Shown here piece by piece: positions 1 through 52,142 of a stretch of DNA of 52,142 nt. Source of the stretch: Mitsuaria sp. GD03876 (GTDB lineage: Bacteria > Pseudomonadota > Gammaproteobacteria > Burkholderiales > Burkholderiaceae_C); NCBI RefSeq assembly GCF_029840635.1, contig NZ_JAOCCU010000044.1:1-52142 (forward strand), written 5' to 3'. Both the position numbers and the translations under genes were made by a program. The notes under the pieces were generated by a model. That model saw nothing but the letters and a program-made list of their open reading frames with translations. It was not told where the DNA came from and searched no databases. Numbering within the stretch: the first letter of the stretch is position 1; each line of letters opens with the position of its first letter.

Positions 1-849
1 CATGCTGTTGCTCTGCTTGAGCATCGCCGTGCCCGACTGCATCAGCATCTGCTTGGTCGTCATCGTCGAGGACTCGGCGGCGAAGTCCGTGTCCATGATC
101 CGGCCCTTGGCGGCGGCCGTGTTGGTGCTCATGTTCTGCAGGTTGTTGAAGACATGGTCCAGGCGGTTGGCCGCGGCGCCGAAGGTGGCGCGCAGTTCGC
201 CGACCTTGTCGATCGCGGTGCCGATCGTCGACAGCATCGTGTTGGCCGTGGCCGACAGTTCGCTGCCGGCGGTGCCGGGGGTCGTGTAGTTGGTCGAGAC
301 GTTGCCCAGGGCCACCGTCAGCGCGTCCAGCTGCGGCTTGACGTCCACGGTCATCGTTTCGCCGGCGGAGGCGCCGATCTGGAAGCTCATCGGCGCGGAC
401 ATCTTGCCGCCCGAGCCGTCCACGGTCGTGCCGTTGGAGAACAGCTGCGTGCCGCCGAAGCTCGTGTTCTTGACGATGTTGCCCAGCTCGGTCGCCAGCG
501 CGTCATATTCGCCCTGCATCGCGGTCTTGTCGGTCGCGGTCGACGAGGCCGAGAAGGCTTCCGTGGCCAGGTCCTTCATGCGCAGCAGGATGTTGCTGAC
601 TTCGTTCAGCGCGCCTTCGCCGGTCTGCAGCATCGAGATGCCGTTCTGCGTGTTGCGCTGGGCCACGGCCATGCCGCGGGTCTGGGCGTCCAGACGGGTG
701 GCGATCTGCAGGCCGGCGGCATCGTCCATCGCCGAATTGACGCGGTAGCCAGTGCCCAGGCGGGTCATCGAGGTCGCCAGGCTCTTCTGCGTCGAGCTCA
801 GCGAGTTCTGGGTCGACAGGGCCGCGGCATTGGTGTGCAGGCTCAACAT
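1..849 (-). CDS. fliC: Flagellin, C-terminus cut by window edge
   Basis: This is the flagellar filament subunit, exported by the flagellar type III apparatus. The start ATG at 849 is preceded by AGGAG. The first 283 residues are visible, with the conserved N-terminal D0/D1 helices (MLSLHTNAAALSTQNSL, then TRLGTGYRVNSAMDDAAGLQIATR) and the C-terminal helix (AAKGRIMDTDFAAESSTM, then KQMLMQSGTAMLKQSNSM). By family comparison only about a dozen residues should lie beyond the left edge, giving a short flagellin near 295 residues. The central D2/D3 part is small. It stands alone here, with no other flagellar gene in the window. Confidence 0.96.
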   Translation of the reverse strand, partial: MLSLHTNAAALSTQNSLSSTQKSLATSMTRLGTGYRVNSAMDDAAGLQIATRLDAQTRGMAVAQRNTQNGISMLQTGEGALNEVSNILLRMKDLATEAFSASSTATDKTAMQGEYDALATELGNIVKNTSFGGTQLFSNGTTVDGSGGKMSAPMSFQIGASAGETMTVDVKPQLDALTVALGNVSTNYTTPGTAGSELSATANTMLSTIGTAIDKVGELRATFGAAANRLDHVFNNLQNMSTNTAAAKGRIMDTDFAAESSTMTTKQMLMQSGTAMLKQSNSM

Positions 850-932
850 GGTGTTCGCTCCTAGAGAGTGGTCAAGCGCCTTCGCGCTTCGTTGATCGAG
901 GGGCTCAACTGCCCTCCCACTCACAGGACGAC

Positions 933-975
933 CCTCCGTTGGGAGGACTTAAATCGTCGGTTGAAAAAAACTTCG
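933..975 (-). promoter_or_regulatory. Flagellin leader: hairpin and candidate sigma-28-like promoter
   Basis: Read on the minus strand, CGAAGTTTTTTTCAACCGAC lies about 100 bases upstream of fliC. It loosely resembles flagellar sigma-28 promoters (AAGTTT followed by CCGAT-like bases), but the spacing is shorter than the enterobacterial consensus. Just downstream, CCTCC and GGAGG (933-937 and 942-946) can form a 5-bp hairpin in the leader. The promoter call is inference. Confidence 0.3.
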
Positions 976-1004
976 GGAGGCCTGGCGCGGGCTCTCCACG
1001 GGGG

Positions 1005-2345
1005 TCAACGAGGGTCGTACATGTAGCGACGCGTCAGCGGGACCGGGGCGGGACCGCCGTCGCGCTTGCTGGCCAGGATCTGGTACAGGCCCAGCTCGCC
1101 GGTCTCGAACTCCAGCGCCGAGGCCGCCATGTACAGCCGCCAGATCCGGTAATGCGCCTCGTCGACATACTGGAGCGCCTGCTCGTGGTTCTCTTCCAGT
1201 CGGGCCACCCAGGCCCGCAAGGTCCGCGCGTAATGCATGCGCAGCCCCTCGACGTCATGCAACTCGAACTTGCGCTGCTCCATCACCCGCATCACGTTGC
1301 TCGCCCGGTCCAGCTCCCCATCCGGAAAGACATACCGGTTGATGAACTTCGAGGACAGCGCCTGCCCCCACCCGTCCTCCTCATGGGTGATGCCATGGTT
1401 CAGGAACAGGCCGCCCGGCTTGAGCAGCCGGTGCACGCTCTCGAAATAGGTCGGCAGGTTCTTCAGGCCGACGTGCTCGAACATGCCCACGCTGGAGACC
1501 TTGTCGAACTGCCCCGTCATGTCCCGGTAGTCGCAGATCCGGACCTCGACCTGCCCCTGGAGCCCCGCCGCGGCGATCCGCTCCTGGCCCAGCGCCAGCT
1601 GCCGCCGCGACAGGGTGATGCCCACCGCCTTCACGCCGTAATGACGCGCCGCGTGCATGACCAGCGCGCCCCAGCCGCAGCCGATGTCGAGCAGTTCCTC
1701 GCCCGGCTGCAGCCGCAACTTGCGGCAGATGTGGTCCAGCTTGGACCACTGCGCCTGGGCCAGCGGGGTGTCGTCGGTCTCGTAGTACGCGCAGGAATAG
1801 ACCATCGCCGGGTCCAGCCACAGCGCGTAGAAGTCGTTGGACAGGTCGTAATGGAAGGCGATCGCCGCCTTGTTCTCGGCCCGCGTGTGGCGCCGCACCT
1901 GGCTGGAGCGCAGTTCCCCGTCCGCCGCGCCCGGCGGCGGCGCCAGCAGCCGCACCGCCAGCCGCAGCCGGTCGCTCCACGACAAGGTCAGCTCCGGCAG
2001 GTGGTCCTTGAGCTGCAGCGCGGCGAAGAAGTCGCCCTCGACGTCGATCTGCTGGGTGAAATAGGCCTCCGCGAAGCGCAGCGGGTCGCGCCCCAGCAGC
2101 AGCCGCCGCAACGCGGCCGGATCGTTCAGCACCAGCGTGAACGACGGCGCCTGCTGCGCCTGGCGGCCGAGCCGCGTCGTCCAGTGCCCCAGCCGCAGTC
2201 CCATGCTGCCGGGATAGGCGGAGAACAGCCGCTGCAGCAGCGTCAGCCCGGCGGGAGGCAGCGGCGGCGTGCCCGCGGCGCCGGCGACGGCCTCGGCCGC
2301 GGGGGGAGCGGCGCTCGAGGTGGGGGACAACAGTTCCTGATCCAT
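1005..2345 (-). CDS. cfa: Cyclopropane-fatty-acyl-phospholipid synthase
   Basis: This enzyme transfers a methylene group from S-adenosylmethionine to double bonds of membrane phospholipid acyl chains, a stationary-phase or acid-stress modification. The product is 446 residues. An N-terminal lipid-binding-like region is followed by the catalytic segment AIAFHYDLSNDFY (161-173), YSCAYYETDDTPLAQAQ (183-199) and the SAM-binding loop LLDIGCGWGAL (218-228). The frame stays open upstream to 2546, but the start at 2345 is chosen because GAGGA sits 7 bases before it and the extra N-terminus has no family counterpart. The first 30 residues are Ala/Pro-rich and probably disordered. It is divergent from acnA. 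Confidence 0.93.
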   Translation of the reverse strand: MDQELLSPTSSAAPPAAEAVAGAAGTPPLPPAGLTLLQRLFSAYPGSMGLRLGHWTTRLGRQAQQAPSFTLVLNDPAALRRLLLGRDPLRFAEAYFTQQIDVEGDFFAALQLKDHLPELTLSWSDRLRLAVRLLAPPPGAADGELRSSQVRRHTRAENKAAIAFHYDLSNDFYALWLDPAMVYSCAYYETDDTPLAQAQWSKLDHICRKLRLQPGEELLDIGCGWGALVMHAARHYGVKAVGITLSRRQLALGQERIAAAGLQGQVEVRICDYRDMTGQFDKVSSVGMFEHVGLKNLPTYFESVHRLLKPGGLFLNHGITHEEDGWGQALSSKFINRYVFPDGELDRASNVMRVMEQRKFELHDVEGLRMHYARTLRAWVARLEENHEQALQYVDEAHYRIWRLYMAASALEFETGELGLYQILASKRDGGPAPVPLTRRYMYDPR

Positions 2346-2661
2346 GCGAGTCCTCGTCCGAAATGCCCTGGAAGCATCTGGGTCGGAAGCGTCCCCGGGG
2401 TCAGTCCTTGCTCGACCGGAACGCTGGCGGCCTGGAATCCATCGGGGCATGTTAGCCAGCGGTCCTCGCCCCGCCCCGATTGGGGACATTGCTGCAATCC
2501 ACGTTCCCGGCCTCCCTCCGGCGAGGGCCGTTGCGCCCTCGCACACCCTCCGCCAAAGGAGTCATCACAAGCACGCCGCCCAAGGCCACAATCAGCCCCC
2601 ATCGCCCGCGAGAACCCCGTCTGGCCCCAGAACGCCAAGACCAAAAGCCAAGGAGTGAGCC
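2346..2661. other. Divergent intergenic region between cfa and acnA
   Basis: This 316-bp region must hold both promoters. I see the acnA ribosome-binding site AAGGAG shortly before its ATG and the cfa site on the other strand. I see no convincing -35/-10 pair, operator palindrome or small gene. Open frames that cross it are antisense or extended shadows. Confidence 0.5.
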
Positions 2662-5385
<2,724 letters not shown>

Positions 5386-5404
5386 GGCCCCTCGCCTCCC
5401 GAAT

Positions 5405-5455
5405 CGCCTGTCCGCAGGCGAAAAAAAAAAAGGGCTGCCAGCGGCAGCCCTTCTT
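5405..5455. terminator. Bidirectional double-hairpin terminator
   Basis: There are two perfect stems: CGCCTG-TCCG-CAGGCG (5405-5420) and GGGCTGCC-AGC-GGCAGCCC (5432-5450). Eleven A residues (5421-5431) separate them. On the minus strand the second stem is followed by a run of eleven T, so it should stop the CsgG-like operon. On the plus strand the pair ends in TTCTTG and should serve acnA. Confidence 0.9.
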
Positions 5456-5483
5456 GTTCATGCCAGCCGGAGCTGGCCGTCGA

Positions 5484-6446
5484 TCACTTCGATGCCGGCG
5501 GCGGCGTCGTGGTGGCCTGCTTCTTCGGCGCGGACTTGGCGGCCGGCTTCGGTGCGGCCTTCGGCGTGGCGGCCGGCGCGGCCTGGTCCAGTTCCTTGGA
5601 CGCGGCGGTGGAGCCGCCCTGCACGCCCAGTCGGCCGCCGGCGCCCAGGCCGCCCTTGACCTGCTGCGCCTTGTAGTTGCGCAGCGCCTTGACCATCTGG
5701 TTGTACGAGTCCGCGAACGCGGTCACGATGACCTTGCCGGCCGGCGTCTTGCCGTAGGCGCCGCCCGCGACGGCGGTGTTGCTGAAGAAGCTCGCGCCGC
5801 CGATGCCGAAGTCGAAGTTCTTGGCCGTGCCTTCCGCGGCCGAGATCTGCACGCCGGAACGGTTGTCGACCAGCAGCAGCGTCGTGGACGCCTCGTTCTG
5901 GCTGATGTTGGCCGCCACCGCGGTCAGCAGGCCGATCGCGCCGGTGCCGATGCCGCCGCCACCGCCGCCGGTCTTGCCGGCGAACTGGATCTCGGGGCTC
6001 ATCGTGTAGTCGGCGGCGACCATCTGGCCCTGGCCGAAGTTGCTGCCGGCACGCACTTCACCGGACTGCATCAGCGCGCGCTCGCGCTCCATGTTGGCGA
6101 AGGCCTTGCCGCGCTCGACGATCACGAAGCAGTTGGACTGCTGGACCATCAGGCGCAGGACCGGCACGGTGGAGCCCAGCTGGCGCTCGCGCAGCTGCGA
6201 CCACCACGGCGCGTTGTTGTCCTCGAAGATCGTCAGCGTGCCCAGCGTCTCGTCGCAATGCTCGAGCTGGCTGTTCTTGTTCTCGGCCGTCGCGCCGCCC
6301 GCGGCGCCGGACACGGTGCCCTTGTTCTCGCCCATCGTCGGCGCGGTGGCCAGGCAGCCGGCCAGCAGCAGCGGCGACAGCAGCAGGGCGGACTTCAGCG
6401 CGAGGCCGGCGGCGGAAACACGGGTCAGGCGGGGGGTGGCAAGCAT
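5484..6446 (-). CDS. CsgG/HfaB-family lipoprotein
   Basis: This is a 320-residue exported lipoprotein. The signal peptide ends in the lipobox LLAGC, with the lipidated Cys at residue 31. The middle fits the CsgG family (curli and holdfast secretion components): it has FVIVERGKAFANMERERALMQSG followed by GQMVAADYTMSPEIQF. A Gly-rich segment (GGGGGG) follows, and the tail is rich in Ala, Pro and Lys. The start at 6446 is chosen over upstream ATGs because GGAGG lies 7 bases before it and a proper signal peptide begins there. No curli subunit (CsgA/B) is nearby, so the secreted partner is unknown. It is probably co-transcribed with the small exported protein upstream. Confidence 0.8.
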   Translation of the reverse strand: MLATPRLTRVSAAGLALKSALLLSPLLLAGCLATAPTMGENKGTVSGAAGGATAENKNSQLEHCDETLGTLTIFEDNNAPWWSQLRERQLGSTVPVLRLMVQQSNCFVIVERGKAFANMERERALMQSGEVRAGSNFGQGQMVAADYTMSPEIQFAGKTGGGGGGIGTGAIGLLTAVAANISQNEASTTLLLVDNRSGVQISAAEGTAKNFDFGIGGASFFSNTAVAGGAYGKTPAGKVIVTAFADSYNQMVKALRNYKAQQVKGGLGAGGRLGVQGGSTAASKELDQAAPAATPKAAPKPAAKSAPKKQATTTPPPASK

Positions 6447-6551
6447 GGAATCCTCCAGTTTTTCTAACGACATCTCAGGACGAGCGAACACAACAACGAC
6501 GGCGGTCACGACCCGGACGGGCCCGGCCGGCCGGGACGACAAAAGCGGCGA

Positions 6552-6938
6552 TCAATCGATCGGGGTGGCGGGCGCGACGCCGTAATAACCGCCGACCGGC
6601 TGGCCGTGCGGGTTGCCGACCCAGATGCTGGTGCCGAACACGTCGCTGCAGCCGCCCCAGGCGACCTCGAACGCGCGCGGCTCCTCGTTGCGGGTCTGCG
6701 CATAGATGGACACGCTGCTGTCGGACGGGCCGATCGTGTAGCAGACGCGCGCCCACACCGGACGCGGCGCGGACGCCACCACCGAGGCCGAGCCTTCGGT
6801 CGAGCCGTCGGACGCCTTGGCCATCCATTTCGTGCCCCGGGTCGGGCCGGGGTTGTAGCTGAACACATAAGGCACCTGCGCGATCGCGGCGATCGAAGCG
6901 GCAAGCAATCCGGCAGCCATCAGGCCTCTGGCCATCAT
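6552..6938 (-). CDS. Small exported protein of unknown function
   Basis: The product is 128 residues with a signal peptide (MMARGLMAAGLLAASIAAIA, cleavage near AQ). The mature part is about 108 residues and has two Cys (in VCYTIG and GGCSDV) that could form a disulfide. I do not recognise the family. GGGGGAG lies upstream of the tandem ATG ATG start. It is 105 bases from the CsgG-like gene on the same strand with no terminator between, so an operon and a shared envelope role are likely but inferred. Confidence 0.7.
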   Translation of the reverse strand: MMARGLMAAGLLAASIAAIAQVPYVFSYNPGPTRGTKWMAKASDGSTEGSASVVASAPRPVWARVCYTIGPSDSSVSIYAQTRNEEPRAFEVAWGGCSDVFGTSIWVGNPHGQPVGGYYGVAPATPID

Positions 6939-6966
6939 TCGTCATCTCCCCCAGGTGATCTCGAAA

Positions 6967-6979
6967 CGCAATGATTGCG
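6967..6979. promoter_or_regulatory. Operator-like palindrome upstream of the exported-protein gene
   Basis: CGCAATGATTGCG is a perfect 13-bp palindrome 28 bases upstream of the 128-residue gene, flanked by GAAACG on both sides. Its position fits an operator or leader element. The regulator is unknown. Confidence 0.4.
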
Positions 6980-7010
6980 ATGAAACGTCGCGGATTGTTA
7001 GGCGCCTGAC

Positions 7011-7054
7011 TTAAAAATGCGAGGCCCCCATCGTGGTGGATTCCACGGGGCCCT
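7011..7054 (-). terminator. Hairpin followed by T-run on the minus strand
   Basis: On the minus strand an imperfect stem (arms AGGGCCCCGTGG and CCACGATGGGGGCCT) is followed by GCATTTTTAAG. The nearest upstream minus-strand gene is ribE, whose stop is about 370 bases away, so this may end its transcript. Confidence 0.5.
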
Positions 7055-7421
7055 AGATGGAGGGATGGCGAAAACCGGCTTCAGCGACATCGCCGCTCCG
7101 CAGGCCGCACGACCGGCCGCGCCGGCAGGGTCCGCCGCAAGACCTGTCCCCGCCAGCGCGAGGATCGGCGCGGGCTGGCCGGGCGCGGCGCTCGGGCCGA
7201 TGGCATCGGGGAACGCCGCTGGCGTGGGGGTCGCGAGGGCCTGTCGCCAGGCCCCGCGGGCGTGGCGCGGACGGCGCGGCCGCCGCCCGGCGGGGCGCAC
7301 AGCGCCAACGCGGTGACTTAGGTCACCCGGTGTTGTAGGGATGGCAAATGCCCGCCGGTGACCTATGCGGGTTATCCCGCGAGACGTCGACCTCCCGGTC
7401 CGCGTCCCCCGGGTCCGAGGC
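7055..7421. other. Non-coding region downstream of ribE with two inverted repeats
   Basis: No convincing gene is present. Small open frames here have composition-driven Arg/Ala/Pro sequences and no ribosome-binding site. Two clean inverted repeats stand out: GGTGAC-TTAG-GTCACC (7312-7327) and CGGG-TTAT-CCCG (7368-7379). The second 12-mer recurs exactly at 28368-28379 in the glgP/malK control region. Confidence 0.45.
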
Positions 7422-8111
7422 TCAGTCCAGGCCCAGGTCCAGGCCGCGCTCCTTCGCGAAGACCCGCAGCGCCGGCATCAGCGCGCCGATCTTCTCCGCC
7501 ACCGCGTCGCGGACCGTGTCGACCATCACCTGCGTCTGGCGCTCGATCTCGATGTGCAGCGGCGCGCCCTCGCCCTTGTCGGCGAAGGTCGTCATGCGCA
7601 GCGTCTCGGGGATCAGCCAGACCTCGAACCAGCCCGAGCCGTCGGCATGGCGGCCGGCCTCGGCCACCGTCAGGCTGGCGCCGTTCACCGCGATGTAGCC
7701 CTTGGCGAAGATGTAGCGCATCCACGGCGCCGGCACGGCGATGCGGATCACGTGGTTGTTGGCCGGGCGGCGGATCGACTCGACCGTCGCCATGAAGTCG
7801 ACGTGCCCCGACAGCGGATGGCCGCCGATCTCCGCGCCGTCGCGCGCCGCGCGCTCGACGTTGAGCCGGCCGCCGCGCTCGAGCCGGCCGAGCGTCGTCA
7901 GGTTCAGGCTCTGCAGCATCACGTCGAAGTCCGCCTGCGTGTCGCCCTTCAGGGCGGTGACCGTCAGGCAGACGCCGTCGCAGGCGACGCTGGCGCCGAT
8001 CTCCAGGTCCTGGCAGAAGCCCGGCGGGAAATCGAGGGTGAAGCTGCGCAGCCCCTCCTTGTCGGTGATCTCGGCGACCTGCGCGATGCCTTGGACGATG
8101 CCGGTGAACAT
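7422..8111 (-). CDS. ribE: Riboflavin synthase, alpha-chain type
   Basis: This enzyme dismutates two 6,7-dimethyl-8-ribityllumazine molecules to riboflavin. The N-terminus MFTGIVQ is diagnostic. Two similar lumazine-binding domains follow, with GASVACDGVCLTV in the first and GYIAVNGASLTV in the second, plus HPLSGHVD. At 229 residues it is slightly longer than usual because of a C-terminal extension. It is not with other rib genes, as in enterobacteria, where this gene is called ribC. It begins 15 bases downstream of the ArsC-like gene on the same strand, so there is no room for an FMN riboswitch directly upstream. Confidence 0.93.
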   Translation of the reverse strand: MFTGIVQGIAQVAEITDKEGLRSFTLDFPPGFCQDLEIGASVACDGVCLTVTALKGDTQADFDVMLQSLNLTTLGRLERGGRLNVERAARDGAEIGGHPLSGHVDFMATVESIRRPANNHVIRIAVPAPWMRYIFAKGYIAVNGASLTVAEAGRHADGSGWFEVWLIPETLRMTTFADKGEGAPLHIEIERQTQVMVDTVRDAVAEKIGALMPALRVFAKERGLDLGLD

Positions 8112-8126
8112 GCGGGACTCCTGCGA

Positions 8127-8483
8127 TCAGCGCGCGGACGCGTGGGAAGCGAACAGCTCGGGCGTGAAGCCCAGGCTCAGGCGGCCGTCGGCCCACTCGA
8201 CGATCGGGCGCTTGATGACGCTGGGCTGCTCGACCATCAGCGCGGCGGCGCCGGCCGCGTCCGAGGCGCCGGCCTTGGTCGCGTCGTCGAGCTTGCGCCA
8301 GGTCGTCCCGGCGCGGTTGAGCACCTTGTCCCAGCCCAGTTCGGCCATCCATGCCGGCAGCTTCGCCGCGGGCACGCCCTGCTTCTTGTAGTCGTGGAAC
8401 TGGTAGGCCAGGCCCTGCTCGTCGAGCCAGGCGCGGGCGCGCTTCACGGTGTCGCAGTTGGGGATGCCGTAGAGGGTGATCAT
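8127..8483 (-). CDS. ArsC/Spx-family (YffB-like) thioredoxin-fold protein
   Basis: The product is 118 residues. It starts [20 protein letters not shown], the ArsC/Spx/YffB fold with a single N-terminal Cys, and contains the C-terminal family motif [11 protein letters not shown]. The start at 8483 follows the conserved N-terminus; the frame extends 18 codons upstream without family support. YffB-type members are usually annotated as arsenate-reductase-like, but a real arsenate role is unproven, and no ars genes are nearby. It is divergent from aat (53 bp between starts) and probably co-transcribed with ribE. Confidence 0.8.
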
Positions 8484-8535
8484 GGGGAACGCGGGGGGCT
8501 TCAGGGGCGCCGTTGGGGGAAGGCGGCACGCTACC

Positions 8536-9291
8536 ATGAAGCGGATGATCCCCTGGCTCGACGATGACTCTCTGGACTTCCCCCCGACCCGCCGCGCCCT
8601 CGGGCCGCGCAGCGACGCGCCGGGGCTGCTGGCCGCCGGCGGCGACCTGAGGCCCGCCCGGCTGCGGGCGGCCTACGCGCGGGGGATCTTCCCCTGGTAT
8701 GGGGAAGGCCAGCCCATCCTGTGGTGGACCACCGATCCGCGCATGGTGCTGAAGACGGACGACTTCAAGCTGTCGCGATCGCTGCGCAAGACGGTCGCGC
8801 GCTTCATCCGCACGCCGGGCTGCGAGATCCGCGTCGACGCCGCGACCGAGACGGTGCTCAAGTCCTGCGCCAGCACGCCGCGCGACGGCCAGGACGGCAC
8901 CTGGATCCTGCCGGAGATGCAGCAGGCCTACCTGCGCCTGGCGCGCGAGGGCACGGTGCATTCGGTGGAGACCTGGATCGACGGCGAGCTCGCCGGCGGG
9001 CTGTACGGCGTCAACCTCGGCCGCATGTTCTTCGGCGAGTCGATGTTCATGCGCCGGACCGACGCGTCCAAGATCGCATTGGCGGCGCTGGTCTGCCTGT
9101 GCCGCGAGTTCGACATCCCCTGGATCGACTGCCAGCAGCAGACGGCGCACCTGGCGTCGCTGGGCGCGGCACCCGTCACGCGCGAGGCCTTCGAGGCCCA
9201 TCTGGCGGGGCATGTGGGCCAGCAGGCGCCGGGGGATTGGACCTATCATCCGCGGCTGTGGGCCCGGCTGGGCCTCAACGACACGCCCTGA
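8536..9291 (+). CDS. aat: Leucyl/phenylalanyl-tRNA-protein transferase
   Basis: This cytoplasmic enzyme adds Leu or Phe from aminoacyl-tRNA to proteins with N-terminal Lys or Arg, marking them for ClpS/ClpAP (N-degron pathway). Family blocks are [36 protein letters not shown], then [20 protein letters not shown] and [16 protein letters not shown]. The start is either 8536 (MKRMIPW) or 8545 (MIPW); neither has a strong ribosome-binding site, so the frame's first ATG at 8476 is not used. It is followed after 6 bases by bpt, the second transferase of the same pathway. Confidence 0.93.
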
Positions 9292-9297
9292 GCCCCC

Positions 9298-10023
9298 GTG
9301 ACGCATCCCAAGGAACTCCCGCTGGCCGAGCTGCAGTTCTATGCGACCGCGCCCTATCCCTGCAGCTACCTGAGCGACCGCCAGGCCCGCTCGCAGGTCG
9401 CCACGCCGAGTCACCTGATCCACGCGGACGCGTACTCCAGCCTGGTCGCCGCCGGTTTCCGCCGCAGCGGCATGTTCACTTACCGCCCCTACTGCGACGG
9501 CTGCAAGGCCTGCGTGCCGATGCGCATCCCGGTGGCGGATTTCCACCCCAACCGCAGCCAGCGCCGCGCCTGGTCGCAGCACCAGGCACTGCAGGCGCGC
9601 GTCATGCGGCTGGGTTACAGCGACGAGCACTACCAGCTCTACCTGCGCTACCAGGCCGGCCGCCACAGCGGCGGCGGCATGGACCACGACAGCATCGACC
9701 AGTACACGCAGTTCCTGCTGCAGAGCCGGGTGAACTCGCGCCTGGTGGAGTTCCGCGAGCCCGGCGGCGCGCTGAAGATGGTGTCGATCCTGGACATCCT
9801 GGGCGACGGGCTGTCGGCGGTCTACACCTTCTATGAGCCCGAGGAGGGCGTCAGCTACGGCACCTACAACGTGCTGTGGCAGCTGCGCCAGACCCGCGAC
9901 CTCGGGCTGCCGCACCTGTACCTGGGCTACTGGATCGCGCAGAGCGACAAGATGGCCTACAAGGCCCGTTTCCTCCCGCACGAGCTGCTCGACGGCGGCG
10001 AGTGGCGGCGCGTCGAGCGCTGA
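9298..10023 (+). CDS. bpt: Aspartate/glutamate leucyltransferase
   Basis: This is the arginyltransferase-like enzyme that in Proteobacteria transfers Leu to N-terminal Asp or Glu, feeding the N-degron pathway. The product is 241 residues and starts with GTG at 9298. Conserved features are [17 protein letters not shown] (C22) and the Cys cluster [11 protein letters not shown] (C66, C69, C72). The later block AVYTFYEP, then [26 protein letters not shown], is also typical of the family. The aat-bpt pairing supports the assignment and implies co-translation. Confidence 0.93.
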
Positions 10024-10122
10024 GGCGTCCGGCCGGCTGGGAAGCCGGCTCGGGCAAGAATTGGTCCCACACTGGTTTTTCCTGCACCGGGCATCGCTCG
10101 TACCGGTTTTCCCCATCCGTGA

Positions 10123-10134
10123 CGTCAATTGACG
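10123..10134. promoter_or_regulatory. Palindrome CGTCAATTGACG in the chitinase upstream region
   Basis: This is a perfect 12-bp palindrome preceded by TGA and followed within 20 bases by another TTTGACGAC. It lies about 500 bases before the first chitinase. Operator function is inference from symmetry and location. Confidence 0.35.
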
Positions 10135-10210
10135 CCATTACACGCGTTTGACGACATCATTACGACAAGTTACCCGCACCCCGAGGGTTAACCTGAATGA
10201 TGAGTGTGCG

Positions 10211-10235
10211 AGTGGTATCTACATTGCATACCACT
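10211..10235. promoter_or_regulatory. GntR/HutC-type operator upstream of the chitinase genes
   Basis: AGTGGTAT-N9-ATACCACT is a perfect 8+8 inverted repeat. TGGT...ACCA half-sites are typical of GntR/HutC-family amino-sugar regulators (DasR, NagR and NagQ types). With chitinase genes as the only downstream targets on this strand, control by N-acetylglucosamine status is the natural reading. The regulator gene is not in the window. Confidence 0.6.
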
Positions 10236-10319
10236 ATGAGATCAGCAGCGGTACCGATCTCCTGGACGCCGCGGCCCGCATCGCCGCGGATTGCACGCCG
10301 AACGCGAGGAGTGACTTCC

Positions 10320-10424
10320 ATGCCTGCACGCGCCTTTGCCCGCACCGCTGACCGCGCCGCCGATCGCCCCCGCGATCCGGCCGCGCCGATCCCCGCCCCC
10401 GCTGCCCCCGAGTGGCCGGCCTGA
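10320..10424 (+). CDS. Possible 34-residue leader ORF before the chitinases
   Basis: ATG at 10320 is preceded by GAGGAG with good spacing. The frame encodes 34 residues rich in Arg, Ala and Pro (MPARAFARTADRAAD...) and ends in TGA. It lies between the GntR-like operator and the first chitinase. Only the ribosome-binding site argues for it, and the composition could be chance at this GC content. The next 206 bases to the chitinase start show nothing I can name apart from the AGGAG before its ATG. Confidence 0.25.
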   Translation: MPARAFARTADRAADRPRDPAAPIPAPAAPEWPA

Positions 10425-10630
10425 CGCCGGTCCGCGGCGGCCGGGCCCGACCGGCCGCCCGCTTCGCTGGTCGCGTCGCCTGACCTGACCGGCGCCTTTT
10501 CCCTCCGAGCACGACCTCCCCGCCGCGCTGCGCTCGCAGTCGCACGGCGTGGCCGCGCTCATCCCCGCAGTTCCCGATCGGGCCCCGCGCCGGTCAAGCC
10601 CACAACGACAACACGTTCAGGAGAACCCCG

Positions 10631-13252
10631 ATGAGACTTCGCCCCTGCGCCCTGCCCCATCCGATGCTGCCGTGGCTGCTGCCCGCGCTGCTGGCCGTCG
10701 CCGGCTCGTCGGCCTCGGCCTACGACTGCACCGGCGTCGCCGACTGGAACGCGGCCACCGCGTACAACGGCAACGCGATCGTCAAGCTCGCCGGCACCGC
10801 CTACCAGGCCAAGTGGTGGACGCAGAACAACTCGCCGGCGACCAACTCCGGGCAATGGGACGTGTGGAAGGTGCTCGGCGCCTGCGAGGGCGGCGGCGGC
10901 GGCACGAACAAGCCGCCGACGGTGTCGCTGAGCGCGCCCGGCGCCGGCAGCTCGCCGACGGCCGGCGACGTGGTGACGCTCGCGGCCAATGCCGCCGACA
11001 GCGACGGCAGCGTCGCCAAGGTCGGCTTCTACGTCAACGGCGCGCTGGTCGCGGAGGACACCACCGCGCCGTACAGCGTGACCTGGACCGCGCGTGCCGG
11101 CGTGGCCGACATCACCGCCCGCGCCACCGACGACAAGGGCGCCACGACCGACAGCACCGCGGTGCGCATCACCGTGCAGGGCCAGGTCACCGGCGACGAA
11201 CGCTGCCGCCCCGAGGGCCTGGTCACCACCGCCGGCACCGCGCCCGCCTACTGCAAGGTCTACGACGACCAGGGCCGCGAGAAGATGGGCGCCGACAAGC
11301 CGCGCCGGATCATCGGCTACTTCACCAGCTGGCGCACCGGCAAGACCGGCCAGCCCGCGTTCCTCGCCCACCAGATCCCGTGGGGCCAGGTCACGCACAT
11401 CAACTACGCGTTCGCGCACGTCGACGCGGCCAACAAGCTCTCGGTGGGCAACACCGCCGACGCCGCCAACCCCGCCACCGGCCTGACCTGGCCGGGCACC
11501 GCGGGCGCGGAGATGGACCCGGCCTATGCGTACAAGGGCCACTTCAACCTGCTCAACAAGTTCAAGAAGCAGTACCCCAACGTCAAGACGCTGATCTCGG
11601 TCGGCGGGTGGGCCGAGACGACCGGCTTCTACACGATGACCACCAACGGCGACGGCTCGGCCAACACCGCCGGCATCAACGCGTTCGCCGATTCCGCCGT
11701 GGCCTTCCTGCGCCAGTACGGCTTCGACGGCGTGGACATCGACTACGAGTACCCCACCAGCATGAAGGACGCCGGCAACCCGGTGGACTTCGCGATCAGC
11801 AACGCGCGCCGCGCCGCGCTGATGAAGAACTACGTCGTGCTGATGCGCACGCTGCGCGCGAAGCTGGACGCGGCCAGCCAGGCCGACCAGCGCCATTACC
11901 TGCTCACGATCGCGGCGCCCTCCTCCGGCTACCTGCTGCGCGGGATGGAGGCCTTCCAGGTCACCCAGTACCTGGACTACGTGAACATCATGAGCTACGA
12001 CCTGCACGGCGCGTGGAACCAGTTCGTCGGGCCCAACGCGGCGCTGTACGACGACGGCCGCGACGCGGAGCTGACGGCCTGGAACTACTACTCGAGCAGC
12101 CAGTACGCGCGCATCGGCTACCTCAACACCGACTGGGCGTACCACTACTTCCGCGGCGCGATGCCGGCGGGCCGCATCAACATCGGCGTGCCGTACTACA
12201 CCCGCGGCTGGCAAGGCGTGACGGGCGGCACCAACGGCCTGTGGGGCCAGGCGTCGCTGCCCGACCAGAGCAAGTGCCCCGCGGGCACCGGCGGCGGCAC
12301 CGTGCAGAAGTGCGGCAACGGCGCGATCGGCATCGACAACCTCTGGCATGACCTGGACGTCTCCAGCAAGGAAGTGCCGGCCGGCTCCAACCCGATGTGG
12401 CACGCGATGAACCTCGCCTCGGGCCGCCAGGGCAGCTACCTCGCCGCCTACGGCCTGAATCCGGCGGCCAACCCGGCCGACCGGCTCACCGGCACCTACG
12501 TGCGCAACTACGACGCGACGCTGGTGGCGCCGTGGCTGTGGAACGCGCAGAAGCAGGTCTTCATCAGCACCGAGGACGACCAGTCGCTGGGCGTGAAGGC
12601 GCAGTACATCGCCGACCGCGGCATCGGCGGCGTGATGTTCTGGGAGTTCGCCGGCGACTACGCCTTCGACGCCGCGCGCAACGAGTACTTCATCGGCAAC
12701 ACGCTGACGAGCACGCTCTACAACAAGCTCAAGACGGCGAGCGCCTACGGCAACCGGCTCACGCCGGCGAGCCTGCCGGCGCAGACGCTGGACATCGGCT
12801 TCGCGCTGGCCGGCTTCGCGCTGGGCGACAGCAACTACCCGATCACGCCCAAGCTCACGCTGACCAACAACAGCACGACCACGCTGCCGGGCGGCGCCGA
12901 GTTCCAGTTCGACGTCCCGACGGCGATCCCGGCGACGGTGACGGACCAGAGCGGCTTCGGCCTGACGGTGATCGCCAACGGCTCCAACGCCGCGGGCAAC
13001 AACGTCGGCGGGCTGAAGAACGACTTCCACCGCGCCAGCTTCAAGCTGCCGTCGTGGCAGAGCCTGGCGCCCGGCGCCAGCGTCACCGTGACGATCAACT
13101 ACTACCTGCCGATGCCCATGCCCAGCAACTGGACCGTGAGCTTCAACGGCCAGAGCTACGCGCTGGCGCAGGAAGCGCGGCGCGGCGCGGTGCCGGCCGT
13201 CGCGCCGGCCACGGCGAAGACCAACCTCAAGACATCGGCCGCGACCAAGTAA
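10631..13252 (+). CDS. Secreted GH18 chitinase with CBM5/12, Ig-like and C-terminal ChiC domain
   Basis: The 873-residue secreted protein hydrolyses chitin. Domains in order: signal peptide (1-30, cleavage ASA/YDC); CBM5/12 chitin-binding domain (31-85; AYQAKWWTQNNSPATNSGQW and Cys ends); a bacterial Ig-like domain (about 95-183); GH18 catalytic barrel (about 225-720) with SVGGW (323-327) and the catalytic DGVDIDYE (D366-E373, E373 as acid/base); and a C-terminal domain (about 735-840) like the chitinase C domain of Vibrio and Escherichia enzymes. AGGAG precedes the ATG. It is followed after 79 bases by a second chitinase on the same strand. Confidence 0.93.
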   Translation: MRLRPCALPHPMLPWLLPALLAVAGSSASAYDCTGVADWNAATAYNGNAIVKLAGTAYQAKWWTQNNSPATNSGQWDVWKVLGACEGGGGGTNKPPTVSLSAPGAGSSPTAGDVVTLAANAADSDGSVAKVGFYVNGALVAEDTTAPYSVTWTARAGVADITARATDDKGATTDSTAVRITVQGQVTGDERCRPEGLVTTAGTAPAYCKVYDDQGREKMGADKPRRIIGYFTSWRTGKTGQPAFLAHQIPWGQVTHINYAFAHVDAANKLSVGNTADAANPATGLTWPGTAGAEMDPAYAYKGHFNLLNKFKKQYPNVKTLISVGGWAETTGFYTMTTNGDGSANTAGINAFADSAVAFLRQYGFDGVDIDYEYPTSMKDAGNPVDFAISNARRAALMKNYVVLMRTLRAKLDAASQADQRHYLLTIAAPSSGYLLRGMEAFQVTQYLDYVNIMSYDLHGAWNQFVGPNAALYDDGRDAELTAWNYYSSSQYARIGYLNTDWAYHYFRGAMPAGRINIGVPYYTRGWQGVTGGTNGLWGQASLPDQSKCPAGTGGGTVQKCGNGAIGIDNLWHDLDVSSKEVPAGSNPMWHAMNLASGRQGSYLAAYGLNPAANPADRLTGTYVRNYDATLVAPWLWNAQKQVFISTEDDQSLGVKAQYIADRGIGGVMFWEFAGDYAFDAARNEYFIGNTLTSTLYNKLKTASAYGNRLTPASLPAQTLDIGFALAGFALGDSNYPITPKLTLTNNSTTTLPGGAEFQFDVPTAIPATVTDQSGFGLTVIANGSNAAGNNVGGLKNDFHRASFKLPSWQSLAPGASVTVTINYYLPMPMPSNWTVSFNGQSYALAQEARRGAVPAVAPATAKTNLKTSAATK

Positions 13253-13331
13253 CGCGCGCCAGCGGCGCCGCGCGAGCGGCGCCGCAGCTCGGGACCTCCC
13301 ACCACCCCCCTCGACCCACAGGAGCTCACAC

Positions 13332-15374
<2,043 letters not shown>

Positions 15375-15415
15375 GCGACGGTCAACGACGGTCAACGACG
15401 CGGCTGACGCCGCCC

Positions 15416-15451
15416 AAAGCCCCCGCGCGGCCCGCCGCCCGGGGGCTTTTT
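15416..15451 (+). terminator. Rho-independent terminator after the chitinase pair
   Basis: AAAGCCCCCG and CGGGGGCTTT form a 10-bp perfect stem around a GC-rich loop, followed by further T residues. It starts 42 bases after the second chitinase stop. Confidence 0.9.
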
Positions 15452-15492
15452 CACGCCGATCTCCGCCGGTCGCCGCCGGTCGCCGCCGCTCA

Positions 15493-15566
15493 CCCGCCCC
15501 TTGGGGGCGGGCCGGGGTGGGGTGACGCCTGCCCTGCCCGCTTGGAGGGCGGGGATGGGGTGGGAG
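15493..15566. repeat. Two tandem REP-like GC hairpins
   Basis: CCCGCCCC-TTG-GGGGCGGG (15493-15511) is followed by CCGGGGTGGGGTG. A second, imperfect copy follows (CCCTGCCCGCTTGGAGGGCGGGG, then ATGGGGTGGG). The layout of hairpin plus GGGGTGGGG tail is the same as the repeats at 50382 and 52122. Confidence 0.6.
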
Positions 15567-15604
15567 CTCAACGATAAAGAGAGCTTCCAGAGCCTACCCA
15601 GGCT

Positions 15605-15623
15605 GCTGCCACGCAGTGGCAGC
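15605..15623. repeat. Perfect hairpin GCTGCCAC-GCA-GTGGCAGC
   Basis: An 8-bp perfect stem lies just upstream of the LexA-controlled promoter and is followed by TTCCCC. It could insulate that promoter from upstream transcription; this is inference. Confidence 0.45.
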
Positions 15624-15639
15624 TTCCCCAACTTCGCGG

Positions 15640-15669
15640 TTGAAATACTGTATGCACATCCAGTATTCT
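15640..15669 (+). promoter_or_regulatory. SOS promoter with near-consensus LexA box
   Basis: TACTGTATGCACATCCAGTA (15646-15665) matches the canonical LexA box TACTG(TA)5CAGTA at both five-base arms, with CTG and CAG exactly 10 bases apart. It fills the spacer between a -35 TTGAAA (15640-15645) and a -10 TATTCT (15664-15669, spacing 18), the ideal place for repression. The only gene it can drive is the unknown gene at 15712. Confidence 0.85.
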
Positions 15670-15711
15670 CTTTCCTCCAAGAGCAGCGAACCGATGTGGA
15701 AGGAAGCCGTC

Positions 15712-16227
15712 ATGCGACGTTATGAAGTCATTCTCGAGAGGGTCATGGTCCCCTACCACCAGCACGAACTGGCGCGCGTGATCGCGTCGCAGGTGCTGGA
15801 TGCGCGGCTGGGCGGGCCGGCCGGCGTGGTGGACGCGTTCAACGCGGCCCAGGCCGTCACTGGCGGCGACCCGCGCTGGCCGGTCCCCGAGTCCGCGACC
15901 CGCGCCGACGTGGCCGCCGTCAAGCGCTGGCGCCGCGCCACCGAAGCGGCGCTGGACGCCATCGAGCGCGGCTTCGCGCATGTCTTCGTCGGCATGTCGG
16001 AGCAGGAGATCGAGCTGGCCCGCGCCGACGAGTTCCTGAGCATCGTCCCGCACGCCCACGAGGAGCCGGTGCCGGCGCGGCTGCTGTCCGAGGCGCGCGT
16101 CGGGCTGCCGTGGTCGGCCACGGCGGCGGTGATGGTCAGCGCCGCGGCGCAGGCGGCGCTGGTGGCGCCGGCGGCATTGATCGCGCAGGCTCCGGTGATG
16201 GCACACGCGGCGGCGTTCGCGCGCTGA
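15712..16227 (+). CDS. SOS-controlled protein of unknown function
   Basis: I do not recognise this 171-residue protein. The start at 15712 is chosen because GGAAGGAAG lies 6-14 bases upstream; an in-frame ATG at 15694 is possible. The N-terminal 130 residues are mixed-charge and look helical. The last 40 residues (from LPWSATAAVM) are Ala-rich and almost uncharged, long enough for a membrane hairpin or a hydrophobic helix. A near-perfect LexA box sits in its promoter, so it should be induced by DNA damage. Cell-division inhibitor, membrane-active peptide or stress toxin are possible by analogy only. Its last 92 bases overlap a convergent gene. Confidence 0.7.
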   Translation: MRRYEVILERVMVPYHQHELARVIASQVLDARLGGPAGVVDAFNAAQAVTGGDPRWPVPESATRADVAAVKRWRRATEAALDAIERGFAHVFVGMSEQEIELARADEFLSIVPHAHEEPVPARLLSEARVGLPWSATAAVMVSAAAQAALVAPAALIAQAPVMAHAAAFAR

Positions 16228-17101
16228 CGGCCTCGCCCGGCGGGCACGACCGCACAAGCTTCAGATCCTGGCCGGCGCGCCGGAACTTCATCGCGCGCCG
16301 CAACGAATGCGCGCCGACGACCTCCCAGAACGAAGGCACCAGTTCATCCTCGGCGAGCCGGGTCAGGCAGGCGAGCACCCCCGCCTGCACCGGATCGCCC
16401 GGCAGCGCGGGCAACAACCGCCCGTCCTGGATGAGGCGGCTGAAGAAATCGGTGCCGCGGCTGCCGATGGACAGGCCGCCCGGATGCTTGGTCCAGAGCA
16501 GCCATTGCCGGAACTGCAGGCGCGCCCGACGCCTCGGCGGCGCGATCTCGATGACCAGTTGCCCGAGCAGATCGCCCGTCGCGGCACAGCCCCGGGCGCC
16601 GCTCGCCAGCTTCAGCAGGAACGGCGGCCGGTCCCGCCGCGGCGAGCGGCACAAGGTCGTCACCGCCCGCTCGCGCGACAGCAGGCCCGTCCGCAGCAGC
16701 CCGGTGACCAGGGTCACGTAGCACGCGGTTTCGCGCCGGACGGCCCCCTTCCTCCTTGGCGCCCCGGGGTCCTCGTCGACGCCCTCCGGAACCAGCGCGG
16801 TCATCGCCTCGACCATCCGGTCCGACAGCAGCACCGGCGCCCGCAGCCGCAGCGCGGCGGAGCCCGGTTCCGCCTCCGCGAGCCGCTCCATCGCCGTCAG
16901 CAACGCCAGCATCGACCGCCGCCGCCCGGCCTGCCGGGCGGGGTCGGGGCCCTCCGGTTCGAACTGCCCCAGGATCTTGTCGACGACGCTGCCCCAGTAC
17001 GAGGGCGCCCCGTCCGCCGTCTCCTTGCGCAGCCCCGCCATCGCCTCGTCGTAGGCCGGCGGCGCGTCGCGGAAGTTCAGGCCGTTGTCGATGATCGCCA
17101 T
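16136..17101 (-). CDS. Unknown protein, paralogue of the next gene
   Basis: The 321-residue protein has no signal peptide or membrane segment and no family I can name. Residues from about 130 to 275 align by eye with the 489-residue neighbour: DRPPFLLKLA against GRPPFLLRLA, TDFFSRLIQDG against YTDFIGRLIGDG, and EVVGAHSLRR against EVVDRHSGSR. The repeated helical-looking pattern suggests an alpha-helical scaffold. The C-terminus is a low-complexity tail (PPAPPAPPAPRR) read from DNA that overlaps the 3' end of the SOS gene. It starts 13 bases after the stop of the neighbour at 17115-18584 and is probably co-transcribed with it. Confidence 0.6.
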   Translation of the reverse strand: MAIIDNGLNFRDAPPAYDEAMAGLRKETADGAPSYWGSVVDKILGQFEPEGPDPARQAGRRRSMLALLTAMERLAEAEPGSAALRLRAPVLLSDRMVEAMTALVPEGVDEDPGAPRRKGAVRRETACYVTLVTGLLRTGLLSRERAVTTLCRSPRRDRPPFLLKLASGARGCAATGDLLGQLVIEIAPPRRRARLQFRQWLLWTKHPGGLSIGSRGTDFFSRLIQDGRLLPALPGDPVQAGVLACLTRLAEDELVPSFWEVVGAHSLRRAMKFRRAGQDLKLVRSCPPGEAVSARTPPRVPSPEPARSMPPAPPAPPAPRR

Positions 17102-17114
17102 GCGCGTGTCTGCC

Positions 17115-18584
17115 TCACTCGAAGAACGACGCGTCCGGCCGGACGCGGCCGGGTGACCTGCTCACGGCCCCAGTCGCGTGGCGCAGCACCGGCGCCTCCT
17201 CCTTGTCCTTGTCCTTGTCCGGAAACAGCGCCTCCAGCAGCGGCGCGGGGTCCAGGGCCGCCTCGACCCGCCGCCGCACGACATCCTGAAGACAGGGCCC
17301 CGGGTCGAGGCGCACGCGTTGGTTGGCGCCGCGATCCCTGGCCGGGTCGTGGCCCAGCTCGCGCAGGACCTCGGCGAGGACCTGTCTCGTCACGCGCGGC
17401 GGAGGCGCCTTCGGCATCCGCATCTGGCCGCGCATGCCATGGGCGACGCGCTCGGAGGGCGGCTCGATCGTGGCGCTGCTCGGGAACGCCTGCGGCAGCA
17501 TGACGTGGGTGTACAGCGCGTGCTCGAGTCGGTTGCGCAGGAGCGGCCACTGCCGCGCCAGCGTCTCGTCGACGCAGTCACGCGCGGCCCGGTCCCCGTC
17601 GCCCGCATCGCGCTGGTGCGCCGCGAGCGCCCTGCGCTCGGACAACTCGTCCAGCAGGCTGGCCAGGCGGTCCCTCGTCGCCGCGGCGGTCGCCGGCAGG
17701 TGCTCATCGTCGCGCCAGGCCCGCCGCTGCCGGAGGTCGTCGCAGATCTGGACGAAGGCCTGCTGCTTGCGCCATCGACTCCCCGAGTGCCGATCGACGA
17801 CCTCCTCCTTGCCGGGCAGCAATCCCGCCTGCCCCAGCCGGCCGATGGCATGGACCGCGCCTTCGTTGCGCCACTCGCCCAGGCCGTCGCCGATCAAGCG
17901 GCCGATGAAGTCGGTGTACTTCGCGGGCATCCCTTGCGGCAGGGCATCGCCGGTCCGGGCGCCGGCGCGGCTGTCCATCGCCAGCAAGGCCCGGGGCACC
18001 TCGCGCTCGTGGGTGCGACGGCCCAAGGCCAACAGCAGGTCGCACATCGGAGCGGCGACGGCGCGGTCATGGACGGCCTCGTCGGCCAGCCGGAGCAGGA
18101 ACGGCGGGCGGCCGTCGGGGCCCGGCGTCCCCAGGGCCAGCAGCGTCGCCACGGGCGGAAGCTCCTCGTCGTCCACCATCGCCGCCAGCAGGCGGACGAA
18201 CTCCGCCGCGACCTCGCGACTGCACCGGCCCAGGTCCAGGCCCGCCAGCCCCCGGACATCGTCGTGCCGGATGTCGAGCAGGTCGCCGAAGTGGGCCAGC
18301 ACGGCCGGCAAGACCAACGACACGGCGCCATTGGCCGCGAGCGCGGCTGGCAACGGCCCTGCCGGAGCGACCTGGCCGCGCCGGTCGCCGGACGGCCGGA
18401 CGGCGTTGCGCAGGGCCCGGAGCGCCTGCTCATGCGCCGGCGCGAAGGTCCGGTCCGCCGCAGGCCTCTCCTCGACCGGCCGGTGGCGGCCCGACGGGCA
18501 CAGGGGACGGGTGTCGTCGTCGTCCGACGCGTCGACATCGGCGGGGGCACCGGCCGGGTGGCCGGTGATGCGGAACTTGGGCAT
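17115..18584 (-). CDS. Unknown protein, paralogue of the previous gene
   Basis: The 489-residue protein has no signal peptide or transmembrane segment. An acidic, probably disordered N-terminus (ASDDDDTRP) leads into a Leu/Ala-rich helical body. The block around GRPPFLLRLADEA to EVVDRHSGSRWRK is homologous by eye to the neighbour at 16136-17101. Near the end, hexanucleotide repeats encode DKDKDKEE. It could be an effector-like or scaffold protein, but I found no hrp-type promoter box or secretion signal, so no function is assigned. Confidence 0.65.
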   Translation of the reverse strand: MPKFRITGHPAGAPADVDASDDDDTRPLCPSGRHRPVEERPAADRTFAPAHEQALRALRNAVRPSGDRRGQVAPAGPLPAALAANGAVSLVLPAVLAHFGDLLDIRHDDVRGLAGLDLGRCSREVAAEFVRLLAAMVDDEELPPVATLLALGTPGPDGRPPFLLRLADEAVHDRAVAAPMCDLLLALGRRTHEREVPRALLAMDSRAGARTGDALPQGMPAKYTDFIGRLIGDGLGEWRNEGAVHAIGRLGQAGLLPGKEEVVDRHSGSRWRKQQAFVQICDDLRQRRAWRDDEHLPATAAATRDRLASLLDELSERRALAAHQRDAGDGDRAARDCVDETLARQWPLLRNRLEHALYTHVMLPQAFPSSATIEPPSERVAHGMRGQMRMPKAPPPRVTRQVLAEVLRELGHDPARDRGANQRVRLDPGPCLQDVVRRRVEAALDPAPLLEALFPDKDKDKEEAPVLRHATGAVSRSPGRVRPDASFFE

Positions 18585-18690
18585 GGAAGAGCGCTTCTCG
18601 GAATGCCGTCAAACGACGACCGCGCCCTAGTCCCTCCCCGGCCGATCGCCGGATGTCGATTTCCTCGAAGCGGCGCGCAGGCCGCGCCGC

Positions 18691-19893
18691 TCAACTGGCC
18701 CGGAACACCAGCGCCCGGATCCGCGCCAGCCGCGGCGCCACCACCGGCACCGTCAGCATCGTCGAGCCCACCGCCATCAGCAGCAGCGCGGTGAAGGTCT
18801 CGCTGGTGATGATCTGTTTGTCCAGCAGCACGTTGGCGAAGATGATCATGATCAGCGCCTTGGTCTGCAGCAGCCAGCCGATGATGCCGGCCTCGCCCGG
18901 CGCCCAGCCCAGCACCCTGCCGGCGACGTGCGTGCCCAGCAGCTTGCCGCCGATCGACGCCGCCAGCAGCAGCCCCGCCGCGGCGAACACCGCGCCCCCC
19001 TCCAGGCCCCACTGCGTGCGCAGGCCCGTGCTCAGGAAGAAGACCGGCATCACCACCAGCAGCACGTGATGCCGCAGCGCGTCCATCTGCGCCTGGTCGA
19101 ACCACTCGGCGTCCATCACGACGCCGGCCAGGAAGGCGCCGACCATGTAGTGCAGCCCGGACCAGTCCGCGCCGAACGCGCAGACCGCCAGCCAGATCAG
19201 GCCGACGTACCAGCGGTCGCGCGCCGGGATCGCGCGCATCAGGCGCCGGAACAGCACCGTCGCCGCCGCGAACGCGACCAGGAACAGCACCTGTTTCCCG
19301 ACCCGGGACCAGTCCATCAGGATCACCGCCAGCACGCCCCAGATCGCGATGTCGTCCAGGCTGGCGTAGCGCAGGATGCGCTGCCCGATCGGCTGGCGCA
19401 GGATCTCCAGCTTCTCCATCAGCAGGATCAGGATCGGCAGCGCGGTCACGGCGCAGGACATGCCCACGCCGACGACGAACTGCCAGGTGTGCGCCCGCGC
19501 CCCCATCCACTGCGTGCCCATGCCCAGCATGAGCAGCGCCGCGCCCGAGCCCAGCACCATCGGCACGCCCAGCGCCAGGCCCGCCGTGATGCCGCTCTCG
19601 ACCCGGTGGGCCCAGGCCTTCTTCAGGTCGAGCTCGATGCCCGCGATCCACACGAACAGCATCACCGCCCACCAGGCCACGCCGTTGAGCGACTGCACGA
19701 CGGCCGGGTTGAAGACGAAGTCGTAGTAGTCGGGGAAAGCCCGGCCGAGCACGCCGGGCCCCAGCAGGATGCCGGTGATGATCTGCACCACGACCAGCGG
19801 CGCGACGTAGTCCGTGCCGCCCAGCCGCCACACCAGGTAGGGGACGGTGAAGATGATCGCCATCGCGATCAGGAAGATCTCGGTCGTGCTCAT
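18691..19893 (-). CDS. CPA2-family cation/proton antiporter
   Basis: The 400-residue inner-membrane protein has about 12 hydrophobic segments, fitting the Na+/H+ exchanger (Kef/NapA-like) superfamily. Characteristic stretches are VVVQIITGILLGPGVLG, WIAGIELDLKKAW, GVGMSCAVTALPILILLM and YASLDDIAIWGVLA (paired acidic residues of the transport core). No TrkA-N/RCK domain is attached. The start at 19893 (MSTTEIFLI) gives the usual short N-terminus. A LacI-type operator-like palindrome lies 107 bases upstream. The transported ion is not predictable from this sequence. Confidence 0.85.
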   Translation of the reverse strand: MSTTEIFLIAMAIIFTVPYLVWRLGGTDYVAPLVVVQIITGILLGPGVLGRAFPDYYDFVFNPAVVQSLNGVAWWAVMLFVWIAGIELDLKKAWAHRVESGITAGLALGVPMVLGSGAALLMLGMGTQWMGARAHTWQFVVGVGMSCAVTALPILILLMEKLEILRQPIGQRILRYASLDDIAIWGVLAVILMDWSRVGKQVLFLVAFAAATVLFRRLMRAIPARDRWYVGLIWLAVCAFGADWSGLHYMVGAFLAGVVMDAEWFDQAQMDALRHHVLLVVMPVFFLSTGLRTQWGLEGGAVFAAAGLLLAASIGGKLLGTHVAGRVLGWAPGEAGIIGWLLQTKALIMIIFANVLLDKQIITSETFTALLLMAVGSTMLTVPVVAPRLARIRALVFRAS

Positions 19894-19999
19894 TGGCGGC
19901 CCCAGGTGCGTCGTCCCGCCGACCGGCGATGACAACGTTGTCTCACTCTGATTGGATTCTGGGCGCGACGCGCCCGGAATGCCGCTCTCGCTTACCCTA

Positions 20000-20013
20000 T
20001 GAAAGCGGTTTCA
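20000..20013. promoter_or_regulatory. LacI-family operator-like palindrome
   Basis: TGAAAGCGGTTTCA has TGAAA and TTTCA arms around a central CG, the pattern of LacI/GalR-family operators. It lies between the malQ stop and the antiporter start, so on position it would control the antiporter, although a sugar regulator would make more sense beside malQ. It is the only copy I found. Confidence 0.45.
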
Positions 20014-20020
20014 AGCCATT

Positions 20021-21625
20021 TCACTCCGGCAGCCCGGCCAGGGCAATAGGGGCTCTCCCGCTGGTCGCGGCGATCAGGCCCAGCACGCGGCCGGGCTCGG
20101 CGCCGACCATGTCCCAGGTGAAGCGCCATTCCCAGTTGCCGCCGAGGATGCCGGGGATGTTCATCCGGTGCTCGGACCCGAGGCCCAGCACGTCCTGCAG
20201 CGGATACACGGCGACGTTGGCCACCGAGTTCGCGCAGGCGCGGATCATGGCCCAGTGGATGTCGGCGTCGCCGCAGGCCAGGTAGGACGCGGCATAGGCG
20301 CGCTCATGGGCGCTGGCCTGGTTCCACCAGCCGCGCACCGTGTCGTTGTCGTGCGTGCCGGTGTAGCAGACCGACGCGCGCGGCCAGTTGTGCGGCAGGA
20401 ACTCGTGGCCGCCGTCGCCGCCGAAGCCGAACTGCAGGATCTTCATGCCCGGGTAGTTCAGCGCGTCGCGCAGCTCGTGCACGTCGGGGGTGATGAAGCC
20501 CAGGTCCTCGGCCACGATCGGCAGCTCGCCCAGCGACTTGGCGATCGCGTCGAACAGCGCCTTGCCCGGACCGGTCTTCCAGACGCCGCGGGTGGCGTCG
20601 GGACTGTCGCCGGGGATCTCGTAGTAGGCCGCGAAGCCGCGGAAGTGGTCGATGCGGAACACGTCCGCCGAGCTCAGCATGCGCTGCACCCGCGCGGTCC
20701 ACCAGGCGAAGTGCTCGTGGGACATCTTCTCCCAGCGGTACATCGGGTTGCCCCAGCGCTGGCCGGCGGCCGACATCGCGTCCGGCGGCACGCCGGCCAC
20801 GACCGTGGTCTGGAAGTGCTCGTCGAGCTCGTACAGGTCGGGGCGGGCCCAGCAGTCGGCGCTGTCGTGCGCGACGAAGATCGGCAGGTCGCCCATGATG
20901 TTCACGCCGCGCTGGTTGGCGTAGGCCTTGAGCGCGCCGACCTGCACGTCGAAGCACCACTGCACGAACTGCCAGAACGACACCTCGTCGGCGAACTGCT
21001 CGCGCGCGGTCTCGAGCGCGCGCGGCTCACGGGCGGCGAGGTCACGCGGCCACTCCCACCACGGCTGCCCATTGAAACTTGCGCCCCCGGCGGGGCGGGT
21101 ACGCCCCGCTCCCCCCGAGGGGGTCAAGCCGGCTTGGGACGGCCCGGCGCCGGCGTTGGGCGAGCGGATGGCCATGAACAGCGCGTAGTCCTGCAGCCAA
21201 TGGCGCTGCGACACGCACCAGCCCTCGTAGGCCTCGCGCTCGTGCGGCTGCGCCTTCGCGAAGAAGCCGGCCGCGGCGGCGCGCAGCTGCTGCTCGCGCC
21301 ACGGCAGCACGCGGCCGTACTCGACGCGGCTGGCGTCGAAGCCGCCTTCGGGCGGCACCGGCGTGGCCAGCCAGCCCTTCTCCACCAGCGGCTCCAGCGC
21401 CACCATCCACGGGCTGCCGGCGAAGGCCGACACGCCCTGGTAGGGACTCTCGCCCGGGCCGATCGGCGTGCTGGGCAGCCATTGCCAGATCGACTGGCCG
21501 GCCGACTGCAGCCAGTCGACGAAGTGGAAGGCCTCGGGCCCGAAGTCCCCGATGCCGTGCGGGCCGGGCAGCGAGGTGATGTGCAGCAGGACGCCGGATT
21601 GGCGCTTGTGAAGGTCGATCGTCAT
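20021..21625 (-). CDS. malQ: 4-alpha-glucanotransferase with an in-frame repeat insertion
   Basis: This GH77 amylomaltase transfers alpha-1,4-glucan segments between maltodextrins and releases glucose. The product is 534 residues, of the DPE1-like short type. The nucleophile motif is VFRIDHFRGFAAYYEIP, the acid/base motif is PIVAEDLGFITPDV, and the third acidic residue is in TGTHDNDTVRGWW. Residues about 155-184 (between FMAIR and NGQPWWEWP) are a Gly/Pro/Ala insertion encoded by a palindromic repeat; the family normally runs through here with only a few residues. It is the last gene of glgP-glgB-glgX-malQ, 8 bases after glgX. Confidence 0.95.
   Translation of the reverse strand: MTIDLHKRQSGVLLHITSLPGPHGIGDFGPEAFHFVDWLQSAGQSIWQWLPSTPIGPGESPYQGVSAFAGSPWMVALEPLVEKGWLATPVPPEGGFDASRVEYGRVLPWREQQLRAAAAGFFAKAQPHEREAYEGWCVSQRHWLQDYALFMAIRSPNAGAGPSQAGLTPSGGAGRTRPAGGASFNGQPWWEWPRDLAAREPRALETAREQFADEVSFWQFVQWCFDVQVGALKAYANQRGVNIMGDLPIFVAHDSADCWARPDLYELDEHFQTTVVAGVPPDAMSAAGQRWGNPMYRWEKMSHEHFAWWTARVQRMLSSADVFRIDHFRGFAAYYEIPGDSPDATRGVWKTGPGKALFDAIAKSLGELPIVAEDLGFITPDVHELRDALNYPGMKILQFGFGGDGGHEFLPHNWPRASVCYTGTHDNDTVRGWWNQASAHERAYAASYLACGDADIHWAMIRACANSVANVAVYPLQDVLGLGSEHRMNIPGILGGNWEWRFTWDMVGAEPGRVLGLIAATSGRAPIALAGLPE
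21081..21150. repeat. Palindromic GC repeat inserted in frame in malQ
   Basis: The core is GCGGGGCG-GGTA-CGCCCCGC (21090-21109). It is nested between CCCCC and GGGGG arms and followed by GTCAAGCCGGCTTGGGACGG and CCCGGCGCC. This architecture is that of an intergenic REP-type element, here translated on the minus strand as Gly/Pro/Ala-rich sequence. There is no second copy in the window. Similarity to dispersed Burkholderiales repeats is from memory and unverified. Confidence 0.6.
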
Positions 21626-21633
21626 GGTGTCGC

Positions 21634-25856
<4,223 letters not shown>

Positions 25857-25882
25857 GGGCGGGATCCTCGGAAGCCGGGAGG

Positions 25883-28318
<2,436 letters not shown>

Positions 28319-28351
28319 GCGGCGAAGTATCCCTCAAGCGACCAAAAGTTC

Positions 28352-28366
28352 TGTAGTTTCACTACA
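28352..28366. promoter_or_regulatory. HexR-type operator, glgP/malK divergent region
   Basis: TGTAGTTTCACTACA is a perfect TGTAGT-N3-ACTACA palindrome. RpiR-family HexR proteins bind closely similar sites (TGTARTNNNANTACA type). It is close to the glgP start and central to both divergent operons. It is followed at 28368 by CGGG-TTAT-CCCG. Confidence 0.75.
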
Positions 28367-28440
28367 TCGGGTTATCCCGACATCGATGGCAAGTCATTGA
28401 TTCCAGGAGATTCGTTCGGGCGATGCCGGGTGTGACCGCG

Positions 28441-28476
28441 TTGTGAACCCGCAGTTCGACATGTATATTCTCTACA
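28441..28476 (+). promoter_or_regulatory. malK promoter with overlapping HexR-like half-site
   Basis: -35 TTGTGA (28441-28446) and -10 TATATT (28464-28469) are exactly 17 bases apart. TGTAT-ATTCT-CTACA (28462-28476) overlaps the -10 and has one perfect HexR half-site (CTACA) and one near match. AAGGAG for the malK GTG start follows directly. Confidence 0.65.
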
Positions 28477-28492
28477 AACAAGGAGACGACCC

Positions 28493-29589
<1,097 letters not shown>

Positions 29590-29593
<4 letters not shown>

Positions 29594-30816
29594 GCGGTCG
29601 CCGCGAGGAAGGCGGCCGCGCCAGGCGGCTGAAGGCCGCGATGCTGGCCGCGGCGGCGCTGGCGCTGCTCGGCGGCTGCGAGAAGGTCGCGGCGCAGGCC
29701 GCGCCCAAGCTGCTGGTCTGGATCAACGGCGACAAGGCCTACAACGGGCTGCAGAAGGTCGGTGACGCGTTCGAGCGCGAGTCCGGCGTGAAGGTCGTCG
29801 TCGAGCACCCGGTCGACGCGCCCGAGAAGTACACGCAGGCCGCGGGCGCCGGCAAGGGGCCGGACGTCTTCTGCTGGCCGCACGACCGCGTCGGCGAATG
29901 GGCCAAGGCCGGGCTGCTGACGCCGGTGCAGCCGCGCAAGGCGCTGTATGAGGAGGTCGAGCCCGCCGCGTGGCAGGCCTTCCGCTACCAGGGCCGCTAC
30001 TGGGGATATCCGATCGCGATCGAGACCACCGGCCTGATCTACAACAAGGCGCTGGTGGCCAGGCCGCCGGCGACCTGGGACGAGGTCATCGCGCTGGACC
30101 AGCAGCTGCGTCCGCGCGGCAAGCACGCGATCCTGTGGGACTACAACAAGAGCTTCTTCACCTGGCCGATGTTCGCGGGCGCCGGCGGCGTGATCTTCGG
30201 CCGTGACGCGCAGGGCGACTTCGACGCCCGCCAGGTCAACGTGAACAACGAGGGCGCGCTGGCCGCGGGCCGGATGCTGGCGCGGCTGATCCAGGACGGC
30301 GCGATGCCGCGCGGCGCGCGCTACTCGGAGATGGAATCGAGCTTCGCGCGCGGCGAGGTCGCGATGATGATCTCCGGCCCCTGGGCCTGGGACAACGCGC
30401 GCAAGGCCGGCATCGACATCGGCGTCGCGCCGATCCCGGCGGTGGTGCCGGGCAAGCCGTCCAAGCCCTTCGTCGGCGTGCTGGGCTGCATGATCTCGGC
30501 GCCGTCCAAGCACAAGGACCTGGCGCGCGAGTTCATCGAACGCCACCTGATGCGGCCCGAGTCGCTGAAGGTGCTCGACGCGGACGTGCCCATCGGCGTG
30601 CCGGCCAACAAGGCCTTCTACCAGGCGCTGTCGGTGAACCCGCTGATCCGCGCCAGCATGGACAACGCCCGCGCCGGCGAGGCCATTCCCAACATCCCCG
30701 AGGTGGGCCGTTTCTGGACCGCGATGGACGCGGCGCTGGAGGCGATCACCAACGGCCTGCAAAGCCCCAAGGACGCGCTGGACGGCGCGTCGGGCCGGAT
30801 GCTGCTCAAGCAATGA
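29590..30816 (+). CDS. malE: Maltose-binding lipoprotein
   Basis: This is the extracytoplasmic solute-binding protein (408 residues) of the importer. The N-terminus carries a basic stretch, a hydrophobic core and a lipobox-like LLGGC with Cys at 30, so membrane anchoring is likely, unlike the soluble enterobacterial MalE. The mature protein has the MalE signature: [44 protein letters not shown] and [21 protein letters not shown]. It overlaps both malK and malF by four bases (ATGA). Confidence 0.9.
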
Positions 30817-32477
30817 ACGCCACGACCGCCTCCACCTCGGCGCTCGCCGCCAGCCTGCCGGGCTCGCCGCTGTCCGAGGCCTACACCCGCCAGCCGCCCG
30901 GCGTGCTGGACCGGCTCGCCAAGGGCCTGTACTGGCCCACGCTCGCGGTGGTCGCATTGGCGGCGCTGTACCTCGTGTTCATGCTGTACGCGGCGGGGCT
31001 GACCGCCTGGGCGCTGGGCGTGCTGCTGCTGGCGGGCGCCGGCTTCGCGGTCTACCTGTCGCGCGCGGGCTTCGCCTACCGCTACCTGTTTCCCGGCGTG
31101 GCCGGGATGCTGCTGTTCATCGCCTTCCCGCTCGCGTACACGACGCAGATCGGCTTCACCAACTACTCGTCGGCCCACCTGCTGAGCCAGGAGCGGGTGC
31201 GCGAGTTCCTGCTGGAGCAGCACGACACGGTGCTGGACGAGGTGCGCGACAGCAGCGTGCATGGCGCGGGCAGCGACTTCCGGGTGGTGCTGCGCGATCC
31301 GGCCACGGGCGCGGCGCAGTTCGTCTCCCCGCCGCTGGCGCTGCGGCAGACGGACAAGCCCCTGGACGTCGCGATGCAGGCCGTGGGGCCGGCGGACGCG
31401 ACGCTGGGCACGGCGCTCACGCTGAAGGAACTGGTCGATCACCGGTTGGCGCTCGCGCAGCTGCGGCTGCGCCTGCCGGGCCAGGCGGGCGGCACCGGGG
31501 CCACCGGCGGCGTGGGGGACACGTCGACGCTGCGCTACCTGGGCCTGCGCGAGTTCGGCCCGATCCGGCCCCACTTCGAGGAACAGTCCGACGGCGCGAT
31601 GAAGCGCGTCGCCGACGGCGCCCTCTTCCGGCCGGACGCGGGCACCGGCTACTACGAGGGCCAGGGCGCGGCCGCGGGCACGCACCTGGCGCCGGGCTAC
31701 AAGGTGCAGGTCGGCGCGCGCAACTACCAGCGCATGCTGTTCGACGCGGAGTTCCGCGGCCCCTTCCTGTCGATCTTCGGCTGGACGGTCGTGTTCTCGC
31801 TGCTGACGGTGGTCTTCGCCACGGCGATCGGGATGATGCTGGCGGTGCTGCTGAACTGGGAGGACCTGCGGTTCCGCACCACCTACCGGACGCTGCTGTT
31901 CCTGCCCTACGCGGTGCCGGGCTTCATCTCGATCCTGGTGTTCAAGGGCCTGTTCAACCAGAACTTCGGCGAGATCAACGCGATCCTGGATGCGCTCTTC
32001 GGCGTGCGGCCGGCGTGGTTCGCGGACCCGTCGCTGGCGCGGACGATGCTGCTGATCGTCAACGTGTGGCTGGGCTACCCGTACATCATGATCCTGTGCA
32101 CGGGGTTGCTGAAGGCGATCCCCTCGGACCTGTACGAGGCCTCGGCGCTGGCCGGCGCGGGGCCGCTGACCAACTTCTTCAAGATCACGGCGCCGCTGAT
32201 CATCAAGCCGCTGTCGCCGCTGCTGGTGTCGGCCTTCGCGTTCAACTTCAACAACTTCGTGCTGATCGCGCTGCTGACCGATGGCCGGCCGGACTACCTG
32301 TCGACCAAGATCCCGGCGGGGCAGACCGACATCCTGGTCAGCTACACCTACCGGATCGCGTTCCGCGACTCGGGCACGGACTTCGGGCTCGCGGCGGCGA
32401 TCTCGACGCTGATCTTCATCCTGGTGGCGGCGATGTCGCTCCTCAACTTGCGGCTCATGCGCAAAGCCAACCAATAA
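30813..32477 (+). CDS. malF: Maltose ABC transporter permease MalF
   Basis: The 554-residue inner-membrane permease has N-terminal membrane segments, a large periplasmic loop (about residues 120-310) as in enterobacterial MalF, and a C-terminal permease core. The core carries the EAA motif [20 protein letters not shown], which contacts the ATPase. The large loop supports MalF over other CUT1 permeases. It starts inside the malE stop (ATGA) and is followed 13 bases later by malG. Confidence 0.93.
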
Positions 32478-32490
32478 GGACGCCGGGACC

Positions 32491-33381
32491 ATGGCCATCG
32501 TTCGAGGCAAGCAGGCGCGCTGGCGCGTCGTGGCGGCGCATGCGCTGCTGTGGGTGTTCCTGGCGGTGACGCTGTTCCCGCTGCTGGCGGTGGTGTCGAT
32601 CTCGCTGCGGCCGGGCAACTTCGCCACCGGCAGCCTGATCCCGACGACGATCAGCCTGGAGCACTGGCAGCTGGCGCTGGGCATTCCGTACCAGGCGGCG
32701 GACGGCTCGCTGGTGCAGCCGCCGTTCCCGGTGCTGACCTGGCTGTGGAACTCGATCAAGGTGGCGACGATCTCGGCGGTGCTGATCGTGGCGATCTCGA
32801 CGACGGCGGCCTACGGCTTCGCGCGGCTGCGTTTCCCGTTCAAGGGCGGGATCCTGAACAGCATGCTGCTGCTGCAGATGTTCCCGCCGGTGCTGGCGCT
32901 GGTGGCGATCTACGCGATCTTCGAGACGATCGGGGCCTTCGTGCCGTGGCTCGGCATCGAGACGCACGCGGGGGTGATCGTGGCCTACCTGGGCGGCGTG
33001 GCGACGCACATCTGGACCATCAAGGGCTACTTCGAGACGATCCCGGTGGAGATCGAGGAGAACGCCAAGGTCGACGGCGCGACGCACTGGCAGGCGTTCC
33101 GGCTGGTGCTGCTGCCGATGGCGGTGCCGATCCTGATGGTGGTGTTCGTGCTGGCCTTCATCGGCTGCATCATCGAGTACCCGGTGGCGTCGGTGCTGCT
33201 GCGCGAGGAGTCCAACCTGACGCTGGCGGTGGGGTCGAAGTACTACCTGCACGACCAGCGTTTCCTGTGGGGCGACTTCGCGGCGGCGGCGGTGCTGTCG
33301 GGGCTGCCGATCACGGCGGTGTTCCTGCTGGCGCAGCGCTGGATCGTGTCGGGGCTGACGGCGGGTGGGGTGAAGGGCTGA
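32491..33381 (+). CDS. malG: Maltose ABC transporter permease MalG
   Basis: The 296-residue second permease has six likely membrane segments and the EAA loop [21 protein letters not shown]. The N-terminal hydrophobic segment is followed by a periplasmic loop, and the C-terminus reads [10 protein letters not shown], as in MalG proteins. It closes the malK-malE-malF-malG operon. The next gene on the same strand (the amylase) is separated from it by the inverted hipBA pair. Confidence 0.93.
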
Positions 33382-33406
33382 ACGGAAGTGGTGCCCGGCG
33401 CGCCGC

Positions 33407-34666
33407 TCAGGCGCCGCCTCGATGCTCCGCATGGGCCGAGAACGCGGCGGCGGTGGCCTCGATGTCCGCCGCCGGGATGCGGTGACGCCGTGCCAGCGCC
33501 CGCCATCCATCGACGGCCGACAGGACGTCCTCGATGACGCCATCGCTGTCGTCCTTGGTCAATCCATAGAACGCGTGGGTGCTCCGCACGGTCTCCAGAC
33601 TGGGGCGGTTGTCGACGTCGTCGAGGTTCAGCACATGCTCGGCCTTGTCGACGTTTGGATTGACGTCGAAGGCCGGCGCCAGTCGCCACCCTGTCTTGTC
33701 GAGCACGAAGCCATGGTTGCGCAGGTGATCGTCGCGATTGCCGATGGCGACGTTGAAGACCACGCGCCGGAAGAGCTGCTCCAGGTCTTCATCCACATGC
33801 GCGTTCGCCCCGCTGCGCCGGATGAACTGCGCCAGCTCCAGGTAGCTCGTGCCCTCGCTCTGAGCCTTGCCGAGGAGCGTCATCGCCGACGCGTAGAAGC
33901 GCCGCCGCCCTCCGGAACGATCGAAACGCTGCACGCAGAAGGTGTGGAACTCGTTGTTGAGCCGCAGCAGCCTGGCTTGCGGCACCGCGATGCCGGCCTG
34001 CTGCGCGAGGGCATGAGCGACATGCTCCCACGCGCCGACATCCCGGTCGTCATCGCGCGCGGGGAACTTGCCGATCCACAGCGCGCCATCGGCTTCGGTG
34101 AAGTTGGCCTTGGGCCTCGCGCCGCCCAACGAGGCGCCGGGAGCCACCAGCACCGCCAGCCAACGTCGCAATGCCGCCAGATCGTCGATCCGGCGATTGG
34201 TCAGTTCGTATGCGACGGCCTCGAGCTCGCGCAGCGTGGTCACCGGCGGCGCCGCCAGGCCGTCGTCGTCCAGGAACCCCGGGGCCCCTTCGAAGCGGAA
34301 GCGCAACGCGCCTTGCCGGGTGAGGTCCTGCACGCCGATGAGGAAGTCCCAGGCATACAAGGCTCGGGCGACCCGACGCGATGCCTTGGCCTGCAGCGCT
34401 TCCCGCCGCTTCATGAGCGTCTGGCCCCAGCGGTCCGGCGACGAGTCCAGGAAGATGCCGAAGTTGCCGGTGTCCGGCTTCGGGAAGAACGGTTGCGCGT
34501 CCAGGTTCAACTCGGGGTCCAGCGCGAACGCGCGGGGATCCTCGAGCCATTGCCGCTCGTACCTGAATCGGACCTGTCCGCGGTCGTGCGACAGCGTCCC
34601 CACCAGCGTCGCCGGACCCAGATCGCAGTCCAGCCACACCTCCAGCCTCCCAGGTCGATCCTTCAT
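33407..34666 (-). CDS. hipA: HipA-family serine/threonine kinase toxin
   Basis: HipA kinases phosphorylate aminoacyl-tRNA synthetases or other targets and cause growth arrest or persistence. The 419-residue product has the N-terminal HipA domain, the loop ASLGGARPKANF (178-189), the catalytic NRDDHLRN (310-317) and the metal-binding FDVNP (333-337). The catalytic residues look intact. Its start overlaps the hipB stop (ATGA). It is convergent with malG, 25 bases away. Confidence 0.92.
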   Translation of the reverse strand: MKDRPGRLEVWLDCDLGPATLVGTLSHDRGQVRFRYERQWLEDPRAFALDPELNLDAQPFFPKPDTGNFGIFLDSSPDRWGQTLMKRREALQAKASRRVARALYAWDFLIGVQDLTRQGALRFRFEGAPGFLDDDGLAAPPVTTLRELEAVAYELTNRRIDDLAALRRWLAVLVAPGASLGGARPKANFTEADGALWIGKFPARDDDRDVGAWEHVAHALAQQAGIAVPQARLLRLNNEFHTFCVQRFDRSGGRRRFYASAMTLLGKAQSEGTSYLELAQFIRRSGANAHVDEDLEQLFRRVVFNVAIGNRDDHLRNHGFVLDKTGWRLAPAFDVNPNVDKAEHVLNLDDVDNRPSLETVRSTHAFYGLTKDDSDGVIEDVLSAVDGWRALARRHRIPAADIEATAAAFSAHAEHRGGA

Positions 34667-35028
34667 GTGTCCTCCGCGTCGGGAGGATCGGAGTGAGCCG
34701 GCTTGACTCCCGCGGTTCGAGTTCGCCTTGCTGCAGGCGCCGGCGCCATCGCCAGATCCTGCAAACGCCGCCCGACATGGTCGTCGGCGGCGAGGCCGTT
34801 GAAGTCCTTGTCCAACCCCAACGCGGCCAGCACACGCAGGTAGGTGCCGAGGGTGACGCCGGCATCGCCGACTTCCACCTTGTAGAGGGTGGTACGAGAA
34901 ATGCCGGCGCGACTCGATACTGTCGCGCTGCTCAACTTGCGTCTCAGACGCGCCAGGCGAATGCGCTCCCCCAGTTGGGTCAGCATCCTCTGCTCCTGGG
35001 GGAACACGATGGGCGGCTTGCTCGGCAT
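34663..35028 (-). CDS. hipB: HipB-family antitoxin
   Basis: The 121-residue product is an XRE-type helix-turn-helix protein (about 18-75; LGERIRLARLRRKLSSATVS and GISRTTLYKVEVGDAGVTLG). HipB binds HipA and represses the operon. The tail is extended and Pro/Arg-rich. Start options are 35028 (MPSKPP) or 35037 (MVNMPSK); neither has a clear ribosome-binding site, and the predicted promoter would place the transcript start within a few bases of 35028, so translation may be leaderless. Confidence 0.88.
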   Translation of the reverse strand: MPSKPPIVFPQEQRMLTQLGERIRLARLRRKLSSATVSSRAGISRTTLYKVEVGDAGVTLGTYLRVLAALGLDKDFNGLAADDHVGRRLQDLAMAPAPAARRTRTAGVKPAHSDPPDAEDT

Positions 35029-35037
35029 GTTCACCAT

Positions 35038-35069
35038 TCTAGACATCGGAGAACGATTTTGTCCAAAAT
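35038..35069 (-). promoter_or_regulatory. hipBA promoter and operator
   Basis: The inverted repeat ATTTTG-TC-CAAAAT (35056-35069) overlaps a minus-strand -35 TTGGAC; 17 bases on is TCTAGA (35038-35043) as a weak -10. This is the expected layout for HipB autorepression. The same repeat covers the start codon of the oppositely oriented amylase gene. Confidence 0.6.
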
Positions 35070-37182
35070 GATGAACATCGCCGCGAGCTTGATCCTGCTT
35101 GCTTGGCGCCTCGACGCGTACTGCGCCCCACAAGCGGTGAACGCTGCCACCGTGCCGCCCCTTTCCGCATCGGACGCCACCCCAGCCCTCACCCCCATCG
35201 CCGCCAGCCTGCGCTACGACTCGCGCCTGGCCGAGTTCAAGCAGCCTTTCGGCGCGCAGCCGGCCAAGACCTGGGTCGAGTTCCAGATCAGCGCCCTGCC
35301 CGGCGTCGACAAGCTGGAGCTCGTCATCGAGCGCCGCCGCGTCGAGGGCAACGAGGACGTCGTCGCCTATGCCGAGGAAGCCCGCGTGCCGCTGCACAAG
35401 ACCGCCGGCGCCGCGGGCCGCGAGCGCTGGAAGGCGCGGCACCGCTTCGGCGGCCCCGGCGTCTACGGCTACTACTTCGTCGCGACGATCGGCGGCCAGC
35501 GGTACCTCGTCCAGAACAACGCCGATCCCATCCACTGGACGAAGGAAAAGGGCTCGATGGGCCCGGCCACCGTCGCCGCGATGCCCGCCGGCCTCGACGC
35601 CAAGGACCCATTCGCGATCCGGCGCTTCCGGCAGACGATCTTCGCGTCGGACTTCATCGTGCCGGACTACGCCCGCGACCTCGTCTACTACTACGTCTTC
35701 CCCGAGCGCTTCCGCAACGGCGACAAGTCGAACGACCCGCAGGTCGGCCAGGCGAAGTACCAGGACCACGGCATCGAGCGCCACCCGCGCTGGCTGGACC
35801 GGCCTTACAAGCCGGGCAGCGGCGACGGCTCCGACGCGGTCTACAACAACGACTTCTTCGGCGGCGATCTCGCCGGCCTCATCGACAAGCTCGACGACCT
35901 GCGCGAGCTCGGCGCCAACGCGCTGTACCTGACGCCGGTGTTCCAGGCCGCCAGCAACCACAAGTACGACACCGGCGACTACCGGCGCGTCGACCCGGCC
36001 TTCGGCACCAACGCCGACTTCGAGCGCCTCACGCGCGAGGCCGCCCGGCGCGGCATCCGCGTGATCCCGGACACCTCGCTGAACCATGTCGGCGCGGACT
36101 CGCCCTACTTCAACCGCTTCGGCAACTTCCCCGCCGGCGGCGCCTTCGACAACGGCAAGCCCAACCCGGCGTCGCCGTATGCGAGCTGGTTCAAGTTCGA
36201 CCTGTCCAAGGCCAAGCCCGACGACCAGTACGCCGCGTGGATCGGCATCAAGGACCTGCCGGAGCTCGACAAGTCGAGCAAGGCCTTCCGCGACTACGCC
36301 TTCGGCAAGGAGGGCGTGATGCAGTACTGGCTCGACCGCGGCGCCGCGGGCTGGCGCATGGATGTCGCACCCTGGGTGCCGGACGACTTCTGGCGCGCCT
36401 GGCGCGTCGCGGTCAAGAAGCACCGTCCCGACGCGCTGACCATCGCCGAGACCTGGTTCGACGCGAGCAAGTTCTTCCTCGGCGACACCTTTGACGGGAC
36501 GATGAACTACATCTTCCGCAACGCGGTGCTGGACTACGCGGCCGGCGGCGATGCGCAGCGCGCGTACGCCAACCTGGAGCTGCTGCGCGAGTCGTATCCG
36601 CCGCAGGCGCTGTTCGCGTCGATGACGCTGCTGTCCTCGCACGACCAGCCGCGCGCGCTGTTCCACTTCGGCGTGCGCGACGACAGCCCGCCGGGAAAGG
36701 TGGCGGACGGCAAGCGGCGCCTGCTGCTGGCGATGTTCTTCCAGATGACCTACCCCGGCGCGCCGACGATCTACTACGGCGACGAGGTGGGCGTGGGTGG
36801 CGGCGAGGACCCGTACAACCGCGCGCCGTATCCCTGGGCCGACGAGGGTGGCCAGCCGGACCTGGCGTTGCGCGGGCAGGTGCAGCGGCTGGTGGCGCTG
36901 CGGCGATCGCAGCCGGTGTTGCGGCACGGCAGCCTGACGGCGCCGCTGTGGCTGGACGAGCACGTGATCGTGCTGCTGCGCCAGGACGGGAAGCGCAATG
37001 CGATCGTCGCGATGAACAACGCGACCGAGCCGATGCGCGTGGAGATCGCGCTGCCCGCCGCGTTGCGCGGCGAAGCCTTCATCGACGCGATGGCGCCCGG
37101 CGCGCCGATGAAGGCGGCGGACAACGGGAAGCTGATCGTGGAGATCGCGCCGCTGTCGGGGCGGGCGTTGATCGGCGACTGA
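35068..37182 (+). CDS. Exported GH13 alpha-amylase/neopullulanase-like enzyme
   Basis: The product is about 704 residues and should cleave starch or maltodextrins outside the cytoplasm. A short hydrophobic N-terminus (MMNIAASLILLAWRLDAYCA) may be a signal peptide but lacks the usual basic start. An N-terminal beta-sandwich (about 45-170) precedes a GH13 barrel with YYYVFPERFRNGD, GWRMDVAPWVPDDFW (nucleophile), LTIAETWFDAS (acid/base) and LSSHDQPRALFHFG. The start (35068 or 35071) lies inside the hipBA operator and has no ribosome-binding site, so the original 5' end may have been lost. It probably belonged to the maltose operon. Confidence 0.85.
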   Translation: MMNIAASLILLAWRLDAYCAPQAVNAATVPPLSASDATPALTPIAASLRYDSRLAEFKQPFGAQPAKTWVEFQISALPGVDKLELVIERRRVEGNEDVVAYAEEARVPLHKTAGAAGRERWKARHRFGGPGVYGYYFVATIGGQRYLVQNNADPIHWTKEKGSMGPATVAAMPAGLDAKDPFAIRRFRQTIFASDFIVPDYARDLVYYYVFPERFRNGDKSNDPQVGQAKYQDHGIERHPRWLDRPYKPGSGDGSDAVYNNDFFGGDLAGLIDKLDDLRELGANALYLTPVFQAASNHKYDTGDYRRVDPAFGTNADFERLTREAARRGIRVIPDTSLNHVGADSPYFNRFGNFPAGGAFDNGKPNPASPYASWFKFDLSKAKPDDQYAAWIGIKDLPELDKSSKAFRDYAFGKEGVMQYWLDRGAAGWRMDVAPWVPDDFWRAWRVAVKKHRPDALTIAETWFDASKFFLGDTFDGTMNYIFRNAVLDYAAGGDAQRAYANLELLRESYPPQALFASMTLLSSHDQPRALFHFGVRDDSPPGKVADGKRRLLLAMFFQMTYPGAPTIYYGDEVGVGGGEDPYNRAPYPWADEGGQPDLALRGQVQRLVALRRSQPVLRHGSLTAPLWLDEHVIVLLRQDGKRNAIVAMNNATEPMRVEIALPAALRGEAFIDAMAPGAPMKAADNGKLIVEIAPLSGRALIGD

Positions 37183-37280
37183 CCCGGGCGCGCACGGACA
37201 TGCGCGGCCGGTGGACGAATGGCGAACCCAAGTGGGGGAACGGGTACTAGCTCGACATCCCTTTACCGTCCCCTGCCGAC

Positions 37281-38777
37281 ATGCCGATCAAGTCCTGGCC
37301 CCGCCACGCGGCCGCGCCGACCCCGCCGTCCCTCGCATCGATCGTTGGCGAGCATCAAGCCGCCCTCCACGACCGCTTGCGCCACATCAAGACAGCGCTG
37401 CAGAGCTGGCCGCCGCCGGCTCACCTGACGCGCGCCGAACTGCCTGTCCTTGAGGAGCGGCACGGCCGGCTCGAACGCGAGATGGCCTTTCTTGCGAAAT
37501 CGCCGGACGGGCCGCGGACCGCGCATCGGCTGATGGTCCTCGGCGCCGAGGCCGAGGCGCTGGCCGCCGTGGTCGCGCCGCGTCCATCCGCGGCTTCCCC
37601 GGTGCCTGATCCGGCTCGCCCCCGCTTCCGTGCGCCCCACCAGGCGCCCATCGCCCAACGCCCACCGGCGGCCGCCTCGAGCGATCCCCGTCAGCTCGGT
37701 GCCGCGACGCAGGCGCGGGTGCTCGCGGACATCGGCGTCATCCGGCATCGCCTGGACGCCCTCGAGCGCCGCGACGACGCGCGCTACACCTCGAGCGAGC
37801 GCGCCGCGATCCACGCGCAACTCGGCCAGAGCCAGCGTGTCGGTCACGAGCGCGGCGCCGACTGGCCACAGGCGGCCCTCATGCTCCAAGGTGCCAAGAC
37901 GTGGCTGGCCAGGCTGGAAGGCGACCTCGCCAAGCTCGACGCCTTTCCTGGCGGCTGGCGGTCGCTGGACATCGATCGCCGCGCCCTGGACCCGGTCTCG
38001 CGGCAGCGGGCGGAACAACGCGCCTTCCGCGCGGCGCGCCTCATGACGGCGACCGGCTGCGATCCGCGGGAAGCGATGGCGATGGCGCGCCGGGTCGGCG
38101 CCGCGGTGGAAGCCCGGTGCCCCGAGACCTCGGCGCTCCTGAACGAGCAGGTGCGGCGCGCGCTCGACAAGTACCCGGCCGGCCTGGTCGACCCGCTGGT
38201 CCGCATGCTGCGCTTCACGGGCACGGCGGACGTCGCCGACGGCATCGCCGTCCTGCGTCCGATGATGCGATTGCCCGCCGCGCTGACCGAGCGCCTGGCG
38301 CAGAACGGCATCAAGATCCTGCCGTCGCCCGGTGGCCTTTCCGAAGCGGCGCCGTGGACGCACGGACGTCCGGTCGGCGAGCTCTCGGAGGCGTTCTTCG
38401 ACCCCGCGGGCCGCTCGCTCGTCATTCCCACCGTGCGAGATCCGCGGACCGGCGCGGTCCGCGTCGAGGACGTCGTCACGCCGCTGCATGAGGCGGCACA
38501 CGCCTACGTGCACGCAGGCGGTCCCCTCTCGCATCGGGAGGCGCGGTTCCTCGCCGCCCGCGAGCGGGACGTGGCGCAAGGCCACCTTCGCCCCGGACAC
38601 GACGAGTACTACCTGCGGTCGCTCCCGGGACTCGACAACGATCCCAAGGAGGAGACCCACGTCGAGAGCCTGGCGATGTTCCTCGTGGGCGACCGGCGCT
38701 GGCCGGCGCTGCATGCGTACTGGACCGATCAGCTCGGCGCCGGCAGGACGGCGGGATCGCCCGGCGTGACGCGCTGA
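37281..38777 (+). CDS. Putative lethal-factor-like metalloprotease, effector or toxin candidate
   Basis: The 498-residue protein has no signal peptide, and no close family is recognised. The N-terminal 140 residues are Pro/Ala-rich with helical stretches; 140-345 look alpha-helical. The C-terminal 100 residues carry a zinc protease signature: HEAAH (403-407), tyrosines at 443/444, and E458-x3-E462. The spacing matches the anthrax-lethal-factor/Pro-Pro-endopeptidase (M34) layout, where HExxH is followed by a Tyr and an E-x3-E pair. A secreted or injected effector is the most natural reading but is inference. It stands 98 bases after the amylase, with no ribosome-binding site visible at the ATG. 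Confidence 0.6.
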   Translation: MPIKSWPRHAAAPTPPSLASIVGEHQAALHDRLRHIKTALQSWPPPAHLTRAELPVLEERHGRLEREMAFLAKSPDGPRTAHRLMVLGAEAEALAAVVAPRPSAASPVPDPARPRFRAPHQAPIAQRPPAAASSDPRQLGAATQARVLADIGVIRHRLDALERRDDARYTSSERAAIHAQLGQSQRVGHERGADWPQAALMLQGAKTWLARLEGDLAKLDAFPGGWRSLDIDRRALDPVSRQRAEQRAFRAARLMTATGCDPREAMAMARRVGAAVEARCPETSALLNEQVRRALDKYPAGLVDPLVRMLRFTGTADVADGIAVLRPMMRLPAALTERLAQNGIKILPSPGGLSEAAPWTHGRPVGELSEAFFDPAGRSLVIPTVRDPRTGAVRVEDVVTPLHEAAHAYVHAGGPLSHREARFLAARERDVAQGHLRPGHDEYYLRSLPGLDNDPKEETHVESLAMFLVGDRRWPALHAYWTDQLGAGRTAGSPGVTR

Positions 38778-38861
38778 TCGGCGATGGCGGATCAGCCGGA
38801 AACCTCCCCGGCCGCTCGCCCGACCAGCCCGGCCTTCCTCCACCGCCGCCCCGGATGAACA

Positions 38862-38893
38862 CAGCCCCGCCCGGCTTTCGCCGGACGGGGCTG
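38862..38893. terminator. Hairpin between convergent genes
   Basis: CAGCCCCG-C-CCGGC and GCCGG-A-CGGGGCTG form a 13-bp stem with one mismatch around a small loop. It lies between the metalloprotease-like gene and the receptor gene, which converge here. There is no long T-run on either strand. Confidence 0.6.
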
Positions 38894-38937
38894 CGTCGCT
38901 CGTCAGACCGGCCCGGGCCAGTCCTCGGAAGCCGGGT

Positions 38938-41721
38938 TCAGAACTTGTAGGTCGCGCCGACCAGGAAGGTCCGGCCCCACTTGATGTACTCGAGCGGGCG
39001 GTCCTTCGTGCCGGCGTAGGTGCGATAGGCCTCGTTGGTCAGGTTGTTGACCTGTGCCAGCAGGCCCAGTCCCTTCAGCGGACCGTCGTTGAACGTGTAG
39101 CCGATCTGCGCGTCGGTGATGCTCTCGCCCACCACGTAGCGCAGCGTGCGCGCGCCGTTGAAGTTGCCGATCTCGCCGATGAAGTCCGACCGCCGGCGTT
39201 GGCTGACGCGGAACTCGAAGCCGTTGGCCTCGTAGTACGCGGTCAGGTTGTAGACCCGCTTGGACAGGCCCGGCAGCGAGATCGGGCCGCTGCCCACGCT
39301 GCTCGCGCTGTCCGGATCCTTGATCGAGATGTTGCTGTCGTTGAACGTCGCGCTGGCCGTGAGGCCGAAGCCGTTCAGCGACGAGCTGATCAGGTTCAGC
39401 GGCAGCGACGCCGTCAGCTCCAGGCCCTTCAGCTGGCCGCCCTGGCCGTTGTACGGGGCGGTGAAGTTGCCCACCAGCAGCGCCGGCGGCTGGCCCGGAC
39501 GCGGCACGTAGTCCGCGACGAAGCGCGAGAAGTCGTAGTTGTCGACGGTCTGCTTGTAGATGTAGCTGCGCAGGTCCTTGTAATAGGCCGCCGCCGCCAC
39601 GTAGGCCTTGTTGCCGAAGTACTTCTCCCACGACAGGTCGACCGCGTTGGCGCGCCACGGATTGAGCTGCGGGTTGCCGCCCGACGCGCCCGGCTTGCCG
39701 GTGTTGCCGTCCACGCCGAACTCCAGGCCCGCATTCATCTGCTCGACGCGCGGACGCGCCATCTGCTTGGCCAGCGCGAAGCGCACCGTCTGCTCGCCCG
39801 GCAGCGACCACACCAGGTTCAGCGACGGCAGGTAGTCCGTGTAGGTCTTGCCGCCGTCGATCGGCTTGACGCCGCCCGCGCCGTTGTTGAGCGTGGCGTC
39901 CCAATAGTTGGACTGCGAGGACTGGTCCGTGTGCACCACCTGCAGCCCGAGGTTGCCGCGCACCGGGATGCCGAAGGTCGTCGAATCGATGTTGCCCTTC
40001 AGGAACACCGTCGTGGCCTTCTCCTTGACCTGCCAGGCCTTGGGGATCAGGTAGTTGAGCGACTCGGTCGGCTCGAAGGTCATGTAGCGGCCGACCGCGC
40101 CCGGCACGTTCCACGCGGGGATCGTGCCCAGTCCGGCGAAGCTCAGGTCGACCGGGCTGTACTGGAACTCGGAACCGATCGCCGTGTTGCCCTGCGCGCC
40201 GACATTGATGTTGCCCTCGGGCTGGCGCTTCTTCTTGGAACGGTCGGCGTAGTTCAGGCCCGCCTCGAAGTCGGAGAACCAGGCCGACACGGCCGCCGGC
40301 GCCGGCAGGTTGCCCACCAGCTTGAAGCCGGTCAGGTCGTCCTTGACGCTGGGCAGCTTGCCGTAGCCTGAACCGTAGATGGTGTTCTGCAGGTACAGCT
40401 GCGACGGATCCGAATACTTCAGCCCGGTCGTGAACTGCGAGAAGTCGCCCGAGTTGAACGCCAGCTTGACGTTGTCCAGCGGGATCGCGCCCGGCACGGC
40501 CAGCAGCTGCGTGTTGTTCTCCAGGCTCAGCTCCTTGCGGGTGGCCTTGGAGTAGTTCACGTCGGCCGTGACCGTCAGGCCGCTCTCGAACTTGAGCTTG
40601 TTGTTCCAGCCGGCGGCGACGATCTTGTCGTCGCGCTTGTTGTACATGCCGCGCACCAGCGGATAGGCGTTCAGCAGCGTGCCGCCGGTCTGCGTGCCGT
40701 TGTTGTTGACCGTCGGGTTGGACCAGTCCAGCGGCGCGTTGTTGCCGTTCCAGGTCATGCTCATCTCGAACTGGTTGGCCGTGTCTTCCTGCTTGGCCTT
40801 GGTCCAGAAGCCGTCGACGACGCTGGTCCAGTTCTTGGTCGGGCGGAACTCGATCGTGCCCATCAGCGCGTCGCGCTCGAGCTTGCCGGTGCGGCGCAGC
40901 GCCTTGATGCCGCCCGAGTTGTAGGTGCCCGCCGGCAGCCCGGTGCGGGCCGACTGGTCCCAGGGCTCGTACAGGCCGACCTGCTCTTCCTGCACCGGCG
41001 TCTGCTGGTGCGCGTAGCCCAGCGACACGCCGATGGTGCGGTCGGCGAATTGGTCGATGTAGCTGGCGCTCAGCCGGTTGCCGTTGCCGGTGGCGTTGGC
41101 CGCCGAGCCCAGCGAGTTGCGCTGGCCGCGCGCGTTCAGCGTGACCAGGCGGCTGCTGAAGTTCAGCGGACGCACCGTCTGCATGTCGATCGTGCCCGAC
41201 AGGCCCTGGCCCACCAGGCCGGCGTCCGGCGTCTTGTAGATGACGACGCCGCTGAGCAACTCGGACGGGTATTGGTCGAACTCGACGCTGCGGTTGTCGC
41301 CGGTGGAGACCAGCTCGCGGCCATTGAGCAGCGTGGTGGCGAAGTCCGGCGACAGGCCGCGGACCGAGATCACCTGCGCGCGACCCGCGACGCGCTGGGC
41401 CGACAGCCCCGGCAGGCGCGCGATCGATTCGGCGATCGACACGTCGGGCAGCTTGCCGATGTCCTCGGCGGAGACCGCCTCGACGATCGAGTCGGAGTTC
41501 TTCTTGACCGAGATCGCGGCCTCGATGCCGCGGCGGATGCCGGTGACGGTCACCGTCTCCAGCGTCTTGTCGGCGGCGGCCTTGGCCGCGGCGTCCTTGT
41601 CGGCTTCGGTCTGGGCTTGCGCGTGCGCGGCGCCCGCGGCCAGCAGGGCCAGCGTCACCAGGCAGCCGGCAGCCACCGGCTGCACACGGAACAACTCGCG
41701 CGAGGCGTGCGATGTCTTCAT
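38938..41721 (-). CDS. TonB-dependent receptor, probably for maltodextrins
   Basis: The 927-residue outer-membrane transporter has a signal peptide ending AAHA (34), the TonB box ETVTVTG (55-61), a plug domain (SDSIVEAVSAEDIGKLPDVS, then VISVRGLSPDFATTLLNGRE) and a C-terminal beta-barrel ending in Phe (GATYKF). The plug resembles the Caulobacter MalA-type sugar receptors, which fits the maltose ABC genes and GH13 enzymes nearby. The start at 41721 is set by AGGAG 7 bases upstream. HexR-like sites lie upstream. Confidence 0.9.
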   Translation of the reverse strand: MKTSHASRELFRVQPVAAGCLVTLALLAAGAAHAQAQTEADKDAAAKAAADKTLETVTVTGIRRGIEAAISVKKNSDSIVEAVSAEDIGKLPDVSIAESIARLPGLSAQRVAGRAQVISVRGLSPDFATTLLNGRELVSTGDNRSVEFDQYPSELLSGVVIYKTPDAGLVGQGLSGTIDMQTVRPLNFSSRLVTLNARGQRNSLGSAANATGNGNRLSASYIDQFADRTIGVSLGYAHQQTPVQEEQVGLYEPWDQSARTGLPAGTYNSGGIKALRRTGKLERDALMGTIEFRPTKNWTSVVDGFWTKAKQEDTANQFEMSMTWNGNNAPLDWSNPTVNNNGTQTGGTLLNAYPLVRGMYNKRDDKIVAAGWNNKLKFESGLTVTADVNYSKATRKELSLENNTQLLAVPGAIPLDNVKLAFNSGDFSQFTTGLKYSDPSQLYLQNTIYGSGYGKLPSVKDDLTGFKLVGNLPAPAAVSAWFSDFEAGLNYADRSKKKRQPEGNINVGAQGNTAIGSEFQYSPVDLSFAGLGTIPAWNVPGAVGRYMTFEPTESLNYLIPKAWQVKEKATTVFLKGNIDSTTFGIPVRGNLGLQVVHTDQSSQSNYWDATLNNGAGGVKPIDGGKTYTDYLPSLNLVWSLPGEQTVRFALAKQMARPRVEQMNAGLEFGVDGNTGKPGASGGNPQLNPWRANAVDLSWEKYFGNKAYVAAAAYYKDLRSYIYKQTVDNYDFSRFVADYVPRPGQPPALLVGNFTAPYNGQGGQLKGLELTASLPLNLISSSLNGFGLTASATFNDSNISIKDPDSASSVGSGPISLPGLSKRVYNLTAYYEANGFEFRVSQRRRSDFIGEIGNFNGARTLRYVVGESITDAQIGYTFNDGPLKGLGLLAQVNNLTNEAYRTYAGTKDRPLEYIKWGRTFLVGATYKF

Positions 41722-41770
41722 TTGTTTGTCTCCTGTATGAACGGCGGAACCCAACGTTCTGGAAGAATTC

Positions 41771-41785
41771 TGTACTAAAACTAGA
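41771..41785. promoter_or_regulatory. Degenerate HexR-like site before the receptor gene
   Basis: TGTACTAAAACTAGA differs from TGTAGT-N3-ACTACA at two positions and lies 50 bases upstream of the receptor start, in its promoter zone. Alone it would be weak evidence; it gains weight from the other copies. Confidence 0.4.
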
Positions 41786-41903
41786 TCACGAACCAAGTCC
41801 TCGCAAACCCTGGAAGCCGTTTGATCGCCTCTTCATGGCCTAAAAACGACGAAGTTACCTCGGGTTTCTACGGACAAACCTGCAAATTAGGGGTGAGAAA
41901 TGC

Positions 41904-41929
41904 AAAACGGCGGCCTCGCGGGCCGCCGT
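41904..41929 (-). terminator. Terminator of the glucokinase gene
   Basis: ACGGCGGCC and GGCCGCCGT form a 9-bp perfect stem with a 5-base loop; on the minus strand it is followed by TTTTGCATTTC. It lies 43 bases after the glk stop and separates glk from the receptor gene. Confidence 0.85.
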
Positions 41930-41937
41930 TAGCATCT

Positions 41938-41968
41938 GGTGATGTAGCTGGACTACAACTACATCACC
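41938..41968. promoter_or_regulatory. Nested HexR-type palindromes between glk and the receptor gene
   Basis: TGTAGCTGGACTACA (41943-41957) matches the HexR-type site with one change. An extra ACTACA half-site follows at 41958. The whole is enclosed in a 10-bp perfect inverted repeat, GGTGATGTAG (41938-41947) and CTACATCACC (41959-41968). It lies upstream of the glk terminator, about 220 bases before the receptor start. Confidence 0.55.
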
Positions 41969-41971
41969 ACC

Positions 41972-43012
41972 TCATCGCACCGATTGCTCCAGCGCGAAGG
42001 CGGCGCCGTCCAGCGCGGTCAAGGTGTCGGTGATCAGCACGCAGGGGACCGACGCCAGATAAGGCGCGAACCGCCCCTTGGCCTCGAAGCGGGCACGGAA
42101 CGGCGAGCTGAAGAAACCCTCGCCCAAGCGCGGCACGATGCCGCCTCCGATGTAGACGCCGCCCCGCGCGCCCAGCGCCAGGGCGACGCTGCCGGCGAAG
42201 CTGCCGAGGAAGGCGCAGAACTGCTCCACGGTCTTGGCGCAGATCGCGTCGCCGGCCTGGGCCCGCTCGAGGATCTGCTCCGCGCTCAGCCGCTGCGTCG
42301 ACGGCTGCCCCGCCACGGCCGCGACCGCCGCATGCAGCGTCGGCAGGCCGATGCCCGACAGGAAACGCTCGGCCGACACATGAGGGAACTCGTGGCGGGC
42401 GGCGGCGAGCAGTTCGCTTTCATAGTCGTTGGTCGGCGCCAGCGTCATGTGACCGCCCTCGCCCGGCAAGGCGATCCAGCCGCCGGAGGTCTCGATCACG
42501 CCGCCGACCCCCAGCCCGGTGCCCGGGCCGATCACCGCCAGCGTGCCGCGCGGCGTCGCCGACTGCGCCGGGCCGGGCACGGCCGCGACCTGGTCCGGCC
42601 GCAGGCGCGGCAGCGACAGCGCCAGCGCCTCGAAGTCGTTGAGCAGGCGCAGCTCGTCCAGGCCCAGCGCCGCCTGCAGTTGGCTGCGCGAGAAGGTCCA
42701 GTGGCTGTTGGTGAGCTCGATCCGGTCCTCGTTGATCGCGGTGGCCAGCGCCAGCGAGGCCCGGCGCGGACGCGCCGAGAGCCCCAGGCCGGCGAGTTCC
42801 TTCAGATAGGCCTCGGCCGCGGCGCGCAGCGATTCGTATTGCGCCACCGGCAGCTTGCGCACGTGCTGCACCGGCTGGCCGGGACCGTCGACCCAGGCGA
42901 AGCGGGCATTGCTGCCGCCGATGTCCGCCACCAGCCACGGATACCCCGCGGCGCTCGTTGCCCGGCCGGTCGTCTCGTTCCGGCCCACGGCCACACCCTG
43001 TTCTACTTGCAC
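41972..43012 (-). CDS. glk: Glucokinase
   Basis: This cytoplasmic ATP-dependent glucokinase (346 residues) phosphorylates glucose released by MalQ and the amylases. Motifs are LVADIGGSNARFAW (27-40), the catalytic D126 in LLNDFEALALSLP, GPGTGLGVGG (162-171), LPGEGGHMTLAPTNDYE and GGVYIGGGIVPRL. The start is GTG at 43012 with AGGA upstream. It is divergent from a second glucokinase domain fused to a regulator. A HexR-like site lies 80 bases upstream. Confidence 0.93.
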   Translation of the reverse strand: MQVEQGVAVGRNETTGRATSAAGYPWLVADIGGSNARFAWVDGPGQPVQHVRKLPVAQYESLRAAAEAYLKELAGLGLSARPRRASLALATAINEDRIELTNSHWTFSRSQLQAALGLDELRLLNDFEALALSLPRLRPDQVAAVPGPAQSATPRGTLAVIGPGTGLGVGGVIETSGGWIALPGEGGHMTLAPTNDYESELLAAARHEFPHVSAERFLSGIGLPTLHAAVAAVAGQPSTQRLSAEQILERAQAGDAICAKTVEQFCAFLGSFAGSVALALGARGGVYIGGGIVPRLGEGFFSSPFRARFEAKGRFAPYLASVPCVLITDTLTALDGAAFALEQSVR

Positions 43013-43092
43013 TGTTTCTTGTCCTGCTTATCGGCTTGGGGACGCCCCATCCGGGTGCGCCAAAGGCCGCCACGAAGGCGGAATGGGCGCAA

Positions 43093-43107
43093 GGTAGCAA
43101 AACTACA
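43093..43107. promoter_or_regulatory. HexR-like site upstream of glk
   Basis: GGTAGCAAAACTACA keeps one perfect half-site (ACTACA) and differs from the full palindrome at two positions. It lies 80 bases before the glk start. Confidence 0.45.
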
Positions 43108-43248
43108 GCAATCGCACAAGGGCAGAGTCCCCCGGTCGTCGCGAAGCGGCTTCAGCGCATGCGACGCGGGATCGCGAGTCTTCTCCAAACGCTTGTCGTC
43201 AATGAACTTTTGTCCCGGAGCGATGCATCGGAGAGGCCGCCTCGATGC

Positions 43249-43263
43249 TGTAGTCACACTACA
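43249..43263. promoter_or_regulatory. HexR-type operator upstream of the glk-hexR fusion
   Basis: TGTAGTCACACTACA is a perfect TGTAGT-N3-ACTACA site in the 421-bp divergent region, 170 bases before the chosen fusion start. It suggests autoregulation. The rest of this region shows no other gene that I can support. Confidence 0.75.
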
Positions 43264-43433
43264 ACCAGAGAATCGACAATGCGGCAATCGGCATGCCTTC
43301 GGCGCCTGTTTTCCCGCTAGGGCGAACCCTTTCGGATGAGAGGGGGCGACGGGCCATAATCATCGCTTGCCTGCCGCCTCGTCCCGGAACACACCCGCTT
43401 CCGGGCGCCCGACGCGGTCATCACCCCTGCTTC

Positions 43434-45350
43434 ATGCGTGAATTCGACAGTCCCCGGCTGATCGCCGACATCGGCGGCACCTTCGCCCGCTTCGCCCTGG
43501 AAACCTCGCCGGGGGAGTTCGAGCACATCGCGCTGCTGCGCTGCGCCGAACACGCCGACTTCCACGCCGCCGTGCGCGCCTTCATGGACCGGCTGCCGCG
43601 CCAGCTGCGGATCTCGCACGCGGCGATCGCGATCGCCAACCCGGTCGAGGGCGACCAGGTGCGGATGACCAATTACCACTGGCAGTTCTCGATCGAGGAA
43701 GCGCGACAGCGCCTGGGCCTGGACACGCTGGTGGTGGTCAACGACTTCACGGCGCTGGCGATGGCGCTGCCGCGGCTGCGCGGCAGCGAGATCCGCCAGA
43801 TCGGCGGCGGCGAGCCGCGCGCCAACAGCGTGATCGGCCTGCTGGGCTCGGGTTCCGGCCTGGGCGTCTCGGGGCTGATCCCCGCCGGCGAGGGCTGGAT
43901 CTCGCTGGGTTCCGAAGGCGGCCACACGAACTTCGCGCCGCGCGACGAGCGCGAGATCGCGCTGCTGCGGTTCGCCTGGAACGAGTACGAACACGTGTCC
44001 TTCGAGCGGCTGCTGTCCGGCCCCGGCCTGGAGCTGATGCACCGGGCGATGGCGGACTACCTGAAGCGGCCGTCCGAGCCGCTGAGCGCGCCGGAGATCA
44101 CCGCGCGGGCGCTCGAGGCCGCCGATCCGGTGTGCGAGGCCACGCTGGACCTGTTCTGCACGCTGCTGGGCACGGCGGCGGCCAACCTGGCGGTGACGCT
44201 GGGGGCGCTGGGCGGCCTGTACATCGGCGGCGGCATCGTGCCCCGGCTGGGCGAGTACTTCGACCGCTCGCGCTTCCGCGAGCGCTTCGAGGACAAGGGC
44301 CGCTTCTCCGACTACGTCGCCGCGATCCCGACCTACGTGATCACGGCCGAGCATGCGACGTTCAAGGGCGCGTCGGCGATCCTGGAGGCGCAGTTGCGCA
44401 GCCTGCACAACAGCGGCGGCGGCGCCTCGGCCATCGTGGGCCAGATCCGGCGCGCGCGCGACAGCCTGTCGCCGGCCGAGCAGCGGGTGGCGGACCACGT
44501 GCTGGCGCATTCGCGCAAGGTGCTCAACGACCCGATCGCGGAGATCGCCAAGGCGGCCAACGTCAGCCAGCCCACGGTGATCCGCTTCTGCCGCTCGCTG
44601 GGCTGCGAGGGGCTGTCCGACTTCAAGCTGCGGCTGGCCTCGGGGCTGACCGGCACGGTGCCGGTGAGCCACACGCAGGTGACGCAGGACGACTCGATGG
44701 TGGAGTTGGGCGAGAAGGTGCTGGGCAACACCGCCTCGGCGATCCTGCAGGTGCGCAGCCAGCTCAACCGCGACATGATCGACCGCAGCATCGAGCTGCT
44801 GCTGCAGGCGCCGCGGATCGAGTTCTTCGCGATCGGCCATTACGGGGTGGTGGCGCAGGACGCGCAGTTCAAGTTCCTGCGGCTGGGCATCGCGTGCAAC
44901 GCGTACGTGGAGCCGCGGCTGCAGCTGCTGGCGGCGCAGACGCTCAAGCCGGGCGACGTGGCGGTGCTGATCAGCAGCAGCGGCAAGCTGCCCGAGCTGA
45001 TCGCGGTGGCCGACGCGGCGCGCGAGCGCGGCGCGCACGTGGTGGCGATCACCGCGAGCCAGTCGCCGCTGGCCAAGAAGGCGGACGCGGCGCTGATCGT
45101 CGACCACGTCGAGGACGTGGCGACGCACCTGCCGATGATCAGCCGCATCCTGCACCTGCTGGTGATCGACATGCTGGCGGTGGGCGTGGCGATGCGGCGC
45201 GATCCGGCCGGCCCGGCGGGCACGGTGCTGGGCGCGGCGCATCCCGACCTCGACGAACAGGACGAGGACGGCCGCTCCAGCGCCCGCCGCGCCGCGCCCG
45301 GCATCAGCCTGGCCTCGCCGCTGGCCAAGCTGACGGCACACAGCCGCTGA
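43434..45350 (+). CDS. glk-hexR: Bifunctional glucokinase / RpiR-family (HexR-like) regulator
   Basis: The product is 638 residues. Residues 1-325 form a glucokinase (LIADIGGTFARFAL, catalytic D104 in VVNDFTALAMALP, GSGSGLGVSG and EGGHTNFAP). Residues about 335-410 are an RpiR helix-turn-helix (PIAEIAKAANVSQPTVIRFC), and about 450-590 a SIS sugar-phosphate-binding domain. HexR proteins repress sugar catabolism genes and are released by 2-keto-3-deoxy-6-phosphogluconate. This fusion is known in Burkholderiales. The start at 43434 matches the glucokinase N-terminus but has no good ribosome-binding site; the frame is open upstream to 43293. The Thr of the usual GTGLG is Ser here. Confidence 0.92.
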   Translation: MREFDSPRLIADIGGTFARFALETSPGEFEHIALLRCAEHADFHAAVRAFMDRLPRQLRISHAAIAIANPVEGDQVRMTNYHWQFSIEEARQRLGLDTLVVVNDFTALAMALPRLRGSEIRQIGGGEPRANSVIGLLGSGSGLGVSGLIPAGEGWISLGSEGGHTNFAPRDEREIALLRFAWNEYEHVSFERLLSGPGLELMHRAMADYLKRPSEPLSAPEITARALEAADPVCEATLDLFCTLLGTAAANLAVTLGALGGLYIGGGIVPRLGEYFDRSRFRERFEDKGRFSDYVAAIPTYVITAEHATFKGASAILEAQLRSLHNSGGGASAIVGQIRRARDSLSPAEQRVADHVLAHSRKVLNDPIAEIAKAANVSQPTVIRFCRSLGCEGLSDFKLRLASGLTGTVPVSHTQVTQDDSMVELGEKVLGNTASAILQVRSQLNRDMIDRSIELLLQAPRIEFFAIGHYGVVAQDAQFKFLRLGIACNAYVEPRLQLLAAQTLKPGDVAVLISSSGKLPELIAVADAARERGAHVVAITASQSPLAKKADAALIVDHVEDVATHLPMISRILHLLVIDMLAVGVAMRRDPAGPAGTVLGAAHPDLDEQDEDGRSSARRAAPGISLASPLAKLTAHSR

Positions 45351-45356
45351 GCGTCG

Positions 45357-45390
45357 CTCGACGCGGACGTCCGGGGGACGCCGCGTCGAG
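45357..45390 (+). terminator. Strong hairpin after glk-hexR
   Basis: CTCGACGCGG and CCGCGTCGAG are perfectly paired, and CGTCC/GGACG extends the stem to 15 bp with one bulge. GCCTCTTCC follows. It is 7 bases downstream of the stop codon. Confidence 0.75.
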
Positions 45391-45498
45391 GCCTCTTCCG
45401 GATCGACGCTGATCCCTCGCATCGCGCGCCAGCGCCAGCACCCGGGTTCGCTCACTCACCGGCCTTCCGCCTCGCGCGGTGCCGTCCGCGAGTGACCG

Positions 45499-47691
45499 AT
45501 GACCACCCCTTCCCCGTCCCCGGCGCCGGATTCGCCTCCGGCCGCGCATCCCTTCGACGCGCTCTGCCTCGTCGCCGCCTTCCACGAGATCGCCGCGGAA
45601 CCCGCCGCCCTCGCCCATCAACTCGGCCTGGGCCCGCATGACGCCGCCGGCCCCGACGAGCAGTTGCGCGCGGCCCGGCTGCTCGGGCTGCACGCGCGGC
45701 GGCTGCCGGTGCGTTTCGAGCGCCTGGCGCGGTTGCCGTTGCCGGCACTGGTCTGGCTGAGGGCGGACGACGACGCCAGCGACGGTCCGGCGCGCCCCGT
45801 CGTGCTCGGCCGCGCCGGCGATCACGGCCTGCTCGTCGCCGATCCCGCCGTCGACACCGCGCGGCCCCGCACGCTGTCGCCCGAGGCCTTCCGCGCGCGC
45901 TGGATCGGCGAGGTGATGCTGCTGGCCAGCCGCGCCAGCCTGATCGGCGCCGCCGCCCGCTTCGACTTCAGCTGGTTCATCCCCGCACTGGTCAAGCACC
46001 GGCGCCTGCTGGCCGAGGTGCTGCTGATCTCGTTCGTGCTGCAGGCGTTCGCGCTCGCCCACCCGCTGTTCTTCCAGGTCGTGATGGACAAGGTGCTGGT
46101 GCACCAGGGCCTGTCGACGCTGCACGTCGTGGTCACCGGCCTGGTGGTCGTGATGCTGTTCGAGAGCCTGCTCTCCGGCCTGCGCCACTACATCCTCTGC
46201 CACACCACCAGCCGCATCGACGTGGAACTCGGCGCGCGGCTGTTCCGTCACCTGGCGGCGCTGCCGCTGGCCTATTTCCAGGCGCGGCGCGTCGGCGACT
46301 CGGTGGCCCGCGTGCGCGAACTCGAGCACATCCGCGCCTTCCTGACCGGCCAGGCGCTCACCGTGGTGCTGGACCTGCTGTTCTCGGTCGTCTTCATCGC
46401 GGTGATGTTCGCCTACAGCGTGCCGTTGACGCTGGTGGTGCTGGCCGGCCTGCCGGTGTACGCGCTGCTGAGCGTGCTGATCGTGCCGGTGCTGCGGCGC
46501 CGGCTGGACGAGAAGTTCGCGCGCGGCGCCGAGAACCAGGCGATGCTGGTCGAGTCCGTCACCGCGATCCAGACCGTCAAGGCCGGCGCGCTGGAGCCGG
46601 CGTTCTCGCGCCGCTGGGACCGGCAGCTGGCCGCCTACGTGTCGGCGAGCTTCCGCACGCAGAATCTGGCCGCCTGGGGGCATGAGGGCATCGGCCTGGT
46701 CGGCAAGCTGACCCAGGCCGCGACGCTGTGGTGGGGCGCGAAGGAGGTGATGGCCGGATCGCTGACGGTCGGCGAGTTCGTCGCCTTCAACATGTTCGCG
46801 CAGCACGTCGCGCAGCCGGTGATGCGCATGGCCAACCTGTGGACCGACTTCCAGCAGACCGGCCTGTCGATGGCGCGCCTGGGCGACATCCTCAACACCC
46901 GCACCGAGGCCCCGCCCTCGAGCGCCGCGCAACTGCCGGCGCTGCGGGGCGCGGTCGAGCTGCGCGACGTCACCTTCCGCTACCGGCCCGAGGCGGCGCC
47001 CGCGCTGCGCGGCGTCGACCTGGCGGTGCGCGCCGGCGAGGTGATCGGCATCGTCGGCCGATCCGGCAGCGGCAAGAGCACGCTGACGACGCTGGTGCAA
47101 CGGCTGCACCTGCCGCAGGAAGGCCGCGTGCTGATCGACGGCATCGACACCGGCCTGATCGACGCGGCGCAGCTGCGGCGCCAGATCGGCGTGGTGCTGC
47201 AGGACAACGTGCTGTTCCACCGCACGCTGCGCGAGAACATCGCGATCGGCGACCCGGCCGCGCCGATCGAGGCGGTCGCGCGCGCGGCGCGCCTGGCCGG
47301 CGCGCACGACTTCATCAGCGAACTGCCCGAGGGCTACGACACGATCGTCGGCGAACAGGGCAGCTCGCTGTCCGGCGGGCAGCGCCAGCGGGTCGCCATC
47401 GCGCGGGCGCTGTTCAGCGACCCGCGCATCCTGATCCTCGACGAGGCCACCAGCGCGCTGGACTATGAAAGCGAGGCCGTGCTGCACCGGAACATGGCGC
47501 GGATCTGCCGCGGGCGGACGGTGATCGTCATTGCCCACCGGCTCAGCGCGGTGCGCGGCGCCGACCGCATCGTCGTCATGGAGCGCGGCCGCGTCGCCGA
47601 GCAAGGCACGCACGACGAACTGCTGCGGCGATCCGACGGCCTGTACCGGCACCTGTGGTCGATGCAGGACGGCGTGGGAGCCCAGGCATGA
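45499..47691 (+). CDS. HlyB-type type I secretion ABC transporter
   Basis: The 730-residue protein is an inner-membrane exporter of type I secretion systems. The N-terminal C39-like domain (about 15-140) lacks the peptidase Cys motif, as in HlyB, so it should dock substrate rather than cleave it. The membrane domain follows (RFDFSWFIPALVKHRRLL, then PLFFQVVMDKVLVHQGLSTL). The ATPase has Walker A GRSGSGKST near 520, [15 protein letters not shown] near 624 and Walker B LILDEATSALD. The close match to HlyB/RtxB suggests RTX-type cargo. It is coupled to an HlyD-type gene by an ATGA overlap; no substrate gene or tolC is in the window. Confidence 0.93.
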   Translation: MTTPSPSPAPDSPPAAHPFDALCLVAAFHEIAAEPAALAHQLGLGPHDAAGPDEQLRAARLLGLHARRLPVRFERLARLPLPALVWLRADDDASDGPARPVVLGRAGDHGLLVADPAVDTARPRTLSPEAFRARWIGEVMLLASRASLIGAAARFDFSWFIPALVKHRRLLAEVLLISFVLQAFALAHPLFFQVVMDKVLVHQGLSTLHVVVTGLVVVMLFESLLSGLRHYILCHTTSRIDVELGARLFRHLAALPLAYFQARRVGDSVARVRELEHIRAFLTGQALTVVLDLLFSVVFIAVMFAYSVPLTLVVLAGLPVYALLSVLIVPVLRRRLDEKFARGAENQAMLVESVTAIQTVKAGALEPAFSRRWDRQLAAYVSASFRTQNLAAWGHEGIGLVGKLTQAATLWWGAKEVMAGSLTVGEFVAFNMFAQHVAQPVMRMANLWTDFQQTGLSMARLGDILNTRTEAPPSSAAQLPALRGAVELRDVTFRYRPEAAPALRGVDLAVRAGEVIGIVGRSGSGKSTLTTLVQRLHLPQEGRVLIDGIDTGLIDAAQLRRQIGVVLQDNVLFHRTLRENIAIGDPAAPIEAVARAARLAGAHDFISELPEGYDTIVGEQGSSLSGGQRQRVAIARALFSDPRILILDEATSALDYESEAVLHRNMARICRGRTVIVIAHRLSAVRGADRIVVMERGRVAEQGTHDELLRRSDGLYRHLWSMQDGVGAQA

Positions 47692-49121
47692 GGCGCCGGG
47701 ATGCGGTGGGCAGCGCGGCGCGCGAGCTGCTGGGGCGTTATCGCGAGGTGCTGCGGGCCGCCTGGGCGGCGCGGCGCGAACTGGCCGGCCCGGCGCGCCT
47801 GGCCGACGAGGCGGCCTTCCTGCCCGCCGCGCTCGCGCTGCGCGACACGCCGATGCATCCGGCACCGCGCCGGACCGCGGCGGCGCTGATCGTGCTGGCG
47901 GGGATCGCGCTGGCCTGGGCCATCGTCGGCCGGGTGGACATCGTCGCGGTCGCCGGCGGCAAGCTCGTCGTCAGCGACCGCGCCAAGCTCGTGCAGCCGC
48001 TGGAGCGCGCCGTGGTGCGGCAGGTGCGGGTGCGCGACGGCGACCGCGTCGAGGCCGGCGCGACGCTGATCGAGCTCGACGCGACGACGCCGTCCGCCGA
48101 CCGGGACGCGCTGGACGGCCAGTGGCGCGAGGCGCTGTCGCAGCACTGGCGGACCGCGACGCTGATCGCGGCGCTCGAGACCGGCCGCGAACCGGCACCG
48201 GGTCCCCTGCCCGCCGCGTGGACCGTCGCCGATCGACGGCAGGCGCGCGAGGCGCTGGACGCCGAATGGTCCGAGTGGCGGGCGCGGGCGGCGCGGCTCG
48301 AGGCCGAGGCCGCGCGGCGACAGGCGGAACACGACACCGCCAGCGCCGCCGTCGACCGGCTGGAGACCGCCCTGCCCCAGGCGACGCGGCGCGAGGAGGA
48401 CCTGCGCGACCTGCAACGCGAGGGCTTCGCGGCCACGCACGCGTGGCAGGACCGGCGACGCGAGCGGCTGGACGTCGAGGGCGAGCTCCGGACGCAGCAC
48501 GCCCGCCTGCGCGAGGCGCTGGCGGCGCTGGCCGAGACGCGCGCGTCGCGCGCGGCGCTGGCGGCCGAGACGCGGCGCCGCTGGCACGAGGCGCGCGAGC
48601 AGGCCCAGGCGCGGCTGGCGCAGATCGACGCCGAACTGCGCAAGACCGACCGGCGCGAGCAGCTGACGCGGCTGGTGGCGCCGGTGACAGGCACGGTGCA
48701 GCAGCTGGCGGTGCACACCGGCGGCGGTGTCGTGACCGAGGCCCAGGCGCTGATGGTGGTGGTGCCGGACGACGCGCCGGTCACCGCCGAGGTGATGCTG
48801 GAGAACAAGGACGTCGGGTTCGTGCGGGTGGGCGACACGGCGGCGATCAAGCTCGAGGCCTTCCCGTTCACGCGGCACGGCACGCTGCCGGCGACGGTGA
48901 CGCGGGTGAGCGCCGACGCGATCGACGACGAGCAGCGCGGGCCGCTGTACGCGGTCACGCTGACGCTGGACGCGCGCGACATCGAGGTCGACGGCCAGCG
49001 CCGGCCGCTGCGGCCCGGCATGGCGCTCGGCGCGGAGATCCGCACCGGCGACCGGCGCGTCATCGACTTCCTGCTGAGCCCGCTGGAGCGGCGCGCGAAC
49101 GAGAGCCTGCGGGAGCGGTGA
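47688..49121 (+). CDS. HlyD-type periplasmic adaptor of type I secretion
   Basis: The 477-residue membrane-fusion protein has a cytoplasmic N-terminus, one membrane segment (about 65-85, TAAALIVLAGIALAWAIVG), a lipoyl half-motif (KLVQPLERAVVRQVRVRDGDRV), long coiled-coil helices (about 180-340, Arg/Glu/Ala-rich) and a C-terminal beta-barrel (APVTGTVQQLAVHTGGGVVTE and VRVGDTAAIKLEAFPFTRHG). It starts inside the HlyB-type stop codon, so the two are made together. Confidence 0.92.
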   Translation: MRRRDAVGSAARELLGRYREVLRAAWAARRELAGPARLADEAAFLPAALALRDTPMHPAPRRTAAALIVLAGIALAWAIVGRVDIVAVAGGKLVVSDRAKLVQPLERAVVRQVRVRDGDRVEAGATLIELDATTPSADRDALDGQWREALSQHWRTATLIAALETGREPAPGPLPAAWTVADRRQAREALDAEWSEWRARAARLEAEAARRQAEHDTASAAVDRLETALPQATRREEDLRDLQREGFAATHAWQDRRRERLDVEGELRTQHARLREALAALAETRASRAALAAETRRRWHEAREQAQARLAQIDAELRKTDRREQLTRLVAPVTGTVQQLAVHTGGGVVTEAQALMVVVPDDAPVTAEVMLENKDVGFVRVGDTAAIKLEAFPFTRHGTLPATVTRVSADAIDDEQRGPLYAVTLTLDARDIEVDGQRRPLRPGMALGAEIRTGDRRVIDFLLSPLERRANESLRER

Positions 49122-49177
49122 CGGCCGCTCGCCCGCCTCCGCGGCGCGGTCGTCGTCGCGGCGTCGCTCGCACCGAG

Positions 49178-49201
49178 GCGACGCCGGTTCTTCGGCGTCG
49201 C
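49178..49201. terminator. Hairpin between convergent genes
   Basis: GCGACGCCG-GTTCTT-CGGCGTCGC has a 9-bp perfect stem. It lies between the HlyD-type gene and the convergent oxidoreductase gene and may serve both. There is no T-run. Confidence 0.6.
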
Positions 49202-49212
49202 GCCGACGGCCC

Positions 49213-50325
49213 TCACCAGCCCGCCAGCACCTCCTCGGCCAATCCGAAGGCGGTGCTGGCGCCGGTGCCGCTGGTGACCATCACGAGCCGCGTGCGCTCG
49301 TCCGGCGCCTCGATGAGGCACGGTGCGTCGGCGCTGACCGGATAGACGCCGGTCCAGCGCTCGACGACCTCCAGCGACGGCAGGTCCAGCTGCCGGTGCA
49401 GCTCGTCCAGGATCAGGCGGTCCACCGCCTCGCTCGCGAACGGCGGCAGCACCGGCCCGTAGTGGTGCGAGTCGCCGACCACCAGCGTGCCGTCGGCGCT
49501 CTGCACCGCGATCAGGTGGATGCCATGCGCGAGCTCGTCGGGCCGCTCGGCCGACAGCCGCGCCCGCAGCGCTTGCGCCTCTGGCAGCGCCGAGTAGCCC
49601 TCGTAGCGCACCAGGCTCAGGTCGGCCATCAGCGCGGCGTTCAGCCGGAACCCCGCTGGCGGCCGCACGCGCAGCATTTGCAGCTGGCACAGCGACAGCG
49701 CATGCGGCGTCCAGCGGCCGGCGAACAGCCCATGCAGCTCCGCGCCCGAGCACACCGCGACGCGTTCGGCGCGGTAGGTCGCGCGGGCGGTGCGCACGTG
49801 GGGCGCCTCGACCTCGAGCACCGCTTCGCCGAAACGGAATTCGACACCGTGCGCCTCGGCCAGCCAGGCGGCGATGCGCGGGATCACCTCGCGCGACTCG
49901 ACGCGCAGTTCATGCGGGCTGTACAGGCCGCCGAGCAGGCCGTCGGCGCGCAGTCCCGGCTGGCGGGCCGCGGCCTGCGCGGCATCCAGGCGCTCGCAGC
50001 CCTCGCCCATCTCGGTGCGCAGGAAGGCGTCGAGCACGGCCTCCGATTCCTCGCAGCGCGCGGCCATCAGCAGGCCGGCGTGCTCGATGCGCAGGCCGGC
50101 TCGCGGCGCCAGCTCGGCCCACAGGTCGCGCGAGCGCCGCGCGCGGCGCCAGTGCGCGCCGCGCTGCTGGCCGGTCACGGTCACGAAGCCGAAGTTGCGG
50201 ATCGATGCGCCGATGCAGGCCGCGTCGCGCTCGACGACGACGACGCGCCAGCCGCGCTTCGCGCCGGCCCAGGCATGAGCCAGGCCGACGATGCCGGCGC
50301 CGACCACGAGGAGGTCATAGGTCAT
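49213..50325 (-). CDS. FAD-dependent oxidoreductase of a phosphonate-associated type
   Basis: The 370-residue DAO-family flavoprotein begins MTYDLLVVGAGIVGLAHAWAG (Rossmann GxGxxG at 9-14) and has the C-terminal FAD contact TSGTGASTAFGLAEE. It resembles the TIGR03364-type oxidoreductases that accompany 2-aminoethylphosphonate genes; the permease next to it supports this. By analogy it oxidises an aminophosphonate or a related amine. The start at 50325 gives the standard N-terminus; the frame also offers GTG at 50343. Neither has a strong ribosome-binding site. Confidence 0.8.
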   Translation of the reverse strand: MTYDLLVVGAGIVGLAHAWAGAKRGWRVVVVERDAACIGASIRNFGFVTVTGQQRGAHWRRARRSRDLWAELAPRAGLRIEHAGLLMAARCEESEAVLDAFLRTEMGEGCERLDAAQAAARQPGLRADGLLGGLYSPHELRVESREVIPRIAAWLAEAHGVEFRFGEAVLEVEAPHVRTARATYRAERVAVCSGAELHGLFAGRWTPHALSLCQLQMLRVRPPAGFRLNAALMADLSLVRYEGYSALPEAQALRARLSAERPDELAHGIHLIAVQSADGTLVVGDSHHYGPVLPPFASEAVDRLILDELHRQLDLPSLEVVERWTGVYPVSADAPCLIEAPDERTRLVMVTSGTGASTAFGLAEEVLAGW

Positions 50326-50381
50326 GGGAAAGGGAGTTGTCACCGCTCAGGAGTGTTCGTTGCAGGCTCGGTTTCGGTTGG

Positions 50382-50420
50382 CCCCTCTCCCGCACTGCGG
50401 GAGAGGGGTTGGGGTGAGGG
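50382..50420. repeat. REP-like hairpin, copy A
   Basis: CCCCTCTCCCGCA and TGCGGGAGAGGGG form a 13-bp perfect stem around a single central base. The tail TTGGGGTGAGGG follows. It is in the gap between permease and oxidoreductase. An identical hairpin start is at the right edge. Confidence 0.85.
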
Positions 50421-50447
50421 TCGCCGCAGGCAGCGAGCGCGCCTCCG

Positions 50448-52091
50448 CTACCGCGCTCGCCACCGCTGCGTGCGCTGCACCAGCGCATGGCCGACGAGGC
50501 CGATCGCGCCGCGTCCCAGCGCCGCCGTCGCGAACAGCAGCGTCGCCATCGCCGCCGCCGGCGCCGTGTCGCCGGCGTCGTCCATCGCCAGCACCGCGAT
50601 CGCGGCCAGCGTCGTGTCCGGCGAGTACAGGAACACCACCGCCGACACCGTCGTCAGCGCGCTGACGAAGAAGTAGCCTGCCACCTGCACCAGCGTCGGG
50701 ATCGCGATGGGCAGGTGCACCTTGCGCAGGTGGGTCCAGAACGGCAGGCCCAGCGACTCGGCGACGCGCTCGTACTCCGGATCGAGCTGGCGCAGCGCGC
50801 CGAGCTGCGTCAGGTGCGCGACCGAGTAGTAGTGCGCCACCGTGCACAGCACCAGGATGCCGAGCCCGCCGTACCAGCCGCGCAGCGGGTTCCACGGCGC
50901 GTTGAAGAACAGGATGTAGCCCAGCCCCAGCGCCAGTCCTGGCACCGCCATCGGCAGCGTCGCCAGCGCGTTGAGCAGGCCGCGCGCGGCCACGAAGCCG
51001 CGCGGCTTGTCCACCAGCCAGGCCAGCAGGAAGCTCAGGCCCGCGCCGGCCGCCGCCGTCCACAGCGCCATCCGCAGCGAGTTCCAGTAGCTGGTCCAGC
51101 CGCCGCCGTCGCTCATGTCGAACTGGTAGTGCGCCAGCGTCGGCGTCAGCTGGTACGGCCAGTACTGCGCGAACGACGCGTACACGGCGATGCCGAACAC
51201 GCCGACCAGCGCCGCGGCGACGACCGCGCAGTACAGCAGCGCCGCCAGGTCGCGCGGCGCATGCGGCGTCGGCACGTGCGGCACGGCGCGCAGGCTCAAC
51301 ACCGCGCGCTGGCGCGCGCGCAGCCGCTGCTCGACCGCGAAGGCGCCCAGCGCCGGCAGGAGCAGCAGCAACGCGACGACGGCGCCGCGGTCCAGCCGCT
51401 GCTGGCCGACGACTTCCTTGTAGATGTCGGTGGCCAGCATCGCGGTCTGTCCGCCGACGACCTTGGGCACGCCGAAGTCGGTCAACACCAGCACGAACAC
51501 GACCACCAGCGAGATCAGCAGCCCGTAGCGGCTGGCCGGCAGCGTGACCGTGCGGAACACCCGGCCGCCGCCGGCGCCGAGGCAGCGCGCGGCCTCGATC
51601 AACCGGGCGTCGCTGCTGGACAGCGTGGTGACCAGGATCAGCATCGCGTGCGGGAAGGTCCACAGCACCGACCCCAGCACGATGCCGGCCGGACCGTAGA
51701 TGCTGGCGATGCCCAGCGCCTGCATCGGGCCCTTGAGCAGGCCCTGGTTGCCGAAGGCGTAGACCAGTCCGATCGCGGCCAGCAGCGACGGCGCCAGCAG
51801 CGGCAGCAGCGCCAGCGCCCGCCACAGGCCCTTGGCCGGCAGCGCGGTGTGGGTCAGCGCCCAGGCGTAGCCGTAGGCGAGCGCGACGCAGACCACCGCG
51901 GACACGGCCGACAGCGCGACGCTGTTCCACAGCGCGTTCCAGCGGCCGGCTGAGAAGTAGGAGACGAAATGCGCCGCGCCGACGAAACGGCCGTGACCGT
52001 CGAGCACGCTCTGCGCGAGCAGCGAGATCAGCGGCAGCAGGATGATGACGATCAGCGCCATCAGCGCGGCCGCCAGCATGGCCCTCAGCAC
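50448..52091 (-). CDS. ABC permease, 2-aminoethylphosphonate-type double permease
   Basis: The 547-residue inner-membrane protein contains two fused permease halves, each with several membrane segments and an EAA-like loop (IEAARCLGAGGGRVFRTVTLP, and YERVAESLGLPFWTHLRKVHLP). Fused permeases of this length occur in putative 2-aminoethylphosphonate importers (PhnU2/TIGR03262 type) and in ferric-type importers; the adjacent oxidoreductase favours the former. The start is GTG at 52091 with GAGGG just upstream; a REP-like hairpin 31 bases further supports an intergenic region there. Its ATPase and binding protein are expected beyond the right edge. Confidence 0.82.
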   Translation of the reverse strand: MLRAMLAAALMALIVIILLPLISLLAQSVLDGHGRFVGAAHFVSYFSAGRWNALWNSVALSAVSAVVCVALAYGYAWALTHTALPAKGLWRALALLPLLAPSLLAAIGLVYAFGNQGLLKGPMQALGIASIYGPAGIVLGSVLWTFPHAMLILVTTLSSSDARLIEAARCLGAGGGRVFRTVTLPASRYGLLISLVVVFVLVLTDFGVPKVVGGQTAMLATDIYKEVVGQQRLDRGAVVALLLLLPALGAFAVEQRLRARQRAVLSLRAVPHVPTPHAPRDLAALLYCAVVAAALVGVFGIAVYASFAQYWPYQLTPTLAHYQFDMSDGGGWTSYWNSLRMALWTAAAGAGLSFLLAWLVDKPRGFVAARGLLNALATLPMAVPGLALGLGYILFFNAPWNPLRGWYGGLGILVLCTVAHYYSVAHLTQLGALRQLDPEYERVAESLGLPFWTHLRKVHLPIAIPTLVQVAGYFFVSALTTVSAVVFLYSPDTTLAAIAVLAMDDAGDTAPAAAMATLLFATAALGRGAIGLVGHALVQRTQRWRAR

Positions 52092-52121
52092 CCAGCCCTC
52101 GATGGGCCGCCGCTGGGTATT

Positions 52122-52142
52122 CCCCTCTCCCGCACTGCGGGA
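52122..52142. repeat. REP-like hairpin, copy B, cut by window edge
   Basis: The last 21 bases are identical to the start of copy A (50382-50402), in the same orientation. The two copies flank the permease gene, 1,740 bases apart. Confidence 0.8.

Follow-up and report, generated by a model that had tools for sequence, protein, structure and literature searches.

What does a bacterium do with a gene that stands under a LexA-type box and encodes a protein of no recognised family? Beyond a few model genera, SOS regulons are known mostly as lists of recognisable repair genes, so new damage functions may be hidden among LexA-boxed genes that have no family name. One such gene is found in Mitsuaria sp. 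GD03876, whose 6.36-Mb genome (G000) is assembled in 94 contigs. The whole of contig C39 (NZ_JAOCCU010000044.1, 52,142 nucleotides) was analysed and is called the window here. The gene is conserved and boxed throughout its genus and has boxed prophage relatives, and its 171-residue product has a confidently predicted core with no convincing match among solved structures. SOS control as such is of a known kind. No description of this protein family, of its pairing with a second damage-type operator, or of that operator's gene set was found in the titles and abstract openings of the open-access papers searched. The reading favoured here, with confidence a little short of even, is that of a LexA-repressed, damage-induced gene with a second upstream repeat, whose small product would have no enzyme activity and would work in the damage response by binding a partner. 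Neither the second repeat nor the prophage relatives figured in the initial annotation, a reading of the letters of this stretch.

The gene occupies positions 15712..16227 of the plus strand, with 171 codons before the stop, as listed among the open reading frames and as first described. All its upstream elements are on the same strand. A ribosome-binding-site-like AAGGA (15700..15704), read directly, lies 7 bases 5′ of the start codon, the position of which is kept in the orthologues, with GTG in genome G007. Direct reading also gives a predicted −35 element, TTGAAA (15640..15645), and a predicted −10 element, TATTCT (15664..15669). The 18-base spacer between them is filled by the LexA-type box TACTGTATGCACATCCAGTA (15646..15665). 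The initial annotation had placed this box wholly inside the spacer with arms fitting the LexA consensus exactly. The box does fill the spacer, but it also overlaps the first two bases of the −10 element; its outer arms TACTG...CAGTA are indeed exact, but comparison with CTGT-N8-ACAG shows a single mismatch (CCAG).

Is this the motif of the genome's own LexA? A single LexA DNA-binding-domain match is found in the genome, in a protein that scores above the NCBIfam LexA cut-off. The lexA promoter carries CTGTATAAAAATCCAG, which has the same one mismatch to CTGT-N8-ACAG as TACTGTATGCACATCCAGTA, and the recA promoter (recA being named by its translation) carries CTGTACAGATATACAG. The pattern covering these two boxes, CTGTAY-N4-RTMCAG, is matched six times in the genome of 6.36 Mb, and its reversed control once. 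The six matches are at recA, lexA, imuA (NF033429), a TIGR03916 radical-SAM gene, a 38-aa ORF and the 171-aa gene. A further box, the seventh, is TACTGTATAAATTGACAGTA, whose end falls on the start codon of a radical-SAM gene of the PA0069 family. When a scoring matrix is made from the six other boxes of the genome, with TACTGTATGCACATCCAGTA left out, the latter scores 30.5 bits, and the leave-one-out scores of the six matrix boxes run from 21.1 to 32.0. On an independent-base background, 0.0004 sites as good as this one are expected by chance on both strands of the 6.36 Mb, and the second-best score in the window is 8.8 bits. TACTGTATGCACATCCAGTA is thereby confirmed as a genuine LexA-type box, better than chance, and it fits the motif at the genome's own lexA and recA. 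Two looser patterns were dropped as unspecific: TACTGT-N8-MCAGTA with two mismatches (29 forward and 26 reverse matches vs 156 and 160 for the reversed control) and CTGKAY-N4-RTMCAG (7 vs 5 for the control in this genome, and 158 forward matches vs 61 for the controls summed over the genus). Another regulator with a similar palindrome might in principle bind the box in place of LexA, and the four boxes among the 16 orthologues that read CTGG...CCAG, off CTGT-N8-ACAG at both half-sites, would suit such a protein. This is however scarcely credible, given the same motif before the genome's own lexA, recA and imuA, and an imuA box that differs from TACTGTATGCACATCCAGTA at 1 of 20 bases.

The 171-aa protein is encoded in all 16 genomes of the genus (the window's own included), in none of 20 genomes from other genera of the family and, weakly, in one of 24 from the rest of the order. 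This last match, in a genome of another family (G045, E 1.2e-4), lies inside a 1262-aa open frame and was taken as chance. Those homologues of the protein search that have an organism in their given name are all Roseateles or Mitsuaria; of the nine genome records that have both a name and the gene, two are MAGs, under the titles Rubrivivax sp. and Burkholderiaceae. The genus is called Roseateles here. The same neighbours, antiporter-like and malQ-like genes named by eye, stand in the flanks of 13 of the 15 relatives and differ in G012 and G007. Because of this presence in every genome of the genus and these shared neighbours, the gene is, by its distribution, a Roseateles core gene and not a recent arrival. 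The box goes with it: CTG-N10-CAG lies upstream of all 16 orthologues, with constant arms and a variable centre, so that the conservation of box and gene looked for from the outset extends across the genus. TATTCT is kept at −10 in 14 orthologues, and TTGAA is kept near −35 in 13. G007, the most divergent of them, has the box and lacks both the second repeat and the usual −35 and −10 elements; this speaks, as do the four CTGG...CCAG boxes, against the reading. Predicted SOS control of the gene is strongly supported by the same-genome matrix score, the genus-wide conservation and the mostly kept promoter layout. In having the same operator motif over the promoter and keeping it genus-wide, the gene resembles recA, lexA and imuA; it differs from them in a product without a family and in a promoter with a second conserved repeat.

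This second element came to light in the alignment of the 16 upstream regions, as a block CTG[AC]CA-N5-TGGCAG that is exact in 15 of them and missing in G007. The window copy, CTGCCA-N5-TGGCAG (15606..15622, plus strand), is a predicted operator some 42 bases upstream of the LexA-type box. From the centre of the repeat to the −10 element, the distance is 50-51 bases in 11 genomes, 60 in three and 62 in one, with nothing in between; these steps are of about one helical turn, as would follow if RNA polymerase or LexA has to be met by the same side of the protein bound there. If transcription starts about 12 bases past the first base of the −10 element, the repeats are centred near −62 and −72. 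The spacing is CTG-N11-CAG and not CTG-N10-CAG, and for this reason a shifted LexA box was provisionally set apart as an explanation.

In the whole genome the exact pattern CTGMCA-N5-TGKCAG has five sites, against none for the control. Four of them precede uvrA, dinB, a NIPSNAP gene and the 171-aa gene; the fifth is in the gap from egtB to a LuxR-type (GerE) gene, a relative of EpsA that scores under the cut-off of the EpsA model. The names come from the IMS polymerase domains for dinB in this genome, and from scans in sister genomes for NIPSNAP, GerE, egtB and UvrA. Positions of the second motif in this genome are C10:14937, C20:81230, C27:5257, C59:9770 and C29:22874, besides 15606-15622 of the window. 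A second uvrA-like gene and a transporter-like gene (the latter named by eye) are each preceded by a site with one mismatch. At one mismatch there is little excess, with 29 matches on both strands vs 23 for the controls in this genome, and 14 of the 21 places found by such a search match none of ten compared proteins. Across five genomes (G000, G006, G008, G013, G015), 30 exact sites were counted on the forward strand vs 5 for the controls, 26 of the 30 being at recurring loci. The 171-aa gene and the egtB/LuxR gap have a site in all five genomes, dinB in four and uvrA in three. An alkylation-repair protein (PF08713) and NIPSNAP have one in two genomes each, and the second uvrA-like gene and the transporter-like gene in one each. 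A further recurring locus lies by a metallo-beta-lactamase-like gene (named by eye) in three of the five, about 900 bases off in L184. Over the 16 genomes of the genus there are 77 forward sites vs 16 for the controls. The excess is smaller outside, at 26 vs 5 in 20 genomes of the family and 22 vs 13 in 24 of the order, and neither uvrA nor dinB was met at the 11 loci read there.

The second motif thus marks a conserved gene set that looks like a second damage regulon, and it could be a repressor site. In this genome no second repeat, at one mismatch or fewer, was found near the promoters of the six other LexA-boxed loci, so that among the sites found only the 171-aa gene has both elements. 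Since its LexA-type box is accompanied by a repeat common to uvrA and dinB, the gene is predicted to lie at the meeting point of two damage regulons. In E. coli, uvrA and dinB are both under LexA control. A wider proposal, offered tentatively, is that two damage regulons stand side by side in Roseateles, one run by LexA and the other through the operator CTG[AC]CA-N5-TG[GT]CAG, perhaps by the LuxR-type protein encoded divergently from egtB. The LexA side would then comprise recA, lexA, imuA, the radical-SAM genes and the 38-aa membrane-like ORF, and the other side uvrA, dinB, the second uvrA-like gene and the alkylation-repair gene. The 171-aa gene, as the junction and as a new family shared with prophages, would couple the two. 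The LuxR-type gene is here simply the regulator that adjoins one predicted second-motif site. If confirmed, the arrangement would show a bacterium splitting its SOS response between two regulators, and the gene that joins them.

A second damage regulon beside LexA has parallels in those of DriD and PafBC (PMC12340889). DriD, a WYL-type protein, was considered as the regulator and rejected: its published site, ATACGAC-N7-GTCGTAT, does not fit CTG[AC]CA-N5-TG[GT]CAG. Caulobacter SidA and DidA offer another likeness, being genus-level damage genes of which one is LexA-controlled and the other under a second damage regulator (PMC4211646). Both are small membrane proteins; here, by contrast, the two predicted controls fall on one gene, and its product has a folded core and a loose tail.

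The protein itself has no family match at E ≤ 1 in Pfam, NCBIfam, PHROG or PADLOC, and the DinI and SulA (PF03846) domains of Pfam are likewise without a match at that threshold, so the initial annotation's view that it belongs to no known family stands for these four libraries. Relatives were sought with a profile among 5.8 billion proteins; scoring was limited to the 7994 candidates with most words in common, and 55 relatives were obtained at E ≤ 0.01. They comprise long members, mostly tailed, and 22 short tail-less members of 93 to 132 residues (P0034 to P0055). For the window protein, AlphaFold gives a pLDDT of at least 90 in 105 of the 171 residues. The core domain (residues 1-113, 15712..16050, plus strand) is predicted as beta-alpha-alpha-alpha-beta, and the blocks that make up residues 1-110 average a pLDDT of 90 to 98. 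A short relative without the tail, folded alone, reaches a pLDDT of 91.2 and a pTM of 0.83, and consists of a strand, three long helices, short helices and a strand. Among the solved structures of the PDB the predicted core has no convincing fold match. Most of the positions that vary little or not at all among long and short members are structural (L29, L33, G34, G35, V39, F88); R72, W73 and an ALDA run in helix three are conserved as well, and no catalytic residue set was seen among these positions.

The Ala-rich tail is of another nature. It covers residues 131-171 (16102..16224, plus strand), with a pLDDT below 60 over most of its length and below 50 at residues 151-171. It had been described as 40 uncharged residues, and the last 41 do lack D, E and K; they include one R, however, as the last residue, and 44% Ala. 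Selection is weaker on the tail than on the core, with pN/pS values of 0.22 for the core, 0.43 for the tail and 0.75 for the linker (28 pairs from 8 of the 16 orthologues). The hydrophobic look of this segment had suggested a membrane-acting product, and a toxin or lysis-like protein acting on membranes would agree with the Ala-rich, nearly uncharged end and with a hydropathy (19-residue mean) of 1.94 in the window copy. That copy is alone among the eight orthologues measured in exceeding 1.6, the seven others lying between 1.09 and 1.56, and the insertion energy is unfavourable in all eight, at 3.7 to 6.3 kcal/mol (unweighted sum). Moreover, the G007 orthologue and the short relatives have no tail at all. 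A conserved membrane helix is not supported by these figures, and a membrane-acting role appears very improbable; the protein's activity would lie elsewhere than in this loosely constrained tail.

How might such a gene work? In the preferred reading, that of a damage-induced partner-binding protein, LexA bound across the −35/−10 spacer would block RNA polymerase, and RecA filaments formed upon damage would trigger LexA cleavage and so open the promoter. A second regulator at about −62 or −72, a usual class I activator position, would boost transcription, so that two damage signals would together set the level of expression. With its conserved structural and Arg/Trp positions and no visible catalytic set, the core of 113 residues would bind a protein partner. 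In our view, it would most likely serve to tune RecA/LexA signalling or repair, in a logic like that of DinI. The DinI of E. coli is a small alpha/beta SOS protein with relatives on prophages, and it was chosen as the model for its size, its SOS control and those relatives. The 171-aa protein is likewise small, SOS-type and alpha/beta, with prophage relatives, but it has no sequence match to DinI, and its predicted order of strands and helices differs from that of DinI. A DinI-like link to RecA is an analogy, drawn without a family match or a convincing fold match. A chromosomal gene with prophage cousins under the same kind of box would fit a protein tuning a shared process of the host.

Could the gene instead encode an SOS inhibitor of cell division, in place of SulA? 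SulA (PF03846) was found in none of the 16 genomes of the genus, whereas the E. coli control matches, and for this reason the role is possible. The SOS-type box upstream would agree with it, and Caulobacter SidA and DidA illustrate that other small proteins can inhibit division (PMC4211646). These two are nevertheless small membrane proteins, and the 171-aa protein is a folded core followed by a tail without a conserved membrane helix, so a division inhibitor seems rather improbable here. A better candidate for the role is the LexA-boxed 38-aa ORF with its one hydrophobic segment, found in 14 of the 16 genomes. In this genome its 38 codons lie at C68:7954-8067 (loci L024 and L095) with a perfect LexA box at C68:8108-8127. 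A box is near all 14 copies, eight of them perfect and six with one mismatch to TACTGT-N8-ACAGTA. As the genus has no detected SulA, this ORF is a candidate small membrane division inhibitor, SidA/DidA in kind.

The short members of the family bring in the phages. Within the genus they are intact in G004 and G011, interrupted in G014 and reduced to remnants in G005 and G006. The G004 copy is near phage genes with Bro-N and a ddrB-like ParB domain, and that of G011 near a terminase small subunit and the same ddrB-like ParB domain; both copies are also found in IMG/VR viral contigs. Each is the second gene after another gene without a known function, and this first gene has a perfect LexA box whose last base is also the first base of its likely start codon. 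The G014 copy has a one-mismatch box directly upstream. Of these five prophage-type copies, two, the G005 and G006 remnants, have no box with three or fewer mismatches in the surrounding sequence that was read, which counts against the favoured reading. Given intact tail-less prophage relatives behind LexA-type boxes, the core domain appears to lead a double life, travelling in prophages as an SOS-type gene and residing also in the chromosome.

Such company raises the possibility that the protein is a regulator derived from prophages, in which small proteins under LexA control inactivate phage repressors; it would be, for instance, an antirepressor, the chromosomal copy of which would still act on resident or incoming phages. 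The two prophages with intact relatives behind perfect boxes speak for it. So do the Gifsy prophages, which have small LexA-controlled antirepressors encoded outside the immunity region (PMC3121763), and the prophage relatives found here are similarly small, LexA-boxed and outside any visible immunity region. The 171-aa gene is instead a chromosomal, core and syntenic gene, present in all 16 genomes and keeping its neighbours in 13 of the 15 flanks read, and it has no match in the phage or plasmid record collections. Its second repeat, common to uvrA and dinB, fits a host repair role better. By analogy, then, a Gifsy-type antirepressor role suits the copies in prophages well but is less apt for the core copy, for which it is judged unlikely.

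The first gene of the prophage pair forms a family of its own. Its relatives in G010, G013 and G075 have one-mismatch boxes, the G010 relative adjoining an integrase-like and lysis-like gene set (by eye); a sixth match, in G066 (E 1.2e-5), is without a clear box. In five loci (L019:1853-2245, L020:1863-2327, L130:1501-1890, L131:1498-1908 and L132:1453-1845) a member of 129-154 aa stands directly behind a LexA-type box, two of these loci being in IMG/VR contigs and one in another genus. Two members were scanned, with none over the Pfam cut-off and none in NCBIfam. An SRAP-type (SOS response associated peptidase) gene occurs a few kb from the boxed first gene at L055:6714-7457, L056:7701-8450 and L131:1905-2648; the L056 copy matched PF02586 through its part in L020, and those of L055 and L131 are named by resemblance.

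Two features of the immediate surroundings may be added. A convergent ORF of 321 codons (16136-17101, minus strand) overlaps the final 92 bases of the 171-aa gene; as it was not recovered at more than 60% coverage in the flanks of the 15 relatives, it may be strain-specific. On the other side, two long ORFs in tandem (10631-13252 and 13332-15374) have the look of secreted chitinases, with a DGxDxDWEYP-type motif seen by eye. The chitinase-like gene directly upstream adjoins the 171-aa gene in 3 of the 15 relatives and lies within about 7 kb of it in two more.
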